The notes under the pieces: generated by a model
The model's database searches: none
Told to the model about the DNA's origin: nothing
What the model saw: only the letters and a program-made list of their open reading frames with translations
Part shown: positions 1 through 64,000 of the stretch, one piece after another
Numbering within the stretch: the stretch's first letter is position 1
Layout of the letters: each line of letters begins with the position of its first letter
Assembly: GCF_009834915.1 (NCBI RefSeq)
Contig: NZ_WVHS01000001.1
Span: 1,054,001 to 1,118,000 of the forward strand
Source of the DNA: Hufsiella ginkgonis
GTDB lineage: Bacteria > Bacteroidota > Bacteroidia > Sphingobacteriales > Sphingobacteriaceae
DNA: 64,000 nt
Reading direction: 5' to 3'
Translations under genes and position numbers: made by a program

Positions 1-771
1 CTCGGCCAGCGGCTTTAAGGCGTAATCGTCGGCGAACACGAAGTCGGCGCCCACCACCGCCGTAACGATCACCTCCGTGGAGTGCACTTTACCGTTAACG
101 GTGAGCTTTTCGTCGGGGTTAGCAGTGCCGATGCCAACTTTTCCGCTGTTCAGGATAGTCATTATTCTCGCCGAGTTTAGGTCAAATCCCATTATACCCG
201 ATGCCCGTGGCTGAGAAAAAATAAAATTACCGGTGCTCGCTTCAGAGTAAATTGCAGCAAGATTAGTTGTCCCGCCTGCGTTAAATCTTAATGCGGCATA
301 ATCTCCAGGGTTTGTACCGGAGGTTCGTACCTGCAACCCGACATTTCCGATGCCAGAAATGGTGATGTAATCGGTGCTGGATGTACTGCCTGTGTAAGGG
401 TTAGTACCTGACACCTGGAAATTTGCTGACGGGGTTCCTGTACCGATCCCGACATGTCCGTTTGGTAAAATGGCCATCTTCTCGTTACCATCCGTGAAAA
501 ACCGCAGCGGTAGTTCGCTCCCGGCATACAGATTCATACCGTTTATATCGCCCCATACCTGGCCCTTTAGCACGCCATTTTGCCTGAAATCTATAAAACC
601 GCCATAGGTGGCATGGTTGAGCGTAAGGCCTGAATAGGTAGACCCGGTCGTTGTAGTGGGCGACAAGGTTCCGATGCCGGCGTTGCCGGTAGCCGGAAAC
701 GTATTTGTTACTTGAGAAAAAAGTGGCAGGGCCATACCCTGGCATATAAGTGTAAATAATATTTTTTTCAT
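1..771 (-). CDS. Tail-fibre-like secreted surface protein, C-terminus cut by window edge
   Basis: An open frame runs from ATG at 771 to the first base of the window with no stop, giving at least 257 residues. The N-terminus (MKKILFTLICQG...) looks like a signal peptide. The body holds repeated VGIGT-x-x-P units (for example VGIGTANPDEKLTVNGKV), the pattern of Bacteroidota proteins related to phage tail fibres and other trimeric fibres. The end of the visible part (VFADDYALKPLAE) resembles the segment that precedes a short conserved C-terminal region in these proteins. It follows the Spy-like gene at 831-1199 by about 60 bases on the same strand, so the two may be co-transcribed. The function is not known; a secreted fibre or adhesin is an inference. 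Confidence 0.75.
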   Translation of the reverse strand, partial: MKKILFTLICQGMALPLFSQVTNTFPATGNAGIGTLSPTTTTGSTYSGLTLNHATYGGFIDFRQNGVLKGQVWGDINGMNLYAGSELPLRFFTDGNEKMAILPNGHVGIGTGTPSANFQVSGTNPYTGSTSSTDYITISGIGNVGLQVRTSGTNPGDYAALRFNAGGTTNLAAIYSEASTGNFIFSQPRASGIMGFDLNSARIMTILNSGKVGIGTANPDEKLTVNGKVHSTEVIVTAVVGADFVFADDYALKPLAE

Positions 772-830
772 TTGTTGTAGGACTTTTGATAGTGCAGGAT
801 GTGAAACGCCAGCGGTGATATTTGGTAAAC

Positions 831-1199
831 TTACCGGATACCGTTGTTATGTGCGGCAGTGTCAATAATGGCGTAAGGCGAACCCCGCTTCTTAAGACTA
901 TAAGAGGTAAGCTCCTGTGTAGATAAAAGCTCTCTGAATTCGGACCGCAACTGCCTTTTTAAGGCCTCCATTTGTTGTGTGGTAGTAGTTGGATTTGCCA
1001 TTGCGGAGGAGATCGCTGCTTCTTCTTTTTGAAAATAAGCCGTTAGTGCGGCTTTCCTGGTTTCAGAAAGGTTGACTACCGAGGAAATGTCCTGAACTTT
1101 GATAATTACAGCCATAGATGGCGTTGACGGCGTTTCCTGTGACCGCGCGGAAACGATGAACAGCGGTAACGCTGCCAGTGTTGCAAAGAGTGATTTCAT
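831..1199 (-). CDS. Small secreted Spy/CpxP-like protein
   Basis: 122 residues from ATG at 1199, the start that gives a clean signal peptide (MKSLFATLAALPLFIVSARS). A longer frame to 1286 adds 29 residues that do not look like a leader. The mature part is helical and charged, ending with LKRQLRSEFRELLSTQEL, which recalls the LTxxQ-type helices of Spy/CpxP periplasmic proteins. A protein of the same kind lies at 9859-10308, also next to a large surface-protein gene. In proteobacteria Spy is a periplasmic chaperone; a chaperone role here is inferred from shape and position only. Identity with the Spy family is tentative. Confidence 0.6.
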   Translation of the reverse strand: MKSLFATLAALPLFIVSARSQETPSTPSMAVIIKVQDISSVVNLSETRKAALTAYFQKEEAAISSAMANPTTTTQQMEALKRQLRSEFRELLSTQELTSYSLKKRGSPYAIIDTAAHNNGIR

Positions 1200-1288
1200 G
1201 AGTTTAGGGTATGAATTGTAAACTTTGTTAAGATACATAGGTCCTGATGATGAAACGTTATATTTTCCACAAGATTTTTCCCACAAAT

Positions 1289-1640
1289 TCAGGAGATTTT
1301 TCCACGCTTTCCTGTGTTTTTTCTTCTAAAATAATGAGAAAAAGCCCACGAAATCAGGAAAAAAAACCCAAGATTTAACCTTAATTCATTCGCTTCACTA
1401 TTCTTCCTATTAGTTAAATTCCCCCGCCTGTCGTGACCGTTTCCAGTGCCATCAATTACGACGCCCTCCCAATCGGGTTGCTCGGCGTCTGCCACATAGG
1501 TACAGGAGATATGATCAAGTGTCCTCACAGAGCAAACGGGTGATCGTCTCCGCTGCTATTCTTGCGACTGCCACTTCAATTGTTTCGGTGCTATGGCTGA
1601 TTTGATTTCTAAGCTCATTGGCCCGGCGTGTACTTTGCAT
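1289..1640 (-). other. Intergenic region with two overlapping short open frames, doubtful
   Basis: Between the Spy-like gene and the VOC gene I see no recognised gene. On the minus strand a 41-residue frame starts at ATG 1640 (MQSTRRANELRN...) and stops at 1515. A 79-residue frame opens with GTG at 1528, overlapping its end by 14 bases, and stops at 1289. The arrangement could be two short genes, a frameshifted single gene, or chance. I recognise neither product. Confidence 0.2.
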
Positions 1641-1690
1641 GATCTAAGTTAGCAGGTGAATTAGGTATCTTTAAACATAAACTTCAAGTC

Positions 1691-2191
1691 ATGAAAAAAT
1701 CACTGGTATGCGTCCTTTTGGTCGCAGCATTTATGCTTGGTTATGGGTTCAGCCGATTGACATCTCCTATGGATGATGTTCCGCGGGTAACAGGCATCGG
1801 CGGCATTTTCTTTAAAGCGAAAGATCCGGCGGCACTCAAAACCTGGTATAGTACCAACCTGGGTATGCGTATGGTGCAGAGCGGTTCTAATTTCCAGTGG
1901 TACCAGGGTGCCGACAGTACCAAAAAGGGTTTTACGCTCTGGGCTCCCTTCCGGGAAACGACCAAGTACTTCCTCCCGTCAGAGAAGCAGTTCATGATCA
2001 ACTATCGTGTGGTTAAGCTCGATGCGCTGCTGCTGAAATTGAAAGCCGCCGGTATTTTCCCTGCCGACACGGTAGAGAGCGCCAGCTATGGCCGCTTCGT
2101 TCACCTCATGGATCCCGAAGGGAATAAAATCGAGCTTTGGGAACCCAATGATGTGGAGTATGCCAAACTTGGGACGATAGTAAGTAAATAG
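1691..2191 (+). CDS. VOC-family (glyoxalase-like) protein with N-terminal signal or anchor
   Basis: 166 residues. Residues 1-20 form a hydrophobic leader (MKKSLVCVLLVAAFMLGYG), and the rest is one vicinal-oxygen-chelate unit: GIGGIFFKAKDPAALKTWY at the first strand and helix, and HLMDPEGNKIELWEP at the last. The glutamate of KIELWE matches the usual metal ligand of the last strand, while the first-strand histidine of classical glyoxalases is replaced (GIFFKA). The family spans lyases, dioxygenases and antibiotic-binding proteins, so the substrate cannot be read. Most VOC proteins are cytosolic; an exported or anchored one is less usual. A TATCTTTA near 1667 may be the -7 promoter element. Confidence 0.85.
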   Translation: MKKSLVCVLLVAAFMLGYGFSRLTSPMDDVPRVTGIGGIFFKAKDPAALKTWYSTNLGMRMVQSGSNFQWYQGADSTKKGFTLWAPFRETTKYFLPSEKQFMINYRVVKLDALLLKLKAAGIFPADTVESASYGRFVHLMDPEGNKIELWEPNDVEYAKLGTIVSK

Positions 2192-2372
2192 AGCGGACGA
2201 TAGTCCAATTCCTCCACGGGTGCAGTTCAGCTCGCGTTGTTTTAAATTCACGTTCAAGTTAGGCCGCCGCGTATTTGAAAAGTTAAGAACTATTCAAGCA
2301 GCGAAACTTAACCGGGCTAAACTTCTGCAGCCCGATCTTGTTATGATCATACACCATCATGACCGACTACCT

Positions 2373-2744
2373 ATGATAGAACTAATTAGCGGCCTGCCAT
2401 CTGACGTTGCCGGCTTCAGGGCAACCGGCGAAATAACTAAAGACGACTACGAAACCGTAGTATTTCCCGAGATAGATAAACTGATCGAACGCACCGGTAA
2501 GATCAGGTTTTTGCTCGTTATCGATACCGGGCTGAAAAATTTCACCATCGGCGCCTGGTGGGAAGATCTCTGGTTGGGTTTGAAAAACTTTACTAAATGG
2601 GAGCGCATAGCGATCGTGAGTGATTCCACGATCATCAACCGTTTTTCAGACGTGTTCGCAACGATCGTTCCCGGGGCCGAATCGAAGGGGTTTGATAAAT
2701 CGGATTTTGCTTCGGCGAAAGCCTGGGTAGCGGCTGATAGTTAA
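2373..2744 (+). CDS. SpoIIAA-like (STAS-fold) protein
   Basis: 123 residues from ATG 2373. An in-frame start at 2220 adds 51 basic residues that match nothing in the family, whose members are about 120 residues. The sequence opens MIELISGLPSDVAGFRATGEI and continues with KDDYETVVFPEIDKLIERTGKIRF, typical of the SpoIIAA-like family of Bacteroidota and proteobacteria. It then shows the ...W..LWLGLKNF..W.R.A.VSD stretch and ends with a helix after PGA. The family is related to STAS domains and lipid-binding CRAL-TRIO folds, and no enzymatic activity is established. It stands alone between the VOC and DUF4385 genes. Confidence 0.85.
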   Translation: MIELISGLPSDVAGFRATGEITKDDYETVVFPEIDKLIERTGKIRFLLVIDTGLKNFTIGAWWEDLWLGLKNFTKWERIAIVSDSTIINRFSDVFATIVPGAESKGFDKSDFASAKAWVAADS

Positions 2745-2768
2745 ACTGACGCTTTAGACGCCCTATCG

Positions 2769-3248
2769 ATGACCAAACCTTCCTATTTAAACTTCAACTC
2801 AGAGACCTATCGCTGGAAACCAGGTATCGATTACCGCAAACACCCGGAACAATATCGCGTAGGCAAAGGCGAACAAGGCGTGCTCATCTGTGAGCCTTAC
2901 AAAAGCGAGGTCGGCAAACACTGGCGTTTTAAAACTGTCGACATCGCTAAAACAAGTTGTGAGGAGATCTATCGGCTATTTCTGGCGTACCTGGACCAGG
3001 CCGATTTCGTCGGCGCAGACATGGCCCGTAAGTTCCTGCAAATGGGTTACACCCGCGCACGGCGGTATGCCAACTATAAAGGCGGCAAAAAGTACGACAA
3101 GGAAAACAGTTACAAGCCTCTTGAGCGTGGCACTGGTGAAGAGGAGAAGGCCAAAGCCGCAGCTATCTTCTACGAGAAATGGAAAGCAGCGGAAACCAAT
3201 GAACAGTATGCAACGCAAAAAGCAGCATGGAAATCGGAAAAAGGATGA
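2769..3248 (+). CDS. DUF4385 domain protein
   Basis: 159 residues, beginning 24 bases after the SpoIIAA-like gene. The sequence carries the DUF4385 signature: YRWKPGIDYRKHPEQYRVGKGEQGVL, then CEPYKSEVGKHWRFK and the helix ARKFLQMGYTRARRYANYKGG. The C-terminal third is charged and helical. The family is widespread, cytosolic and of unknown function. It may be co-transcribed with its upstream neighbour and with the exonuclease III gene 47 bases downstream, all on the plus strand. Confidence 0.85.
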   Translation: MTKPSYLNFNSETYRWKPGIDYRKHPEQYRVGKGEQGVLICEPYKSEVGKHWRFKTVDIAKTSCEEIYRLFLAYLDQADFVGADMARKFLQMGYTRARRYANYKGGKKYDKENSYKPLERGTGEEEKAKAAAIFYEKWKAAETNEQYATQKAAWKSEKG

Positions 3249-3294
3249 GCGGTAAGCCATTAACTGCCAAGTGTATCACCTGTTTTACCGCGCT

Positions 3295-4083
3295 ATGAAG
3301 ATCGCTACCTACAACATCAACGGCATTAACGGGCGCCTCGAAATCCTGTTGCGCTGGCTAAAGGAAGCTGATCCGGATATCGTATGCCTCCAGGAATTGA
3401 AAGCCGAAAGCCGAAGCTTCCCCGAACAGGAGATCAATACCGCTGGCTACAATGCAATTTGGGTAGGCCAAAAAAGCTGGAACGGCGTAGCTATCCTGTC
3501 GAAAACGGAAATCAAAGAGCTTCACCGCGACCTCCCCGGCGAGGATGACGAGTTCACCCATAGCCGCTACATCGAAGCGTTTACCGGCGGCATCGTAGTC
3601 GGTTGCCTCTATCTTCCTAACGGGAACCCGGTTCCTGGCCCAAAGTTCGACTATAAGCTGCGCTGGTTTAAGCGGCTGGCCAAACACGCCAAAAACCTGG
3701 TGGACCGCGAGCTGCCGGTGATACTGATCGGCGACTACAACGTAATGCCAACCGATCTCGACACTTATAAGCCTGAAAAGTATGTGAATAACGCCCTTTT
3801 CCAGCCGGAAGTGAAAAAAGCGTATGCCCAACTTGTTAAACAAGGATGGACGGATGTTATCCGAAAGCTGTATCCCGACGAACCTATCTATACCTTTTGG
3901 GATTACCTCCGAAACGCTTACGAGTGGAACGCCGGTTTGCGGCTCGATCATGTGCTGCTTAATAAGCATATCGCCCCCAGGCTGGTATCAGCAGGCGTCG
4001 ACAAACATGTGAGAGGCTGGAAAGATGCCAGCGACCATGCGCCGGTTTGGGTAACGCTTACTAGCCCGGGAGCAAATAGGTAA
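3295..4083 (+). CDS. xth: Exodeoxyribonuclease III / AP endonuclease
   Basis: 262 residues from ATG 3295 (MKIATYNINGINGR); the upstream in-frame start at 3271 adds eight residues and is less likely. The endonuclease/exonuclease/phosphatase fold is clear: YNINGIN at the start, DIVCLQELKAES with the metal-binding glutamate, GDYNVMP in the middle, FWDYLRNAYEWNAGLRLDHVL, and the final SDHAPVW with the catalytic Asp-His pair. The enzyme cuts DNA at abasic sites and removes 3' blocks in base-excision repair. Its 3' end overlaps the convergent reductase gene by 23 bases. Confidence 0.95.
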   Translation: MKIATYNINGINGRLEILLRWLKEADPDIVCLQELKAESRSFPEQEINTAGYNAIWVGQKSWNGVAILSKTEIKELHRDLPGEDDEFTHSRYIEAFTGGIVVGCLYLPNGNPVPGPKFDYKLRWFKRLAKHAKNLVDRELPVILIGDYNVMPTDLDTYKPEKYVNNALFQPEVKKAYAQLVKQGWTDVIRKLYPDEPIYTFWDYLRNAYEWNAGLRLDHVLLNKHIAPRLVSAGVDKHVRGWKDASDHAPVWVTLTSPGANR

Positions 4084-4765
4084 GCCAAAGTACGTCATCT
4101 TTGATCTTCCTCACTTTTTCGAGCTTAAGCAACGTGGCGCCGTGCTTTTTCGATTCTTTATCGATCTCGAAAAGTGCAGGAGCGCCAGCCGTGCCATCGG
4201 CGATCGGCAGCAGAACCTGGTGAAGCTCGTTAATAAGCCCTTGGTTCAGGAAGCTTCCGTTAATGTGCGCACCACCTTCCAGCATCAGCTTTTCGATACC
4301 GAAGAGTCCGCGCAGTTTTTTCAGCGCCACTTTAAGATCGATTTCTTTAATTCCGGCGAACAGGTAGGAAACGCCGATGTCGCGCAAATGGGCAAGGTAG
4401 GCATCAGGTACCGACTCAGTCAGCACGGTGATCACATGATCGCCCTGCATAAGCGGCTCGTTCCAGCCCAGTTTACCATGACCGTCGATGGCGATCGCGT
4501 ATTTACCAGGTTCATGGTCGGCCACGAAATCCTCCCTGCTCACTTCCTGGTGTCCCCTTTTTAGCACCGGTTTGGCGAAGTCGGTAAAATCTTTCTCCAT
4601 CGTGGTCCGCCCCACTATCCAGGCGGTTATACCGATCTTTTCGTGGATCTCTTCAAACTTGCCCTTCAGCTTTTTCACTTCGGGGCGATCGCCCCAGTTA
4701 TCTGTTAATATCCGGCCATCGAGACTGGTCATCATCAGGCAGATCACATAGGGTTGTTTTGTCAT
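4061..4765 (-). CDS. RibD C-terminal / dihydrofolate-reductase-like oxidoreductase
   Basis: 234 residues. The opening YVICLMMTSLDGRI is the standard first strand of RibD C-terminal reductases, followed by a nucleotide-binding AWIVGRTTME region and the closing KLMLEGGAHINGSFLNQGLINELHQVLLP. Those motifs bind NADPH in the riboflavin-pathway reductase. Without the deaminase half this is a stand-alone relative, and its substrate cannot be stated. It converges with xth. The small gene at 4780-4986 lies directly upstream on the same strand, so the two may form a unit. Confidence 0.88.
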   Translation of the reverse strand: MTKQPYVICLMMTSLDGRILTDNWGDRPEVKKLKGKFEEIHEKIGITAWIVGRTTMEKDFTDFAKPVLKRGHQEVSREDFVADHEPGKYAIAIDGHGKLGWNEPLMQGDHVITVLTESVPDAYLAHLRDIGVSYLFAGIKEIDLKVALKKLRGLFGIEKLMLEGGAHINGSFLNQGLINELHQVLLPIADGTAGAPALFEIDKESKKHGATLLKLEKVRKIKDDVLWLTYLLPG

Positions 4766-4779
4766 AATGAATAGTTGAG

Positions 4780-4986
4780 TTAATCTTCTTTAGCCGATTC
4801 GTCCGCGAAACCTTCATGTTCCGCAAGCCCGGGCTCCTTCCTGGCACGTTTCAGGCCGGTAGCAATGGCGATGCCTTCGTCATGACTTTCTTCCAATATG
4901 GCATTGGCGATCTCCACGGCCCGATCCCGAAGTTCGGGCCGAAGGTTTTTATAGGATGGCGGGTAGTCTCCTTGGTACCATGGCAT
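4780..4986 (-). CDS. Small MPWxxxDYPPSxKN-type protein
   Basis: 68 residues from ATG 4986 (MPWYQGDYPPSYKNLRPELR). The frame can be extended to 5028, but MPW is the conserved beginning of this small family. A helix, RDRAVEIANAILEESHDEGIAIATGLKRAR, follows. Proteins of this type occur widely, sometimes fused to DUF2188-like domains, and have no known function. It ends 14 bases before the start of the RibD-like gene on the same strand, so co-transcription is likely. Confidence 0.7.
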   Translation of the reverse strand: MPWYQGDYPPSYKNLRPELRDRAVEIANAILEESHDEGIAIATGLKRARKEPGLAEHEGFADESAKED

Positions 4987-5347
4987 AGTTTTCTTGTTTT
5001 CAGGTCTTGTATAGATGGTAACCTGCAAGATGGAGGAAGGTTTATCGAATTGTTATTTCTCACCCACCTTAACCCAAGCTTTGATCCCATGTCTCTGAAC
5101 TCTTTAATGAATGCTCCTTAAACTCTCCGTGCCATTTCGGCGAATGCGATTTCAAACCGGCTACAGAAAACCGGCTCGTCTTGTACAGCTTCATCAATGT
5201 CGTCTGCGAGATCGCTAAGAACGGGTGCGCAGAAGAATCTGGACCTGAAAACCAAACAGGACACGAAGTTGAATGAGGAGCCTGAACAGAGTCTGAAGAT
5301 CCACTAACCCCTATCAATTAATTTTTCGCCCTTTAATAACACATCTT

Positions 5348-5467
5348 ATGAATGCAGAGAACTTAAAAAAGGTACAGGAAAAAGCGATCAGCCTTGGTTT
5401 CGACAAGAAGACAGCCAAAAAGCTGGAGAACAGGGTAAAAAGCCCGATGGAGTACATCAACATCTAA
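5348..5467 (+). CDS. Small hypothetical protein, 39 residues
   Basis: ATG 5348 to TAA 5465-5467, product starting MNAENLKKVQEKAISLGFDK and ending SPMEYINI. It is hydrophilic and lysine-rich, with a plausible helix pair. I do not recognise it. It could be a real small gene or the N-terminal remnant of a longer one whose rest was lost. Of the surrounding bases 5029-5347, nothing convincing can be said; an 82-residue minus-strand frame there looks random. Confidence 0.35.
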   Translation: MNAENLKKVQEKAISLGFDKKTAKKLENRVKSPMEYINI

Positions 5468-5484
5468 AGTGTCGTTCCGTGACC

Positions 5485-5673
5485 TCAGCCAATCATAAAT
5501 CCAGGGAAGCCCTCGTTGTATCTAGAAAAATCGTCCAGGTCATAGTTAATATCGTTGATATTAATGCTGTCGACTATGCTAAAATCAGGGCAATAATATA
5601 ACGTGAAAGTATTTTTGAGCAATAGGATCAGCAGCATAGGAATCGTTACTTTAGCCCAAGTTGCATGGTAAAC
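5485..5673 (-). pseudogene. Decayed immunity-like gene fragment (C-terminal 62 residues)
   Basis: The minus-strand frame from 5673 to the stop at 5485-5487 has no start codon at its head (an in-frame TAA lies at 5674-5676), yet it reads like the end of a real protein. It holds a hydrophobic strand and helix, then an acidic, aromatic tail (YYCPDF, NYDLDDFSRYNEGFPGFM). Such acidic, aromatic C-termini are common among immunity proteins of polymorphic toxins, and some uncharacterised families end in a similar RYNEGFP segment. It lies just beyond the putative immunity gene at 5711-6160, on the same strand, in AT-rich DNA. The best reading is an orphan immunity gene that has lost its 5' half. The exact family is not established. 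Confidence 0.5.
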
Positions 5674-5710
5674 TTAGTATATTGTATTCCCTCTTAGCGG
5701 CATTGCTTCA

Positions 5711-6160
5711 TCAAGCCTTTTTATACAACTCTGGGTGCTTATTTTTCCAATACTTTTCAAATTCAGCCACTCTTATTTCATAATTATCACTACTAAAAAA
5801 ATCATTTATCAAATTATAATTCTCAAAAATTACTGATGATATATGAGCTAATTGTTTTCTATGCCCTTGTTCGATGTTTTTTTCTTTACGAAAATATTCT
5901 GATTTTGGGATTTGTGTATCACCTTGCCTCAGATATTCCAATAAATTAAAAAGATTTATTTCACTATCAGGCTTATTTATTTTATACAGAGTTGCATAAA
6001 ACTCTCGAAAATACTTTTCAATTTTAATCACAAAATCGCCTGAACTATATTCAATCATATAAGATTGCTCTTCGTTCAGTTCTTTTTTTATCTTAAAGCC
6101 ATACATTTCAACAAGCCCTTTAAAAAACTCGCAGATGTATTTTATAAAACTCTGTTCCAT
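5711..6160 (-). CDS. Putative immunity protein for the RHS toxin
   Basis: 149 residues with very low G+C and many Lys, Asn, Ile and Tyr codons, unlike most genes here. It starts 7 bases after the end of the RHS gene (6168), on the same strand, which is where cognate immunity genes sit in RHS loci. The product is acidic-aromatic and probably alpha/beta (YGFKIKKELNEEQSYMIEYS, EKYFREFYATLYK, INLFNLLEYLRQGD, FEKYWKNKHPELY), with no signal peptide and no membrane segment, so it should act in the cytosol. I do not recognise the family. The immunity role is inferred from position, size and composition. Confidence 0.65.
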   Translation of the reverse strand: MEQSFIKYICEFFKGLVEMYGFKIKKELNEEQSYMIEYSSGDFVIKIEKYFREFYATLYKINKPDSEINLFNLLEYLRQGDTQIPKSEYFRKEKNIEQGHRKQLAHISSVIFENYNLINDFFSSDNYEIRVAEFEKYWKNKHPELYKKA

Positions 6161-6167
6161 ATCAACT

Positions 6168-9100
6168 CTATTTTTTTATCATTCTTGAAAAATCGTCAGT
6201 CCATGAATAGCCATGTCTTTGCAAATACCTAATCTCTTGTCCAAGAACTGAATTGGGATCAAGCTTTAAGGGATTATATTTCCCAGAGAATATAATATCA
6301 TCCCCTCTTTTTACAACCTCTTGCAAAAATTCCACGTTCTTACGCATCGTCCATGCCTCATCGGTTACATTAAGGAAATTGGCGCCTATCTTTTTAGCAA
6401 ATTCCCTGTAAGTAGCCCTTGGCCCTATCACGCTTACCCCCTTAGCAGCCAGCCCTTGTTCCACCATCCTCGCCCCATCATCCAGAAACTCTCCCCCATG
6501 CGACGCGTAGTTAACTGCCCTGTTGGCCCCAATACCTGCCGCTTCTTCTGCCGCTATTCTTTGGACAGCCCTGCCGGCAATATACCTGGCCCCTGCCATA
6601 TATCCGAGCCTGCCCAGCATGTAAACGTCCCCTGCTCCCCAGGCAAGCATACCCACGTTAAACATATCGACCAGCGGATCGCGGCTTGCATTAAAAGCTA
6701 TCCGGTAATCGCGATAGGAATCGCTAACATATTTCAGCCGATAGTCAGTTTTCCCATTCGTAAACCGGTAAAGGTCTTCCCCGCTTAAACCGAGGGCCGC
6801 CCGAAAATCGTACCGCTCCCACGGGCTCATTTGGTTTGCATGGATCGGTACTACCGATAATTGCAGCATCCCGAAGAGGAAGTTATCATCGCCTACATAC
6901 TCCCATCCTGCAGGGATCGGGGTGCCGTCCGGTATCCATTTCGCCTTCCAGATCGATTCTCCTTGCGGCTTGATCCAGGGATTTAGCTTCATACCGAACA
7001 TGCCGCTGGGATCTACCATGTTCACCGGGTTGTTGTATACATAATTATAGGGCGACTGACTTTCATAGCCGTCAGGCATCGGGTCGACCACGTTCCACCG
7101 CGCGGTTTCAGGATTATAGAACCTGGCGCCATAGTCGTATTCCTTTAGCTCCGGCTGGTACTCTTTACCGTTGTATAGGTAGAAGTTATTGAGGGAGACA
7201 GGTTCTACGGGACGACGCTTCCCAAAGGGATAATATTCGTCTTCCTGCATCCGGGTGGCACTGCCATTATTAGGGTCCTTGCCAAAGGTAACCCGGACAT
7301 TGCCAAGATGATCCGCAAGATCGTACAAGTATTTACCATCGCTTACCCGGTAACGGCCTTCGCTGGTATGAATGAATTCGATGTTAGCGTTGGTATATTG
7401 TATTCCGCTGATATAATCTACCGCGGTTGAGCTTTGTTTACGGAGCATGCCGCCAAATGCATCATAGGTGTATGTGATACTTTGGCTCCCGCTTATCGTT
7501 TGAGGGAGATTAAGCATGTTGTAGCCGACGTTCACATTAACCTTCGAGCCATCGTACACTGTATTGCCATTAAGGTCATACTGGTAAGTGGCTGTATTGA
7601 GGCCTCCTCCCGATACCGAGCCTAACCGGTTTGTGCCTGATAGATAATTATAGCTTAATGTGCCTCCGTCGCGGTTCATCGACAGGATGTTGCCAGCCTT
7701 GTCATAGCTGATATTGCTCTCGTAGAACCCCCTGCTGGCGCTGCCCGCAGTAAGGCGGCCAAGCTTATCATAACTGTAACCCACCCATTGAGCGCCTGTA
7801 GAAGGCATCGTATACTCCTGTTCCGAGAGATCACCATTATAACGTGCCGTCGAGCCATGCTGGGGATCGTTATAACGCATTTGCTCGGTGAAAAGACCGG
7901 AGGATACTGATGTCATCCAACCCCGTTCGTTATACCCATAGGTTATACTATGCAAAAAGTTTGTACCACTATCTTCGGAGTGAAGTTTCTTGGTTCGTAA
8001 CTGCCCCAGATCGTTATATTCGAACTTTGAAAGTATGATTTCAGGGCTGTTATTCGTTTTCTGTTTGGTGTACACATTACGGCCCTGCGCATCATATTCA
8101 AAGTCCTGTTTGATAATGGCCGTCGTACCCCAGTTAACTTTATGTGCTCTACTGGTACCTATTACCTGCCCTATAAAACTATAATTGACGGCAGTTTCGT
8201 CATAATTCCCTTCGTTTAACAGTCCACCGAGGTAATGCTGGTTTATGCTTTTTACCACGTCGCCCTCATCGTCATAAACAGAAACGCTCCATAAATAATG
8301 CGACAAGTTATTAAGAACAGCCCTTTTTGAGGCGGTTGGAAGGCCCGAAGTCCGGTTGCTGGATGCTAAAGCTGCCTGGCTATAGGTACCTGGCAGCCCT
8401 GGTATGTTGTAATCATCGTAATAACTTACTTCCAGGTAAGCCGAAATATTGGCTTGTGGAACGGTTCGGTTGCTATAGCCTTGCGTTCCACCGCTGCTGC
8501 GGTATTCGTAAGCATAAGTTTGGGTATATGCTATCTCCTGCAGCAAGGCCCGTATTGAGTTCGCCGGTGCGCTTATATTTGCATCAGCGGTACTACCCGG
8601 ATGCTGGTATATACCGGTCATCAGCTTGCGTCCCAAACCATCATAACGGGCAAAGGTCCATTCCTGCGGGGACTTGTTCCGCTGTACGGCATCCTGGGTC
8701 ATTACCGTCTGACCTATGGAATTATAGACGATATATTCCCAACCCCGCCCAGGCACTTTCTTTTCCACCACCCGGTTACGTTCATCGAACCGGTACTGGT
8801 AGCAAAGATCGTCTAATACTGCCTGGGTAATCGCGTTGTCGTTATCTGGTTCTGCCTGCGGCGGAATCAGGTAACATAGATTGTTGTATTCATCGTAAAC
8901 GTAGTACGTGGACAGCATCTGTATCTGTCCGTTAGGCAGCTGGTTATAGATACGGTTAACGAGCAGTCTGCCGGCTTTATCATAGTATTGTTCCACGGTG
9001 CCTGCGCAGCCCGACTGCCAGTTTTCATCTTTTTTTACTGTGACGTAAAGGCTATTATCATCATAAATAGCTGTGCCGCCCGCCCGGTTTAGCGTACGGG

Positions 9101-9857
9101 TACCATTGGTGTTGGTGGATGCCCAATACTTTGCCACGCGCCTGCTACCTGTGCTAGTAGACGGGTTTAATACCGTATGATCGTTAACCAGGAACGAAGA
9201 CTTAACGGTATGCCCGCCCGACAGCTGCCATGGCGTTCCTGGTGCTGCCTGCTCTACCTGTCGTGAAAAGGGTGAAAGGTCGTAACGGGTATCGGCGAAA
9301 GGCGCGGCTGTACTTGCTACGCCTGTCGGAGCAGAATTGTAGTAGCTGGCCTGCTCTGCAAGCGCTGACGGGCGGAAGCCCCCATCGTTACCATTTACCG
9401 TATAAGGAAGGTAACTTCGGGGCGTCCGGCCAAAATTATCATAGTAGTTAGGCTGAACTATATCCTTGCCAGTCGGACTTGCCTTAGTGGATACCGTTTG
9501 GATAACCCGCCCCAGCCCGTCGTAGTATTGGACACCTTCGCTCACTTCGCATGTGCTGGCAGAAGTTAACTGCGCAGGCAACGTAAAGCCGGGAGCAAGC
9601 ACAGATCGTGATAGCGTAAATGTTGTACTCAATGATGGCTGAGACTGAAGTGGAATACATACATCGGCGACAGAACTGATATAGGCCCGAAAGGTCGAAC
9701 CTGCAGTGATAGTAAATCCGGGCAAAAGAGTGATGCTTTGACTAGCCTTAACCTCCGCCTGGCCACTGTAAGTGTTAAGCGACACATGTTGCTGTGCGGT
9801 GCTTTTAAATGCGGCTGCTATAAATGCGACGCATACAAAAATTTTATTGATGTTCAT
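6168..9857 (-). CDS. DUF6443 / RHS-repeat protein with toxin-like C-terminal tip
   Basis: 1229 residues from ATG 9857, which gives a signal peptide (MNINKIFVCVAFIAAAFKS); a start at 9893 adds 12 residues upstream of it. After SITLLPGFTITAGSTF comes a DUF6443 region (GVQYYDGLGRVIQ), then many YD repeats (YDxxGRL, YDKAGN, YDLNGN) and the RHS core LYDLADHLGNVRV...YDYGARFYNPETARWNVVDPM...DPSG, ending near residue 952. The last 277 residues (bases 6171-7001) are variable: a linker with glycine/alanine helices, then a tip of about 85 residues beginning near GPRATYREFAKK. The final 60 codons are AT-rich like the next gene, a sign of tip replacement. RHS proteins form a shell that carries a cleaved C-terminal toxin. 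The toxic activity here is not recognised. Confidence 0.85.
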   Translation of the reverse strand: MNINKIFVCVAFIAAAFKSTAQQHVSLNTYSGQAEVKASQSITLLPGFTITAGSTFRAYISSVADVCIPLQSQPSLSTTFTLSRSVLAPGFTLPAQLTSASTCEVSEGVQYYDGLGRVIQTVSTKASPTGKDIVQPNYYDNFGRTPRSYLPYTVNGNDGGFRPSALAEQASYYNSAPTGVASTAAPFADTRYDLSPFSRQVEQAAPGTPWQLSGGHTVKSSFLVNDHTVLNPSTSTGSRRVAKYWASTNTNGTRTLNRAGGTAIYDDNSLYVTVKKDENWQSGCAGTVEQYYDKAGRLLVNRIYNQLPNGQIQMLSTYYVYDEYNNLCYLIPPQAEPDNDNAITQAVLDDLCYQYRFDERNRVVEKKVPGRGWEYIVYNSIGQTVMTQDAVQRNKSPQEWTFARYDGLGRKLMTGIYQHPGSTADANISAPANSIRALLQEIAYTQTYAYEYRSSGGTQGYSNRTVPQANISAYLEVSYYDDYNIPGLPGTYSQAALASSNRTSGLPTASKRAVLNNLSHYLWSVSVYDDEGDVVKSINQHYLGGLLNEGNYDETAVNYSFIGQVIGTSRAHKVNWGTTAIIKQDFEYDAQGRNVYTKQKTNNSPEIILSKFEYNDLGQLRTKKLHSEDSGTNFLHSITYGYNERGWMTSVSSGLFTEQMRYNDPQHGSTARYNGDLSEQEYTMPSTGAQWVGYSYDKLGRLTAGSASRGFYESNISYDKAGNILSMNRDGGTLSYNYLSGTNRLGSVSGGGLNTATYQYDLNGNTVYDGSKVNVNVGYNMLNLPQTISGSQSITYTYDAFGGMLRKQSSTAVDYISGIQYTNANIEFIHTSEGRYRVSDGKYLYDLADHLGNVRVTFGKDPNNGSATRMQEDEYYPFGKRRPVEPVSLNNFYLYNGKEYQPELKEYDYGARFYNPETARWNVVDPMPDGYESQSPYNYVYNNPVNMVDPSGMFGMKLNPWIKPQGESIWKAKWIPDGTPIPAGWEYVGDDNFLFGMLQLSVVPIHANQMSPWERYDFRAALGLSGEDLYRFTNGKTDYRLKYVSDSYRDYRIAFNASRDPLVDMFNVGMLAWGAGDVYMLGRLGYMAGARYIAGRAVQRIAAEEAAGIGANRAVNYASHGGEFLDDGARMVEQGLAAKGVSVIGPRATYREFAKKIGANFLNVTDEAWTMRKNVEFLQEVVKRGDDIIFSGKYNPLKLDPNSVLGQEIRYLQRHGYSWTDDFSRMIKK

Positions 9858-9858
9858 G

Positions 9859-10308
9859 TTACGGTATAGGATGATATGAAACACCACGATCATTTACTTC
9901 TTTTAACGTTGCTCCGTTTAGCGGACGCTGTATTTCTTTTAGCATTTGCTGTTTATGCTGCTGCTTTTCTGCCTCAGAATGGGTGATCTCCCGCTGCAGC
10001 ATCGCAAAAAACCTCTCTTGCTGCGCCGGGGAAAGAAGCTGTTTTAACCTTGTCTGCCGTTCGGAACTGATGGTCAGCAATCGTTGCTGTAAGTCGCTTT
10101 TACTGATGGAAGTATCGTTTTTGGCGACGGTAACGAGCTGTCTGTACTCATCAAAAATTCGGACCATCTCCTCCGCTTTGAGCGGTTCGACGGCAATATT
10201 CTTCACCAAATAGGAGATACGCTCCGACTTTGATGGTTCGCTACTTTGCGCCTGGGAGCTAAATCCGGCAAATGCCGTTATGCATAAAATTAAATTGATG
10301 ATTCTCAT
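9859..10308 (-). CDS. Secreted Spy-like helical protein between the two RHS genes
   Basis: 149 residues with a signal peptide (MRIINLILCITAFAGFSSQA). The mature part is helical, with SERQTRLKQLLSPAQQERFFAML, close to the LTxxQ helix of Spy/CpxP-type proteins, and a long Glu/Gln/Lys helix afterwards. It ends one base before the RHS start codon at 9857 and begins 6 bases after the end of the DUF5977 RHS-like gene at 10315, so the three are almost surely one transcript. A periplasmic chaperone or regulator for the very large surface proteins is a reasonable guess, not shown. It resembles the protein at 831-1199 in kind. Confidence 0.65.
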   Translation of the reverse strand: MRIINLILCITAFAGFSSQAQSSEPSKSERISYLVKNIAVEPLKAEEMVRIFDEYRQLVTVAKNDTSISKSDLQQRLLTISSERQTRLKQLLSPAQQERFFAMLQREITHSEAEKQQHKQQMLKEIQRPLNGATLKEVNDRGVSYHPIP

Positions 10309-10314
10309 GACGTT

Positions 10315-13300
10315 TTATTGGATGAGGTATTTGCTTCCAGGATATGTAAGAAGCGAATATGTGTTAGCGCTGGATTCGGTTATTGTATGATTCGCATAGG
10401 TTGAGAAAAACTCACGCACCCATGATAGCGTAAAATTGCCCAAAAACACGGAAGAGTTATTGGCATTTACGATGTAAACCACCTCGTAATCGTTCGATGA
10501 TGACCCATACTCGTCAGTGCTGAAATTACTAATATTGAGTTTAACATCAGTAGCTACCGGCATTGAGGCAGGCGTGGTGAAGGAAGCGTTTGTGTAAAAT
10601 CGAACATATATGTCGGCGGTTTCCACGGTGGTATGATCATTGGGATCGCCCTGGTAATTCGTCGAGTTGTTTACTATTTCAAGACGGGCAAATACTCCGC
10701 AGTCACCCGCCTGGTTCGCAACTGCCTGCCCGTTCTGTGCGAGGTCGGCTGTTGCCTGCACATCTGCGTCCTGCTGGCTGGCATATGAATAGTATAAACC
10801 AATGGGAATGGTATAATTGAATGGTATCCCTACTCCCCCAGCACAGTCATTTTTCGAATAAGATGCAGTTACTTCCGCATTTAAGTAGACTTCATCAACT
10901 GGCTTAGTGTGATAATAATAACCCTGTTGTTTAAGTATGTTGCCCTTCTCATCCCGAACAAGCGTTAGGCGGTTAAAATCATCATAACTAAACCGGGTTA
11001 TCTTCGCCTTGTCGTCTGTTACAGAGCTGACACCCTGTACCGCATCATAGGTATAGCTCACCATTGCAGACTCGTATGGAGCCACGCGAACCTGGTCAAT
11101 GGCATCCCCGGCAGTTAAACTTGCAGATGTGCCGGTATAAGGCACATAGCCGGAAAACCGCCATGTTCCATTCTCACGATACCAATAAGACAGCTTGTGA
11201 GGGCCGATTCCCTGCGGCGTAAAGTTTAGCGTATAGTCTCCCGCCCAATACTTGTCGCCCGTGAAGGCGTTCAGCGACGTTGCGCCAGGCAATGTTTCGA
11301 AGTCTTCAAAAAAGACGTCAGTTAAGGCGGCATTCTGACATTCCGCTACAGGCGCTAAATGATAGCTATCCCAGACGGTTGTCATTCTTGACCCCCCGGG
11401 TACCGCGGCCTGCATAACGTTTCCAAATTCATCATACTTTTCAAACCGGGTAGTTTCCCTGACCCCTCTTCCATCACCTTCATAAATTACTTCGGGTAAC
11501 GTGAGCTGCCTGGAATTGATGGTTACAGTTTTGAACCCAGTCTTCTTTATCCCGGTGGTAAGCCCGTTGTTTATTTGAGTTTGTTCCAGCAGAATACCAT
11601 ATCTTCCATTTGCATATAGCTGGTTCGCGCCATCGACATGGGCCTGTTCCGTGTACCCAACCAGCGATTTATCGATCACATATTTGTAGTTTGTAGAAGA
11701 AACCAACCCATCACTATTAGTAGACTCGAGCTTTGTTACCAGCGCAGGAATGGCGGCATGATAGGTATAAGCCGTGCCTGTTTCCACCATGCCGTTCCCA
11801 GGGAGAAAGTGTTCTTCCTTGGTGCTTATGAGCAGCAGGGACTTTGATACGTGAAAATAATAACCGATGTTAAAATACGTATTGGTATAGGTTTGCCAGT
11901 TGCTACCATTAAAAACGCTGATCTTTCCAATAGCACACCTTAGTGCACGCACACTATCCGCCAGGCTATGAAATCCATAAGTATTTGTAACCCGTTTTAG
12001 AAGCACTGACCGACTGTCATATACCAAACTTTCTTTTAGCTTGCCACGGGCGAAAGCATAGGATGTGGCCGGGGTATAAGGGCTCGCATTCGGCAACAGG
12101 CGTTTTACAACGTTATAATTGTGATCAACCCGCATTTGACCTGAGTAATCAGGGTAATCGTCAACATCAGTAAATTTATTGACTGTTTTACCCTCTTTGC
12201 CGTTATCCACCGTTACCTCACTATAACCTACTACCGACCCATCGGTATCAAATAAGTTATTCAACGAGATATTGGATTGTATAATAAAGGGACCGTACAT
12301 TGTTGAGCTAAAGGAACTGCCTACACCCATAAAATTAGCCAGGGTGGTGCCAACTATCGCCATTAGGTTAGACTTCATCGGCACAGGGTAAACCAGGCAA
12401 CCTTTCTGCTGACTTACAATCGAGTAAATAGTTTGATTAGGTGCGAAAACCGGTTCAAATATCGCCGAGTTCAAGTATGGAAGCATACTTTGGTCATGAT
12501 CGATGTATTGTGTATAAACCGGCAGTTGATTGAGCAGCATTCCTGTGGATTTCCCTGAAGCGTCAGTGTACTTATAGCGGGCTACTACGGGAGGAAGCGC
12601 TAATCCGGGCACGTCAATTACCAATGCTACCCTTAGGCCGCCCGCATTGGCAGTTATATTGTTCTGAAGGTCGTGGTACTGATTGAGCTCAAACACAAAC
12701 TTTTTGTAACCGCCGGCAGCATAGGTTATGCGCTCGAGCATACTTCCCTGCGCTCTTTCCGGCGTCGGCTGCCTGATGAGTTCATCGGGAAAGTTCGGGA
12801 ACGGGTTCCTGTTGGGCTGCCCGTAATAATTGTAGTAACCCCAGTGGTCCATTTCGACCGAGGTCCTCGTGGGTAACACGGTGCTATTGTATCCAAACCG
12901 GTATAATGGAAGCAGTTGGCTTTGAGAAGACAAAGTGCATATGCTGTCGAGCCTGAGCCGGTAAAATTCCGGTGGAGGCACCGTTGGAGCCTGCGGCGAT
13001 ATGAAATACGTTTGAAATAACTTATAGGTATTTATCGTTTGATTGAGGTTATTACGCAACTCTATTTTCTCGAGCACACGCCCGTTTAACAGGTCCTTCC
13101 GGTCATTTGCAGACAGATAGGAAAAATAAGCTGACCGGTCAGAACTTACAATAGAAGAAAGATATTTTGGCTCAGCGATCGTCACATCGATATTATTATT
13201 CCAGACGTGCGTGTCTACAAAGGAGTGGTCAGAAGCGGTGGAGCTTTGAATGATCGGCATACCCAGGAAATATAGCCCCCTGTTAAATGTTGAAGTTATC

Positions 13301-14112
13301 CTGGACCGGTACTTCTTTAAGAACCGGTAGTTTGTGGTCGTTATCTGGCCACCGGTTTCATAGTTATAGGTAATGGTTTCCCTTCCATCTGAGGTGATGA
13401 TGTTTCGCAACATCCAGCTCGAATTGTACGTGGGTAACGTTTGGTTCGTGTTCTCACCATGAATGACCGTGGATTCAGCTTCAATGCTGCCTGCGTCAGT
13501 TCCGAAAAGAAAACGGTTGCCCGCCAGGTCGCTAAGTATCCATCCGTTCACACCTAACTCCTGCTTAAACGGGCTGTTCAGAATTTTAACCCCGTTGTCA
13601 GGCAACATAACCGGATTTTTGTTCTTATCAAACACAAACTTCCCGGTCATGCCATTCATGGAAAAATAGAAGAGGTCTGGCTCCGCGTCTTTGGTATTGT
13701 CTATAATGCTATATATTATGGCCGGTGTTAACGTTCCCTCAATTTGCGCACCCATTGTACTTCCGAAATAACCGTTAGCGTCTTCGTCCGGCAATCCTCG
13801 TACCATGCGAGTGACCATGGAATTGCAGCTTAGGCTCCACCCTAATCCCGTTGGTGAAGCAATATCCTGCACCTTGATACCGGAAGACTGATAGGAAAGA
13901 GATATGGGAATACTGTAGCCGCGCGCGCTGACGTTACAGATCTCTGCTCCGATAATCGCTGTTCCATTGTACATATTTACTGGCGTATTTCCCGCCCGCA
14001 TAATTGCCGAGGCGGTCGGCGACGGCGGTGAACTGGATACCCTTTCATCAAATTGGCAATAAACACTGAGACTGATTGAGAAAAACAATAGGGTTAAAAG
14101 CTGCCGTTTCAT
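10315..14112 (-). CDS. RHS-like YD-repeat surface protein with DUF5977-type region
   Basis: 1265 residues with a signal peptide (MKRQLLTLLFFSISLSVYCQ). The first part has the entry motif of this Bacteroidota class (PVNMYNGTAIIGAEI, ISLSYQSSGIKVQDIASPTGLGWSL). Loose YD-type repeats follow, including FSYDDFNRLTLVRDEKGN near residue 1060. Next comes a DUF5977-like unit with a Cys pair (KNDCAGG...NQAGDC) and a final beta-rich region. It lacks the RHS core ending in DPSG and the toxin tip, so it is not itself a toxin carrier. It heads the minus-strand unit that continues with the Spy-like and RHS genes. Export is supported by the leader; the function is unknown. Confidence 0.8.
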   Translation of the reverse strand: MKRQLLTLLFFSISLSVYCQFDERVSSSPPSPTASAIMRAGNTPVNMYNGTAIIGAEICNVSARGYSIPISLSYQSSGIKVQDIASPTGLGWSLSCNSMVTRMVRGLPDEDANGYFGSTMGAQIEGTLTPAIIYSIIDNTKDAEPDLFYFSMNGMTGKFVFDKNKNPVMLPDNGVKILNSPFKQELGVNGWILSDLAGNRFLFGTDAGSIEAESTVIHGENTNQTLPTYNSSWMLRNIITSDGRETITYNYETGGQITTTNYRFLKKYRSRITSTFNRGLYFLGMPIIQSSTASDHSFVDTHVWNNNIDVTIAEPKYLSSIVSSDRSAYFSYLSANDRKDLLNGRVLEKIELRNNLNQTINTYKLFQTYFISPQAPTVPPPEFYRLRLDSICTLSSQSQLLPLYRFGYNSTVLPTRTSVEMDHWGYYNYYGQPNRNPFPNFPDELIRQPTPERAQGSMLERITYAAGGYKKFVFELNQYHDLQNNITANAGGLRVALVIDVPGLALPPVVARYKYTDASGKSTGMLLNQLPVYTQYIDHDQSMLPYLNSAIFEPVFAPNQTIYSIVSQQKGCLVYPVPMKSNLMAIVGTTLANFMGVGSSFSSTMYGPFIIQSNISLNNLFDTDGSVVGYSEVTVDNGKEGKTVNKFTDVDDYPDYSGQMRVDHNYNVVKRLLPNASPYTPATSYAFARGKLKESLVYDSRSVLLKRVTNTYGFHSLADSVRALRCAIGKISVFNGSNWQTYTNTYFNIGYYFHVSKSLLLISTKEEHFLPGNGMVETGTAYTYHAAIPALVTKLESTNSDGLVSSTNYKYVIDKSLVGYTEQAHVDGANQLYANGRYGILLEQTQINNGLTTGIKKTGFKTVTINSRQLTLPEVIYEGDGRGVRETTRFEKYDEFGNVMQAAVPGGSRMTTVWDSYHLAPVAECQNAALTDVFFEDFETLPGATSLNAFTGDKYWAGDYTLNFTPQGIGPHKLSYWYRENGTWRFSGYVPYTGTSASLTAGDAIDQVRVAPYESAMVSYTYDAVQGVSSVTDDKAKITRFSYDDFNRLTLVRDEKGNILKQQGYYYHTKPVDEVYLNAEVTASYSKNDCAGGVGIPFNYTIPIGLYYSYASQQDADVQATADLAQNGQAVANQAGDCGVFARLEIVNNSTNYQGDPNDHTTVETADIYVRFYTNASFTTPASMPVATDVKLNISNFSTDEYGSSSNDYEVVYIVNANNSSVFLGNFTLSWVREFFSTYANHTITESSANTYSLLTYPGSKYLIQ

Positions 14113-14473
14113 CTATATTATTCCTTGTAATTATTCGCATTAAATTAACTAAAATAATAAAGCGAATTTCAACCGAATTTAAACCGAATCTGAAATTTAT
14201 CTGTAAGTTATAACAGCATTTGTGAATAGATGAGCAACAAAAATGATATATGGGAAGAATGTTCATAAATAGAAATCTTCCAATAACTTGGTCGACTATT
14301 AGCAGCTATTCACATACCAACCAGCCGGAAACAATAAACGGGCTGGGTTAGCAGTTAGCGCCATGTATAGTGATTAAGATGCGCTTATGGCGGCTGCCAG
14401 AGTTAGTGCTTCGCACCATCAACAGATTGCAAACAAATAGCCACCTTCGAATAAATCAAAAGTGGCTTTAAAT

Positions 14474-14489
14474 AGATGTTTAAACATCT
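14474..14489 (-). terminator. Perfect palindrome just past tRNA-Gln
   Basis: AGATGTTTAAACATCT is a perfect 16-base palindrome starting five bases beyond the 3' end of the tRNA. On the minus strand it is followed by ATTTAAAG. A hairpin of up to 8 base pairs with a partly U-rich tail would suit termination of the tRNA transcript; an AT-rich stem makes it only moderately strong. Confidence 0.45.
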
Positions 14490-14493
14490 TCCG

Positions 14494-14565
14494 TAGTCCT
14501 GCCTGGATTCGAACCAAGATCAACAGAGTCAGAGTCTGGTGTGGTAACCATTACACTACAGGACT
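14494..14565 (-). tRNA. tRNA-Gln (CTG anticodon)
   Basis: Read on the minus strand, 72 bases fold into a cloverleaf. The acceptor AGTCCTG pairs with CAGGACT. The D arm contains TAATGGTTA. The anticodon loop CTCTGAC has CTG at the anticodon, and the T arm CTTGG-TTCGAAT-CCAGG pairs fully with one wobble. The first pair of the anticodon stem is a C-U mismatch. CTG reads the glutamine codon CAG. CCA is not encoded. The rest of 14,113-14,681 holds no gene I can support. Confidence 0.85.
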
Positions 14566-14681
14566 GGCGCAAAGATAGAAAATTTTGAAAACAGGGGTAG
14601 CAAAAAATCACAATTCACAATTGTGCATAATTCACAACTTCCCGCGGCGTTATTCGTTATAATTGCTGATACGGATACACC

Positions 14682-15272
14682 ATGAAGAAACTTGCCATCT
14701 ACAGCTTCGCAGTGCTGCTTTTAGCGGCGTGCGGGATAAATAAACAGGTAAAACAGATCAAGGCGCTGGAGGACTGCCGCTACACCATCACTTCCGTGGA
14801 CAGCATGTTCCTCGTACGTACCGATGTTACGCAGCTGATCAAGGGAAAATCGTTCGACCTTAACCGGATGCCGGGACTGGCCATCGCCCTGCTGCGTAAA
14901 GACATTCCCTTCGAGGCCCGCGTTAACCTGCAGATCAGCAACCCTACCGCTAACATCGCAGCGGTTAACCAGTTCGAGTACAAGGTGCTTATTAAGGATA
15001 CCGAACTGGCCACCGGCTTTGTAAACCGCAAGATCACGGTAGATCCGGGTGGCTCCGTGAACGTGCCCGTACGCGTTAATTCGAACATTTATTCCTTCGT
15101 TTCCAACGGGAAGACGCTGCAGGAGATCACCGACTTCGTTTCAGGGGATAAAGAAAAAAAAGGGGTCGTCACAATTAAGTTCCGACCCACTATCGCCTCG
15201 GGCAACAAACTCATCAAGTACCCGGGGTGGATTACGATTGATAAGGAGCTCAGCAGCAAGATCCTCTTTTAA
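14682..15272 (+). CDS. LEA-type-2-like lipoprotein
   Basis: 196 residues with a lipoprotein leader (LAIYSFAVLLLAACG, lipobox LAAC). The middle shows the WHy/LEA-14 pattern, a beta-sandwich core around FEARVNLQISNPTANIAAVNQFEYKV with the conserved N-P and N-F-Y features, followed by VDPGGSVNVPVRV. Bacterial LEA-2 lipoproteins face the periplasm and are linked to stress or outer-membrane upkeep; none has a firm function. Its end overlaps the convergent lipoprotein gene by 4 bases. Confidence 0.75.
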   Translation: MKKLAIYSFAVLLLAACGINKQVKQIKALEDCRYTITSVDSMFLVRTDVTQLIKGKSFDLNRMPGLAIALLRKDIPFEARVNLQISNPTANIAAVNQFEYKVLIKDTELATGFVNRKITVDPGGSVNVPVRVNSNIYSFVSNGKTLQEITDFVSGDKEKKGVVTIKFRPTIASGNKLIKYPGWITIDKELSSKILF

Positions 15273-16180
15273 AACTCATACGTTTCTACCATTTCCGGCA
15301 ACGGCTTCGAATAGGAATACGAGGTGGTTCTCCTTACAGGATAGCCGTCGGCTCCATACACGTAGGTGTAGAATTCTACCGGGCTGCTGCTGTTGAGGAA
15401 CCGCTTTTTGCCGGGATTATTTACAAAGAAGTTAAGCGGCTGCAATACGCTGCCAAAGGTGAGCGAGTGTTTAAGGGACGGCTTATCGTCGAAATCCGAA
15501 AACTGCAGCTGAGTGGCCTGCATATATTGTTTGGTGGCCGCATTATAGTACTGCTCGCTCCACAGCACAAGGTTTCCGCGGGTATCATAAGTAAGCTCCA
15601 CGCGTCTTTCCGGCAGCTCAGATCCGTCGCCGTTATCTTTCGAAGAATTAAATATCACCAGCTGTTTCTTTTGATTAAAAAAGAACTCGTATGCCCGGTA
15701 AATGCTATTGTCGGGCGCATACGTGATGGCCTTGTACAGCACGCCGTTCCGGTTGCTGTAAACGGTACGCAGGTTATTGTCCTCGATCATGCCGGTAAGC
15801 TCTCCTTCGGCGTTATAGGTAAAGTTGTAGCCGAACTTTGACACGATATTGGTTCCCTGCACACTGTTATACTGGGAGTAATAACGGATGATGCGGTCCT
15901 GGTTATCATAGTTAAAGATGCGGTAGTCCAGCAGCGAATAAGTGGCTTTACGCAGCATACCCGCTTTTTGAGGGAGCGGCTGCGGCACTTCGGTTCCCGG
16001 GAGCCCCGGTGTTGGAATGGTGGTAGTGTCAACCGGCGGATTGCTGGCTCCGGGAGGCAGCGGGCTGGGAGTTTTTACGGTATCCGTTTCCGGCAGGGGG
16101 AGGTTTTCTACCTCGCAGGCGGTGAACGCCAGCAACGTAGCGGCAAACAATATAATTTTAACAGGCTTAAATGAGTTCAT
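15269..16180 (-). CDS. Lipoprotein with YD-repeat-like strands
   Basis: 303 residues from ATG 16180 (MNSFKPVKIILFAATLLAFTAC), which places the lipobox cysteine correctly; a start at 16201 adds seven residues. A proline/threonine-rich linker of about 50 residues follows the lipid anchor. The rest is made of short beta hairpins of the RHS/YD kind (FNYDNQDRIIRYY, FTYNAEGELTGM, LTYDTRGNLVLW, YVYGADGYPVRR). Such small YD lipoproteins are common in Bacteroidota and probably bind something at the cell surface; no ligand is known. Confidence 0.7.
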   Translation of the reverse strand: MNSFKPVKIILFAATLLAFTACEVENLPLPETDTVKTPSPLPPGASNPPVDTTTIPTPGLPGTEVPQPLPQKAGMLRKATYSLLDYRIFNYDNQDRIIRYYSQYNSVQGTNIVSKFGYNFTYNAEGELTGMIEDNNLRTVYSNRNGVLYKAITYAPDNSIYRAYEFFFNQKKQLVIFNSSKDNGDGSELPERRVELTYDTRGNLVLWSEQYYNAATKQYMQATQLQFSDFDDKPSLKHSLTFGSVLQPLNFFVNNPGKKRFLNSSSPVEFYTYVYGADGYPVRRTTSYSYSKPLPEMVETYEF

Positions 16181-16234
16181 ATTATTCAATTTTGAACCCA
16201 AGACGTTTACTTTGCGCAGAAAGTAACAGCCGTG

Positions 16235-16822
16235 TTACAGCAAATTACCGCGTCGGAAATAAATCACCCTTTTGGGGTGAATACAGAGGTCGAGCGGCAC
16301 ATCGAACGGATCGGCGTCGGTAACCAGCTCTTCGGGCGGGAACCAGGAGATCCCCGCTTTCACCACGCCGGGCCGGCATGAAGCCAGGAAGCGGTCGTAA
16401 AACCCTTTCCCGTAGCCCACGCGGTTTCCGTGCGTATCATAAGCCAGCAGCGGGATCAGTACCAGGTCGATGGATTGCGGATCAACGGCTTCGCCCTGTT
16501 CGGGTTCCGTAATTCCCCAGCGGTTCATGGCTAGGGGCGTATCTTCGGTCCACAAAATATGGGTGAGGGTATGCATATCCAGGTTGCTTTTGGGTAGCAC
16601 CAGCCGGATACCGGGATGTTCTTCGCGCAGGTAATTAACGATCCGAAGCGAATCCGGCTCTATCTTACCGGGGATGGGATAAAATACATGAACCACCCCG
16701 ATCCCCTCCAGCTTGATTTGGGCAAACCGGGCGACCAGGGCGGTATTAAGGTCGTTTATTTCAACGGGCGACAGCTGTTTCCGTTTTGCGAGGTAGCGCT
16801 TCCGGAGTTCAGCCTTGTCCAT
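16235..16822 (-). CDS. 5-formyltetrahydrofolate cyclo-ligase
   Basis: 195 residues, the usual length. The start MDKAELRKRYLAKRKQLS has the basic N-terminal helix, and the C-terminal signature LIPLLAYDTHGNRVGYGKGFYDRFL is the ATP- and folate-binding loop of the family. The enzyme turns 5-formyl-THF into 5,10-methenyl-THF using ATP. It begins 6 bases after the end of efp (16829) on the same strand, so the two are likely one transcript. Confidence 0.95.
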   Translation of the reverse strand: MDKAELRKRYLAKRKQLSPVEINDLNTALVARFAQIKLEGIGVVHVFYPIPGKIEPDSLRIVNYLREEHPGIRLVLPKSNLDMHTLTHILWTEDTPLAMNRWGITEPEQGEAVDPQSIDLVLIPLLAYDTHGNRVGYGKGFYDRFLASCRPGVVKAGISWFPPEELVTDADPFDVPLDLCIHPKRVIYFRRGNLL

Positions 16823-16828
16823 AGCGTA

Positions 16829-17389
16829 TTATTTTACGCGCTCTACGTAATCGCCGGTGCGGGTGTCTACTTTTACACGGTCGCCCTGGTTCACAAACAT
16901 AGGCACTTTAATTTCTACGCCCGTTTCAACCGTAGCGCTTTTCAGGGCATTGGTAGAAGTATCGCCTTTAACGGCAGGTTCGGTATAGGTAATTTCAAGC
17001 TCAACGCTCGAAGGCATCTGCGCCATAATAGGCTCTTCGCTTTCAAAAGCGATGATCACGTTCATCCCTTCCTTCAGGAATTTCGCCGCATCGCCGAACA
17101 GGAACTTAGGAATGTTAAACTGCTCGTAGCTGGTATTATCCATCACCACGAAAAAGTCGCCATCATCATACAGGTACTGGTAGTCGCTGGTTTCCACGCG
17201 GCAGATCTCCACCTCTTCGTCGGTACGGAACCGGTACTCCACTAATTTGCCACTTTTCACGTTACGCATTCTTGCCTGGTAAAAGGCACGCAGGTTGCCG
17301 GGAGTGCGGTGAATAAATTCTTCAACTGTAACCAGTTCGCCGTTAAAACGCAGGATGTTCCCGTTTTTGATGTCGGATGCTTTTGCCAT
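16829..17389 (-). CDS. efp: Elongation factor P with Asn at the usual modified-Lys position
   Basis: 186 residues from ATG 17389 (MAKASDIKNGNILRFNGEL). A frame reaching 17470 would add 27 unlikely residues through the promoter. All three beta-barrel domains are present: KOW-like domain I, OB domain II (ICRVETSDYQYLYDDGDFFVVMDNTSYEQFNIP) and domain III ending in KVDTRTGDYVERV. EF-P relieves ribosome stalling at polyproline. The domain I loop reads TPGNLRAF where most EF-Ps have PGKGxAF, so residue 32 is Asn at the position normally occupied by the modified Lys or Arg. It is followed by the folate cyclo-ligase gene. Confidence 0.95.
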   Translation of the reverse strand: MAKASDIKNGNILRFNGELVTVEEFIHRTPGNLRAFYQARMRNVKSGKLVEYRFRTDEEVEICRVETSDYQYLYDDGDFFVVMDNTSYEQFNIPKFLFGDAAKFLKEGMNVIIAFESEEPIMAQMPSSVELEITYTEPAVKGDTSTNALKSATVETGVEIKVPMFVNQGDRVKVDTRTGDYVERVK

Positions 17390-17421
17390 TATTGTTGGTC
17401 TCTTGTTTTGAAAGAGGGAGG

Positions 17422-17452
17422 CAAATGTAAGGAGATTTAGACTTGGAAACAA
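17422..17452 (-). promoter_or_regulatory. Promoter of efp, Bacteroidota type
   Basis: On the minus strand TTG (17450-17452) is followed after 20 bases by TACATTTG (17422-17429), matching the Bacteroidota primary-sigma pattern TTG-N19/20-TAnnTTTG. The element lies about 35 bases upstream of the efp start codon. Confidence 0.65.
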
Positions 17453-17466
17453 GTTCGTGGTTATCA

Positions 17467-17586
17467 GCAATCAGCTATCGGCAGTCAGCTATCAGCTTCG
17501 TTATAACGCCGGCACAAGCTGGAACTAATTGCCGGAGCGCTCCCGTAAAACGCGATACCGGAAGCTGACTGCCGATAACTGATTGC
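17467..17586. repeat. Long inverted repeat with clustered GCTGA-type units
   Basis: Arms at 17467-17490 and 17563-17586 are reverse complements with one mismatch in 24 bases, separated by 72 bases. The flank 17587-17634 continues with tandem variants of CTGATTGCTGA and CTGATAGCTGA up to the end of the cyanophycin synthetase gene. The element fills the gap between cphA and the efp promoter. It could be an extragenic palindromic repeat or a transcript-end structure for cphA. Confidence 0.75.
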
Positions 17587-17634
17587 TGACGGCTGATTGC
17601 TGATAGCTGACGGCTGATTACTGACAACTGACCA

Positions 17635-20256
17635 CTACAAGATCCCTGCCTCCCTGTCCTGGTACCTTTGCACCGTATCTACTGCGTGGCTTACCGAGTC
17701 GCTTACAATGGTGAGCTGCCAGTTTTCTTTCATGTGTTCGATGGCGTATTTCAGGGCATCGTCGCCTTTCGGGATGATCTTGATCCCGATCTCCGGCTTC
17801 ACCTCTTTAATTCCTTCCAGTAGCAGCTGGATGATGTTATCGTACGTTCTCCCGCGAAGGTATTTCTCCTGGCAGATGATAATATCGTCGAACATCTCTG
17901 CGCTGATGCGCCCAATTTCGCGGATGTCTTCATCGCGCCGGTCGCCGGTACCGGAAATAATGCCGGTAAAATGCTTCGCATCCATGGTTTTAAGGTACTG
18001 TTGCACACCGCGCAATCCGTCGGGGTTGTGGGCATGATCTACCAGGATCTTAAAATCTTTAAAGTGGAAAAGGTTCATCCTGCCGGGCGTTTGCGCGGCA
18101 GAGGGGATAAAAGTTTCGAGCGCAAGGCGGATATCTTCGGTCTTAAATCCCCACAGGAACGTAGCCAGCGTGGCGGCGAGCGCGTTCTGCGTCATAAAGC
18201 CCACGGAACCGTTAAAGGTGATGGGAATGTGGGTCACTTTCTCGATACGGATCTTCCAGTCGCCTTTTTTGATGGTAAGAAAGCCGTTTTCGAATACAGC
18301 GGCTACGCCGTTGTTGCGGCAATGCTCCACCACCACGGGGTTGTCTTCGTTCATGGAAAAATACGCCACGTTGCAGTGAGTGGTTTTTTTGCCGACCCGC
18401 ACGCAATGGGCATTGTCGGCATTTAATACTGCCCAACCATCTTTCTTAACAGAGTCGGTGAGGATAGACTTTACACGGGTAAGGTCTTCCAGCGTGTGGA
18501 TGTCGGATATCCCGAGGTGATCTTCCTGGATATTGGTGATCACGGCGATGTCGCAGCGACTAAACCCGAGACCTGCCCTCAGCATCCCGCCGCGGGCGGT
18601 TTCGAGCACGGCAAACTCTACCGTGGGATCTTTAAGCACAAATTCGGCGCTTACCGGTCCCGTGGTATCGCCCTTAAGCAGCATCGAATTCTGGATGTAT
18701 ACCCCATCCGACGTGGTATAACCCACCCGGTACCCGTTATTTTTTATGATGTGCGCAATTAAACGTGTGGTGGTTGTTTTCCCGTTGGTGCCCGTTACCG
18801 CGATAATCGGGATTCTTGCCGATTTCCCGGGAGGATACAACATATCGATCACCGGGGCGGCTACGTTCCTTGGCAATCCTTCGCCCGGTGCGAGGTGCAT
18901 ACGAAAACCGGGGGCCGCATTTACCTCCAGCACTACGCCGCCCGTTTCAGAAAGCGGCTCGGTAAGGTTATGCGCCATAATATCGATCCCGCAGATGTCC
19001 AGGCCGATCACGCGGGCAATGCGCTCGCACATAAATACATTATAGGGATGCACCATGTCGGTAACGTCGATGGAGGTGCCACCTGTGCTCAGATTGGCGG
19101 TCGATTTGAGGAATACTTCTTCGCCTGCCGGCGGAATGGATTGCAGGGTATATCCTTTCTTTTCGAGCAGGTCGAGGGTATCGCGGTCAACGGTGATCTC
19201 GGTAAGCACGTTCTCATGCCCGTACCCGCGGCGCGGGTCCTGGTTTTCGATCGTGATCAGCTCCTGCACGGTATGTGTACCATCGCCTTTTACATGTGCC
19301 GGTACGCGCTGGGCGGCGGCCACCATGCGGTTATCTATCACCAGGATACGAAAATCGTAACCGGTAATGAATTTCTCGAGGATCACTTTCCGCGAATATT
19401 TCTGCGCATGCGCGAGGGCTGCAACCGCCTCCTCATGGGTTTTTACGTTTATGGAAGCGCCTTTGCCGTGGTTCCCGTTCAACGGCTTAAACACCAGCGG
19501 GTAGCCCGTGCTTTTAATGGCCCTCTCCAGTTCGTCGAGGTTCGAAACCGTAGCGCCTTTGGCCACCGGGATGGCCTGTTCCTGGAGCATGCGCTTGGTT
19601 TCTTCCTTATCAGATGCGATATCAACCGCGATGCTGCTTGTTTTATCGGTCATGGTTGCGCGAAAGCGTACCTGGTTTTTCCCGTACCCCAGCTGTACCA
19701 GCGAGCTGCTGTTGAGCCGGATAAATGGGATATCGCGCGCTACGGCCTCGTCTACGATAGAGCCGGTGCTTGGTCCGAAACGCTCGCGCTCGCGCATCCT
19801 GCGCATCTCGGTAATGTCTTTTTCAAGGTCGTACCCGGCGCCAACGATCAGCGCTTCTGCTACCGCCACGGCGGCATTGGCGGCATACACCCCTACTTTT
19901 TCTTCTAAATAGGCAAATACTACATTATAAATCCCGGGTGTTTTCGTTTGCCTGGTACGGCCGAAGCCGACATCCATCCCCGCCAGGGTTTGGATCTCGA
20001 GGGCAATATGTTCCACTACATGCCCCATCCAGGTACCGGCGATTACACGCTCAAAAAAACCTCCCTCGTGGCCCGGCGAGCAGCGATGGGTATACAGGCT
20101 GGGTATCAGCGTTTCCAAACGCTCTTTAAAACCGTCGATCTGGCTGGTAGGTTTATGCTCCATCTCGCCAAGATCGAGGCGCATCTGGATTAATTTTTTT
20201 CGGCGGATAGACCATATATTAGGTCCCCTCAGAACCTGGATGCTGATGATTTTCAT
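17635..20256 (-). CDS. cphA: Cyanophycin synthetase
   Basis: 873 residues, the normal length. The N-terminal domain (MKIISIQVLRGPNIWS...MGHVVEHIALEIQTLAGM...GRTRQT) is specific to CphA. An ATP-grasp domain follows (PLVFKPLNGNHGKGASINVKTH near residue 260; EVNAAPGFRMHLAP), then a Mur-ligase-like domain (AVTGTNGKTTTTRLI near residue 490; ETARGGMLRAGLGF; DHAHNPDGLRG). The enzyme builds multi-L-arginyl-poly-L-aspartate without a ribosome, adding Asp through the ATP-grasp site and Arg through the Mur-like site. It is divergent from cphB with about 260 bases between them. Starting at ATG 20256 gives the conserved N-terminus. Confidence 0.96.
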   Translation of the reverse strand: MKIISIQVLRGPNIWSIRRKKLIQMRLDLGEMEHKPTSQIDGFKERLETLIPSLYTHRCSPGHEGGFFERVIAGTWMGHVVEHIALEIQTLAGMDVGFGRTRQTKTPGIYNVVFAYLEEKVGVYAANAAVAVAEALIVGAGYDLEKDITEMRRMRERERFGPSTGSIVDEAVARDIPFIRLNSSSLVQLGYGKNQVRFRATMTDKTSSIAVDIASDKEETKRMLQEQAIPVAKGATVSNLDELERAIKSTGYPLVFKPLNGNHGKGASINVKTHEEAVAALAHAQKYSRKVILEKFITGYDFRILVIDNRMVAAAQRVPAHVKGDGTHTVQELITIENQDPRRGYGHENVLTEITVDRDTLDLLEKKGYTLQSIPPAGEEVFLKSTANLSTGGTSIDVTDMVHPYNVFMCERIARVIGLDICGIDIMAHNLTEPLSETGGVVLEVNAAPGFRMHLAPGEGLPRNVAAPVIDMLYPPGKSARIPIIAVTGTNGKTTTTRLIAHIIKNNGYRVGYTTSDGVYIQNSMLLKGDTTGPVSAEFVLKDPTVEFAVLETARGGMLRAGLGFSRCDIAVITNIQEDHLGISDIHTLEDLTRVKSILTDSVKKDGWAVLNADNAHCVRVGKKTTHCNVAYFSMNEDNPVVVEHCRNNGVAAVFENGFLTIKKGDWKIRIEKVTHIPITFNGSVGFMTQNALAATLATFLWGFKTEDIRLALETFIPSAAQTPGRMNLFHFKDFKILVDHAHNPDGLRGVQQYLKTMDAKHFTGIISGTGDRRDEDIREIGRISAEMFDDIIICQEKYLRGRTYDNIIQLLLEGIKEVKPEIGIKIIPKGDDALKYAIEHMKENWQLTIVSDSVSHAVDTVQRYQDREAGIL

Positions 20257-20463
20257 GGCTGATTTCTTTCTTTGAGCGTCGGCTTTACGCTTTCCCCGAC
20301 CGCATAACGTTGGAGCAATTTAGAAAGTTTTTGATAAATGAGCTAAAGCTGAAAGCATAAAGCAGATAGGACGATCCTTATATCAGGTGAAACGTGTTTG
20401 AGGGCGGCAACCATGCCTTCTGCCTTAACCTGCCGGCTTTTGCCCCGATGTTGTCAATTATGC

Positions 20464-20493
20464 TTGATCATTACCCGATCTTTAATATATTTG
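20464..20493 (+). promoter_or_regulatory. Promoter of cphB, Bacteroidota type
   Basis: TTG at 20464-20466, a 19-base spacer and TATATTTG at 20486-20493 form an excellent match to the Bacteroidota consensus. Transcription should begin a few bases later, leaving a leader of about 20 bases before the ATG at 20519. Confidence 0.75.
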
Positions 20494-20518
20494 GCCATAA
20501 TGCACGAAACTCGCGGAT

Positions 20519-21427
20519 ATGGTCCCTAAGGGAAAACTTGTAATTATTGGCGGAGCGGTTGATCTGGGCAGTACCTTAAGTTACAACGAAAACATCAGTC
20601 ACCCGCATTATATCAAGTTCTTTGAGCGCGGTATTCTCCGTCGCATCATCACCGAATCGGCCAGTCACGGGGATCCCAGCGTGGAAGTGGTTACCACCGC
20701 TTCCCAGATTCCCGACATCGTGGGCGCCGAATACATCAGCTCTTTTAAACAGCTGCAGGTAAACAACGTACACACGATCGACATTAAGTCGCGCGACGAC
20801 GCCAACAAACCCGAATACCTCGAGCGCATCCGCAAAGCGGACGTGGTAATGTTTACCGGCGGCGACCAGCTGCGGCTTAGCGCCATCTTCGGCGGCACCG
20901 AATTTCTCAAGATCCTGCGTACCCGGTATGTCGAAGATCATTTCGTAGTGGCAGGCACCTCAGCTGGGGCGGCAGCGGCCTCCACCAACATGATCTATCG
21001 CGGCAGCAGCAGCGAGGCCCTGATTAAAGGAGAGGTACAGATCACCGGCGGACTAGGCTTTATAGACGGTGTGATCATCGATACGCATTTCGTACAACGT
21101 GGCAGGATTGGCCGGTTATTATACGCGGTGGCCAGTAATCCAGGCATGCTCGGTATCGGGCTGGGCGAAGATGCGGGCCTCCTCATTACCGAGGGCTCGT
21201 GCATGGAAGCCATCGGATCGGGCCTCACCATGCTGGTGGATGGCCGGTACATCAGTGAAACCAGTATTTACGATGTAGAAATGGGATCGCCGGTTTCTAT
21301 CGACAACCTGAAAGTGCATGTGATGTCGATCTTCGATAAATACGACCTGCATAAACATAAGCTGATCATCAACAAAGCTATTAAAGTAGAAGAAGATGTG
21401 TACCTGAAGGTGAAGGACTATGATTAG
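20519..21427 (+). CDS. cphB: Cyanophycinase
   Basis: 302 residues of the S51-type peptidase fold. The nucleophile Ser148 sits in GTSAGAAA; GKLVIIGGAVD at the start and MFTGGDQLRL before the nucleophile are family features. The enzyme cuts cyanophycin into beta-Asp-Arg dipeptides. It stands divergent to cphA and 48 bases before the isoaspartyl peptidase gene, which would finish the breakdown. No signal peptide is seen, so it acts on intracellular granules. Confidence 0.95.
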   Translation: MVPKGKLVIIGGAVDLGSTLSYNENISHPHYIKFFERGILRRIITESASHGDPSVEVVTTASQIPDIVGAEYISSFKQLQVNNVHTIDIKSRDDANKPEYLERIRKADVVMFTGGDQLRLSAIFGGTEFLKILRTRYVEDHFVVAGTSAGAAAASTNMIYRGSSSEALIKGEVQITGGLGFIDGVIIDTHFVQRGRIGRLLYAVASNPGMLGIGLGEDAGLLITEGSCMEAIGSGLTMLVDGRYISETSIYDVEMGSPVSIDNLKVHVMSIFDKYDLHKHKLIINKAIKVEEDVYLKVKDYD

Positions 21428-21475
21428 TTATCAGTTGCCAGGAGCCAGTTTGGCAGCGTTGTAAAATGAAGTAGA

Positions 21476-22324
21476 ATGAAACCAAAACTGATCATACACG
21501 GCGGTTTTTTCAGCGAATCGGCAACCAACCAGGAGGTAAAAGCCGCCAAACAGCAGGCGTTGAAAGACGCTGCCGCAAAGGCGCACGAATACCTGCTCCG
21601 CCATACCGCCCTGCAAACCGTTATTTACGCCGTGGAGCTGCTGGAAAATTGTGACCTGTTTAACGCCGGCACCGGCTCCCAGATCCAAAGTGATGGAAAG
21701 ATCCGTTTAAGTGCTTCCCTGATGGATGGCGACACGAAAAAGTTCTCGGGCGTGATAAACATCGAAGAAGTAAAAAATCCCATCCGCATTGCGGAAAAAC
21801 TGCTCTCTTACGAGGATAAAGTACTAAGCGGCAGCGAGGCACAGCATTTTGCCCGCCAGATCGGCTTCGGATATTACAACCCCGAGATCAAACAGCGCCG
21901 CGGGGAATACCTGCAAAAGCTTAACGATTCCATCCGGTTGGGTACCGTGGGCTGTGTAGCACTCGATGCGGAAGGCAAACTGGCAGCCGCTACGTCCACC
22001 GGTGGTAAAGGTTTCGAAATACCCGGCCGCGTAAGCGATTCGGCTACGGTAGCCGGTAACTACGTCAACGAATTTGCCGGCATTTCCTGCACGGGCGTGG
22101 GCGAAGACATTGTAAGCGGCGCCCTTGCCGCGAAAATTGTAACCCGCGTAACCGACGGATTTTCGTTAAAAGATGCTTGTGAAAAATCGTTTAACGAGTT
22201 AAAATCGTTTAATGGTTTTGCAGGAGTGATTGGGATCGCTGCTAACGGCGATGTTTACCACACCGATTCGCATCCTTATATGGTGTGGGCGGCGTTTGAC
22301 GGGGAAGTAACCGTATTCGAGTAA
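21476..22324 (+). CDS. iaaA: Isoaspartyl peptidase / plant-type L-asparaginase
   Basis: 282 residues of the Ntn-hydrolase class. LIIHGGFF opens the chain, LFNAGTGSQIQSDGKIRLSASLMDG is the substrate-side loop, and Thr157 in RLGTVGCVALD is the residue that becomes the N-terminal nucleophile after self-cleavage; TSTGGKGFEIPGRVSDSA follows. The enzyme hydrolyses beta-aspartyl dipeptides, here very probably the beta-Asp-Arg released by cyanophycinase. It is slightly shorter than typical members (about 310). It likely shares the cphB transcript. Confidence 0.92.
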   Translation: MKPKLIIHGGFFSESATNQEVKAAKQQALKDAAAKAHEYLLRHTALQTVIYAVELLENCDLFNAGTGSQIQSDGKIRLSASLMDGDTKKFSGVINIEEVKNPIRIAEKLLSYEDKVLSGSEAQHFARQIGFGYYNPEIKQRRGEYLQKLNDSIRLGTVGCVALDAEGKLAAATSTGGKGFEIPGRVSDSATVAGNYVNEFAGISCTGVGEDIVSGALAAKIVTRVTDGFSLKDACEKSFNELKSFNGFAGVIGIAANGDVYHTDSHPYMVWAAFDGEVTVFE

Positions 22325-22449
22325 AAACCTGTTAACCTCCTATTTGCGCGGCAACTGTTCCCGGTACGCCGCTCTCCTTACCCGGAAACGAGATTTCTCA
22401 AACAAATCGGGATGACGGCCGGTAGTTTATTCGACACTTCGCTTGCAGC

Positions 22450-23769
22450 ATGGCCCTCACCACATTCGCCGCCTTCCGTTCACGCAACTACCGTCTCTAT
22501 TTTGCCGGGCAGTCTGTTTCGCTTATTGGCACCTGGATGCAGAAAACGGCCGTAAGCTGGGTGATCTACGCACAAACGCAATCGAAGTTTATGCTCGGGC
22601 TTACGCTTTTTGCGAGCTTGTTCCCTTCGTTCGTATTCTCGTTCCTGGGCGGTGTTATGAGCGACCGGTACAACCGCTACCGGCTGTTGCTGGGCACCCA
22701 GGTGGCTTCTATGGTACAGGCTGTGCTGCTGGTAACGGTAATATGGGCGTTTGAAACGAACCTGGGCGCGGGAGGCGCGCCGCGCGGCGGGATGACGGTG
22801 GTATGGTGGGTTATCGCCTTGAGTGCGGTGCTTGGATTTATCAACGCCTTTGATGTGCCGGCAAGGCAATCACTGGTGTATGAGCTGGTTGACGATAAAG
22901 CGTTGCTGCCCAACGCGCTGGCGCTTAACTCATCCATGGTGAACCTTTCGCGGCTTATCGGCCCTGCGCTGGCAGGCCTGGCGTTGGAAGGATTGGGCGA
23001 TGTGTTCTGCTTTGCGCTCAATGCAGCTAGTTTCCTGGCGGTGATCGCATCGCTGCTGGCCATGCGGCTCCCGAAACAGGTAGTGAAGGAACATTCCAGG
23101 AAGCTGGGCCAGGAACTGAAGGATGGCCTGGCCTACATCCGCAATACGCCGGCCATCAGCTATATCCTGGTAATGCTGGCCCTGGTAAGCCTGCTGGTGC
23201 TGCCTTACAGTACCTTAATCCCGGTTTACGCGCGCGATATTTTTAAGGGCAGCGCCTCCACCTTCGGGGTTATCGATAGCGTCATCGGCCTTGGCGCTTT
23301 CTCGGGCGCCCTGTTCCTGGCATCGCTTAAACCCGGGCGCGATCTTCGGAAGATATTGGCTGCCAACACCCTGGTGTTCGGCGCGGGGCTTGTACTGTTC
23401 TCGCATACGGAGCTTTATTGGCTGGCGTTGGTATTCGCGGTAATTACAGGGTTCGGCATGATGTCGCAGATCACCATCAGCAATACGCTCATTCAAACTA
23501 CGGCGTCGCCGGAAATGCGGGGAAGGGTGATCAGCTTTTATGCCATGGCATTCTTTGGTATGCAGCCCCTGGGCGGGCTGCTCATCGGGTCGGTTTCGCA
23601 GGTGATCGGCGTGCCCAACACAGTTATGGCGCAGGGGATTGCCGCGTTATTGATAGGCGGTCTTCATTTCCGGTTCCTGAAAAAAGAACGGGTAAAAAAA
23701 TTGGAAGAGCTACGCCGGGCAAGGGGCATGCGGGTGTTAACAGACGATGCGCCCGTGGTGGTGAATTGA
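22450..23769 (+). CDS. MFS transporter, EntS-like group
   Basis: 439 residues with about twelve membrane segments. FRSRNYRLYFAGQSVSLIGTWMQ at the start and the loop GVMSDRYNRYRLLLGTQ are typical of the MFS_3 group that includes the enterobactin exporter EntS. ALNSSMVNLSRLIGPALAGL is another group hallmark. It ends in a short charged tail. The substrate cannot be deduced; export of a small molecule is likely. It converges with the metal ATPase gene, leaving only 7 bases. Confidence 0.88.
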   Translation: MALTTFAAFRSRNYRLYFAGQSVSLIGTWMQKTAVSWVIYAQTQSKFMLGLTLFASLFPSFVFSFLGGVMSDRYNRYRLLLGTQVASMVQAVLLVTVIWAFETNLGAGGAPRGGMTVVWWVIALSAVLGFINAFDVPARQSLVYELVDDKALLPNALALNSSMVNLSRLIGPALAGLALEGLGDVFCFALNAASFLAVIASLLAMRLPKQVVKEHSRKLGQELKDGLAYIRNTPAISYILVMLALVSLLVLPYSTLIPVYARDIFKGSASTFGVIDSVIGLGAFSGALFLASLKPGRDLRKILAANTLVFGAGLVLFSHTELYWLALVFAVITGFGMMSQITISNTLIQTTASPEMRGRVISFYAMAFFGMQPLGGLLIGSVSQVIGVPNTVMAQGIAALLIGGLHFRFLKKERVKKLEELRRARGMRVLTDDAPVVVN

Positions 23770-23776
23770 GCTCCGT

Positions 23777-25744
23777 TTACCCGCCGGGCTTTTTTCCCTG
23801 GATCCTTACCGCATTTAAGATCGCCAGCAGCGCAACCCCCACATCCGCGATCACCGCTTCCCATAGATTGGCTACGCCGCTGGCCCCCAACACCAGTACC
23901 AGCACCTTGATCCCCATGGCCAGTATAATGTTCTGCCAAACGATGGTACGGGTGATCTTCCCGATCTTTATCGCCGAAACGATCTTTGAGGGTTGATCGT
24001 TCTGGATCACGATATCGGCCGTTTCAATGGCGGCATCGCTCCCCAATCCCCCCATTGCAATGCCCGCATCCGCCAATGCGATCACGGGAGCGTCGTTCAC
24101 GCCATCGCCGGCGAATGCGATTCGGTAGCCCTGGTCGCGCAACTCCTGCACCTTTTCCACTTTGCCTTCCGGAAGAAGATCGCCGAAAGCCCGGTCGATG
24201 CCAAGCTGCCCGGCCACATCGGTTACCACGCCCTGTTTATCACCAGAAAGCATTACCGTTTTTATGTTAAGCGCATGCAGCTGCTTTATTGCCTGCGCCG
24301 CATCTTCCTTCATTTCGTCGGCTATAACGAGGTAACCGGCATACACGCCGTCTATGGCCACCAGCACTAAGGTTTGCGCAATTGCGTCGATGGCTGCGGG
24401 ATAGCTCACGGAAAACTTCTTCAGTAGCCTGGCATTGCCGGCAAGTACCTCCCTGCCCTCTGCCATCCCCTTTAATCCATGGCCTGCAATTTCTTCTATC
24501 TTGTCGGCCTTGCCGGAAATGTTCCCGCCTGCATACGCTGTAACGGCACGCGCAACAGGATGTGTGGAGTTAGCCTCGAGCGTGGCAGCCATGCGCACCA
24601 ATTCCTTTTCATCGGCATTTGCGGCAACTACTTGCTGTACCTTGAAAACGCCTTTGGTAAGCGTGCCTGTTTTATCCATCACCACCATGTTCACCCTGGT
24701 AACCACATCCAGGAAATTACCCCCTTTAAACAGGATCCCGTTTCGCGATGCGAGGCCAACTCCGCCGAAATATCCCAGCGGAATGGAAACCACCAGCGCA
24801 CACGGGCAACTGATCACCAGGAATACCAGCGCCCGGTAAAACCATTGGTTGAACACGTAATCGTCCACGAAAAAGAACGGTACCAGGCAAACCGCCAGGG
24901 CAAGGAAAAACACGATCGGCGTATATATCCTGGCAAACCTGGAGATAAACAACTGTGTTTGAGATTTCCGGGCGGTGGCGTCCTGCACCATTTCCAGGAT
25001 CCGGCTTAGCTTACTATCCTTAAACAGGGCGGTAACCTTTATTTCGGCCAGCAACTGGAGGTTGACCATCCCGGCCAGTACCTGCTCGCCGCCCGCTTTG
25101 GTATCAGGCTTGCTTTCTCCCGTAAGGGAAGCCGTATTAAACGTTGCTTTCGGCGAAACCAGCGTGCCGTCCAGCGCAACCTTCTCACCGGGCTTTACCT
25201 GGATGATCTCACCGGGCTTCACCTCCGACGGATGAACTTCCAATACCTGGCCGTCCCGGGTTACGCTTACCGTATCCGGCCGGATATCCAGTAACGCCCT
25301 GATATTGCCCTTCGCCTTATTTACCGCAGCGTCCTGGAACCACTCGCCGATGCAGTAAAACACCATAACGCCCACTCCCTCGCTGTAAGCGCCAATGTAA
25401 AAGGCGCCCAGGGTAGCGACAGACATCAGCACGAACTCGTTAAACACATCACCTCTTTTCAGTTTCCGGAAAGCCAGGTCGAGCACCCGCCATCCCGACA
25501 GCAGCCAGGCGATACCATAAATAACCAGGTTAACAAATGAAGTAAAAACAGTATGGAAACCGTATTCCAGGGTAAGCATTATCGCCAGGATCAGCATCGC
25601 GGCGAGCAGGTCCCAGTGTGATCGCCAGCCCGGGCCGCCGTGATCATGGTCATGATCGTGTTCCTCCTGCGGCTTGTGTTGGTGTGTATGTTTCTGGCCA
25701 TCATGGCAGCAATCGCCATGAGGTTGACGCTTATTCATTTCCAT
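23777..25744 (-). CDS. Heavy-metal P1B-type ATPase (Zn/Cd/Co type)
   Basis: About 655 residues from ATG 25744 (MEMNKRQPHGDCC); a frame to 25804 adds 20 residues without support. The N-terminus is a His-rich stretch (HTHQHK, HDHDHDH) in place of a full HMA domain. The TGES phosphatase loop (SLTGESKPD), the SCPCAL metal site in the membrane, the DKTGTLTKG phosphorylation site (Asp357), the HP motif (STHPVARAV) and GDGVNDAP hinge are all present. CPC with this N-terminus fits Zn/Cd/Pb export rather than copper. The Fur-family gene lies 40 bases upstream on the same strand. Confidence 0.93.
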   Translation of the reverse strand: MEMNKRQPHGDCCHDGQKHTHQHKPQEEHDHDHDHGGPGWRSHWDLLAAMLILAIMLTLEYGFHTVFTSFVNLVIYGIAWLLSGWRVLDLAFRKLKRGDVFNEFVLMSVATLGAFYIGAYSEGVGVMVFYCIGEWFQDAAVNKAKGNIRALLDIRPDTVSVTRDGQVLEVHPSEVKPGEIIQVKPGEKVALDGTLVSPKATFNTASLTGESKPDTKAGGEQVLAGMVNLQLLAEIKVTALFKDSKLSRILEMVQDATARKSQTQLFISRFARIYTPIVFFLALAVCLVPFFFVDDYVFNQWFYRALVFLVISCPCALVVSIPLGYFGGVGLASRNGILFKGGNFLDVVTRVNMVVMDKTGTLTKGVFKVQQVVAANADEKELVRMAATLEANSTHPVARAVTAYAGGNISGKADKIEEIAGHGLKGMAEGREVLAGNARLLKKFSVSYPAAIDAIAQTLVLVAIDGVYAGYLVIADEMKEDAAQAIKQLHALNIKTVMLSGDKQGVVTDVAGQLGIDRAFGDLLPEGKVEKVQELRDQGYRIAFAGDGVNDAPVIALADAGIAMGGLGSDAAIETADIVIQNDQPSKIVSAIKIGKITRTIVWQNIILAMGIKVLVLVLGASGVANLWEAVIADVGVALLAILNAVRIQGKKPGG

Positions 25745-25784
25745 GTTACAAAGGAACGCATATATGCCATGCAATGGGATTGCA

Positions 25785-26201
25785 TTATGCCTGGCAGGCG
25801 GCACAGGTGCCTTTTACCACCAGGTTTACTTCCCGGGCGGTAAAGCCTCCCGGCAGGGATACCTCCGGTATAACAGACTTAGGCAGGCAAAAAGTTTCTT
25901 TACAGGCGCTGCAGTAAAAGTGAACGTGTAAATCGTGATGCGCACCAGCATTGCAATTTTCGTGACACAGGGCATATTTCGGAGAACCGGTACCATCTTC
26001 AATGGAATGGGCGATTCCGTTTTCTTCAAAGGTTTTGAGCGTACGGTAGATCGTGATCCGGTCGGCCGGCGCCAACCCGCGCTCAATGTCGGAAAGACTC
26101 ACCGCTGCCGGTTGTGCTTCCAGGTAATCCAGTACCAGCAACCGCATCGCCGTTGGCGTAACGTGCCTGGATGTGAGCTTTTCTTCGATGCCGCGCGTCA
26201 T
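25785..26201 (-). CDS. Fur-family metal-responsive repressor
   Basis: 138 residues from ATG 26201 (MTRGIEEKLTSRHVTPTAMR); upstream in-frame codons to 26276 are not needed. The winged helix (LSDIERGLAPADRITIYRTLKTFEENGIAHSI) precedes a His/Cys-rich dimer domain (HDLHVHFYCSACKETFCLP, with a closing CAAC), where CxxC pairs form a structural zinc site. The family includes Fur, Zur and PerR. Being directly upstream of a Zn/Cd-type ATPase suggests control of metal balance; the exact metal is open. An 18-base palindrome at 26282-26299 is a candidate operator. Confidence 0.9.
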   Translation of the reverse strand: MTRGIEEKLTSRHVTPTAMRLLVLDYLEAQPAAVSLSDIERGLAPADRITIYRTLKTFEENGIAHSIEDGTGSPKYALCHENCNAGAHHDLHVHFYCSACKETFCLPKSVIPEVSLPGGFTAREVNLVVKGTCAACQA

Positions 26202-26281
26202 GTACCGTATTGATCTTGAGGTAAAGGTACGCAATGAAAGGCAGAGGTATGGTTCCGTCCCCTCGTTATTGAACACCCGAA

Positions 26282-26299
26282 TGTAAAAACGTTTTTACA
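26282..26299. promoter_or_regulatory. Perfect 18-base palindrome, candidate operator
   Basis: TGTAAAAACGTTTTTACA is its own reverse complement. It lies between the Fur-family gene (start 26201, minus) and the efflux operon (first codon 26423, plus), about 80 bases from the first and 30 bases upstream of the -33 element of the second. Fur-family boxes often begin TGTAA and end TTACA, so this is a good candidate for binding by the neighbour. Confidence 0.55.
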
Positions 26300-26327
26300 C
26301 GAATTCTTTGATCCGCATAATTTTTCG

Positions 26328-26358
26328 TTTGAACACCATAGCGTGAATTGTATCTTCG
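26328..26358 (+). promoter_or_regulatory. Promoter of the TolC-RND operon
   Basis: TTTG (26328-26331), a 19-base spacer, and TATCTTCG (26351-26358) match the Bacteroidota promoter form closely, about 65 bases upstream of the first gene. Confidence 0.65.
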
Positions 26359-26422
26359 CCCCTACCTTTGCATTGTTAAATTAGCAATATGCTACATTTA
26401 TCGATGTGATTTTAATAAGGAT

Positions 26423-27823
26423 ATGCCTGATAGATTAAGAAAAAAACTACTCCCGGTATTACTGGTGGTTTCATTTTCGGGCGGTAAAACGACCGCACAG
26501 GTTATGAAATTGAAAGAGGTGGTGAACCTCGCCATAGAGAATTACCCGCTCATACAAGCAAAACGATCTTATGTAAACGCTTCGAAGGCTGCCGTTGAAC
26601 AAACCAAACGCGACTACCTGCCTAATGTAAGTGTGGCAGCCCAGCAGGATTACGGCACCGTTAACGGCCAGAACGGGCCGCTTTACGGTTTCGGGGGACT
26701 GGGAACTGCCTCTTCCGGGCCTGCCCTGCCTTCGCAAAACTGGAATTCGGCGTTCGGGGCGCTGTATCTCAGCAACGTAAACTGGGACTTCTTCGCCTTT
26801 GGCCGTGTAAAACAGCGGGTGAACGTAGCCAGGGCGATACAGGAACGCGACCAGCTTGACCTCGACCAGGAACTTTTCCAGCAAAAAGTACGCGTGTCTG
26901 CGGCGTACCTCAACTTGCTGGCCGCCAAACGCCTCACGCTTACCCAGCAGCGCAACCTTGGGCGCGCCGTTACGTTTAAGAACACCGCGGTGGTACGTGC
27001 CGCGAACGGGCTTATTGCCGGCGTTGATTCGTCGCTGGCTGCCGCCGAAGTATCCAACGCGCGTATTTCGCTAAACCGTGCAATTGAGTTCGAACAGGAA
27101 CAAGCCAATCGCCTTGCCCTTCTTTTGGGAAAAGAGGCGACAGATATTTCGCCCGACACAGCCTCCTTCTCCCGCCTGCCGGTCAAGTTTTACGAAAACC
27201 GCTTGCTGGCAGAAAACGAGCATCCCCTGCTCAAATTTTACCGGCAGCGGGTACAGGTAAGCGAATCGCAGGAAAATTATTTCCGCAAGTTCTATTATCC
27301 GACCTTCTCGCTGTTCGGGGTGGCACAGGGCCGCGGATCAGGTTTCAGCGACCATTACGTCCTGGATCAAAGCGCCTTTACGCGAAACTATTTCACCGGC
27401 GTTAACCCCGTTCGCGGCAATTACCTGCTGGGGATCGGCGTAAGCTGGAACCTCACGTCTATCCTCCGATCGGGTTCGCAAGTGCGTTCGCAGAAGTTCA
27501 CCACCGAGGGGCTCCGGCACGAGTACGAGCTCGCCGATGTGCAATTAAAGGGACAGCTGGACCTCGCCGACAAACGGATCCGCACATCGATGGCCAGCTA
27601 CGCCGAGGCGCCGGTACAGGTGAAGGCCGCATCGGACGCCTACCTGCAAAAAACCACGCTTTACCGCAATGGCCTCACCACCCTGGTCGACCTTACACAA
27701 ACCCTCTACACCCTTAACCGTGCCGAAACCGACCGCGATATCGCCTACACCAACGTATGGCAGGCGCTGCTGCTCAAGTCGGCCGCGCTGGGCGATTTCT
27801 CCATTTTTATCGATGAGTTTTAA
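26423..27823 (+). CDS. TolC-family outer-membrane efflux protein
   Basis: 466 residues from ATG 26423, which has TAAGGA just upstream and yields a leader (MPDRLRKKLLPVLLVVSFSGG); the frame from 26348 has an implausible start. The body shows two copies of the OEP pattern: LKEVVNLAIENYPLIQAKRSYVNASKAAVEQTK near the start, and a second long coiled-coil unit with DLADKRIRTSMASYAEAP and YRNGLTTLVDLTQTLYTLNRAETD. It forms the outer-membrane channel of the tripartite pump encoded by the next two genes, which follow on the same strand (9-base gap to the RND gene). Confidence 0.93.
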   Translation: MPDRLRKKLLPVLLVVSFSGGKTTAQVMKLKEVVNLAIENYPLIQAKRSYVNASKAAVEQTKRDYLPNVSVAAQQDYGTVNGQNGPLYGFGGLGTASSGPALPSQNWNSAFGALYLSNVNWDFFAFGRVKQRVNVARAIQERDQLDLDQELFQQKVRVSAAYLNLLAAKRLTLTQQRNLGRAVTFKNTAVVRAANGLIAGVDSSLAAAEVSNARISLNRAIEFEQEQANRLALLLGKEATDISPDTASFSRLPVKFYENRLLAENEHPLLKFYRQRVQVSESQENYFRKFYYPTFSLFGVAQGRGSGFSDHYVLDQSAFTRNYFTGVNPVRGNYLLGIGVSWNLTSILRSGSQVRSQKFTTEGLRHEYELADVQLKGQLDLADKRIRTSMASYAEAPVQVKAASDAYLQKTTLYRNGLTTLVDLTQTLYTLNRAETDRDIAYTNVWQALLLKSAALGDFSIFIDEF

Positions 27824-27832
27824 CGATCTGCT

Positions 27833-30800
27833 ATGAATTTAATCCGCTTTGCACTTCGCAAACCCATTTCCATATTGGTGCTCGTAGCAGGCCTCTTTTT
27901 CTTTGGAGTAGGGGCCATCCGCGATATCAAGGTCGACATTTTACCCAAAATGAACCTGCCGGTGATCTATATCGCCCATCCTTTCGGTGGATATACGCCC
28001 ACCCAAATGGAATCTTATTTCGGGAAACAATACGTAAACATCCTCCTCTTCGCCAATGGCGTAAAAAGTATCGAAACACGAAATACACAGGGGCTTATGC
28101 TCATGAAGCTCACATATTACGAAGGAACGAATATGGCGCAGGCCGCTTCAGAGCTGAGCGCGCTTTCGAACAGGGCGCAGGCGATATTCCCGCCCGGATC
28201 GCAGCCGCCTTTCATTATCCGGTTCGATGCTTCGTCGCTCCCGATCGGCCAGCTGATCCTGAGCAGCCCTACGCGCACCAATAACGAGCTGCAGGACCTT
28301 GCCAATACCTATGTGCGCTCTTCGTTCACCGCCATCCCGGGTTTACTGGCGCCGGCGCCTTTTGGCGGAAGCCCGCGCACCATCGAAATCAACGTAGACC
28401 CGGAAATGCTCCGTTCACATAACCTCACGGTTGACCAGGTGGTGGAAGCAATCAAGCTTAACAACCAGACCGCGCCGTCGGGCAACGTCCGCATCGGCGA
28501 TAAAAACTACCTTACCCCTACCAACTACACGATAAAAAAGGTAAAAGAATTTGAAGACATCCCGTTGTTTAAGGGCAGCGCGCAAAACCTGTACCTGCGT
28601 GACATCGCCGTGGTGAAAGACGGCGCCGACCTCACCGCCGGGTACGCACTGATTAACGGTAAGCGGTCGGTATACGTAAGCATCGCCAAATCAGGCGACG
28701 CTTCTACCTGGGACGTGGTGAAGAAACTAAAGGAGAACCTTCCCAACATCCAGAGCACCCTGCCCGAAGACGTGAAGCTGAGTTACGAGTTCGACCAGTC
28801 GGTATACGTGATCAACGCAGTGAAGAGCCTGGTGAGCGAAGGCGCCATCGGGGCGATCCTCACCGGATTGATGGTGCTCCTGTTCCTGGGCGACCGCCGC
28901 GCGGCATTGATCGTGATCCTGACCATTCCTACTTCGGTTATCGCAGGAGTATTGTTCCTCAAGCTGTTCGGGCAAACGATCAACATCATGTCGCTGAGCG
29001 GATTGGCACTGGCCATCGGCATCCTGGTAGATGAGTCGACCGTAACCATCGAGAATATTCACCAGCATTTCGACATGGGCAAGCCCAAAGCGCTGGCCAT
29101 CTGGGATGCCTGCCGCGAGATCGCGTTCCCGAAACTGCTCATCCTGTTCTGTATCCTGGCGGTATTTGCACCGGCCTTTACCATGTCGGGCATCCCGGGA
29201 GCGCTTTTCCTGCCGCTCGCACTGGCCATCGGGTTCTCCATGATCGTATCGTTCCTGCTGTCGCAAACCTTTGTGCCCGTAATGGCCAACTGGCTGATGG
29301 TGTCTCACCACGAGAAAAAGGGAACCCCGCAGAAAGGGATCGGCGAAGATGAAGCCATCTTTAACGCAAGCGGCTTAACTATAGAATCAGAACACGATAC
29401 CATCTTCCAGAAAGAAGCACTGGTAGAACGCGAAGATTTTAACAACGATGGAAAAGTAACGAAATTCGATAAATTCCGCAGCGGCTTTATGCGCATGCTG
29501 GATGGCCTGATGGGTGCACGCAAGCTGGTAACCGTGGTTTACCTGCTGGTAGTTGCCGGTCTTGCCGTTGTGCTGCTGCTTACCATTGGCCGCGATGTGC
29601 TGCCCCATGTAAACTCCAGCCAGTTCCAGCTCAGGATGCGCGCACCCGACGGCACCCGCCTGGAACGCACCGAGGAACGTGCCAATAAAGTGCTGGCAGA
29701 GCTGAAAAAGCTGGTGGGTGAGGACCATATCGCTATTTCGAGCGTATACGTGGGGCAACACCCGGCATTGTTCTCGGTAAACCCGATCTACCTCTTTATG
29801 GCCGGGCCGCATGAGGCCGTATTCCAGATCGCGCTGAAGGATTACCACGGCAACATGGATGAGTTCCGCGACGAGTTCCGCGACCATATCCACCAGATCA
29901 TGCCCGACCTGCGCCTGTCATTCGAACCCATCGAGCTTACCGACAAAGTGTTAAGCCAGGGATCACCCACCCCGGTGGAAGTGCGCCTGGCGGGAAAGAA
30001 CAAGAAAATCAACGAAGAATTTGCCGAAAAAATGGTCGCCGAACTGAAAAAGGTCCCTTACCTGCGGGACGTACAGATCGCGCAATCCATCCATTACCCG
30101 GCGCTAAACATCAACGTGGACCGGGTACGGGCTGCGCAGCTGGGTGTTGACATGAGCGATGTGAGCCGTTCGCTCATCGCCTCCACCTCCTCGTCGCGGT
30201 ACACCGAAAAGAATGTATGGGTAGACGAAAAAGCCAACCTTGCCTATGGCGTACAGGTGCAGGTGCCGCTGAGCAAAATGGCTTCCAAAGAGGATATCGG
30301 CGAGATCCCGCTGCTGCGGAACAACGCACGTCCGGTGCTGAGCGACGTGGCTACCATTACACCCGATACCACGTATGGCGAAAACGACAACCTGGGCGCC
30401 ATGCCTTATGTATCGGTTACCGCGAACCTTAACGATACCGATCTCGGAACGGCCAATAAAGCGGTCGGCAAAGCGATAACGAACCTTGGCGAGCTCCCAA
30501 GGGGCCTTTTCGTACAGCAGATCGGTCTCGGCAAGGTGCTCGACGAAACCCTCAGCAGCCTGCAAAACGGGCTGTTTGTAGCCGTGGTAGTGATATTTTT
30601 GATGCTGGCCGCCAACTTCCAGTCGTTTAAAGTACCGCTGGTGATCCTGGCAACGGTACCCGCCGTGGTGCTGGGAGCGCTGCTGCTGCTTACCCTCACG
30701 GGATCGACGCTAAACCTGCAGTCGTACATGGGCATTATCATGTCAGTGGGTGTTTCCATAGCCAACGCGGTGCTGCTGATCACCCATGCCGAGGAGCTGC

Positions 30801-31117
30801 GCCGGAAAAACGGGGACGCGGCAAAATCAGCCCGCGAAGCGGCTTCGCTCAGGCTCCGCCCGATCATTATGACCAGCGTGGCCATGATCGCCGGGATGCT
30901 GCCGATGGCCATCGGCCATGGCGAGGGCGGCGACCAGGTTTCGCCGCTCGGGCGTGCGGTAATCGGCGGGCTGCTTGCCTCCACTTTCGCGGTATTGATC
31001 ATCCTGCCGCTGGTATTTGCCTGGGTACAGGGAAAAACCTCTACCGATTCCATTTCACTGGACCCTGAAGATAAAGAGAGTAAACATTTTATTACTGGTT
31101 TGCCAACTCATCATTAA
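27833..31117 (+). CDS. RND efflux transporter (AcrB-like)
   Basis: 1094 residues with the RND layout: TM1 (PISILVLVAGLFFFGVG), a large periplasmic loop, TM2-6, a cytosolic loop, TM7, a second periplasmic loop and TM8-12. In TM4 the proton-relay region reads GILVDESTVTIENI, with Asp-Glu in place of the Asp-Asp of AcrB. The cytosolic loop carries D535-x-N-x-D-G-x-V-x-x-x-D546, an EF-hand/dockerin-like calcium-loop pattern, which is unusual in this family. It sits between the TolC gene and the adaptor gene. Whether it exports drugs or metals is not evident. Confidence 0.93.
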   Translation: MNLIRFALRKPISILVLVAGLFFFGVGAIRDIKVDILPKMNLPVIYIAHPFGGYTPTQMESYFGKQYVNILLFANGVKSIETRNTQGLMLMKLTYYEGTNMAQAASELSALSNRAQAIFPPGSQPPFIIRFDASSLPIGQLILSSPTRTNNELQDLANTYVRSSFTAIPGLLAPAPFGGSPRTIEINVDPEMLRSHNLTVDQVVEAIKLNNQTAPSGNVRIGDKNYLTPTNYTIKKVKEFEDIPLFKGSAQNLYLRDIAVVKDGADLTAGYALINGKRSVYVSIAKSGDASTWDVVKKLKENLPNIQSTLPEDVKLSYEFDQSVYVINAVKSLVSEGAIGAILTGLMVLLFLGDRRAALIVILTIPTSVIAGVLFLKLFGQTINIMSLSGLALAIGILVDESTVTIENIHQHFDMGKPKALAIWDACREIAFPKLLILFCILAVFAPAFTMSGIPGALFLPLALAIGFSMIVSFLLSQTFVPVMANWLMVSHHEKKGTPQKGIGEDEAIFNASGLTIESEHDTIFQKEALVEREDFNNDGKVTKFDKFRSGFMRMLDGLMGARKLVTVVYLLVVAGLAVVLLLTIGRDVLPHVNSSQFQLRMRAPDGTRLERTEERANKVLAELKKLVGEDHIAISSVYVGQHPALFSVNPIYLFMAGPHEAVFQIALKDYHGNMDEFRDEFRDHIHQIMPDLRLSFEPIELTDKVLSQGSPTPVEVRLAGKNKKINEEFAEKMVAELKKVPYLRDVQIAQSIHYPALNINVDRVRAAQLGVDMSDVSRSLIASTSSSRYTEKNVWVDEKANLAYGVQVQVPLSKMASKEDIGEIPLLRNNARPVLSDVATITPDTTYGENDNLGAMPYVSVTANLNDTDLGTANKAVGKAITNLGELPRGLFVQQIGLGKVLDETLSSLQNGLFVAVVVIFLMLAANFQSFKVPLVILATVPAVVLGALLLLTLTGSTLNLQSYMGIIMSVGVSIANAVLLITHAEELRRKNGDAAKSAREAASLRLRPIIMTSVAMIAGMLPMAIGHGEGGDQVSPLGRAVIGGLLASTFAVLIILPLVFAWVQGKTSTDSISLDPEDKESKHFITGLPTHH

Positions 31118-31125
31118 TTATTGCT

Positions 31126-32238
31126 ATGAATTTTAATCCATTCAACCTGTCGTATAAACTTAATGCCGCCCTTTTTGCGGGCCTGCTCATTACGGGATGC
31201 AGCTCCTCTCCCAAAGCACCCGCAGAACCGGAAAAGAAGCCGGAGAGCCCAGGCGTAGAAACATTCAGGCTCGAGAAACAACCCATGGCCACCGCCCTGC
31301 ACCTTCCCGGAGAATTGCTGGCCAACCAGCAGGTAGACATTTATGCCAAGATAAGCAGCTTCGTAAAGAAATTGAGCGTGGACATTGGCTCGGAAGTGCG
31401 TAAAGGCCAACTGCTGCTTACCCTGGAAGCGCCCGAAATGAACTCGCAGCTGGCAGGCGCCGAGTCGAAGCTAAAATCGGCCGAAGCCATTTTAACGGCC
31501 AGCAAAGCGAATTATAACCGCTTGTACGAAACAAGTAAAACCCCCGGCACGGTATCCAAAAACGACCTCGACCAGGCAATGGCGAGACGTAATTCTGACG
31601 AAGCACAGTACGAAGCGGCACGCGCGTCCATCAAAGAGCTCGGCTCTATCCGCGATTACCTGGAGATCCGCGCACCGTTCGACGGCGTGATCTCGGCCCG
31701 CAACGTAAACCCCGGCGCTTACGTGGGCCCTTCGGGGAAGGGCTCGGAATTCCCGTTGTTCACCCTCCAGGAACAAAAGAACCTGCGTTTGTCTATTTCC
31801 ATACCTGAAGCGTATACCGGCTATATCCATAACGGCGATGCGATCAGCTTTACCGTAAAATCACATCCCGCCGAGGTGTACAACGCCAGGGTAACGCGCA
31901 TGTCGGGCGCCCTGGATGCCAAACTGCGGTCGGAAAAGATCGAGATGGATGTAAAAAACCCGGGATCGCTGCTGCCGGGCATGATCACGGAAGTGAATAT
32001 TCCCCTTCCTTCGCGTGCAGCTACGTTCGTGATCCCTAAAAAAGCGCTGCTCGACACCAGCGAAGGCTTGTTCGTGATCCGGGTGACCGATGGCAAAGTG
32101 CAGAAAGTGGCCGTGAAAAAAGGACGCGAAACCGAGGAGAAAATAGAGGTGTTCGGTGAATTGGCTGAGAACGATGTATTGGTAAAAGAAGCGAGCGAGG
32201 AAATGCGGGACGGCAGCCCGATCCGGGTAAAAAAATAA
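31126..32238 (+). CDS. RND periplasmic adaptor lipoprotein
   Basis: 370 residues with a lipoprotein leader (AALFAGLLITGCSSS). The membrane-fusion-protein order is visible: a lipoyl half (ANQQVDIYAKISSFVKKLSVDIGSEVRKGQLLLTLEAP), a helical hairpin (AESKLKSAEAILTASKANYNRLYET), the second lipoyl half (LEIRAPFDGVISARNVNPGAYV), then beta-barrel and membrane-proximal domains. It bridges the RND pump and the TolC channel. It starts 8 bases after the RND gene, and the AraC gene follows after 3 bases. Confidence 0.93.
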   Translation: MNFNPFNLSYKLNAALFAGLLITGCSSSPKAPAEPEKKPESPGVETFRLEKQPMATALHLPGELLANQQVDIYAKISSFVKKLSVDIGSEVRKGQLLLTLEAPEMNSQLAGAESKLKSAEAILTASKANYNRLYETSKTPGTVSKNDLDQAMARRNSDEAQYEAARASIKELGSIRDYLEIRAPFDGVISARNVNPGAYVGPSGKGSEFPLFTLQEQKNLRLSISIPEAYTGYIHNGDAISFTVKSHPAEVYNARVTRMSGALDAKLRSEKIEMDVKNPGSLLPGMITEVNIPLPSRAATFVIPKKALLDTSEGLFVIRVTDGKVQKVAVKKGRETEEKIEVFGELAENDVLVKEASEEMRDGSPIRVKK

Positions 32239-32241
32239 TTT

Positions 32242-33186
32242 ATGCAAGTACGGTTAAACGAAACGGAAGCGCCGGTAAAGAGCGAATCGTTACACGACTT
32301 CTACCGGATGTTTACGGCTAACCGCCCGGAGATCAGCATTCCCAGCCTCGAGCTGGTGAGCGATATCGGGCATTTTAACGTGTTCCGGCGCTCGGGGTTT
32401 TGCTCCGTGAACCCATCGCCCTATAACCGCCGCGATTATTATAAGATCTCGTTCATTATCGGTACGGGCACGCTGTATTACCAGGAACGCCAGATCGAGA
32501 TCAACGGCAAGGCGCTGCTGTTTACCAACCCGGAGATCCCTTATTCATGGGAAGCCTGCTCGGAAAAACAATCGGGGTTTTTCTGTCTCTTTACCGAAAA
32601 TTTCATCCGCAAACGGAATGACGACGTCCGCGACCTGCTGCTGCTGAAAACACGCGATAACCCGGTGATCTTCCTGGAGGATAAGGACCTCGACACCTTT
32701 AATCACCTGTTTAGCCAGATGATGCGCGAAATGGATGCAGCGTATTCTTATAAGTATGACCTGCAGCGTAATTACCTGGGACTGATCTTCCACGAAGCGC
32801 TTAAGCTCCTCCCGGCCGGGCCGGAAAAGCAATATAAAAATGCGTCGCTGCGGCTTACCTCGCAGTTCCTGGAAATGCTGGAAAGGCAATTCCCTATCGA
32901 CTCCACCGATCATATCCTGGGATTGAAAACGGCCCATGATTTTGCTGCGCGGTTGTGCATCCATGTAAACCACCTCAACTATGCGGTTAAGGAGGCAACG
33001 GGCATGACCACTTCCGAGCATATCTCGCGACGGATCACTAACGAAAGTATTGCGCTGCTTCGCCACACAGAGTGGAATATCGCGGAGATCAGCTATTGCC
33101 TGGGATTTGAATATCCCGCCAATTTCAACATCTTTTTTAAACGGCAAACGGGGGCTACGCCGAGGTCGTTCCGTGTGGCGAAGTAG
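32242..33186 (+). CDS. AraC-family regulator of the efflux operon
   Basis: 314 residues. An N-terminal cupin-like sensing region (FIIGTGTLYYQERQIEINGKALLFTNPEIPYSWE) is followed by a C-terminal double helix-turn-helix (TAHDFAARLCIHVNHLNYAVKEATGMTTSEHISRRI...EISYCLGFEYPANFNIFFKRQTGATPRSFR). It begins 3 bases after the adaptor gene, so it is the fourth gene of the pump operon and likely controls it. The inducer is unknown. Confidence 0.9.
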   Translation: MQVRLNETEAPVKSESLHDFYRMFTANRPEISIPSLELVSDIGHFNVFRRSGFCSVNPSPYNRRDYYKISFIIGTGTLYYQERQIEINGKALLFTNPEIPYSWEACSEKQSGFFCLFTENFIRKRNDDVRDLLLLKTRDNPVIFLEDKDLDTFNHLFSQMMREMDAAYSYKYDLQRNYLGLIFHEALKLLPAGPEKQYKNASLRLTSQFLEMLERQFPIDSTDHILGLKTAHDFAARLCIHVNHLNYAVKEATGMTTSEHISRRITNESIALLRHTEWNIAEISYCLGFEYPANFNIFFKRQTGATPRSFRVAK

Positions 33187-33200
33187 TGCGGTTAGCCGTC

Positions 33201-33230
33201 CCGCGAAGACGCAACGTTTCGCGGTTTCTT
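33201..33230 (+). terminator. Hairpin with T-rich tail after the efflux operon
   Basis: CCGCGAA (33201-33207) pairs with TTCGCGG (33218-33224), followed by TTTCTT. It lies 15 bases after the AraC stop, at the place expected for an intrinsic terminator. The adjoining bases up to 33273 contain nothing else. Confidence 0.55.
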
Positions 33231-33273
33231 ACGATGCGACAAAGCCCGAAACTTGCGTGCTCTGCGAGACGAT

Positions 33274-33636
33274 TTAAGCCTTTGCCTTTTTGTGATACAT
33301 TACATACGAGGTAACCAGCAAAGCCAGTAACACCAACGGCATCACCTTCGCCGAACCCGGGTCGCCGGAAGCGGTATGCGCAATAACCGCCGAAATAAAA
33401 TTGATTCCAAAAGCGGCATATACCCATTCTTTCACCCGGGGAGGCACCGGGGCGAGCAGCAATACCGCACCGATTAATTTACCGATGGCCAGCTCAACCC
33501 GGAAATATTGCGGAAAGCCCAGGTGCTGGAAAGCAGCCGCCATATCAGGGTTGGTAAGATAAGCATAGGCCGAAAAAAGCATCATAAGCGCTACAATTCC
33601 GGTAGTTGCCCAGTACGTAATTTTTATTGTCTTCAT
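33274..33636 (-). CDS. DoxX-family membrane protein
   Basis: 120 residues from ATG 33636 (MKTIKITYWATTGIVALMML); a frame to 33663 adds nine residues. Four membrane segments and the motifs HLGFPQYFRVELAIGKLIGAVLLLAP and VKEWVYAAFGINFISAVIAH place it in the DoxX-like group. Members are linked to respiration, thiosulfate or redox stress, without a settled role. It is divergent from the HxlR regulator, with the operator array between them, so HxlR probably represses it. Confidence 0.88.
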   Translation of the reverse strand: MKTIKITYWATTGIVALMMLFSAYAYLTNPDMAAAFQHLGFPQYFRVELAIGKLIGAVLLLAPVPPRVKEWVYAAFGINFISAVIAHTASGDPGSAKVMPLVLLALLVTSYVMYHKKAKA

Positions 33637-33656
33637 TGTTCTGTTTGATTTTGGTG

Positions 33657-33664
33657 CAAACATA
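33657..33664 (-). promoter_or_regulatory. -7 element of the DoxX promoter
   Basis: On the minus strand TATGTTTG matches TAnnTTTG, 20 bases before the DoxX start codon. No clear TTG is seen at the -33 position, which instead falls in the repeat array at 33684-33697. Confidence 0.5.
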
Positions 33665-33683
33665 CTTACCTTTACTTTCTAAA

Positions 33684-33724
33684 GGATATCACTATCCAAA
33701 AAGATAGCAGTATCCTGCTGGATA
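33684..33724. promoter_or_regulatory. Array of inverted repeats, candidate HxlR operator
   Basis: GGATA-TCAC-TATCC (33684-33697), GATA-GCAG-TATC (33703-33714) and TATCC-TGCT-GGATA (33711-33724) are three inverted repeats with four-base spacers, the last two overlapping. They lie between the divergent doxX-like and HxlR genes. HxlR proteins bind such dyads as dimers. Confidence 0.6.
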
Positions 33725-33738
33725 GTTATAAAACAACG

Positions 33739-34119
33739 ATGGACGTAACGATGGTGCACAACAGCGAGACCTGCAATGCCAAAACACTCGCCGTAAAAGA
33801 TGCCTTATATGTATTAAGCGGCAAGTGGAAGCTGCCGCTGATCGTAGCGCTGATGGATGGCCCTAAACGGTTTAACGAGGTCCAGCGGGCGCTGCAGGAC
33901 ATCACGCCCAAGGTCCTTTCCAAAGAGCTGCGGGAGCTGGAACTGAACGAATTCGTAGAACGCAAGGTGTTTTCCACCACGCCGGTAACGGTAACTTACG
34001 AATTAACCCCCTACAGCATGACGCTGAACAGCGTGCTCATGGAGCTCGAAAAATGGGGCACCCAGCACCGGCAGCGGTTGATTAATAACCGAAGGCAGGT
34101 ATCCATTCCCGCATCGTAG
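33739..34119 (+). CDS. HxlR-family transcriptional regulator
   Basis: 126 residues. The winged helix is typical: LYVLSGKWKLPLIVALMDGPKRFNEVQRALQDITPKVLSKELRELELNEFVERK, then TYELTPYSMTLNSVLMELEKWG. A Cys near the N-terminus (ETCNAKTLAV) is at the place where some HxlR proteins sense electrophiles or oxidation. It is divergent from a DoxX-like gene and sits beside the repeat array at 33684-33724. Confidence 0.9.
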   Translation: MDVTMVHNSETCNAKTLAVKDALYVLSGKWKLPLIVALMDGPKRFNEVQRALQDITPKVLSKELRELELNEFVERKVFSTTPVTVTYELTPYSMTLNSVLMELEKWGTQHRQRLINNRRQVSIPAS

Positions 34120-34223
34120 TGGCGATGTAATGAACGGACAAAAAATAATCGGGATCGACCTGCGTGCAATCATCGGCGCCGCGGGGTTGTACTATCACCA
34201 TTTCAGCCTTAATCCTTTCAGCT

Positions 34224-36884
34224 ATGAGAAAGCTTCTCCTTCTTGCCATCTTTTTTGCCACGCACGCATTCTCCCAATCCAGCCAGCAAAATTTCAGGCT
34301 GCTGCTCGGCCAGGGTTGGAAAATGCAGTCTGCCGTTACCGATCCCGCATCGGCGGAAGCCATATCCAAAGAAAACTATGACGTGCGCAGCTGGTATCCT
34401 GTTTCGGTACCTACCACCATTATCGGCGGGTTGCTGGCTAACAAAGTATATGATTTCGACCCGTTCATGGGCCGCAACTTCGAGAGGCTGGCCGACCCCA
34501 AACTGGACCGTCCCTGGTGGTTTCGCCGGGAGTTTACGCTGCCCGCTTCAGAGAACGGGAAACAGGTGGTGCTCACCCTTCACGGCATTAATTACAAAGC
34601 CAATATATGGTTAAACGGGATCAAGATCGCGGATTCGACCGAAACAAAAGGCCCTTTTCGTATCATCAAACTGAACATTACCAAACAAATAAAAAATAAC
34701 GGCGTCAATGTACTGGCCGCCGAAATCCTGAGACCCTTTAACCCGAACAAGAGCAATGGCGACCTGGCCATCGATTACGCTGACTGGATCCATTACTCGC
34801 CCGATTACAACGGCGGCATTGTGAACAACGTCGAAGTAAAAACCTATCACCAGGTAGGCGTGGATTTTCCATTGGTGACCACGGGTTTCGACCTCCCGTC
34901 GCTGGCTGTGGCCCACTTAACTGTCGACGCGCAGGTAACCAATTATACCAACACGGAACAGGATGCCGTAATAACAGGAAAGATCAACAATGACATCGAC
35001 TTTGAAAAGAAGATCCGTTTGAAACCGGGCGAGGTAAGAGACATTACCTTTTCCCCGGCGGAATACGCGCAGCTGAACATCAGAAATCCCAGGATCTGGT
35101 GGCCCTGGCAATACGGTAAACCGGAACTGAACCGCATCACTCTTACAGCCGAAAGCGGCGGCAGGCTCAGCAATACCTTGTCGGAGAATTTCGGTATCCG
35201 GCAGGTAAGCTCAACGCTTATCGACAATAACAAGTCGCGCCTGTTCTTGGTGAACGGCAAACCCATTATGTTACGCGGCGGCGCATGGTCGCCGGATATT
35301 TTCCAGCGCCGGTCTGCAGAACGGCAGGAACAGGAGGTGCAGCTGCTGCGGGATATGAATATGAACCTGATCCGCTCGGAGGGAAAATTTGAAGACGACC
35401 ATTTTTACGACCTCTGCGATAAATATGGCATGCTGGTAATGACCGGGTACATGTGCTGCGGCAGCTGGCAGCACCCCGAAAAATGGGACAAGAATGAACG
35501 CAACGTGGCCTTCGAGTCGAACATCGGCCTTATATCATGGCTGCGCAACAAGGCGAGCATTATGGTGTGGCTTAATGGAAGTGACATGCCGCTTACCGAC
35601 ACCACCGTAGAACGCGGTTTTTTAAACACACAGAAAGCGTTAAAATATCCCAACCCGATCCTGGCCACTGCGGATGGCACGAAATCCAGGGTTTCGGGAT
35701 TCAGCGGCGTAAAAATGCTCGGGCCTTATGAATGGGTGCCACCGATCTATTGGGAAATGGATTCGATCAGGAAATTCGGCGGGGCATGGAGTTTCGCCAC
35801 GGAGATCTCACCCGGGCCGTCTATTCCGCCCTATGAAAGCCTGGTTAAGTTTATCCCCAAAGATTCGCTGTTCACCACTTCCGCCGACTGGCGATACCAT
35901 TGCGGCACCATGTCGTTTGCCACCACGCGCATCTTTGATGAGGCCCTGGACGCACGCTACGGCAAATCGCTGTCGATAAAAAACTACGCGGCAAAAGCGC
36001 AGGCACAGAATTACGAAGCGCACCGGGCCATGATGGAGGCCTATGGGCTGAAAAAATACAACACCGCCACCGGCGTGGTGCAGTGGATGGGCGCAAATCC
36101 CTGGCCAAGCCTTATCTGGCATACGTACGATTATTATCTCTACCCGGCGGGAACTTATTTCGGCATGAAAAAGTCGATGGAGCCGCTGCATGTGCTTTAT
36201 TCGTATAAATCGAACGAAGTGGGCATTATAAATTCGTATCCCGCAGGCTTCGAAGGGCTTAAAGTAACCGCTTCCGTTTACAACCTGGACGGTACGCTAA
36301 AATACTCGAATTCTGTTACCACCTCAATTGCCGCCGATGCGGCAAAAACGGTTTTCAGTATGCCAGCCATTACCGGGCTGTCTGAAACCTATTTCGTGAA
36401 ATTGGAGCTCACCTCTGCAAAAGGCACTGTACATTCTATAAACTGGTATTGGCTTTCTGCCAAAAAGGACGAACTGAACTGGAAAAAATCCAATTGGTTC
36501 ACTACTCCCCAAACCGCATTCGCAGATTACTCTGCGATGCAAACTATGCCGAAAACGCCGCTCAGGCTCGCTATAACCCGGGCAGCAAAAGACGACAGCA
36601 CCATGCACCGCGTTACGATAACCAACACCGGTAAAGCCGTTGCTTTTTTTGTACATCTGCGGGCGTTAAAAGGAAAAGGCGGTGATGACATCCTGCCAGT
36701 GATCTTTAACGACAATTACCTGCTGCTGGCGCCGGGCGAGTCGCGGGAGATAACCTGTACTTACCGCAATTCAGACCTTAAACAGGCCACACCTTACTTC
36801 CTGACCTCGGCGTGGAACCTCGATACCGTGAAAAGTACCGGCAGCGCAAACATCGCTTTTGAAACAGGAATGCCGGTCGACTGA
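34224..36884 (+). CDS. GH2 glycoside hydrolase, exo-beta-D-glucosaminidase-like
   Basis: 886 residues from ATG 34224 (MRKLLLLAIFFATHAFS), giving a signal peptide; the frame from 34164 adds 20 residues. Domains in order: jelly-roll sugar-binding (FDPFMGRNFERL...PWWFRREFTLP...HGINYKANIWLNG), Ig-like, TIM barrel (LVNGKPIMLRGGAWSPDIFQRR) and C-terminal beta domains. Asp454 in VWLNGSDMP and Glu527 in FATEISPGP line up in spacing with the acid/base and nucleophile of CsxA-type exo-glucosaminidases, which act on chitosan. Mannosidase-type activity cannot be excluded. The gene stands alone after the HxlR gene. Confidence 0.85.
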   Translation: MRKLLLLAIFFATHAFSQSSQQNFRLLLGQGWKMQSAVTDPASAEAISKENYDVRSWYPVSVPTTIIGGLLANKVYDFDPFMGRNFERLADPKLDRPWWFRREFTLPASENGKQVVLTLHGINYKANIWLNGIKIADSTETKGPFRIIKLNITKQIKNNGVNVLAAEILRPFNPNKSNGDLAIDYADWIHYSPDYNGGIVNNVEVKTYHQVGVDFPLVTTGFDLPSLAVAHLTVDAQVTNYTNTEQDAVITGKINNDIDFEKKIRLKPGEVRDITFSPAEYAQLNIRNPRIWWPWQYGKPELNRITLTAESGGRLSNTLSENFGIRQVSSTLIDNNKSRLFLVNGKPIMLRGGAWSPDIFQRRSAERQEQEVQLLRDMNMNLIRSEGKFEDDHFYDLCDKYGMLVMTGYMCCGSWQHPEKWDKNERNVAFESNIGLISWLRNKASIMVWLNGSDMPLTDTTVERGFLNTQKALKYPNPILATADGTKSRVSGFSGVKMLGPYEWVPPIYWEMDSIRKFGGAWSFATEISPGPSIPPYESLVKFIPKDSLFTTSADWRYHCGTMSFATTRIFDEALDARYGKSLSIKNYAAKAQAQNYEAHRAMMEAYGLKKYNTATGVVQWMGANPWPSLIWHTYDYYLYPAGTYFGMKKSMEPLHVLYSYKSNEVGIINSYPAGFEGLKVTASVYNLDGTLKYSNSVTTSIAADAAKTVFSMPAITGLSETYFVKLELTSAKGTVHSINWYWLSAKKDELNWKKSNWFTTPQTAFADYSAMQTMPKTPLRLAITRAAKDDSTMHRVTITNTGKAVAFFVHLRALKGKGGDDILPVIFNDNYLLLAPGESREITCTYRNSDLKQATPYFLTSAWNLDTVKSTGSANIAFETGMPVD

Positions 36885-36946
36885 TGCGTTTATTCGTTAC
36901 CTTGCCCGGGATTAAAACGAAACGCCGCCATACCCGTTAACCTGTT

Positions 36947-37057
36947 ATGAAACACAAGACCAAATCTTTGCGCCCCATTACCGGTGCACGGAATTTCGAA
37001 ACCTCGCGCAGCTTTTACCGCGACCCGGGAAAACCCGAACTTACCGGCTCCAGATGA
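36947..37057 (+). pseudogene. Remnant of a VOC/glyoxalase gene (N-terminal 36 residues)
   Basis: ATG 36947 to TGA 37055-37057. The product (RPITGARNFETSRSFYRDPG) matches the usual start of small VOC proteins (a strand, then an x-x-S-x-x-FYRDLG helix) but stops after 36 residues, before the rest of the fold. Its stop codon overlaps the start of the DUF2147 gene (ATGA at 37054). Either a deletion joined the two or a short peptide gene remains. The truncated state is clear from length. Confidence 0.5.
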
Positions 37058-37506
37058 ATTTTAAAGCCCTCGTATGCTTTATCCTGCTGACACGGGTTTT
37101 TGACAGTGTTCAGCCCCCGGTCCGCGAAGACCGCATCCTCGGAAAATGGATCTCCGCACAAAAGAACGTGATCGTGGAAGTATACCGGAAAAACAACGAC
37201 TTTAAAGCGAAGATCGTTTGGTTTGATGATTCCGATGACCCTTCACGCCCCATGAACGTTCGCCTGGACCACCGCAATCCCGATCCGGTACTGCAAAAGC
37301 GCAGGGTGATCGGCTCAGAAGTATTACGCGGGCTCGCGTATAACCCCCAAAAAGATTGCTGGGAAAACGGGTTCATCTACGATGCCAAATCAGGCCGCGA
37401 ATGGAACTCTGCGGTATCGCTTTCAGGCGACGACGTACTCAGCGTAAGAGGCTACTGGCACGTAAAGCTCCTCGGAAAAACGCTGACGTTTAAGAGGGTT
37501 AAGTAA
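37054..37506 (+). CDS. DUF2147 domain secreted protein
   Basis: 150 residues with a leader (MNFKALVCFILLTRVFDSV). DUF2147 features follow: ILGKWISAQKNVIVEVYRKNNDFKAKIVWF, then GLAYNPQKDCWENGFIYDAKSGREWNSAVSLSGDDVLSVRGYWHVKLLGKTLTFKRV. The family is a small beta-barrel seen across Gram-negatives, of unknown function and probably periplasmic. It converges with the outer-membrane receptor gene, 15 bases away. Confidence 0.88.
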   Translation: MNFKALVCFILLTRVFDSVQPPVREDRILGKWISAQKNVIVEVYRKNNDFKAKIVWFDDSDDPSRPMNVRLDHRNPDPVLQKRRVIGSEVLRGLAYNPQKDCWENGFIYDAKSGREWNSAVSLSGDDVLSVRGYWHVKLLGKTLTFKRVK

Positions 37507-37521
37507 TTCACCGCCTGCTCT

Positions 37522-40299
37522 TTAAAACCCGAAGAACCGCTCTTTCCCGCCAACTTTCCCGCCAAAATTCTGTACGTTGTAGGTGAGCGTAAGAAGCGCG
37601 TACCGCCCCAGGTTGTTCGATTGCACGTTCCTTACCAGGTTATCGGTAATGTATGCGTAACGCCGCACGTTGGCGTTCAGCAGGTCGTTTACCGAAAACT
37701 TGAGCTGCGCCCGGTTATTCTTCATAAACAGGTAGGTTAACCCCGCGTTCCAGAGCCTGATGTTGTTATTGTAACCTGCAATTGACTGGTTGTTGATCTG
37801 CATGCGGTAAGTGGTTTCCCAAACGAACTTCGACGGCAGCCGCAGGATGAGTTCCGATTCGGTGTTGTGCGTAAGAAAGTTCCGGTCGTGGAAAAAATCA
37901 TCGTCGTAAGTAGTTTTGTTCACCGAAACACTGTAGTTCTGGTTAATTTCCAGCTTGTCATTAAAGTTGAGCCTTACGCTTCCGCGGGGCGAGAAAGACA
38001 GGTTTTTTGCAAAGCTCTCGTTCGAATTCACGATCACCACCGTGCGCGAATAGTTGGTCCAGAACCCCGTACCCAACGTGATCTGGCGTTTATCTCTCTT
38101 GATATCCTTGTTTACATTCGAACCGAGATAAAACTGCATAAAACCATCGGCGTTTACCGGGTTGTTTACCTGGACACCGGTGCCGGAAATTGTGCGCGAC
38201 ATAACGATCGCATCGTTCCTGTAGCTTCCATTCATATACAGGTTATAGTTAAGCGCGTGCTTCACGTCGTTCTTGTACAGGTTCATGCTCACCTGGTGCG
38301 CTACGGCCGGTTTAAGTGATGGGTTGCCATTCTGGATAAACAACGGATCGGTATTGTTGGCCACCGGCTGTACATACTGCACATCGGGCTCGGTGAACGA
38401 AGGGGTATAATCTACCGAGAGCGCCTTGTACACAATGTTCATCGTGGGTGCAAAGAACACATAATCCTGGCTTAACCGGGGATTCGTGGTAAACGTATTC
38501 TCCAGGTTAATGGTATTAAACACCATACCCGGACGGATCGCCAGGTCTTTGGTCGCTTTCCACCGCAACCTCGCTCTTACACTGCTTTTAAAACCGGTTT
38601 GCTTAACCGTTTCGGAGAGGGTGGGGATGGCTACGTCGTATTCGTCGCCGGCCGTGTTCTTGTAAAAGGTCGACAATGCATTCTCATTCGAAAGGTAAAT
38701 ACCGATCACGTTTGCCGAAAAGGTAAGCTTCTTATTGATCGGCTCCGAATAGTTGGCCGATAACGAGCTTCGCATATTGCGGATGTCGTTATCGCGCAGC
38801 TGATCGATCGAGGTATTGACCGACGTGGCGTAGAATGTACTCAAGGATGAGTTGTAATAATCGTTCAGGTTGTTGCGCTGGGAGGCATTCAGGCTCATGT
38901 TAAAAGAACGCCCGGCTTTCTTAAAATCTTTCCAGTAATCTGCGTAGAGGTTAAAATCCAGGTTGGTACCGTTTTGCCGGGTGCTGGTCACCGCTTTGTT
39001 AATGGGTATATTGCTGCTGTTGGAGCTTGTTTTATCCATCAATGCCCGGTTTCTGAAGGTGCTGATGGTAATGGTGGGATTAAAATTAAACGTGGTAAGC
39101 GAGTCGATCTTCCACTCCATTTTTCCACCGATATTATGAGTATATGATTTATTGTTATTATTGGCGATGCTGTAGCCGATCAGGCGGTCGGCTCCCAGCG
39201 TCTGGTCGTCGTTGGTAAGCTGTTCCGCAAGGCTGCTATTCAACCCGAAGAAGTATTTTCCATTAAGCTTGATCCCCCCTTTGGTGAGGGTATTAAGGTT
39301 AAAGCCGCCACCTGCTGTTTTCTGCAAGCCGTTGCCGAGGCCGCCAAAAGAGATGTTGTCAAGCGCGAACCCGCCCTCGCTGTTCGTCATCCAGGAATTT
39401 ACGCCCGCCCGTGCGAAGCCGCCGATCCGCTGGATGTCGCCGATGGTAAAGCCCGGCTTGTTTACGTTGTTGCCGTACGCCAGCGCGCTTACCTGGGTGG
39501 TATCACGAAAGACGTTAAAAATGGCGCCGCCCTCGTAGTAATCCTTCGGACCGCCGCCTCCATAAAGTTTGCCGAAAGCGCCTTGCTTTATCGCCTTCTT
39601 AAGCTTCAGGTTAATCACCTGGGGGGTGTTGGCGGCAATCAGGTCCGGGTCGCGGCGTTTGGCCTCTTTGTCTTCGGTAACCTGTACACGGTCTATAATG
39701 TTGGCGGGCAGGTTCTTGGTAGCGATCTGCTGGTCGCCGCCGAAAAATTCCTTACCGTCTACCAGGATCTTGCTCACGGTTTTCCCATTTACCTGTATCG
39801 ATCCATCGGCGGCGATAGTTACCCCTGGAAGTTTCTTTAGCAGGTCTTCTACCACGGCGGTCGGCAGCGTTTTAAACGAACCGGCGTTAAACTCGATGGT
39901 ATCTTTACGTACTACGATCGGCGGACGCTCGGCTACCAGCTCGATCTCGGCCAGGGTGTTGTTCTTTAGCGAAAGAAGTAAGTTGCCAAGGTCCGCGTTA
40001 GGGCGATCGTCCGTTAGCGTGAATACTTTGCGGTACACTTTGTAGCGGAACGCATTGATGACAAGCCGGAGCGGAATGCCCGTTGGCAGGTTCCCCAGCC
40101 TGAACGCCCCTTTATCATCAGACAATTTATAACTGATCAGGCTGCTGTCGGCTGCCTTGTAAACAGAAACAGTGGCATACGTAAGTGTTTCTTTAATATT
40201 TACACTATCGAGCAGGATACCCGATACGGAACCGCTTTTCTGAGCAACGGCAGAGAAACAAAAAACGACGAAAGAAAGTAACAGGATACGGGTTTTCAT
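37522..40299 (-). CDS. TonB-dependent-receptor-like outer-membrane beta-barrel protein
   Basis: 925 residues from ATG 40299 with a signal peptide (MKTRILLLSFVVFCFSAVA). Order: a carboxypeptidase-D-like regulatory domain (VSGILLDSVNIKETLTYATVSVY...GAFRLGNLPTGIPLRLVI), a plug domain (LPTAVVEDLLKKLPGVTIAADGSIQVNGKTVSKILVDGKEFFGGD), then an outer-membrane barrel of the OMP_b-brl_3 type ending in LTLTYNVQNFGGK. It lacks a SusD partner, unlike the pair at 47449-52054. The ligand is not known. Confidence 0.9.
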   Translation of the reverse strand: MKTRILLLSFVVFCFSAVAQKSGSVSGILLDSVNIKETLTYATVSVYKAADSSLISYKLSDDKGAFRLGNLPTGIPLRLVINAFRYKVYRKVFTLTDDRPNADLGNLLLSLKNNTLAEIELVAERPPIVVRKDTIEFNAGSFKTLPTAVVEDLLKKLPGVTIAADGSIQVNGKTVSKILVDGKEFFGGDQQIATKNLPANIIDRVQVTEDKEAKRRDPDLIAANTPQVINLKLKKAIKQGAFGKLYGGGGPKDYYEGGAIFNVFRDTTQVSALAYGNNVNKPGFTIGDIQRIGGFARAGVNSWMTNSEGGFALDNISFGGLGNGLQKTAGGGFNLNTLTKGGIKLNGKYFFGLNSSLAEQLTNDDQTLGADRLIGYSIANNNNKSYTHNIGGKMEWKIDSLTTFNFNPTITISTFRNRALMDKTSSNSSNIPINKAVTSTRQNGTNLDFNLYADYWKDFKKAGRSFNMSLNASQRNNLNDYYNSSLSTFYATSVNTSIDQLRDNDIRNMRSSLSANYSEPINKKLTFSANVIGIYLSNENALSTFYKNTAGDEYDVAIPTLSETVKQTGFKSSVRARLRWKATKDLAIRPGMVFNTINLENTFTTNPRLSQDYVFFAPTMNIVYKALSVDYTPSFTEPDVQYVQPVANNTDPLFIQNGNPSLKPAVAHQVSMNLYKNDVKHALNYNLYMNGSYRNDAIVMSRTISGTGVQVNNPVNADGFMQFYLGSNVNKDIKRDKRQITLGTGFWTNYSRTVVIVNSNESFAKNLSFSPRGSVRLNFNDKLEINQNYSVSVNKTTYDDDFFHDRNFLTHNTESELILRLPSKFVWETTYRMQINNQSIAGYNNNIRLWNAGLTYLFMKNNRAQLKFSVNDLLNANVRRYAYITDNLVRNVQSNNLGRYALLTLTYNVQNFGGKVGGKERFFGF

Positions 40300-40467
40300 G
40301 CAAATGGGGGACAAGGTTTTCTGCAAAGTAGACGCCCACCTCCCCCGAATGTTGCACTCACCGCCGGGCGATAGCGAAATATTTGCGTGATGTATCCTGT
40401 ATGTTACTTAAGCCGCGGGTATGGCGCTGTCGGCTATGTACAGGTCGCTATTTCGCGATCGGTCAAC

Positions 40468-42489
40468 TTAAAACAAACTCCCCTGTTCCGTTTCCGTTCC
40501 CTGTATCTCCTGCTGGTAATTCCTGATCATGGGGATGAGCGCAGGCCCGTAGGCGGCGGCTTTGGCCTGGCCGATACCTTTCATGGCGCCCAGCGTTTTC
40601 ATCGTAGCCGGCAGCTTTTCCGCGATAGCGGCCATGGTTCGTTCTGTTAATACCATGTCGGGCAATACTTTTTCGCCTTCGGCGATCGCCTTTCGCCACT
40701 GAAGCAGTCGCTCAAAAAGCGCCTCGTTGGGTTTCGCATTCAGCGCTTTTACATACGAGCGCGACTGATCTGCCGCCGCCGAAGCCCGTTTCTCTTTTTT
40801 TAACTCCAGGTAAGCAGACGAGGTAAACGGTGCTTCCGCGAAATGCGACATCAGCTCCATCCTGGTCATTAGCCATTGAATGAGCTGGTCGGCTTTGGCC
40901 GCTTTTTTATCCGGGTCGGCGGATTGACTGATCAGGTCTGACATGGCAGCGTGCAGTACAGGAATAACACCTTCCAGTTTCTGCCGGAACCAGGCAGCCG
41001 CTTTTTGCACGCGCCCTGCCGGATGCTGTGCAATCTGCCGTACGAACTTCTCCGCCACTTCGCTCACCTCGTCCCGGAAACCGGGTATAAGCCCTTCAAA
41101 ACCGGCAGCTTTACCTGTCAGCTCATGGAAGTTGAACAGTTCTGTAAGCAGGAATTCCCGGTAAAGCGCCTGGTCACGGTGCAGCCGTTCCGCATCGGGC
41201 GCCGCACCGGCTTCCGCATTGTACTTAGCCACCACCGGGTCGCCTATCACGTTTTCGGCCGATACCGGGTTCCTCAACACCATCCCCGACAGGCTCCGGC
41301 AACGGCTAAGCGCCACGTATGCCTGCCCATGGGCGAAGGCCTCGCTTACATCAATAATGGCCTTATCGAACGTAAGTCCCTGGCTTTTATGGATGGTGAT
41401 AGACCAGGCCAGTTTCAGGGGAAGCTGCGTAAAGCTGCCGGCATTGGTTTCGCTGATCTGCTGGTCGTCCAGTTGGTACCTGATATTGGTCCATTCCAGG
41501 GCGGTTACGGTGATCTCGCGCAGGTCCGAGCCGCATTGCACAAAAACTGTGTCGTCGCTTATGCGCGTAACGGTACCGATTTTCCCGTTATAAAAAAGCT
41601 TTTCTGCCGAAGTGTCGTTCTTTACGAACATCACCTGCGCACCTTCCTTCAGCCGGAGGCTGGTCTCGGTGGGATAAGCATCCTGCGGGAATTCGCCGCG
41701 GATAGCCGCTTTAAATTCGAAAACCCTTCCCGGGAGGGCCTCCAGGTACTCATTATTAAGTTGTTGGGCGATGCGGTTATGGGTGGTGAGGGTGATGTAG
41801 GGATCGTTAGCCGGGGGATAAAATCCCGGTCGGTAACGCGCATTGAGCAGTGCAAGGCTTTGCGCACTTACAGACTGGTTGCGTATTTCATTCAGCAGGT
41901 CCACAAACGCCTGCTCCTTTTGCCTGAACACCTGCTCGAGGCTGATGCGCACATACGTAAGCTTTTGCAGTACGAGGCTGCTGAAGAAATAGGGCGTTGA
42001 ATAATACCGCCCCAAGATAGGCCATTCGTCTTCGCGGATGATGGGGCTCAGCTGGGCCAGGTCGCCGATGAGCAGTAATTGCACGCCGCCGAAGGGATGG
42101 TTGTTGCCATTCAGGCTGCGGAGAACGAGATCGATCCGGTCCAGGATATCGGGACGTACCATACTTACTTCGTCGATGACCAGCAGCTCGAGGTTGGTAA
42201 GCAGCTCCTTTTTTTCGTCGCCGTAGAATACGTCACCCAGGGAGCGTGCGGGCACCAGCGGACCGAACGGCATTTGGAACAGCGAGTGAACGGTCATCCC
42301 ACCCGCATTGATGGCCGCAACACCGGTTGGAGCGGCAATGGCCATCCGCTTCTTTACATGGGTACGGATATGCCGCAGGAAAGTGGTCTTACCCGTTCCT
42401 GCCTTTCCCGTGAGGAAAATGATGGAATTGGTGGTTTCCACGTAATCGAGCGCCAGCTGCATGGCGGGGGTGAGGGGGGTGGGCTCCAA
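40468..42489 (-). CDS. PIF1-like helicase with HRDC domain
   Basis: 673 residues if TTG 42489 is the start; ATG 42462 (MQLALDYVETTNS) is an equal alternative nine residues in. Walker A is GKAGTGKTT near residue 30, Walker B LLVIDEVSMV, and a further motif LLIGDLAQLSPI follows. The UvrD-like C-terminal half has WSITIHKSQGLTFDKAI and AYVALSRCRS. The chain ends with an HRDC domain (LLQWRKAIAEGEKVLPDMVL...LGAMKGIGQAKAAAYG). It is a 5'-3' superfamily 1B helicase probably acting on structured DNA. Confidence 0.92.
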   Translation of the reverse strand: MEPTPLTPAMQLALDYVETTNSIIFLTGKAGTGKTTFLRHIRTHVKKRMAIAAPTGVAAINAGGMTVHSLFQMPFGPLVPARSLGDVFYGDEKKELLTNLELLVIDEVSMVRPDILDRIDLVLRSLNGNNHPFGGVQLLLIGDLAQLSPIIREDEWPILGRYYSTPYFFSSLVLQKLTYVRISLEQVFRQKEQAFVDLLNEIRNQSVSAQSLALLNARYRPGFYPPANDPYITLTTHNRIAQQLNNEYLEALPGRVFEFKAAIRGEFPQDAYPTETSLRLKEGAQVMFVKNDTSAEKLFYNGKIGTVTRISDDTVFVQCGSDLREITVTALEWTNIRYQLDDQQISETNAGSFTQLPLKLAWSITIHKSQGLTFDKAIIDVSEAFAHGQAYVALSRCRSLSGMVLRNPVSAENVIGDPVVAKYNAEAGAAPDAERLHRDQALYREFLLTELFNFHELTGKAAGFEGLIPGFRDEVSEVAEKFVRQIAQHPAGRVQKAAAWFRQKLEGVIPVLHAAMSDLISQSADPDKKAAKADQLIQWLMTRMELMSHFAEAPFTSSAYLELKKEKRASAAADQSRSYVKALNAKPNEALFERLLQWRKAIAEGEKVLPDMVLTERTMAAIAEKLPATMKTLGAMKGIGQAKAAAYGPALIPMIRNYQQEIQGTETEQGSLF

Positions 42490-42578
42490 AAGAAAAAGGT
42501 GCTAGTATTTTTAGCAAAAATAGGTAAAATTTCGTTAGCTACCCTTATATTGATGCGTTAATAGCTTGCACGATCTGT

Positions 42579-43655
42579 TCACGGAGCGACGTCATCTAAC
42601 CGGATCACCATCCTTAACTTAAACACCTCCTCTTCATGATTTACCTCCAGTGTATGCCGCCCCGGGTAAAGCAGCGCTAATCGTTGGGCCAGGTTTGACA
42701 GGCCGATGCCCGCATGTTTGACCTGCGCAGCAACGGGCGGCGCATTATTTTCAATGCTGAAAGACAGCGTATCAGCCCCGATATCCACCCTGATGTGCAA
42801 CCACGCCGCATACAATACTTTGCTCACCCCGTGCTTAAAAGCATTTTCCACCAGGGGAAGCAGCAGGAAGGGCGCGATGTGCTTTCCGAGCGGATCGCCG
42901 GAGATCTCAAGCCGGATATCGGCTTGGTTACCCTGGCGCAGCTTCTCCAGGTCGAGATAGTTCCGGAGGTAATGGAGCTCCCGTTCCATGGCCACGAACG
43001 GCTCCTGGCTCTCGTAAAGCATGTATTCCATCATCTCCGAAAGCTTAAGCACCATCTCCGGCGCAAGGTCGGATTTTTTGATCGTGAGCGAATACAGGCT
43101 GTTAAGCACATTGAACAGGAAATGCGGGTTCACCTGCGCACGCAGGTAGTTGATCTCAGCCTGCATTTTTTCGATCCGGGTGCGCTGCAGTACACGGTTC
43201 TGCTCGTACCAGTCGATGCTGAGCTTCAGCGCTATACTTAAAGTAACATACCAAACGGTATTAAACGCATTAAACAGCAACGCCCTCCACAGGCCGGGAT
43301 CGTTTACCGCGCCCATCACATAACCAAACAGGTACAGGTCGTACACGCTCTGTATCAATACATAAGCGATAATAAGCAGCACAACGAGCATGAAATACGT
43401 TTTGTACTTCCTTTTCAGCAGGTAAGTGCCCAGCAGCCAATAACTATTGGCATACGAGACCGCCACCAACAGCCCCATTCGCACGGTTACGCACTCCACG
43501 AAATACGGCAGGTTATGCTTGCGCCAGATGTACGATCGTTCGAAAAGAAACGCCAGCGTAACGATCACCCAATAAGCCAGGTGCAATACGGTTTTCCGGC
43601 GCGCAGCAGGCGGCCGGCTTATCATCCAATCGGCTTGCTGAACAGGTAGGGCCAT
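42579..43655 (-). CDS. LytS-type sensor histidine kinase
   Basis: 358 residues. Four or so membrane helices fill residues 20-150, followed by a coiled coil and the His_kinase domain (YLRAQVNPHFLFNVLNSLYSL, phospho-acceptor His178). The ATPase region has LLPLVENAFKHGV and GIGLSNLAQRLALLYPG. In Bacteroidota such kinases usually sit next to a LytTR response regulator, but none is adjacent here; the next gene on the strand is the helicase. The signal is unknown. Confidence 0.9.
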   Translation of the reverse strand: MALPVQQADWMISRPPAARRKTVLHLAYWVIVTLAFLFERSYIWRKHNLPYFVECVTVRMGLLVAVSYANSYWLLGTYLLKRKYKTYFMLVVLLIIAYVLIQSVYDLYLFGYVMGAVNDPGLWRALLFNAFNTVWYVTLSIALKLSIDWYEQNRVLQRTRIEKMQAEINYLRAQVNPHFLFNVLNSLYSLTIKKSDLAPEMVLKLSEMMEYMLYESQEPFVAMERELHYLRNYLDLEKLRQGNQADIRLEISGDPLGKHIAPFLLLPLVENAFKHGVSKVLYAAWLHIRVDIGADTLSFSIENNAPPVAAQVKHAGIGLSNLAQRLALLYPGRHTLEVNHEEEVFKLRMVIRLDDVAP

Positions 43656-44035
43656 AAGCTAAAGGTATGGGCGGCGTACGGTATTCACAACTCCCTTCGT
43701 CTAATTTTCGGGCTGTTTATCTACTATATTTCGCAGAAAGGCGTAATTGGGGATATTCATTATGCACCTGATCAAGGGCTTATTATTCTGCTCATTACCT
43801 GCGGAAGCGCTTTTGCGCAACGGGCATCTCCATTACTTCTCCAGGGCACGGCAATCCTGATCCTGTTCGTTGTTATCCTGATCCTGGCGAAGAGGTCACA
43901 GGCGACGGCAACCTTTCCCGAATCGTTACTCCTCCGGCAAGCTCCGCATGAGATGCAAGATAACCATGATAACTCACTACATTTCTCCTGTTAACGGTAA
44001 TTATTTATAAATTTGGTTAACCATACTTGACCAAT
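43656..44035 (+). other. Intergenic region with an unstarted hydrophobic open frame
   Basis: Between the kinase and the dienelactone hydrolase I find no complete gene. One plus-strand frame stays open up to a TAA at 43992-43994 and encodes two hydrophobic stretches (GLIILLITCGSAFAQ and GTAILILFVVILILAKR). It has no good start codon, so it may be a decayed membrane gene or chance. TAAATTTG near 44009 could be the -7 element for the next gene. Confidence 0.25.
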
Positions 44036-44923
44036 ATGACCCAGATCAAAAAAGAAGACATTAAACAGGAAGTGTTTGACCTTTACGACGCCTACGCACA
44101 TAACCGCCTCGACCGGCGTACGTTTACGCAAAAACTATCCGCCTATGCGGTTGGCGGCCTTACAGTGTCCTCTTTAATGAGCTTTATGATGCCCGATTAC
44201 GAAGGCGCTATCCAGGTGAAGGCGGATGATCCGAGGTTAAAATCCGAATACATCAATTACCCTTCGCCTAAAGGCGGAAAAACGATCAAGGCGTTACTTT
44301 CCCGGCCGGCTGATGCGAAAAATAAGCTTGGCGGAATCATCGTGGTACACGAAAACCGCGGACTGAACCCGCATATTGAAGATGTGGCCCGGAGAGCTGC
44401 CCTGGCGGGATTTGTTTCGCTGGCGCCGGATGCCTTAACCCCGCTGGGTGGTTACCCGGGCACCGACGACGAAGGCCGCGCCATGCAAAGCAAACGCGAC
44501 CCCAAAGAAATGCAGGAGGACTTTATCGCCGCCTACGAGTACCTGAAAACCAACAAAGATTGCAACGGCAAGATCGGTGTAGTAGGCTTTTGCTATGGCG
44601 GTGGTATTGCCAACATGATGGCGGTACGCATCCCCGGCCTGGCAGCAGCCGTGCCTTTTTACGGAGGGCAGCCGGCCCTTGCCGATGTGCCCAATATTAA
44701 GGCTCCGCTGCAGCTGCATTACGCATCGCTCGATACCCGCATCACCGGCGGCTGGCCTGCCTACGAAGCCGCCTTAAAAGAAAACGGTAAGAAATACCAG
44801 GCGTTTATTTACGAAGGAGCAAACCACGGCTTTCACAACGATACCACACCCAGGTACGATAAAGCGGCTGCAGAACTGGCGTGGCAGCGTACGATCGGGT
44901 TTTTCAAGGAGAATTTGAACTAG
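44036..44923 (+). CDS. Dienelactone hydrolase family protein
   Basis: 295 residues from ATG 44036; a TTG at 44027 would add three. An N-terminal helical region with RRTFTQKLSAYAVGGLTVSSLMSF resembles a Tat-type or lipid-anchor leader. The alpha/beta hydrolase part has IIVVHENRGLNPHIEDVARR, nucleophile Cys186 in VGFCYGGG, and the His264 region YEGANHGFHND, with an Asp in YASLDTRI. Dienelactone hydrolases use a Cys-His-Asp triad; in this subgroup the natural substrate is unknown. Many Bacteroidota carry the same exported form. Confidence 0.9.
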   Translation: MTQIKKEDIKQEVFDLYDAYAHNRLDRRTFTQKLSAYAVGGLTVSSLMSFMMPDYEGAIQVKADDPRLKSEYINYPSPKGGKTIKALLSRPADAKNKLGGIIVVHENRGLNPHIEDVARRAALAGFVSLAPDALTPLGGYPGTDDEGRAMQSKRDPKEMQEDFIAAYEYLKTNKDCNGKIGVVGFCYGGGIANMMAVRIPGLAAAVPFYGGQPALADVPNIKAPLQLHYASLDTRITGGWPAYEAALKENGKKYQAFIYEGANHGFHNDTTPRYDKAAAELAWQRTIGFFKENLN

Positions 44924-45244
44924 CCGGGTTACTTCATACCACCGGGAATACTATTCTCCGTTCCCGTCATTCCCTACGGTATCGGTGATATTAACTTGGA
45001 CGATTCAGCCTCCTTCCGGTCTGCCGTATCCGCTCACCCATCATCATGAGCAAGAGATGCGACAAACCAGGCAGGCTGATCAACAAACCCAAACTATTAG
45101 CGATCCGGGCTTTCCTATTACTACCCGTAAAAGTATCTAATGAACACATTACCTAGATTAGAGCACGATTAGAATTAAAAATAAAATCCGGGACGCCTAT
45201 CTTCTACCTGTACCGGCACTTTAGGTTTTGAATAAATTATTATA

Positions 45245-45263
45245 TTTACGAACTATTCGTAAA
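45245..45263. promoter_or_regulatory. Palindromic operator just before the BlaI-like gene
   Basis: TTTACGAACTATTCGTAAA has perfect 8-base arms around CTA and ends one base before the ATG of the BlaI-like gene at 45265. BlaI/MecI repressors bind short dyads at their own promoters, so it is probably the autoregulation site. The preceding 320 bases from 44924 contain no gene. Confidence 0.6.
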
Positions 45264-45264
45264 T

Positions 45265-45627
45265 ATGGAGAAGTTGTCACAACAGGAAGAAGAGGCCATG
45301 CTCGCCGTATGGCAGGTAGAAAACGGTTTCATAAAGGATTTTATGGATGCCATGCCCGAGCCTAAACCACCCTATACTACGCTGGCCTCCACCATTAAAA
45401 ACCTGGAGAAAAAGGGCTATTTAAAAAGCGAGCGTTATGCCAATGCCAACCGCTACAGCGCCCTGGTGAAAGAGGCGGAGTATAAAAAACGCTTTATGTC
45501 TGGCTTTGTAAACAATTATTTCAAAAGCTCTTATAAAGAACTGGTCACATTCTTCGCGAAGGATAAAAAGATCAGCGCCGAAGAACTTAAAGAGATTATT
45601 AACCTGATCGAGAAACCGGAAAAATAA
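45265..45627 (+). CDS. BlaI/MecI/CopY-family repressor
   Basis: 120 residues with the winged helix of the family (LSQQEEEAMLAVWQVENGFIKDFMDAMPEPKPPYTTLASTIKNLEKKGYLKSE) and a helical dimer region. It starts a tight pair with the M56 peptidase gene 4 bases downstream. In the known systems the membrane peptidase signals the release or cleavage of BlaI. No beta-lactamase lies nearby. An operator-like palindrome precedes the start codon. Confidence 0.92.
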   Translation: MEKLSQQEEEAMLAVWQVENGFIKDFMDAMPEPKPPYTTLASTIKNLEKKGYLKSERYANANRYSALVKEAEYKKRFMSGFVNNYFKSSYKELVTFFAKDKKISAEELKEIINLIEKPEK

Positions 45628-45631
45628 AACG

Positions 45632-46957
45632 ATGCCGCAGCTGTTCATCATCCTGTTTAAGATTAACCTGGTGCTGCTGTTGTTTGCCGCGGCTTACTAT
45701 GGTGTGCTGCGAAGGCTGACCTTTTACACGCTCAACCGCTCGTTCCTGGTTTTCGGCATCGTGTTTTCATCGGCGTACCCGTTTATCGATCTTACCGACC
45801 TGTATCACCGGTTCTTCCCGGCAAACGACCAATTGGCGGCTTACGTGCCTGAGCTGAACCAGCGGGTGACCGGGCTTACGCCCCCGGCCCTCTTAACCGT
45901 AAACTGGGAACTGATGATGATCGTATTTTATGCCGGCACAGCGGCGATGGCATTGCGGTTGATCATTCAGCTTGTATCCTTGTATGGGGTACACCGCCGG
46001 TCTGCACCAGGGTCGGTTGCCAATCACCCGGTAAGGATCTTAACCGAAGCCATGGGCCCTTTTTCCTTCTGGCGGAACGTGTATATCAACCCTGCCCTTC
46101 ACCGCGAAAGCGAGCTGAGGACCATTCTCGAACACGAAAAGATCCACATCAGGCAATGGCATACGGCCGATATCCTGCTGGCTGAGCTAAGCATCGTGTT
46201 CTACTGGTTTAACCCCGGTGTGTGGCTGATCAAAAAAGCGGTGAAGGAAAATCTGGAGTTTATTACCGACGAAAAGATGCTTACCCGGGGTGTCGACCGT
46301 AAAACCTACCAGTACAGCTTATTAGCCGTTGGCAACCTGGCGCCGGCTACCACGATAGCTACCAATTTTAACCTGTCTGACCTGAAAAAGCGGATCCTGA
46401 TGATGAACTCCCGCCGGTCGTCGCGGTTAACGCTTGGCCGATATGTGCTGGTGCTGCCGGTGTTGCTGCTCATCACCCTAGCGTTTACCGTCTCTGACAA
46501 AGAAATACAAAAACAACTAGCGCCACTGCAGCAGGTCTTTATTAGGCCCGGGGAAATTAAAGAAGCTTCGGTGCTGCCTGCAGCAACTACCAAAAAGAAT
46601 ATCGCCTTTAACGCTACGGGTCGCGCCCGAACTGCAGCCATGACAGAAATCTCGATCGTTGAGCCGACGAAAGCTGCCGAGATCGACCCGGCACAGATCG
46701 GGTTCGCGGGTGTAGATCCCCTCCCGGTAACCTCTCCGCCGCTGCCGGCCGAACCGGTAAAGAAGCTCCAGCTGAGGTTACGCACACCCGGTATCATCGT
46801 TAATACACCCGCCGAAAATAGCGGGGACGACAAGGTGGTCACCGTAGTGGGCTATAGCTCCAGGTTAAAGTCATCCGCCGATACCACGAATCGCGCATTC
46901 GGTACCATACGTATTAACGGGAAGCAATTACAAGGCGTAATCGTAGCCAAGCCATAG
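45632..46957 (+). CDS. BlaR1-like M56 family membrane metallopeptidase
   Basis: 441 residues. Several membrane helices occupy the first 110 residues, the zinc site is HEKIH (His168, Glu169, His172), and NLEFITDEKML carries the third ligand region. One more membrane segment (RYVLVLPVLLLITLAFTV) leads to a C-terminal proline-rich periplasmic part without a penicillin-binding domain. It pairs with the BlaI-like repressor. The trigger is unlikely to be a beta-lactam, since the sensor domain is missing. Confidence 0.9.
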   Translation: MPQLFIILFKINLVLLLFAAAYYGVLRRLTFYTLNRSFLVFGIVFSSAYPFIDLTDLYHRFFPANDQLAAYVPELNQRVTGLTPPALLTVNWELMMIVFYAGTAAMALRLIIQLVSLYGVHRRSAPGSVANHPVRILTEAMGPFSFWRNVYINPALHRESELRTILEHEKIHIRQWHTADILLAELSIVFYWFNPGVWLIKKAVKENLEFITDEKMLTRGVDRKTYQYSLLAVGNLAPATTIATNFNLSDLKKRILMMNSRRSSRLTLGRYVLVLPVLLLITLAFTVSDKEIQKQLAPLQQVFIRPGEIKEASVLPAATTKKNIAFNATGRARTAAMTEISIVEPTKAAEIDPAQIGFAGVDPLPVTSPPLPAEPVKKLQLRLRTPGIIVNTPAENSGDDKVVTVVGYSSRLKSSADTTNRAFGTIRINGKQLQGVIVAKP

Positions 46958-47059
46958 CCAGGAATCACATTTCGTAAAATTTAATCGCTGATTTAAAGGT
47001 AGTAACCTAGAATTTTGATTTAAAAATAATATAGTCTATAGTTTTAGTAGATATTGTAT

Positions 47060-47067
47060 TACATTTG
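47060..47067 (+). promoter_or_regulatory. -7 element ahead of the SAM riboswitch
   Basis: TACATTTG matches TAnnTTTG and sits about 33 bases before the riboswitch. A clear TTG is not seen at the proper distance upstream. The 100 bases before it (46958-47059) are AT-rich and hold no gene. Confidence 0.5.
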
Positions 47068-47099
47068 TCCCGGTAAACGTACCGTTCTTTAATTTCCTG

Positions 47100-47206
47100 C
47101 TTATCCAGAAAGACGGAGGGAAAGGCCCTGTGAAGTCTTAGCAACCTGTAAACGCCATGTTATCAAGGTGCTAATTCCTGTTTCGAAGCAATTCGGAAAA
47201 GATAAG
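47100..47206 (+). ncRNA. SAM-I riboswitch (S-box)
   Basis: CTTATC (47100-47105) pairs with GATAAG (47201-47206) as helix P1. Between them are the S-box landmarks in order: ATCCAGAAAGACGGAGGGAA, then GGCCCTGTGAAG, then TTAGCAACCTG, and AAGGTGCTAATTCC. These are the conserved elements of class I SAM riboswitches. It lies in the leader of the SusC/SusD/TlpA operon, so SAM should lower expression of that operon. Confidence 0.9.
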
Positions 47207-47310
47207 TTAGTTTATGTTCCGGCCGGAAAAACTCGCTCATCTGCCGCCCTGCTCCACCTGTTCTGTTGATAAGCCCGGTAGTTTACCGAAACTATTAACA
47301 CACCTAGAAC

Positions 47311-47370
47311 ATGAAATTTTTTACCTGCTTATCCGCCCCATTGGTCACCGCATCGATGCATTGTTGTTGA
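47311..47370 (+). CDS. Short leader peptide ending Cys-Cys
   Basis: ATG 47311 to TGA 47368-47370 gives the 19-residue MKFFTCLSAPLVTASMHCC. It lies after the SAM riboswitch and 78 bases before the SusC start, with a GC-rich hairpin directly behind it. Peptides with Cys codons at the end are known in actinobacteria as cysteine-responsive attenuators. A similar job here is an inference. A 65-residue frame overlapping it in another phase (47214-47411) looks less natural. Confidence 0.5.
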   Translation: MKFFTCLSAPLVTASMHCC

Positions 47371-47383
47371 ATTTGCCTGCCGT

Positions 47384-47406
47384 GCGGGGAGCTGCGGCCG
47401 CCCCGC
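47384..47406 (+). terminator. GC-rich hairpin between leader peptide and SusC
   Basis: GCGGGG (47384-47389) pairs with CCCCGC (47401-47406) across an 11-base loop. It starts 14 bases after the leader peptide stop codon. No T-run follows, so it is more likely a pausing or attenuation structure than a full intrinsic terminator. Confidence 0.45.
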
Positions 47407-47448
47407 GATAGCACATTTTCGATCATTCTATTAGCCTTTAATCACAAC

Positions 47449-50400
47449 ATGAAAACAAAATTACTTGCCTGCCTGGCGGTCCTGCTGGCACTCGTCAGCC
47501 ACAGCTATGCGCAGGATAAACGGGTTACCGGCACGGTAACCCAGGAAGATACTCAACAGGCGCTGGCCGGCGTCAGCGTACTGATAAAAGAAACCGGGAG
47601 AAGCACTTATACCGATGCCGACGGTCGTTTTGCCATCCTGGTAAAGCCGGAAGAGCGTACGCTTATATTTACCTATGTAGGGTTCGATAAACAAGAGGCT
47701 GCTATTACCGATGCCCCGGTAAACATCTCCCTGAGATCAGCCAGCAATACCCTCAACGAGGTACTCGTGGTGGCTTATGGCACTGCGAATAAAACAACGT
47801 ATACCGGCTCCGCATCCGTGGTGAACGCCGAACAGATTCAGCGGCAGCAGGTTTCGACCCTGAGCCGTAGCTTGCAGGGGTTGGCGCCTGGTGTACAATC
47901 AATAGCCTCTGCAGGCCAGCCGGGCAGCGACGCTACTTTACGTATCCGCGGCATCGGTTCGGTAAATGCTTCGAGCACGCCGCTTTACGTAGTGGATGGC
48001 GTGCCGTTTTCGGGAAACATCAATGCCATCAGCCCCAACGATGTACAGTCTATCACCGTACTCAAAGATGCGTCGGCCAGTGCGTTATACGGCTCGCGCG
48101 GCGCGAATGGCGTAGTGATCATTACCAGCAAACAAGGCAAACTGAACACTAAGCCGCAGGTATCGCTCAATGCCAGTACCGGGCTCTCCAGCCGCGCGGT
48201 GGCCGATTACGGCTTCGTAAACACGCAGCAATATTTCGAGCTTGAATGGGAAGCCTTGCGCAACAACCAGCTCGACCAGGGGAAAACGGCAGCGCTCGCT
48301 GCACAATACGCTACTAACGAGCTGGTGAGTACCCTCAAGATCAATCCCTTTGGCACGGCATACCCAAACCCGGTAGGGCTGGATGGCAAACTGGTGGCCG
48401 GCGCCGTACCCCTCTGGAACGACGACTGGGCCGAATCGCTCTCCCGCACCGGTATCCGCAATGAGCTCAGCCTGGGCATCAGCGGCGGCAGCGCCGACTC
48501 GAAATACTTCGTTTCCGGTGGTTACCTGAGCGATAAAGGGTTCATCGTAGCTTCGGGTTTCCAGCGCTTTAATACCCGCGTAAACTACAATACCCGGGTA
48601 AACAACTGGTTCGAAGCCGGCCTGAACGTTACGGCCTCGTCTACCAGCCAGGATTCGCCGCCGCAAACAGACAGCAGCCAGGGGAACTTCGCCAACTTTC
48701 CCCGCCTGGTATCCAATATCTACCCGGTATACGAACGCAATGCCGACGGCTCTTACAAACTCGACGAGAACGGCAACCGTATTTACGATTTTGGCAACTA
48801 CCGCCCAAGCTCGGCGGCTACCGGCAACAACCTGCTGGGCGGCGCCGACCTGAATAAGTACAGCAGTAAGAACGATGCATTAACCTTTCGCGGCAATATC
48901 CAACTGAACATTGCCAACGGGCTGAAGTTAAAGAGCAGCCTCAATGCGGATTATAACAGCCGCCTCGGTCACTCTTATACCAATCCCATCCTGGGAACAG
49001 GCGTAAGCGGCGGCGGCTCGGTAAGCAAAAGCAGCGCAAGGGGCCTGGGATACACTTTCAACAACCTGCTTAGTTATACCTTCGATCTCGCCGCCAATCA
49101 TTTCGACCTGCTTGGCGGCCAGGAAGTGTATAACTATAATACCTCGTCGCTCTCCGGCTCGCGCAGCAACTTCGGCTTTGCCGATAAGGACGAGCCGGCA
49201 GCGGCATCGCTCCTTAACAGCTTCAGCGGCAGTTCAGACAACTACAAGCTTGCCAGTTTCCTGGGAAAGATCGACTATAACTTCGATGGCAGGTACTATT
49301 TCTCGGCGAGCTTCCGCCGCGATGGCTCGTCGCGTTTCAGCGCGGATTCGCGGTGGGGTAATTTCTGGTCGTTCGGCGCTTCGTGGAACGCCAAATCCGA
49401 ATCGTTTCTCCAGGACGCCGGCTGGCTTAACAGCTTGAGCTTCAAAGGCAGCTACGGCGCACAGGGGAACGATAACCTCGGCAGTTACTACGCTTACCGC
49501 GGCTTATACAGTATTTACAACAGTCTCGGCAATGCCGGACTGATCTCTTCGCGCCTGCCTACACCCGGCCTGAAATGGGAAACCAACCTCAACCTGAACA
49601 TCGGTACTGACTTTGCCCTGTTCGATAACCGCCTGAGCGGGTCGTTCGAAGTGTATAACCGTAGCTCCAAGGACCTGCTGTTCAGCCGGCCGCTCTCTCC
49701 ATCGCTGGGCTTTACTGATATCGACGATAACATCGGCTCGCTGAAAAACACCGGGTTCGAGGGCAACCTCCAGGTGTCGCCGGTGCGGAACAAGGTATTC
49801 CGGTGGGACCTTGGCGTAAACTTCGGTCATTATAAGAACAAGATCACCAAACTGCCGCAAAAGGAGATCATCGCGGGTGCTATCGGGCAGCTTGGGTCGA
49901 CCAAGAAGCTCACCGTGGGCAGCTCGGTGTACGATTTCTACATTCGTGAATGGGCGGGCGTAGACCCTGCGAACGGAAAACCGCTGTGGTACAAGGATGT
50001 GATCAGCAGCGGGCAGGTTACCGGCCGTACCACGACCAGCGTGTTTGCCGATGCCAGCCAGTACTTCCAGGGAAGCGCCCTGCCAGATCTGTATGGCGGC
50101 GTAACCAACAACTTCCGCTACCGCAACTTCAGCCTGTCGGCCGTGCTGGCTTACAACCTGGGCGGCAAGATCCTCGATCTCGACGAGGTGATGATCTCCC
50201 ACAATGGCGAAGGCATCGGCCGCACCTGGAGCGCCGATATCCTCGACCGCTGGACACCTGAACACACCAGCACCGATGTGCCCCGCCTCAGCACCATCGC
50301 TACCAACTGGAACAGTATTTCTACACGGTTCCTCTACAACGCTACGTATGCACGCCTCAAAAATGTGAACCTTGGTTACGACCTTCCGGGAGCCCTGGCG

Positions 50401-50565
50401 AAACGCATCGGCGTTAAAGACGTGCGGGTATTTGCCAGCGGCGAAAACCTGGTGACGCTTTTCGGGCACGACGGACTGGACCCGGAACAAGCAGTGGACG
50501 GCGTAACCTTCTACCGCTACCCTGCCCAGAAAACCTTTTCATTCGGCCTAAATCTCTCTTTTTAA
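47449..50565 (+). CDS. SusC/RagA-type TonB-linked outer-membrane transporter
   Basis: 1038 residues with a signal peptide (MKTKLLACLAVLLALVSHSYA). A carboxypeptidase-D-like domain (VTGTVTQEDTQQALAGVSVLI) leads to a TonB box and plug: NEVLVVAYGTANKTTYTGSA, LRIRGIGSVNASSTPLYVVDG, then VLKDASASALYGSRGANGVVIITSK. A 22-strand barrel ends in YPAQKTFSFGLNLSF. It works with the SusD lipoprotein 10 bases downstream to import nutrient oligomers. The riboswitch upstream suggests a sulfur-related cargo rather than a glycan. Confidence 0.95.
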   Translation: MKTKLLACLAVLLALVSHSYAQDKRVTGTVTQEDTQQALAGVSVLIKETGRSTYTDADGRFAILVKPEERTLIFTYVGFDKQEAAITDAPVNISLRSASNTLNEVLVVAYGTANKTTYTGSASVVNAEQIQRQQVSTLSRSLQGLAPGVQSIASAGQPGSDATLRIRGIGSVNASSTPLYVVDGVPFSGNINAISPNDVQSITVLKDASASALYGSRGANGVVIITSKQGKLNTKPQVSLNASTGLSSRAVADYGFVNTQQYFELEWEALRNNQLDQGKTAALAAQYATNELVSTLKINPFGTAYPNPVGLDGKLVAGAVPLWNDDWAESLSRTGIRNELSLGISGGSADSKYFVSGGYLSDKGFIVASGFQRFNTRVNYNTRVNNWFEAGLNVTASSTSQDSPPQTDSSQGNFANFPRLVSNIYPVYERNADGSYKLDENGNRIYDFGNYRPSSAATGNNLLGGADLNKYSSKNDALTFRGNIQLNIANGLKLKSSLNADYNSRLGHSYTNPILGTGVSGGGSVSKSSARGLGYTFNNLLSYTFDLAANHFDLLGGQEVYNYNTSSLSGSRSNFGFADKDEPAAASLLNSFSGSSDNYKLASFLGKIDYNFDGRYYFSASFRRDGSSRFSADSRWGNFWSFGASWNAKSESFLQDAGWLNSLSFKGSYGAQGNDNLGSYYAYRGLYSIYNSLGNAGLISSRLPTPGLKWETNLNLNIGTDFALFDNRLSGSFEVYNRSSKDLLFSRPLSPSLGFTDIDDNIGSLKNTGFEGNLQVSPVRNKVFRWDLGVNFGHYKNKITKLPQKEIIAGAIGQLGSTKKLTVGSSVYDFYIREWAGVDPANGKPLWYKDVISSGQVTGRTTTSVFADASQYFQGSALPDLYGGVTNNFRYRNFSLSAVLAYNLGGKILDLDEVMISHNGEGIGRTWSADILDRWTPEHTSTDVPRLSTIATNWNSISTRFLYNATYARLKNVNLGYDLPGALAKRIGVKDVRVFASGENLVTLFGHDGLDPEQAVDGVTFYRYPAQKTFSFGLNLSF

Positions 50566-50575
50566 ATCAGAAAAC

Positions 50576-52054
50576 ATGAAATCTCTAAAAACTATCCTCT
50601 ATATACTGCTCGCCGGGCTGGCGCTTACCGGCTCCGGCTGCAGCGACGAGTTTTTCGATACGGCCCCTTCTGGCGACCTCACCGATGCCGAAGCGTTCGC
50701 CTCTACCAAAAACATCGATGCACTGGTGAACGGAACGCTCCGCTACCTGATGGAAACCAGCACGTCGCAGGACAATCCCGGCTATGGCGCTATCCTGCTT
50801 ACCCGCGACGCGATGGCCGACGATGCGATCCCCCGCGACGGCGTATATGGCTTCCGCGATTCCTACCCGTACAAAGACCCGTTTGACAATACCACCCGCC
50901 GTGCGCTGTTTTTCTGGAGCTTCCAGTACAAGGTGATCGATAACGCAAACAATATACTGGCCAAAACAGACGCCGCCGCCGGCACGGATGCCGATAAAAA
51001 GTACCTGAAAGGACAAGCTTACGCGCTCCGCGCCTTTGTGTACCTGAACCTGGTACGCCAATACCAGTTCACTTACAGCAAGGATAAAACAGCCAAAGCC
51101 GTACCTATTTATATCGAGCCGTCCACTCCCTCTACAGCCGGGAAGCCACGCGCTACCGTAGAAGAAGTTTATAGCCAGGTAATTGCCGACCTCACCCAGG
51201 CCGAAACGCTGCTGGCAGGCTTTAAGCGTTCGGTGAAGAACCGGCCGGATGTAAACGTAGTGAAAGGATTGCTCGCCCGCACTTACCTTACGCAGCAAAA
51301 ATGGGACCTCGCCGCGGCAAAAGCCGCCGAAGCACGTTCGGGCTACCCGGTGATGGAAGCCTCCCAATACCTGCAGGGCTTTAACGACGTAACCAACCCT
51401 GAGTGGATCTGGGGACACCCGCAAAAGGCCGATCAAAACCTTGGAGGCGCCTCTTTTTTTGCCTATATCGATGTAACACCGGCTTCGGGCTACCGCAGCA
51501 TCATGCCTGATCCGTATTTCCGCGCGCTGTTTGACAATGCCGATATCCGCAAATCGCTGTTCGAAGTGGTTACCACCGCTTCCGACCCAATGTACCGATG
51601 GATCAAGTACAAAAAGTTCGTAGACAAAACGGACAAGTCGGGAAACATTCCGCTGATGCGCTCCTCGGAGATGGCATTGATCGAAGCAGAAAGCAAGGCC
51701 CGCCTGCACGACCTCGCCGGTGCGGTTACCGCCCTGAACCTGGTACGCGTAAAGCGTAACCTCCCCGCGGCGGCGGCAGCTAACTTTGACGAAATCGGGC
51801 TGATCGACGAGATCATCCGCGAGCGCCGGCGTGAGCTTTGGGGTGAAGGTTTCCGGCTCGACGACATCCTGCGCCTGCAGCAGGCCGTAGTGCGTAAGGA
51901 GACCACCGAAACCGTGAAGATCGGCACCGCTGACGTGCTGCTTAAAGGACATTACGTACGCGTGTTCCCGGATAACAGCCCCCTCGTGGCAAATAGTCCC
52001 TATTACCTGTTCCCTATTCCCGTTAACGAAATAAACACCAACCCCAATCTCTAA
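50576..52054 (+). CDS. SusD/RagB-family nutrient-binding lipoprotein
   Basis: 492 residues with a lipoprotein leader (lipobox TGSGC). A TPR-like core is visible (YLKGQAYALRAFVYLNLVRQYQFTY...VEEVYSQVIADLTQAETLL...VKGLLARTYLTQQKWDLAAAKAAEA), and the C-terminal RagB/SusD signature IIRERRRELWGEGFRLDDILRLQQ is present. The final YYLFPIPVNEINTNPNL is the usual end. It caps the SusC barrel at the cell surface; the TlpA-like gene follows after 3 bases. Confidence 0.95.
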   Translation: MKSLKTILYILLAGLALTGSGCSDEFFDTAPSGDLTDAEAFASTKNIDALVNGTLRYLMETSTSQDNPGYGAILLTRDAMADDAIPRDGVYGFRDSYPYKDPFDNTTRRALFFWSFQYKVIDNANNILAKTDAAAGTDADKKYLKGQAYALRAFVYLNLVRQYQFTYSKDKTAKAVPIYIEPSTPSTAGKPRATVEEVYSQVIADLTQAETLLAGFKRSVKNRPDVNVVKGLLARTYLTQQKWDLAAAKAAEARSGYPVMEASQYLQGFNDVTNPEWIWGHPQKADQNLGGASFFAYIDVTPASGYRSIMPDPYFRALFDNADIRKSLFEVVTTASDPMYRWIKYKKFVDKTDKSGNIPLMRSSEMALIEAESKARLHDLAGAVTALNLVRVKRNLPAAAAANFDEIGLIDEIIRERRRELWGEGFRLDDILRLQQAVVRKETTETVKIGTADVLLKGHYVRVFPDNSPLVANSPYYLFPIPVNEINTNPNL

Positions 52055-52057
52055 AGT

Positions 52058-53071
52058 ATGAAAACGTTAAAATCTGTCATCGCACTGGCGTTCGGCGTAG
52101 TCGCCGGAAACGCCGCTTTCCCGCAGGCGCCCGCTACTCTTCAACTTGACGGCCGCACGCCGGTAACCGGAAAAGTGTATCTCCAGAAGTTCCAGAACAA
52201 GATGTTCAGCACGATCGATTCCTCGAAAATCACAAACGGCAAGTTCCGGTTTGCTACCCCGGTACAGCTGCCGGAACTGTATGGGCTCACGTTCGACAAA
52301 GACAAAGCGCCTTATTTCCTGTTCCTCGACAACCCGAAAGCGGAAATCTCGCTGGACTCGGCGAAGTATTTTGCAAACACTACCGTGAAGGGATCTGCAG
52401 CGCAGGACCTGTTTAGCCTTTATAAAACGCAGCGCGGTGTAAAGATCGACGAGTTTATTAAAGCACAACCTGCCTCCATCGTATCGGCCTACGTGTTGTA
52501 CCGCGATTTTTCCTACCGCCTTACGCCGGAGGAGATCGAAAGCAACGTAGCATTGCTGGACAAATCGCTGGCCGGCACGCAATATGTGCAGGTGCTGAAC
52601 GGGCTGCCGGCCGTACTCCGGAAGGTAGCCGTCGGCAATAAAGCGCCCGATTTCACCTCTACGGATGTGAACGGCAAATCCTTCACGCTGTCGCAAAACC
52701 TTGGCAAATACATCCTGCTCGATTTCTGGGCCGCCTGGTGCGGCCCATGCCGGAGGGAGAACCCGAACGTAGTGAAAGCTTTCGAGAAATATAAAGACCG
52801 CGGTTTTACCGTGATAGGCGTATCGCTGGACAAGAGCAAGGCGGCCTGGGTAAAGGCCATCAAAGACGATGGGCTTAACTGGACGCAGGTTTCGGACCTT
52901 AAATATTGGGACAGCGAACCGGCTAAGCTTTTTGCCGTACGCGCCATCCCGGGGAACTTCCTCATCGCGCCCGATGGCACCATTGTGGGCCGTAACCTGA
53001 GAGGCGCCGAGCTGCAGCAGAAGCTGGAAGAGCTGCTCGGGGCAAGTGCGGCTAACGCGGCCGGGAAATAG
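52058..53071 (+). CDS. TlpA-like thioredoxin with DUF4369-type N-terminal domain
   Basis: 337 residues. The N-terminal leader is followed by a DUF4369-like beta domain (PVTGKVYLQKFQNKMFSTIDSSKITNGKFRF, residues about 30-120). A helical spacer leads to an AhpC/TSA-type thioredoxin domain (APDFTSTDVNGKSFTLSQNLGKYILLDFWAAWCGPCRREN, active site CGPC at residues 228-231; cis-Pro at AIPGNFLI). Such proteins reduce disulfides in the periplasm. Third in the SusC-SusD operon, it fits handling of a thiol- or disulfide-containing cargo. Confidence 0.92.
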   Translation: MKTLKSVIALAFGVVAGNAAFPQAPATLQLDGRTPVTGKVYLQKFQNKMFSTIDSSKITNGKFRFATPVQLPELYGLTFDKDKAPYFLFLDNPKAEISLDSAKYFANTTVKGSAAQDLFSLYKTQRGVKIDEFIKAQPASIVSAYVLYRDFSYRLTPEEIESNVALLDKSLAGTQYVQVLNGLPAVLRKVAVGNKAPDFTSTDVNGKSFTLSQNLGKYILLDFWAAWCGPCRRENPNVVKAFEKYKDRGFTVIGVSLDKSKAAWVKAIKDDGLNWTQVSDLKYWDSEPAKLFAVRAIPGNFLIAPDGTIVGRNLRGAELQQKLEELLGASAANAAGK

Positions 53072-53091
53072 CGGCAAGTTCACTTGATTTT

Positions 53092-53135
53092 TCTCGCGCA
53101 AAGGACGCCAGGGTGTCGCGGTGCTTTGCGCGAGA
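53092..53135 (+). terminator. Hairpin after the SusCD-TlpA operon
   Basis: TCTCGCGCAAAG (53092-53103) pairs perfectly with CTTTGCGCGAGA (53124-53135), 12 base pairs with a 20-base loop, starting 20 bases after the TlpA stop. The bases from there to 53227 contain further CGCAAAG-like words but no gene. Confidence 0.55.
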
Positions 53136-53227
53136 ATTTATGCGCGACCTTTTCCACGCAGAGAACGCAAAGCTGCGCAGTGCTTTTGCGGGCAAATAAA
53201 CACAGGGGTTAAGCAGAGACCAGAGAG

Positions 53228-54223
53228 TTACCGTTCCAGGAACTCCAGCAGCGGCCCAATGAATCGCCCGAATGCCTCGATATGCGGCAAATGGCCCACA
53301 TTATCCAGTTCCACAAGCTTTGCCCCGGGGATGGCTTGCTGCGTTCTTTTGCCGAGCAGTTGGTATTGGCCCATGGTTTCCTGCGTGACTTTATCTGCGC
53401 GCTCCTTACCGATGGCCGTACGGTCGCGGGTGCCGATGATCAGCAGCGTCGGGCATTTGATATTCCCGAATTCGTAGACTACAGGCTGTGTGAAGATCAT
53501 GTCCGACGTAAGTGCGGCGTTCCACGCTACCACGGGGTAATCGGTGTGAAGTGTCCAGCCTGCCAGCAGGTTTAGCCAACGGTCGTAACCCGGTTTCCAC
53601 TGGTTGTTATAGTAATATTTCAGCTGATATTCGCGGTAGCTTTCGGGTGTGTTTTTTAGTTCCGCGCGATAAGCGGCGTCGGGCGTTTGGTAAGGTACCA
53701 GCGCTTTGTAATCCTCAAGCCCCAGGGGGTTTTCGAGCACCAGTTTTTCCGTCATGGCGGGATACATCAGCGCAAAGCGGGTGGCCAGCATACCGCCCAT
53801 CGAGTGACCGAGCACAATTACCCGGGTGAGCTTTAGCGTGTCGAGGATCGTCCGGGTATTTGCGGCAAGCTGCTGGAAGCTGTACTGGTAATGCGCGGGC
53901 TTGGTTGACTTGCCGAACCCCACCTGGTCGGGCGCAACTACCCTGAAGCCATGGCGGGTAAGCTCGCCGATGGTTTGCTCCCAGTAGGCGGCATTAAAGT
54001 TTTTTCCATGCAGCAGCAGGATGGTTTTGCCGTTTGGCTGCGATGCAGGTACATCGAGGTAAGCCATTTTTAATTCAGCTCCCTGCGAAGTGAAATGGTG
54101 AAACTTTACCGGGTACGGGTACTTTACGGCAGCCAGTTCTTTGTCGAGCGGTACCGGTTTTTGCTGGGCGAAGCCACGGACAATACCAGCAAACAAGAAT
54201 AACAGGAGCAGCAGGTTTCGCAT
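53228..54223 (-). CDS. Secreted alpha/beta hydrolase
   Basis: 331 residues from ATG 54223 (MRNLLLLLFLFAGIVRGFA), a signal peptide; eight further codons upstream are not needed. The hydrolase fold is complete: LLLHGKNFNAAYW (oxyanion region), VVAPDQVGFGKSTKP, nucleophile in VLGHSMGGMLATR, the Asp in LLIIGTRDRTA, and the His in VGHLPHIEAFG. Substrate not evident; esterase or peptidase activity is possible. It runs opposite to the SusCD operon and ends 156 bases after it. Confidence 0.9.
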   Translation of the reverse strand: MRNLLLLLFLFAGIVRGFAQQKPVPLDKELAAVKYPYPVKFHHFTSQGAELKMAYLDVPASQPNGKTILLLHGKNFNAAYWEQTIGELTRHGFRVVAPDQVGFGKSTKPAHYQYSFQQLAANTRTILDTLKLTRVIVLGHSMGGMLATRFALMYPAMTEKLVLENPLGLEDYKALVPYQTPDAAYRAELKNTPESYREYQLKYYYNNQWKPGYDRWLNLLAGWTLHTDYPVVAWNAALTSDMIFTQPVVYEFGNIKCPTLLIIGTRDRTAIGKERADKVTQETMGQYQLLGKRTQQAIPGAKLVELDNVGHLPHIEAFGRFIGPLLEFLER

Positions 54224-54399
54224 AGCATAACGTTTCTTACTCAACATCCGGGCTTGCCGGTAGTTTTAAGCGATGACGTTTTTGTGGTACTGGACCAGGC
54301 CTGGCCGCAATCCGTGGTGATAGCCGCACCGATCTACGGTTTCCCGGGTTGATCCGCCAACCCGGGAGGCGTTAATCATTAACTACCTGCCGGCGCCAA

Positions 54400-55134
54400 T
54401 CACTCCATATGCCTCAAATACCTATCGGGATTATTCAGGAAATCTTTCGAAAACCGGTAATGCTCGGTATCCTGGTACTTAACTTCAGGCATTCCGTGTT
54501 CAACCGAGAAAATAGTCGCTCCAGGGTAGCAAAGCAATATAGGCGAATGTGTGGCAATAATGAATTGAGCCCGTCCGCGGTCCTCCAGTTCGCGCAGAAG
54601 CATCATAAAAGCGAACTGCCGGCTGGGCGAAAGCGCCGCCTCGGGCTCATCAAGCAGGTAAATACCCCTGGAGAATTGGTTGGTGAACAGGCTAAAAAAC
54701 GATTCGCCGTGCGATTGGTGATGCAGCGACTTACCACCATATTGGTCAAGGAATCGCTCATCCACAATCCCGAACTCGTCTTTCGCTATTTCGTCGATAT
54801 AACTGGCAAAGTTAAAAAAGCTTTCGGCCCGCAGGAAAAAGCCATTGGTCACTTTCGAGGGCCTCCACACCAGCTTCATGGCCGACGAGAGGTTTTGAAG
54901 GCCCTCCTCTGCGGGAAACCGGTGATTTCGTCCGCCCCCGGATAAATTAAAGCCGCAATTATCAGCAATTCCCTCCAGGATGGTCGACTTACCGGAGCCG
55001 TTTTCGCCCACCAGGAAAGTTATATTCGAATCAATATCCAACTCGATCCCATCTTTTATAGCTGGCACATTAAACGGGTAAACATCGGCGGGGTAGCGGG
55101 CCGGATCGGTAATAATTTTAGTGAGAAAGGGCAT
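54400..55134 (-). CDS. AAA ATPase of the ABC/SMC-like (recF-type) class
   Basis: 244 residues. Walker A FLVGENGSGKST near residue 45, a signature-like stretch SLHHQSHGESFFSLF, and Walker B IYLLDEPEAALSPSRQ with the D-loop; ATHSPIL follows with the H-loop histidine. It has no coiled coil, so the head is complete without arms, as in small stand-alone ATPases predicted to act with partner proteins in DNA repair or defence. No partner is adjacent. Confidence 0.85.
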   Translation of the reverse strand: MPFLTKIITDPARYPADVYPFNVPAIKDGIELDIDSNITFLVGENGSGKSTILEGIADNCGFNLSGGGRNHRFPAEEGLQNLSSAMKLVWRPSKVTNGFFLRAESFFNFASYIDEIAKDEFGIVDERFLDQYGGKSLHHQSHGESFFSLFTNQFSRGIYLLDEPEAALSPSRQFAFMMLLRELEDRGRAQFIIATHSPILLCYPGATIFSVEHGMPEVKYQDTEHYRFSKDFLNNPDRYLRHME

Positions 55135-55195
55135 GTGTTGTATATCTCACTAAGATAGCAAAGACTTATATTTTATGGTAAGTAAAACGGGTCTT

Positions 55196-55444
55196 CTATG
55201 TAAAGAAAACGGCGCAGTATGGGACTGCATCCGGCTGGCCGTCCAGTTGCGCCAGGTAACGGCTACCCTGATCAGTAAGATTCAGAATAACGGTGTCGGC
55301 CCCCTGGTGATCGAAAAACTCATGTTTACAAATGTTCGCTAAGTAGCGATAGTTGCGGAGCTCAGTCGCCCGGTCAAATAGCTGCCTCCCGTACCGGATG
55401 CAGCCGTAAAGTAGTGATGGTTTGGAGACCGATTTAGTTTTCAC
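55196..55444 (-). CDS. Small hypothetical protein
   Basis: 82 residues, start GTG 55444. Composition is ordinary for a soluble protein (LLYGCIRYGRQLFDRATELRNY and ILNLTDQGSRYLAQLDGQ), but I recognise no family. It sits between the ATPase gene and the tRNA-Phe terminator. It could be a real small gene or a chance frame. Confidence 0.35.
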   Translation of the reverse strand: MKTKSVSKPSLLYGCIRYGRQLFDRATELRNYRYLANICKHEFFDHQGADTVILNLTDQGSRYLAQLDGQPDAVPYCAVFFT

Positions 55445-55565
55445 CGGATTTGAAACCCGGAGCGGCGCGGCATCGCCGTTTTTGCGGGCTGATACGGCTG
55501 AGCGATTGCCGTATCGGGCCGAAATTTCAGGAAGGGTTTTTGCGGAAAACGGGAGGGTACCAAAC

Positions 55566-55597
55566 GAAAAAAGGCTACACCGCTAAGGGCGCAACCT
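55566..55597 (-). terminator. Intrinsic terminator after tRNA-Phe
   Basis: On the minus strand AGGTTGCGCC (55588-55597) pairs with GGTGTAGCCT (55572-55581), using three wobble pairs, and a run of six T residues follows (55566-55571). It lies 16 bases beyond the tRNA 3' end. Confidence 0.75.
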
Positions 55598-55612
55598 TCT
55601 AATTTTTGTTTG

Positions 55613-55685
55613 TGGTACCACCTGGATTCGAACCAGGGACACAAGGATTTTCAGTCCTTTGCTCTACCAACTGAGCTATGGTACC
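55613..55685 (-). tRNA. tRNA-Phe (GAA anticodon)
   Basis: 73 bases on the minus strand form a cloverleaf: acceptor GGTACCA/TGGTACC, D arm GCTC-AGTTGGTA-GAGC, anticodon arm AAGGA-CTGAAAA-TCCTT with GAA, T arm CCTGG-TTCGAAT-CCAGG, discriminator A. CCA is not encoded. Confidence 0.95.
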
Positions 55686-55759
55686 GCTCCCGTTGGGGAC
55701 TGCAAATGTACGGTCTTTTTTGGATACCCGAAATTTTTTTGAAAAAAGTGAAAGCTGGG

Positions 55760-56131
55760 TTAGTTTAGCTGGAAACCGAGCTGCTCGGCCGCCATGCGGA
55801 CCCGCTTTAGCATCTCGGGCAGCTTACCGGATTGGTCCTGATCGAACGTAAGGCTTAAAGAAACGGTCATCAGCTCTTTACGCGGACGGGTATATACGGA
55901 GGACGGATCCTCGGCAAGGGACTTTTGCTTGTCGTCAAGAAGGAAGAGCTGTACAAAATCGTAGTCCATTGCTTTCGAGATCTTGGTCAGCTGGTCGATG
56001 CTTATATCGTCGCGCTTAAACAGGTATTGTGCGTTGCGTTTGGTCATGTGCACGCGTTTGGCAAAGAAATCGATGGTCCATCCTTTCTCTTTAAACACCT
56101 GGTAAATCCGCTCTCCGACATGAATCTGCAT
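55760..56131 (-). CDS. XRE-like helix-turn-helix regulator
   Basis: 123 residues. Residues 1-60 form a Cro/CI-type helix-turn-helix (VGERIYQVFKEKGWTIDFFAKRVHMTKRNAQYLFKRDDISIDQLTKISKAMDYDFVQLF). The rest is a charged C-terminal region. Small regulators of this type are common in Bacteroidota and their targets are unknown. It stands alone with about 250 bases upstream before the divergent membrane protein. Confidence 0.8.
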   Translation of the reverse strand: MQIHVGERIYQVFKEKGWTIDFFAKRVHMTKRNAQYLFKRDDISIDQLTKISKAMDYDFVQLFLLDDKQKSLAEDPSSVYTRPRKELMTVSLSLTFDQDQSGKLPEMLKRVRMAAEQLGFQLN

Positions 56132-56383
56132 TGAACAAATTAAACTAATCTGTTTCTATTGACAATCAGCGCATTATGAATATTTATGGTATAAATGGAG
56201 AAATTAACCTGAATATATGCAATGCATTAGTTTTAAAATTACTTAACATTCCCTAGGTGGATGGTGTATTTAAATTGAGATTAAATTATTCTACCCATTT
56301 CACCATGAAGCGGTTTTACAGATCCTGACCAGGGAGCGTACCAAATGCCGGAATTTGCTTAAAAAAAGCTATGTTAGGGAACG

Positions 56384-57154
56384 ATGACCCGTAGCCAATC
56401 AACCCTACTCCGCCAGGCCGTGCTGGTGGTGATATTACTGAATGTCGCCTTTAATTATATTTACGACAAGCTGCCTGGTGCGGTAAGCATCGCGGAAGTG
56501 AGCCGCAGCTATCACGACCTGTTTACGCCCGCAGGTTATGTTTTTGCCATCTGGGGCATTATTTACCTGTCGTTTATTATTTATGGGATCGTGCAGTTGC
56601 GCCGGGCCAATCGCGAAGTAGCCTATTTTGATTCGCTCGGGGTACCGCTGCTGCTGGTAAATGTGTTGGGCTCCGCATGGATCGTGGTTTTTACGCAAGG
56701 CTGCATGGCGCTGAGCGTGGTCATTATTGTTGCTACGCTGCTGTTGGGTTTGCGACAGTTTTTGCTGGCAAACGCATCGGTGAACGGCGGGGCGAGCCGC
56801 TGGCTGCTGGTTCCTTTCAGTTTGTTTTTCGGGTGGATCTCGGTAGCGGTCATCGCAAATATCACGGTACTGCTGGTTTCGGTGGGATGGAGCGGGTTTG
56901 GGCTTGCCGCTTCTACCTGGGTTACGGCGCTCATCGCGGTAGCGGCCGTACTTGGTGGGGTAATAGGGGCCAATTTTAAGAACTTCATTTATCCCGCGGT
57001 AATTTCCTGGGCGTTAACGGGCATCGGTTATGCCCGGCGGGCGGATTTCCCCGAAGTGGCTAAGATCGCCTGTATCTGGGCGGGAATCCTGGCGCTGATG
57101 GTGGTGGCGCTGCTGGTACGCAGTTTTAAACATACCCCCACATCACGATCATAA
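56384..57154 (+). CDS. TspO-related (tryptophan-rich sensory) membrane protein
   Basis: 256 residues with about eight membrane segments. FTPAGYVFAIWGIIYLSFIIYGIVQL is the helix I region of the tryptophan-rich sensory/TspO-like group, though the protein is longer than classical TspO (about 160 residues). Role and ligand are unknown in this long form. Its end overlaps the convergent DUF3667 gene by 29 bases. Confidence 0.75.
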   Translation: MTRSQSTLLRQAVLVVILLNVAFNYIYDKLPGAVSIAEVSRSYHDLFTPAGYVFAIWGIIYLSFIIYGIVQLRRANREVAYFDSLGVPLLLVNVLGSAWIVVFTQGCMALSVVIIVATLLLGLRQFLLANASVNGGASRWLLVPFSLFFGWISVAVIANITVLLVSVGWSGFGLAASTWVTALIAVAAVLGGVIGANFKNFIYPAVISWALTGIGYARRADFPEVAKIACIWAGILALMVVALLVRSFKHTPTSRS

Positions 57155-57878
57155 TGGCGCCTGTCCAGATCAGCAACAACGAAAGGAACCGTATAATAAG
57201 CGTCTTTGTAATGGTAAGGAACCAGTTGTTATGAAACAGTTGTCGGTTCCCGATAGAAGTATATACCAGGAGAAATAATTGTATGGCGCTATTAATCGCG
57301 CCCGCCAGGTGATGATCTGCCAGCACCAGCAGCGTAGCCACCGCGATAAACAGCACATAGGGCGAAAAAACGACCGTGTTGTAAACGAGGTGCTCGGCAA
57401 AATTGAGCTTGCTGCGGCGAAAAAACAACCACGTAAACAGCGAATTGATGGGCAAAAAAGAGAATACGAGCATTTTGCCGTGCGAAGTCATGAGCTCATA
57501 GGCAAGTTGCTGCTGCACCTTCCAGGGATTTTTGTCGCCCCAATGCATAGGCGATGTGTTCAGTATCTCGTAATAATGAGAAAAACCTACAGACAACGTA
57601 AAGATCGCGGTGCACAGCACGAAGAAAGTGAACAGGTTGAAATAACGCTGCCGTTTTCCGGCGAAAAGATCACGGGCTACTTCGCCGGGACGCATTAAGA
57701 TCTGCCATAAAAATGTAAGCGCGCTGCGATCGGTATGGGTAACGGAATGGAACACTTCATGCAGCACATGCCTCATGGTATACCGGTGAATATGAGCCGC
57801 TTGTCCGCAATTCTGGCAGTAATTGCCCCCCAATAACGAATTGCAGTTCTTACAGTTTCCGTGGCCGTGCGTATTCAT
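57126..57878 (-). CDS. DUF3667 membrane protein with zinc-ribbon
   Basis: 250 residues from ATG 57878 (MNTHGHGNCKNCNSLLGGNYC). The N-terminus holds two CxxC pairs (CKNC, CQNC), then the DUF3667 core HEVFHSVTHTDRSALTFLWQILMRPGEVARDLFAGKRQRYFNLFTFFVL. At least four membrane helices follow. The family is typical of Bacteroidota; function unknown. Confidence 0.88.
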   Translation of the reverse strand: MNTHGHGNCKNCNSLLGGNYCQNCGQAAHIHRYTMRHVLHEVFHSVTHTDRSALTFLWQILMRPGEVARDLFAGKRQRYFNLFTFFVLCTAIFTLSVGFSHYYEILNTSPMHWGDKNPWKVQQQLAYELMTSHGKMLVFSFLPINSLFTWLFFRRSKLNFAEHLVYNTVVFSPYVLFIAVATLLVLADHHLAGAINSAIQLFLLVYTSIGNRQLFHNNWFLTITKTLIIRFLSLLLIWTGAIMIVMWGYV

Positions 57879-57961
57879 CTCCCTAAGATACCCATCGGGC
57901 CTATCACAAACAAATTTCACCGGGCATTGTAGTTTAATGGCACTTACATATCTATAAAAAC

Positions 57962-58498
57962 ATGGACAGTATCAATAAAAATCAACCGGAAGACAATTTC
58001 GAAGGCCTCGAAGGCGCCGAAGCAATTAAGAAGATCAAGGACACGGTGGCTAAAACAGACACCTGTTTTTTCTGCACCAACATCAAAACCGGCCTCCCTT
58101 TTTCGGTAAGACCGATGTCGGTACAAAAAGTAGACGACGAGGGCAATTTATGGTTCCTGAGCGCCAAAGACAGCGTTCATAACCAGGAGATCGGCCAGGA
58201 CCCGTTCGTGCAGCTGCTTTTCCAGGAAAGCCCCCATGCCGGTTTTCTTAATGTGTACGGCATTGCCGAGATCACCGATGATAAAAGCAAGATCGAAGAA
58301 CTATGGACCCCCATGGTTAAAACCTGGTTCACCGAAGGAAAAGACGATCCCCGCATCTCCGTTATCCGGGTAGAGCCCAGCCAGGGTTACTATTGGGATA
58401 ATAAGCACGGCAAAGCGGTTGCGTTCCTCAAAATGGCCGTGGGAATGGTGATGGGGAAGACGCTGGATGATTCGATCGAAGGGAATCTGTCGCTGTAA
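57962..58498 (+). CDS. Pyridoxamine 5'-phosphate-oxidase-like (general stress 26) protein
   Basis: 178 residues. The FMN-binding split barrel is recognisable from DTCFFCTNIKTGLPFSVRPMSVQKVDDEGNLWFLSAKDSVHNQEI and VYGIAEITDDKSKIEELWTPMVKTWFTEGKDDP. Proteins of the group bind FMN or related cofactors and are usually annotated as general stress proteins; a catalytic reaction is not established. Cytosolic. Confidence 0.9.
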   Translation: MDSINKNQPEDNFEGLEGAEAIKKIKDTVAKTDTCFFCTNIKTGLPFSVRPMSVQKVDDEGNLWFLSAKDSVHNQEIGQDPFVQLLFQESPHAGFLNVYGIAEITDDKSKIEELWTPMVKTWFTEGKDDPRISVIRVEPSQGYYWDNKHGKAVAFLKMAVGMVMGKTLDDSIEGNLSL

Positions 58499-58523
58499 CT
58501 TTTTTGTCGGAATAACTAACAGG

Positions 58524-59834
58524 TTACCGTTTCCTCGGTTCCAGTTTCGGGATCCGCTTGGGTGTATCTGTTCCGGCTACGATAGTGCGGGAGCTTAACG
58601 CGATGGCCTGGATGGTGGCCACGATGTTTTTCACGTCGAGGGTCTCGTATTCATCGTCTACTGTATGGTAGAATTTATCGATATCGATCTTATCGGTGGA
58701 AATAGTATGTGCCGGTACACCGAGGGCGGCCAGTGTGGCGTTATCGCTGCGGTAAAACAGGTTCTGTTCGGGATACGGGTCCGGGTGGAACTTAAAACCC
58801 GTACCTTCCAGGTTCTTTTGCAGGATCTGGCCGAAGTCTGACCGATCATAGCCGGTAATAAACGCGGTATTCGGCCCGAATTTCGAATCCTTCCCGATCA
58901 TTTCGATATTGAACATAGCTACCACGTCATCCGGGTTCAGCCGGTTAGAAAAATAACGGGCGCCATACCCGCCTACTTCTTCGCCGGTAAAGGCCACGAA
59001 GATGAGGGTGCGCTCGTTATTATTCAGTTTTTTATAATATTTCGCGAGCGAGATCATGGCAGTTACGCCTGATGCGTCGTCGTCGGCTCCATTGGCGATA
59101 GAGTCGCCGTTTACCGCAGGGCGGATACCCAGGTGGTCATAATGACCGGAGAAAACCACCAGTTCCTTTTCTTTGGATTTTCCTGGCAGCATGCCCGCTA
59201 CGTTAAACAATGGAAGCTTTTCGGTTTTATTGGCAAAGTTAACACGAAAGGATTTTCCTTCCTTCACCCCGGCGATGAGCACGACGGGTGGCTGTTTACC
59301 GGGCTCAGGTGTCATGCGTGCACGGCCGGCCGACCTAGAGCGGCGTTGTTTCATGGTTGCAGCCTGCGAATCGTCGACGTACACGATGGTCGGCTTCGCG
59401 ATCTTCAGGATATCCGTGTACCGCTTGGAGAAGTCCTCACCCGCTTTAATGTATTCAACCTGTACTTCGGGGTTTGTATTCCAGTTGAGGCCCGGCTGGT
59501 CTGTGATCACCCAAATGTTATCGGGGTTAATGGCGTTGCCATCCACGGTAGCTTCTACCAACGTTGGTTTGATCATGTACATATCCGGGATCACCTGCCG
59601 AAACCCGCTTTCGCCCTGGAGCGGCTGGAGACCGATCTTAGCGAACTCGCTTTCGATAAATTTCGCAGCTTTATCGATACCGGGTGTAAAAGTGCCGCGG
59701 CCCTGCATATCGTCGGCGCTCAGCGTGCGGATGATCCGCTCCACATCCGCGTTTTTTACCAGGGAAGAGGGCTTTTGCGCCGCGCATCCCGCAAGCAGCA
59801 GCAGGGCCAGGGAATAATATTTGTTGATTTTCAT
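58524..59834 (-). CDS. M28-family metallopeptidase lipoprotein
   Basis: 436 residues from ATG 59834 with a lipoprotein leader (YSLALLLLAGCAAQ); a frame to 59915 starts upstream of it. The zinc site is present: SGHYDHLG, GADDDASG, FTGEEVGGYGARYF, and the closing His in VPAHTISTDKID. A protease-associated-type insert precedes the catalytic core. It should remove N-terminal residues from peptides in the periplasm or at the outer membrane. An inverted repeat lies just upstream. Confidence 0.9.
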   Translation of the reverse strand: MKINKYYSLALLLLAGCAAQKPSSLVKNADVERIIRTLSADDMQGRGTFTPGIDKAAKFIESEFAKIGLQPLQGESGFRQVIPDMYMIKPTLVEATVDGNAINPDNIWVITDQPGLNWNTNPEVQVEYIKAGEDFSKRYTDILKIAKPTIVYVDDSQAATMKQRRSRSAGRARMTPEPGKQPPVVLIAGVKEGKSFRVNFANKTEKLPLFNVAGMLPGKSKEKELVVFSGHYDHLGIRPAVNGDSIANGADDDASGVTAMISLAKYYKKLNNNERTLIFVAFTGEEVGGYGARYFSNRLNPDDVVAMFNIEMIGKDSKFGPNTAFITGYDRSDFGQILQKNLEGTGFKFHPDPYPEQNLFYRSDNATLAALGVPAHTISTDKIDIDKFYHTVDDEYETLDVKNIVATIQAIALSSRTIVAGTDTPKRIPKLEPRKR

Positions 59835-59861
59835 TTGAATAATTTGTTTTTTAACGGTTAT

Positions 59862-59926
59862 GAAGCTATCATATGCCACCAGATTTATTCGTCCCGGTTC
59901 GTTTGGTAATGGCATATGATGGTTTC
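59862..59926. repeat. Inverted repeat between esterase and M28 genes
   Basis: Arms 59862-59878 and 59910-59926 match in reverse complement at 14 of 17 bases, with ATCATATGCCA perfect. The loop is 31 bases. It fits a transcript-end hairpin for the esterase gene or a regulator site for the M28 gene. Confidence 0.5.
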
Positions 59927-59933
59927 ATTCTGT

Positions 59934-60773
59934 TTAGTTTTTGCTTTTAAAATAGTGCGACATAAATAACAATTGGTAATCTACCGCATTGCGCCAGTAT
60001 TCCCATGTGTGGCCGCCGGGGCGGACGATATAATCATGCTGGATCTTATTTTCCAGCAGCTTGGCATGAAACTCGTTGTTTACCTTGAAAAAGAAGTCGT
60101 CTGTACCGCAGTCGATGATCAGCGAAAGCGAACCGGGTTTAAGGAGGCCGATGAGGTTTACGGCCGTGTTCTCGTCCCAGCGTTCGGGAACATCGGCGTA
60201 AGCACCGAGTCTTTTGGCAATGTCCCAGTTTTTGGGGAACGGACGGAAATCAACGCCGCCGCTCATACTTCCGCCTGCGCCGTAAACGTCCTGGTGCCTA
60301 AAGGAAAGATACATGCCGCCATGTCCGCCCATGCTCAGGCCGGTAATCGCGCGTCCTTTACGATCGGCAATGGTACGGTAATGCTCGTCGGTCCATTTTA
60401 CCAGCTCTGCAGCCACATAAGTTTCATATTTCCAGGCGGGGTCCACCGGGCTGTCGAAATACCAGCTGGTTACATTACCGTCGGGGCAAACGATCAACAG
60501 GTTATACCGGTCGGCCATTTCTTTAAGCTCGGGCACTTTTTTTATCCAGTCGTCCTGGTGCCCGCCCGCGCCATGCAGCAGGTAAACTACGGGGTATCGT
60601 ATGTCTTTGCTTTCTTTCTTTTTATAGCTGTCTGGAGTGATCACTACCGCCTTGATCTCCTTATTCATGGCGGCGCTAAAGGTTTTTACGGTATCGACGG
60701 TGGCGGCGTGCAGCTGCCCCGAAAAGACGAAGGCGATCAACAATGCAGGAATGGCTCTTAAACAGGTCCTCAT
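59934..60773 (-). CDS. Secreted esterase of the esterase D / acyltransferase-like type
   Basis: 279 residues with a signal peptide (CLRAIPALLIAFVFSGQLHA). The alpha/beta hydrolase features are VVYLLHGAGGHQDDWI, nucleophile in TGLSMGGHGGMYLSF, the Asp in SLIIDCGTDDFFF, and the His in RPGGHTWEYW. Proteins of this group include acetyl-xylan and feruloyl esterases and mycolyl-transferase relatives. Substrate open. Confidence 0.9.
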   Translation of the reverse strand: MRTCLRAIPALLIAFVFSGQLHAATVDTVKTFSAAMNKEIKAVVITPDSYKKKESKDIRYPVVYLLHGAGGHQDDWIKKVPELKEMADRYNLLIVCPDGNVTSWYFDSPVDPAWKYETYVAAELVKWTDEHYRTIADRKGRAITGLSMGGHGGMYLSFRHQDVYGAGGSMSGGVDFRPFPKNWDIAKRLGAYADVPERWDENTAVNLIGLLKPGSLSLIIDCGTDDFFFKVNNEFHAKLLENKIQHDYIVRPGGHTWEYWRNAVDYQLLFMSHYFKSKN

Positions 60774-60823
60774 AAAAATAAAATGTGCAGACTAAAGTAG
60801 TACTTTCGGTAAAATTGAATGCT

Positions 60824-61261
60824 ATGAAAGTGCAGAATTACGGCAACCATGCCAAATACTATGCGGCGCACCATTTCGTGTTTTACCCGCTGCTGGTCTT
60901 TTTTATCGGCTGTACCATTCACCACGCGATAAAGGATCCCGAACGTGCCCCTGAATTCTGGGCGATCACGGTAACGCTGGTGATGATCGGCTGGTTGTCT
61001 TTTATGGTGCGGCAGCATTATGCGCTGGGCAACCAAAATCGCATCGTCAGGCTGGAAATGCGGCTGCGCTATTACCAGCTTATGCACGAACGGTTCGAGC
61101 CGCTGGAGAGCAAGCTCAGCTTCGGCCAGATCGCCGCCCTACGGTTTGCCGCGGATGAGGAGTTGGTGGCCCTGGTCAAATTAGCGGCCGAAACGGGTTT
61201 GTCATCCCGGGAGATCAAAAGGGCGGTTAAAAATTGGGAGCCGGATCACATGAGGGTGTAG
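60824..61261 (+). CDS. DUF6526 membrane protein
   Basis: 145 residues from ATG 60824 (MKVQNYGNHAKYYAAHHFV), the conserved beginning; the frame from 60785 adds thirteen. Two membrane segments (FYPLLVFFIGCTIHHAI and FWAITVTLVMIGWLSFMV) are followed by a cytosolic helical part. Function unknown. It converges with the bestrophin gene, leaving two bases. Confidence 0.85.
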   Translation: MKVQNYGNHAKYYAAHHFVFYPLLVFFIGCTIHHAIKDPERAPEFWAITVTLVMIGWLSFMVRQHYALGNQNRIVRLEMRLRYYQLMHERFEPLESKLSFGQIAALRFAADEELVALVKLAAETGLSSREIKRAVKNWEPDHMRV

Positions 61262-61263
61262 TC

Positions 61264-62121
61264 TTACCCCAGCAGCTCTCCCACATGTTTTTGAATGTTC
61301 GAACAGATCTGGTCTACCGGCAGGTCGTTGGCATCATAGCCGAACGGGTCTTCGATCTCTTCGGCGATGAGCTCCAGGCTGGCCAGCACATAGAGCACGA
61401 AAGCCACCAACGGGATAACGAGATATCCAAGGGTAAACGACCAGCCGAACGGCAGCGTCATCACGAAAAAGAAGATGAATTTCTTGATGAACACGCTGTA
61501 GGAAAAAGGGATGGGCGTGTTCCGGATGCGTTCGCAGGCGCCGCAGATATCGGTAAGGGCGGTAACGTCGGGGTTGATCATGATCAGTTGCTCCGCAGTT
61601 AGTACGCCGTCCTGATGCAGCTTATATATCCGCTCAGTAATGTGCAGCGCGACCTGGTTGGGCAGGTGATGGGACGGGTTGAGGGGCACCGGCAATGCCA
61701 TACCGGGGAACTGTTCATTCCGCAAGTGATGTTTCAGCACCATGGCAAACAGGGGGATGGTATTGCTGAAAAACGCCCGCTCCACGGGGCTTTTCACCAG
61801 CGAGCTGATCTTGATCGCCAGGTTCCTGGAAGTGTTTACGAGGCTGCCGAGCTGCCGGCGCGCTTCCCACCACCTGTCATAAGCGGTATTGGTGCGAAAA
61901 ACCAGCAGTGTAGAGATAACGAAGCTTAGGATGGTATGCACCAGGTTGATGTTTTTCAGCTTACTTTCATTGCCAAGCTGGAAGATATTGATCTCCAGGT
62001 ATGCGATACAACCCGAGTAAACCGCCACTGCCGCGAGTAACGGGGCAAGCTTACGGAACGTATCGGCTTTATGGATCCGGAAAATAAAAGTGAACCATTC
62101 TTTCGGGTTGTAGTTGATCAT
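61264..62121 (-). CDS. Bestrophin-family anion channel
   Basis: 285 residues. NTAYDRWWEARRQLGSLVNTSRNLA is the hallmark stretch of the family, and LEITVFQ-like ELNIFQLG membrane regions, together with YVLASLELIAEEIEDPFGYDANDLPVDQI at the C-terminus, complete it. Bacterial homologues form pentameric ion channels in the inner membrane. Upstream of it on the strand is the GHL10-like gene (15 bases away), which may be on the same transcript. Confidence 0.92.
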   Translation of the reverse strand: MINYNPKEWFTFIFRIHKADTFRKLAPLLAAVAVYSGCIAYLEINIFQLGNESKLKNINLVHTILSFVISTLLVFRTNTAYDRWWEARRQLGSLVNTSRNLAIKISSLVKSPVERAFFSNTIPLFAMVLKHHLRNEQFPGMALPVPLNPSHHLPNQVALHITERIYKLHQDGVLTAEQLIMINPDVTALTDICGACERIRNTPIPFSYSVFIKKFIFFFVMTLPFGWSFTLGYLVIPLVAFVLYVLASLELIAEEIEDPFGYDANDLPVDQICSNIQKHVGELLG

Positions 62122-62135
62122 AAGTATCCGTTAAA

Positions 62136-63692
62136 TCATTCTTTCCGTTTTCCTATTTCGGCTACGACGAGGTTGGTGGGCATGCTTTCGTTCTTCAGCC
62201 TGTCTAATGCGGTAACCGCATACACATAGCGAACCTCGGGGCGCACAGACTCGTCGGTATACGAAGTAGTGCTTCCATCGTACGATACCCTGAGAATGTT
62301 ACGCGGGTTCTGAAAGTTTACCTCTTCGCCTTCATTAAACCGGTAGACCACGTAGCCATAAGCCGTTTCGCCATCGGCAGCTTTTAGCGGCACGTTCCAG
62401 TTGAGGGTGATCCTGCGGGCGGCCACGCTGCTTACCAGCACACCCGGCGCGTTAGGCGGCACCGGGTCTATCCAAAGCATGGGCGGTACCAGGGCCTGGA
62501 ACTTATAAAAGTCGAAGCGCAGCGAATCGCGCACGCCCCCGAGATTGTTGATCACCGATTTAGAGCTGAAAAACACGCTCCCCTGTACGCGGGGGTTCCG
62601 CCTCAGCGCGCGCAGCTGGTTGGGGATGGTTTTCCTATCGTTCCAGCCGTACCTTAGCTCGGCCGCCCGGTAAGCGCCCTGGCCGATATAAAGGTGACGG
62701 TTGTAGGTATTGTTGCTCCACCATTCGAGCAGGTTCTCGAAGGGCGCGGGGCGATAACCGAATGTCCAGTAAAGTTGCGGCGTAATGTAGTCCACCCAGC
62801 CTTTGGCGACCCATTTGCGCGAATCGGCGAATTGTTCCAGGTAAGAAGAGCCGCCGGCGCTTTTGGAACCGAGGGTGTCCTGTCCATAATTTTTCCAGAT
62901 GCCGAACGGGCTGATGCCAAACTTAACGAAAGGCTTAGTGGCCCTGATGCTATCGGAAAGCACGTGAATGAGCGTATCGACATTTTGCCGGCGCCAGTCG
63001 CGGATATCCGAAAAGCCCTTTCCGAAAGCCTCGAACGTTACTTTATCCGGGATTGGGGTATTATAGCGGTCCTTGTAAGGATAAAAATAGTCGTCGAAAT
63101 GGATGCCGTCTACATCGTAGTTACGCAATACATCCAAGATCACCTGCACGATGTAGTCGCGCACCTGCGGGATCCCGGGGTTAAATTGTTTCCTCCCATC
63201 GTACGTAAAAAACCAGCCTGGACGTGTTTGGGTGATGTGATCCGCAGAAGTATGCGTGGGCAGCAGGTCGACCGTTGCGCGGTAAGGGTTAAACCACGCG
63301 TGCAGTTCCATGCCGCGTTTATGGGCTTCGGTAATAGCAAATTCGAGCGGGTCGTAAAACGGATCGGGGGCTTTTCCCGGCTTTCCAGTAAGGTAACGGC
63401 TCCATGGTTCGCGGCCTTTTGCGTAGAAGGCGTCGGCAGCGGGACGGACCTGGAAAACGATCACGTTCATGCCGGTGCGCTGCTGGTCGTCGAAAATCGC
63501 GGTAAGCTCATTCTTTTGCTGCTCGGTGGTAAGCGCCTGCTTAGAAGGCCAGTCGATGTTTCCCACCGTGGCCACCCATACTCCCCGGAACTCGCGTTTG
63601 GGACTATAATCTGCAGTTTGAGCGGCTAATCGCACAGCTAGAAACAAGAAAACCGCGGTAAATGTAAACTTGCAGGAAAATGATGTACACAT
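62136..63692 (-). CDS. GHL10 (DUF187) glycoside-hydrolase-like protein with C-terminal Fn3-type domain
   Basis: 518 residues from ATG 63692 with a leader (CKFTFTAVFLFLAVRLAA). The GHL10/YngK core is clear: REFRGVWVATVGNIDWPSKQ, NVIVFQVRPAADAFY, HAWFNPYRAT, and NYDVDGIHFDDYFYPYKD with the acidic cluster. The C-terminal part (PPNAPGVLVSSVAARRITLNWNVP) is an Fn3-like domain. Relatives are predicted to act on peptidoglycan or other glycans. A TATCTTTG at 63717-63724 is a likely -7 element. Confidence 0.9.
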   Translation of the reverse strand: MCTSFSCKFTFTAVFLFLAVRLAAQTADYSPKREFRGVWVATVGNIDWPSKQALTTEQQKNELTAIFDDQQRTGMNVIVFQVRPAADAFYAKGREPWSRYLTGKPGKAPDPFYDPLEFAITEAHKRGMELHAWFNPYRATVDLLPTHTSADHITQTRPGWFFTYDGRKQFNPGIPQVRDYIVQVILDVLRNYDVDGIHFDDYFYPYKDRYNTPIPDKVTFEAFGKGFSDIRDWRRQNVDTLIHVLSDSIRATKPFVKFGISPFGIWKNYGQDTLGSKSAGGSSYLEQFADSRKWVAKGWVDYITPQLYWTFGYRPAPFENLLEWWSNNTYNRHLYIGQGAYRAAELRYGWNDRKTIPNQLRALRRNPRVQGSVFFSSKSVINNLGGVRDSLRFDFYKFQALVPPMLWIDPVPPNAPGVLVSSVAARRITLNWNVPLKAADGETAYGYVVYRFNEGEEVNFQNPRNILRVSYDGSTTSYTDESVRPEVRYVYAVTALDRLKNESMPTNLVVAEIGKRKE

Positions 63693-63716
63693 GAAAACGC
63701 TTTTTAGGAAGACGGG

Positions 63717-63724
63717 CAAAGATA
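63717..63724 (-). promoter_or_regulatory. -7 element of the GHL10 gene promoter
   Basis: TATCTTTG on the minus strand fits TAnnTTTG and lies 25 bases before the ATG. No good -33 TTG is seen at 19-20 bases upstream. Confidence 0.5.
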
Positions 63725-63778
63725 ACAGTAAACTTTAATGATGATGCTGGTGTTATAACGACAGTTCGGCAGAAATTT

Positions 63779-63786
63779 TATATTTG
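63779..63786 (+). promoter_or_regulatory. -7 element ahead of the truncated plus-strand gene
   Basis: TATATTTG fits TAnnTTTG, about 110 bases before the ATG at 63895; a -33 element is not obvious. Confidence 0.4.
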
Positions 63787-63894
63787 CCTTACTTTATAAT
63801 GACAATAAATACATTTTCGGGCAGTTATTTATGTTAGTGCTGGAAGCCCAAAGCAGAAAGCCGGCCCCTGTCAGTTATCCAAATAAGAGATTAC

Positions 63895-64000
63895 ATGGAA
63901 GAAAACAAACCACGTGAACAGCAGCCCCGGATAAAAGATTCGAACGCCATATACTTCCTGGTTATCGTAATTATCGCGCTCCTTGGCACTAATGCGTATT
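63895..64000 (+). CDS. N-terminus of a membrane-anchored protein, cut by window edge
   Basis: 35 complete codons from ATG 63895: a charged start (MEENKPREQQPRIKDSN) then one membrane helix (AIYFLVIVIIALLGTNAY). The window ends within or just after the helix. In this group of bacteria such starts often lead into a coiled coil, but that part is not visible. No product name can be given. Confidence 0.6.
   Translation, partial: MEENKPREQQPRIKDSNAIYFLVIVIIALLGTNAY

Follow-up and report, generated by a model that had tools for sequence, protein, structure and literature searches.

A widespread, uncatalogued family of putative toxins at the tip of an RHS protein of Hufsiella ginkgonis and its putative immunity gene

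The locus and its RHS carrier protein

We analyzed a 64,000-nucleotide stretch of the Hufsiella ginkgonis genome (the window), in which four genes follow one another on the minus strand: a gene for a protein of 1,265 residues, a small gene for 149 residues, the gene of an RHS protein and an AT-rich gene, also for 149 residues (Table 1). The gaps between them are 6, 1 and 7 bp. The RHS open reading frame (6168-9893) has 1,241 codons, and its likely start is the ATG at 9857, 1 bp past the stop of the preceding gene. Residues are numbered here along the 1,241 codons; the first-pass annotation of this DNA counted from the ATG, our residue 13. It had described a 149-residue gene beginning 7 bases after the RHS stop, and this gene is indeed there. 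A tRNA-Gln gene (14493-14565, minus strand) lies just upstream of the operon and is a possible island boundary.

Table 1. Features of the RHS locus, in window coordinates
Feature	Position	Strand	Remarks and basis
Upstream large protein, 1,265 aa	10315..14112	-	Weak SpvB match at the N-terminus, RHS repeat and DUF5977; same operon as the RHS gene
Small 149-aa protein between the two large genes	9859..10308	-	Signal-peptide-like N-terminus
RHS protein	6168..9857	-	1,229 aa when started at the ATG at 9857; reading frame open from 9893; domain matches
End of RHS core	7002..7085	-	D937 and D961 (DP...DPSG), candidate aspartates of the auto-protease; the C-terminal part is probably released here
Linker, residues 965-1148	6450..7001	-	No relatives found in the examined loci or plasmids
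Toxin tip domain, residues 1149-1241 plus stop codon	6168..6449	-	DNA homology, family conservation, AlphaFold2
149-aa cognate immunity candidate	5711..6160	-	7 bp past the RHS stop; no signal peptide apparent
Mobile cassette (tip and 149-aa gene)	5689..6449	-	Extent of DNA homology with G092, G310, Ekhidna and Marinoscillum

Pfam and NCBIfam scans of the RHS protein returned GCX_COOH, DUF6443 (E = 8.9e-41), RHS repeat and the RHS-associated core, all over cut-off. The core model, TIGR03696, covers residues 887-965 (E = 1.4e-16; 60.8 bits against a cut-off of 32.5). The DPSG that closes the core ends at residue 964, or 952 in the earlier numbering, and 277 residues follow. Thus, the domain match and the translation agree with the first reading of this protein as a normal RHS core with a 277-residue extension. 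The same scans gave no match to PAAR or any other T6SS-type domain on the carrier, and its N-terminus, read by eye, resembles a Sec-type signal peptide. The core contains two aspartates, D937 and D961, spaced 24 apart. In RhsA, the catalytic aspartates D1324 and D1346 are 22 apart (PMC8765631), and cleavage of Rhs1 has also been described (PMC8636562). By analogy, D937 and D961 sit where other Rhs shell auto-proteases have their catalytic pair, and we regard them as candidate protease residues.

The 1,265-residue protein probably forms part of the delivery machine, since each of the six relatives checked (L170-L175) has a homolog immediately before its RHS gene, a conserved operon of two large RHS-type proteins. 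Homologs of the small protein encoded between them were found in a single related locus, L171, which has two copies. The host genome encodes SprA, the outer-membrane component of T9SS, and other toxins of Bacteroidetes have been suggested to be exported by this route (PMC7073777).

The tip and its neighbor as a mobile pair

Comparison of RHS homologs from related genomes, proposed at the outset as a check for a shared core with different tips, showed just this pattern: the relatives cease to match at about residue 965-1001. Within the H. ginkgonis genome itself, 14 RHS-core sites share the core and, where read, have different C-termini; the small genes that follow are mostly different as well, again where read. 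Some of these other loci are short or contain a stop codon. In two regions (C1:297000-312000 and C1:612000-637000, loci L063-L074), RHS-core fragments with different tips lie clustered, an arrangement like that of orphan tip arrays.

The last part of the gene behaves differently from the rest. DNA homology to other genomes starts at 6445-6449 and ends at 5689-5724, which corresponds to codon 1149 through the end of the AT-rich 149-residue gene. The pair is found on other backgrounds in four loci outside this genome, with identities of 81% in G092, 77% in G310 and 68% in the Ekhidna and Marinoscillum loci; the immunity gene partner of the same pair is present in L003, L004, L041 and L043. Furthermore, an orphan homolog of the 149-residue protein (59% identical) lies between unrelated genes in genome G335, with no toxin adjoining, as is typical of orphan immunity genes. 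Joint transfer of exactly the tip and this gene, differing tips on the cores of the same genome and an orphan immunity copy make a strong case for a toxin-immunity pair, as first proposed for this locus. We consider this sequence-based assignment well supported. In the G092 locus (L003, 1426-1785, reverse strand), the reading frame of the close tip copy differs from that of the RHS core just upstream, and the tip looks displaced or frameshifted; more small cassette-like genes follow the immunity gene there. Viral contigs and phage records contained no relatives that would point to a phage or prophage origin.

The base composition of the cassette was also examined. GC content is about 0.50 in the core and linker, 0.33 in the last 41 codons and 0.28 in the 149-residue gene, against 0.51 for the window, and the best single changepoint falls at 6331 (log-likelihood ratio 34.6). 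This confirms the reported switch to AT-rich DNA near the end of the RHS gene, with a composition like that of its neighbor. The switch lies inside the toxin domain, however: homology begins about 118 bp upstream of it, which sets the domain at 93 residues (1149-1241, window 6171-6449). The first-pass annotation was right that there is a discrete C-terminal tip, to which it gave about 85 residues; the module does not begin at the GC switch. It had also argued from AT-richness that the pair was acquired recently, and this we could not support. In each of the eight Bacteroidota loci measured, the immunity gene has a GC content of 26-32%, regardless of the surrounding host sequence. AT-richness is therefore a property of the cassette that says nothing about when it arrived, and we rejected it as proof of recent transfer.

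A family of putative toxins on RHS and CdiA proteins

The search for the tip began in 401 genomes of the same family, where close and weak copies were found. A profile built from tip copies then identified 26 loci among GTDB species genomes, in Bacteroidota, Bacillota, Pseudomonadota, Nitrospirota and Acidobacteriota. A plasmid search added a CdiA protein of Paraburkholderia with a tip of this family, and the tip of that CdiA led to a CdiA of Leptotrichia. Profile comparison verified that the family ends RHS proteins in the five phyla and CdiA proteins as well. The subfamily of the window tip matches the main subfamily with a probability of 98.7% (E = 3e-16). Compared with the main profile, the distant members L005, L015, L017 (a CdiA) and L044 reach scores of 60-84, with shuffled controls at 24 or less; the CdiA tip reaches 97.7% and a score of 69, while its shuffled copies stay at or below 19.5. 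Judged by these profiles, the window tip belongs to a wide family and is not a singleton. A standalone, lipoprotein-like protein of 223 residues in genome G306 (L009, 1114-1785), which has no RHS part, ends in a possible distant member; the profiles place it less securely, with a probability of 24% for the main one and 93% for that of the window subfamily.

The CdiA members of the family adjoin CdiB-type transporters. This bears on whether the pair could be a toxin-antitoxin module that regulates growth inside the producer and is never delivered. A growth-regulating role of this kind has been proposed for Salmonella RHS elements (PMC7043789), and co-encoding at a spacing of 7 bp would suit it. 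The signal-peptide-like N-terminus of the RHS protein, the conserved operon with a second large protein and the position of the same tips on CdiA next to transporters all argue for a delivered toxin instead, and we consider regulation within the producer very unlikely.

Four residues, N1186 (window 6336-6338), E1220 (6234-6236), L1224 and G1228, are invariant in all 30 tips compared, and Y1162 (6408-6410) is present in 29. V1155, G1157, W1181, F1189, L1190, G1197 and Y1223 are likewise nearly invariant. Two charged or polar motifs had been singled out earlier as possible active-site segments. One of them, LDPNSVLGQEIRYLQRHGY, does hold residues conserved throughout the family (E1220, Y1223, L1224, G1228 and Y1229); the other, KKIGANFLN, does not, except for A1171. 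The invariance of N, E, L and G, together with the finding that tip and gene are intact and adjacent across genera, also speaks against the tip being a decayed or non-toxic terminal domain with an unrelated passenger gene behind it. That no activity can be assigned to the tip and that some RHS-core loci of this genome are short or interrupted would fit such decay, which we nevertheless regard as highly improbable.

We searched for known families and folds that might match the tip. Neither its sequence nor its profile had a convincing match in Pfam, NCBIfam, PADLOC, PHROGs or PDB chains; the profile scan used the closer alignment, A3. AlphaFold2 modeled the window tip with moderate confidence (pLDDT 77.9, pTM 0.69) and a central family member, L021, with high confidence (pLDDT 93.6, pTM 0.84). 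The L021 model consists of alternating strands and helices with a final short strand pair. Foldseek found no significant match in the PDB for either model (best E-value, 1.2 for L021 and 0.14 for the window tip), and the window tip matched nothing significantly among viral models (best E-value, 0.05). The recommended structure prediction and profile search of the tip alone gave no family or PDB fold match. The predicted fold appears to have no solved counterpart in the PDB, a statement that stops short of calling it a new fold. The suggestion that the pair might be of a new type holds in that no family model, PDB sequence or PDB fold matches as far as the tools reach; it does not hold in the sense of an isolated type, for the family is wide. 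We conclude that the toxin family is uncatalogued yet widespread, and that the system itself is of a known kind, an Rhs polymorphic toxin. New tips of polymorphic toxins turn up regularly.

Two resemblances were pursued and abandoned. The order of strands and helices and an ELxYLxxxGY motif, resembling the helix with the catalytic Glu in nucleoside deoxyribosyltransferases (NDTs), prompted a DRHyd/NDT/TIR reading. We compared the tip profile with our own NDT, TIR and response-regulator alignments. The probability was 2.4% for NDT (PF05014) and 1.9% for TIR (PF13676), while NDT against TIR, the control, gave 88% and reversed alignments gave under 1%; the reading is unsupported. Weak Foldseek matches to AcrVA5 and putative acetyltransferases suggested a GNAT fold, which we dropped because the TM-score was about 0.3 and there is no acetyl-CoA loop.

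The immunity partners of the family fall into at least four types between which no sequence relationship could be drawn. Profile comparison links types A and C to each other and to the partners in L005 and L015 (67-97%). The window type, type B and the single types of L016 and L017 could not be convincingly related to the others by the same method; type B has a weak partial match to the L005 partner (59%, 36 columns). With several types unlinked, we rejected a single common relation of all immunity proteins. The window type and type A possibly have similar secondary structure. The window's 149-residue protein aligns with part of the profile of PDC-S64, a PADLOC candidate (positions 37-154 of 305; E = 5.2e-5), which none of the papers searched names.

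Proposed mode of action and related systems

We think it quite probable that the tip represents a new family of polymorphic toxins, acts as an enzyme in the cytosol and is paired with a cognate immunity protein. In the proposed sequence of events, the RHS protein would be exported by its Sec-type N-terminus with the toxin enclosed in the RHS shell. The shell aspartyl protease (D937/D961) would cut near DPSG, and the C-terminal part would pass into a neighboring cell, where the tip may work as a small enzyme in the cytosol. In kin, the 149-residue protein would bind and block it. A cytosolic target is favored because none of the immunity candidates has a signal peptide visible by eye. Conservation suggests that the active site is formed around Y1162, N1186 and E1220, although these residues could be conserved for structural reasons instead.

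The substrate can be narrowed only tentatively. Of 30 tips, 22 are basic, with a pI above 8.6, and acidic proteins prevail among the immunity partners, which hints weakly at a nucleic acid as the target; 8 neutral or acidic tips and the near-neutral immunity protein of the window (pI 6.3) weaken the argument. A nucleic acid is a plausible but tentative choice, with metal-independent cleavage of RNA as its likeliest form. A substrate of some other kind is less likely. NAD(P) or another nucleotide is less likely again: here the tip would be a hydrolase and not a nuclease, with Y, N and E holding the ribose and stabilizing the leaving group. NADase tips are known on Rhs proteins (PMC10539506, PMC13285283), and weak matches to TIR domains occur far down the Foldseek lists (4w8h, TM 0.41; a SARM1 chain, TM 0.43). 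These structural matches are below significance, however, and the NDT and TIR profile probabilities are far from that of the positive control; we find this reading doubtful. It is also unlikely, if conceivable, that the toxin fold is new, that its Y/N/E active site works without a metal and that its activity is undescribed among bacterial toxins; such a family would occur in no fewer than five phyla, on RHS as well as CdiA proteins, and would be opposed by several immunity folds recruited independently of one another.

Several known systems resemble this one. Rhs1/Tre23 of Photorhabdus and RhsA of Pseudomonas protegens likewise combine an RHS shell, a DPxG-type core end with two aspartates, a variable tip and an adjoining immunity gene; unlike them, the window system has no known tip domain, has a Sec-like N-terminus and belongs to a Bacteroidota operon with a second large protein. 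Among CDI systems (CdiA-CT/CdiI), the CdiA of Paraburkholderia sp. PREW-6R (WP_345817721.1) ends in a tip of the same family, but its carrier uses two-partner secretion and its immunity protein cannot be related by sequence to that of the window. BaCT/BaCTic and other TANFOR-class toxins of Bacteroidetes (PMC7073777) also have an N-terminal signal, a C-terminal toxin and a downstream immunity gene. Our Pfam and NCBIfam scans, in libraries that may lack a TANFOR model, gave no TANFOR match on the RHS protein. BaCT is a DNase that has been compared with PD-(D/E)xK families (PMC7073777), whereas the window tip has no D/ExK-type conservation. Tde5, a beta-beta-alpha metal DNase, is inhibited by both of its unrelated immunity proteins (PMC13392607). 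There, too, one toxin is countered by immunity proteins of unrelated structure; in the window family they could not be related by sequence, and the different types are used at different loci.

The tip is an uncatalogued, widely shared putative toxin domain of 93 residues, small enough to express and crystallize. It offers three candidate catalytic residues and, next door, a ready-made putative inhibitor. With one toxin family facing several immunity types that share no traceable sequence relationship, the recruitment of immunity proteins becomes directly testable.

Follow-up and report, generated by a model that had tools for sequence, protein, structure and literature searches.

A short reading frame of Hufsiella ginkgonis that ends in two cysteine codons, located between a SAM riboswitch and the start of a SusC-type gene, very probably represents a genuine leader peptide, one of a kind that recurs behind the SAM riboswitches of the Sphingobacteriaceae. 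We further consider it moderately probable that this frame is translated, senses sulfur amino acids and forms one control unit with the riboswitch for the susC-susD-tlpA genes. The features of the locus within the analyzed 64,000-nt stretch of the genome (hereafter, the window) are collected in Table 1.

Table 1. Features of the riboswitch–leader–susC locus, numbered from the first base of the window
Feature	Position	Strand	Basis
Putative -7 promoter element, TACATTTG (TAnnTTTG match)	47060–47067	+	sequence read
SAM-I riboswitch aptamer, RF00162	47098–47208	+	covariance model, 80.5 bits (cut-off 44.4), full length
P1 stem 5' strand, TGCTTATCC	47098–47106	+	riboswitch model match and folding
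Predicted hairpin enclosing the leader initiation region up to the A of the ATG	47259–47311	+	folding, z -1.85
Anti-P1 element GATAAGC, alternative partner of the P1 5' strand	47268–47274	+	match this long in 3% of shuffles
Leader peptide frame, MKFFTCLSAPLVTASMHCC-stop	47311–47370	+	sequence read, shuffle test, family pattern
Second copy of the P1 5' strand with flank, TTACCTGCTTATCC, within the leader frame	47321–47334	+	13/14 identical to 47093–47106
Presumed sensing codons, His17-Cys18-Cys19-stop (CAT TGT TGT TGA)	47359–47370	+	Cys/Met enrichment at family C-termini
GC hairpin, GCGGGG (47384–47389)/CCCCGC (47401–47406), 6 bp	47384–47406	+	sequence read
SusC/RagA-type TonB-linked outer-membrane protein, regulated gene	47449–50565	+	TIGR04056, 800 bits
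SusD family lipoprotein, probably same operon	50576–52054	+	PF07980
TlpA/ResA-like thioredoxin-fold protein with DUF4369, probably same operon	52058–53071	+	domain matches

The frame opens with an ATG at 47311–47313 and closes with a TGA at 47368–47370, the codons for His17, Cys18 and Cys19 spanning 47359–47367; the original prediction of a 19-residue His-Cys-Cys-stop frame ahead of SusC was correct in this respect. In dinucleotide shuffles of the 240-nt interval between riboswitch and SusC, an ATG frame of 10–60 codons ending in Cys-Cys-stop arises at a rate of 0.36%, and the observed frame exceeds chance. Its terminal cysteine codons number only two, with a single methionine codon two codons earlier. 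The string AACATGAAA is identical at the leader start (47308–47316) and at the SusC start (47446–47454), which fits two real initiation sites.

Four SAM riboswitches were found in this genome. The two located far from their gene, ahead of SusC and metX, are both followed by a leader, and the two with short gaps, ahead of a cysteine desulfurase gene (78 nt) and metH (93 nt), lack any short frame rich in Cys at its end. The leader behind the metX riboswitch, MKKETPRDFSIRTTSVMCCCMC, begins 10 nt after it and ends MCCCMC-stop, a terminal Cys count reached in none of 3000 shuffles.

The pattern was then assessed across the family, where SAM riboswitches were present in 198 of the 201 genomes screened. 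We read 91 loci, 59 of them with a long gap (at least 150 nt from riboswitch to gene) and 32 with a short one, and scored as a leader any short frame opening with ATG whose last six residues include two or more Cys. Such frames occur in 22 of the 59 long-gap loci; shuffling gave 1.4 on average and never more than 5 in 200 rounds. Related loci within the family make these counts non-independent. The antisense strand of the same loci yielded a single Cys-ended frame. With the stricter threshold of at least three Cys, 11 long-gap loci remain versus 0.07 by shuffling, and among the short-gap loci no Cys-ended short frame was found (0/32). Examples of leader ends within the family include VVCCMCCCCC, MCICLDGCCCC, MCMCCCC, MSMFYC and MCGFCMC, each directly before the stop. 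The peptide itself is not conserved, since third-position bias is absent from the leaders' middle codons.

In each of the 22 metX/metY loci, a frame begins at most 11 nt past the aptamer. In these frames, chosen by position and not by composition, Cys makes up 20.0% and Met 15.9% of the last ten residues, compared with 1.4% and 2.3% of the body. This figure is slightly conservative, since the scan picked an alternative, closer ATG at three loci (L058, L080, L088); at L080 this ATG opens a frame different from the Cys-rich one. Two further families of the class have similar metY leaders (L203, ending CCMCICCPCC-stop, and L217, containing SMRMRMPMSC); most metY/metX riboswitch loci of Bacteroidota, e.g., those of the group f15, have a short gap and no such leader. 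An Rfam scan of the leader regions of 20 loci detected no known element besides the SAM riboswitch.

A poly-Cys-stop pattern taken alone was dropped as a leader detector, most of its matches lying inside long coding frames. Poly-Cys leaders were also seen 130 and 57 nt before TonB-receptor genes (MKIYMHFSLPHRMCCCC-stop in L125, G019:C16, and MYFNLFISPNFELFVFNKCPCCCC-stop in L139, G022:C7), the former receptor being confirmed as SusC-type and the latter assigned by reading. As neither shows a SAM riboswitch core upstream, Cys leaders can occur independently of the riboswitch. Two further poly-Cys frames from two genera, MLLVNTQIYSSPVLRQHAHLVSERCSCCCC-stop (L252, G054:C4) and MFESIMKFNNTRKFYLYSFSKICCCC-stop (L262, G030:C39), precede genes for PhyH-family dioxygenases (PF05721) by 66 and 77 nt. 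No SAM riboswitch core was seen upstream of either, and the dioxygenase may act in cysteine or sulfur metabolism.

The window locus itself has no counterpart of its riboswitch–leader interval among the 30 relatives searched, and the genus is represented by the H. ginkgonis genome alone. The original prediction had proposed comparing relatives for a conserved start codon and Cys run, and none of those searched has the locus. The nearest SusC homologues, from Pedobacter (71–72%) and Dysgonomonas (63%), are preceded by neither riboswitch nor leader. At the Pedobacter loci (L094, L095), the gene upstream of SusC ends, by reading, in an apparent peptidase dimerisation domain, hinting that these importers might take up peptides.

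The leader begins 213 nt past the first base of the aptamer, so that, if co-transcribed with the riboswitch, it cannot lie at the 5' end of the transcript. The consensus of the -7 promoter element in Bacteroidota is TAnnTTTG, and the putative match TACATTTG would place the transcription start some 25–30 nt ahead of the riboswitch. Between this presumed promoter, just upstream, and the riboswitch lies a small hairpin, CGGTAAACGTACCG with TTCTTT (47071–47084), of which CGGTAAAC is also complementary to 47281–47288.

Downstream of the aptamer, the GATAAGC element can take the place of the 3' strand in P1. The leader ATG follows it at a distance of 37 nt and SusC at 174 nt, and the predicted hairpin that encloses the leader initiation region overlaps it. 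The same element is found 17 nt ahead of the regulated gene start in another locus of this genome (L001), and comparable anti-P1 copies lie 6–41 nt ahead of the gene start in L007, L008, L010, L015 and L039. The leader frame also contains a second copy of the P1 5' strand, the 9-nt core of which was seen in 0 of 200 shuffles. When the fold was taken to 47340, the leader start region was unpaired with a probability of 0.42 with P1 enforced and 0.87 with the anti-P1 pairing, an opening attained by 2% of shuffled linkers; with the fold extended to 47470, the contrast shrinks to 0.61 versus 0.72. The SusC start region changes modestly between the two states, from 0.56 to 0.68. The modeling suggests that the target of the riboswitch is the leader start codon and not that of SusC, and control of leader translation is the most likely, though predicted, outcome. 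Barrick and Breaker (PMC2258182) report that, where a SAM-I riboswitch sequesters the ribosome-binding site, this site belongs to the 3' side of P1. By analogy, the position of the leader start at the edge of the aptamer in the metX/metY loci suggests the same riboswitch control of the leader.

The modest response of the SusC start would also suit another explanation, in which the SAM riboswitch alone governs SusC and the Cys-Cys frame is a coincidence within a 240-nt untranslated leader. The frame has just two Cys codons and shows no conservation at its locus, since no searched relative has it, both in keeping with coincidence. This explanation is nevertheless improbable given the low shuffle rate, the stronger metX example in the same genome and the family-wide pattern with the short-gap loci as a negative control; moreover, the riboswitch elements are placed ahead of the leader ATG, 174 nt away from SusC.

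The GC hairpin was described accurately by the original prediction as 6 bp long and beginning 14 bases past the leader stop; its proposed role as the regulatory partner of the leader was not borne out. A perfect stem of at least 6 bp also occurs in 16% of shuffles, and the segment folds at -16.4 kcal/mol compared with a shuffle mean of -18.5 kcal/mol, i.e., no better than shuffled sequence. With stem length and fold energy both within the shuffle range, the hairpin was ruled out as a special structure. There is no U-run 3' of it, and it is not a terminator; a search for an intrinsic terminator anywhere between riboswitch and SusC likewise returned none with a U-run. The window locus thus misses one defining feature of transcriptional leader attenuators, the terminator. 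In a check for an antiterminator, the segment from leader to gene folded no better than shuffles. In the minimum free energy structure of the window, the Cys codons UGUUGU pair with ACAACA ahead of the SusC start. Across 33 leaders, no unusual pairing of the Cys run with the region preceding the gene was found, and blocking of the gene start by the Cys codons as a general mechanism was left unsupported.

Terminators are found in one related genus. At the SusC-type loci of this genus (g14), an intrinsic terminator lies right behind the riboswitch (e.g., GAGCACTTCTGATTTAAGGGGTGCTT with T9, -12.9 kcal/mol) and the leader comes after it, 11 leaders being exactly 24 codons long. These 11 all carry a second hairpin of -8 to -15 kcal/mol with at least T4 behind it, and its 5' arm consists of the final Cys codon plus the stop (CCTGTTA). 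Judging from this anatomy, a ribosome waiting on the Cys codon would cover the terminator arm directly, and we therefore interpret these loci as two attenuators in tandem, one responding to SAM and one based on the leader peptide. In the metY leaders of the Sphingobacterium group, a hairpin starts 9–11 nt after a conserved CGA-ATG (Arg-Met) at each of the 13 loci. Its arms vary between loci but still pair (GTCGTC/GACGAC, GCATACACA/TGTGTATGC, GCACATG/CATGTGC), and this was read locus by locus because MAFFT left the 3' arms unaligned. CGA-ATG was found too in SusC leaders of g14. In genus g17, metY leaders (e.g., L061, L073, L092) end Arg-Met-Arg-stop (CGAATGCG), with the hairpin directly behind the stop; the exact motif CGAATGCGNTAGTCGTY has a single occurrence in 295 genomes of the class, in a metY leader of this genus.

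Such features raise the question of which amino acid is being read. The leaders might sense methionine, or the general rate of translation, more than cysteine, with CGA-ATG and the Met codons as the sensor and Cys incidental or additive. Enrichment of Met nearly matches that of Cys, SAM and methionine share one pathway, several metY leaders end RMR-stop with no terminal Cys, and CGAATG is invariant across nine metY leaders and nearly so across the 11 leaders of g14. However, many leaders carry runs of three to six Cys codons, the window leader ends Cys-Cys with its lone Met two codons before, and CGAATG may be conserved as RNA, so that we regard predominant methionine sensing as rather unlikely. 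In the preferred reading, the leader would sense Cys in the window and both Cys and Met in the relatives. The original prediction named Cys codons; Met codons are equally part of the pattern.

Conservation as RNA leads to another alternative, namely that the leader region belongs to a larger RNA switch in which pairing, not decoding, keeps the sequence and the frame is incidental. Copies of both P1 strands in the window and the hairpins kept by relatives after CGAATG could be read this way. We consider it highly unlikely, as the start position and the 24-codon length are fixed, the Cys/Met enrichment follows the reading frame and is confined to the C-terminus, and the antisense strand and shuffles yield almost no such frames.

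In actinobacteria, leader peptides coding for cysteine are already known (Seliverstov et al. 2005, PMC1262725), among them the mycobacterial polycysteine short ORFs (Canestrari et al. 2020, doi 10.1111/mmi.14498, as covered in PMC13236596). Like the leaders described here, they are short ORFs that place Cys codons immediately ahead of the stop, precede sulfur genes and often lack a recognisable terminator; in the window, too, a Cys run ends a short ORF upstream of a gene. They differ in belonging to another phylum and, in the mycobacterial case as summarized in that source, in being leaderless, whereas the window ORF follows a SAM riboswitch. The Sphingobacteriaceae ORFs, in contrast, carry Met as well as Cys codons and also precede SusC-type uptake genes. 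The uORFC-8-2 motif before cysS in Rhodobacterales, for which ribosome-mediated attenuation was proposed (PMC8632094), resembles the window in that a short upstream ORF contains a pair of neighboring Cys codons, but it has an intrinsic terminator, lacks a riboswitch and concerns different genes in a different phylum. As in ribosome-mediated attenuators generally, the leader ORF is enriched near its end in codons for the regulated amino acid.

The SAM-I riboswitch of the Xanthomonas campestris met operon also responds to uncharged initiator tRNA (PMC7270179), so one mRNA leader reads both SAM and tRNA charging, as proposed for the window. There the aptamer RNA itself senses the tRNA, whereas here a translated peptide frame would be the second sensor. 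Within the same phylum, PMC9723704 mentions in general terms leader-peptide attenuators before amino-acid biosynthesis operons of Flavobacterium psychrophilum; they share a short translated leader with the window, and neither cysteine nor a combination with a SAM riboswitch appears in that part of the description. Within the limited literature library searched, no paper described cysteine leader peptides downstream of a SAM riboswitch or anywhere in Bacteroidota. Cys/Met leaders behind SAM riboswitches are thus an apparently undescribed form of leader-peptide attenuation.

We propose the following mechanism, in which translation, stalling, ligand responses and the direction of the effect are all inferred. 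At high SAM, the aptamer would close P1 and the leader start codon is predicted to be held in downstream structure. At low SAM, the P1 5' strand would pair with GATAAGC (47268–47274), opening the leader start and letting ribosomes enter. With ample cysteine, the ribosome would read the leader to its stop and leave; with Cys-tRNA scarce, it would wait at the two final Cys codons, so that the RNA before SusC would be covered or refolded and SusC expressed. The simplest guess for the route to SusC is Rho-dependent termination of the untranslated leader, averted by translating or waiting ribosomes; a change in access to the SusC start is the other candidate. In the g14 relatives, a waiting ribosome on the 5' arm of the terminator should prevent termination.

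The idea of a Cys-coded leader as a second sulfur sensor accordingly gains from the same-genome metX leader, the many family loci and the terminator overlap in g14, and loses the window hairpin. In the window the riboswitch seems to act on the leader start, and the two layers would therefore be wired together rather than independently stacked. Whether this extends to a general two-input device of Bacteroidota we judge to be evenly balanced: the riboswitch would gate the translation or transcription of a Cys/Met leader, so that expression of metX, metY and SusC-type importers would require both low SAM and a shortage of sulfur amino acids. The conserved CGA-ATG would then serve as a second element that reads methionine or stalls the ribosome.

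Together, our results indicate that a single mRNA leader seems to monitor SAM as well as the cysteine/methionine supply before nutrient-uptake and methionine genes are switched on. Riboswitches and leader-peptide attenuation, usually seen as alternatives, appear repeatedly to share a single leader here, and the short-gap riboswitch loci of the same genomes provide a natural control. With fewer than 50 codons, these leader frames are likely to be missed in gene annotation. Bacteroidota, in which few attenuators have been described, gain a testable cysteine/methionine sensor, and SusC-type importers of unknown substrate become linked to sulfur nutrition.
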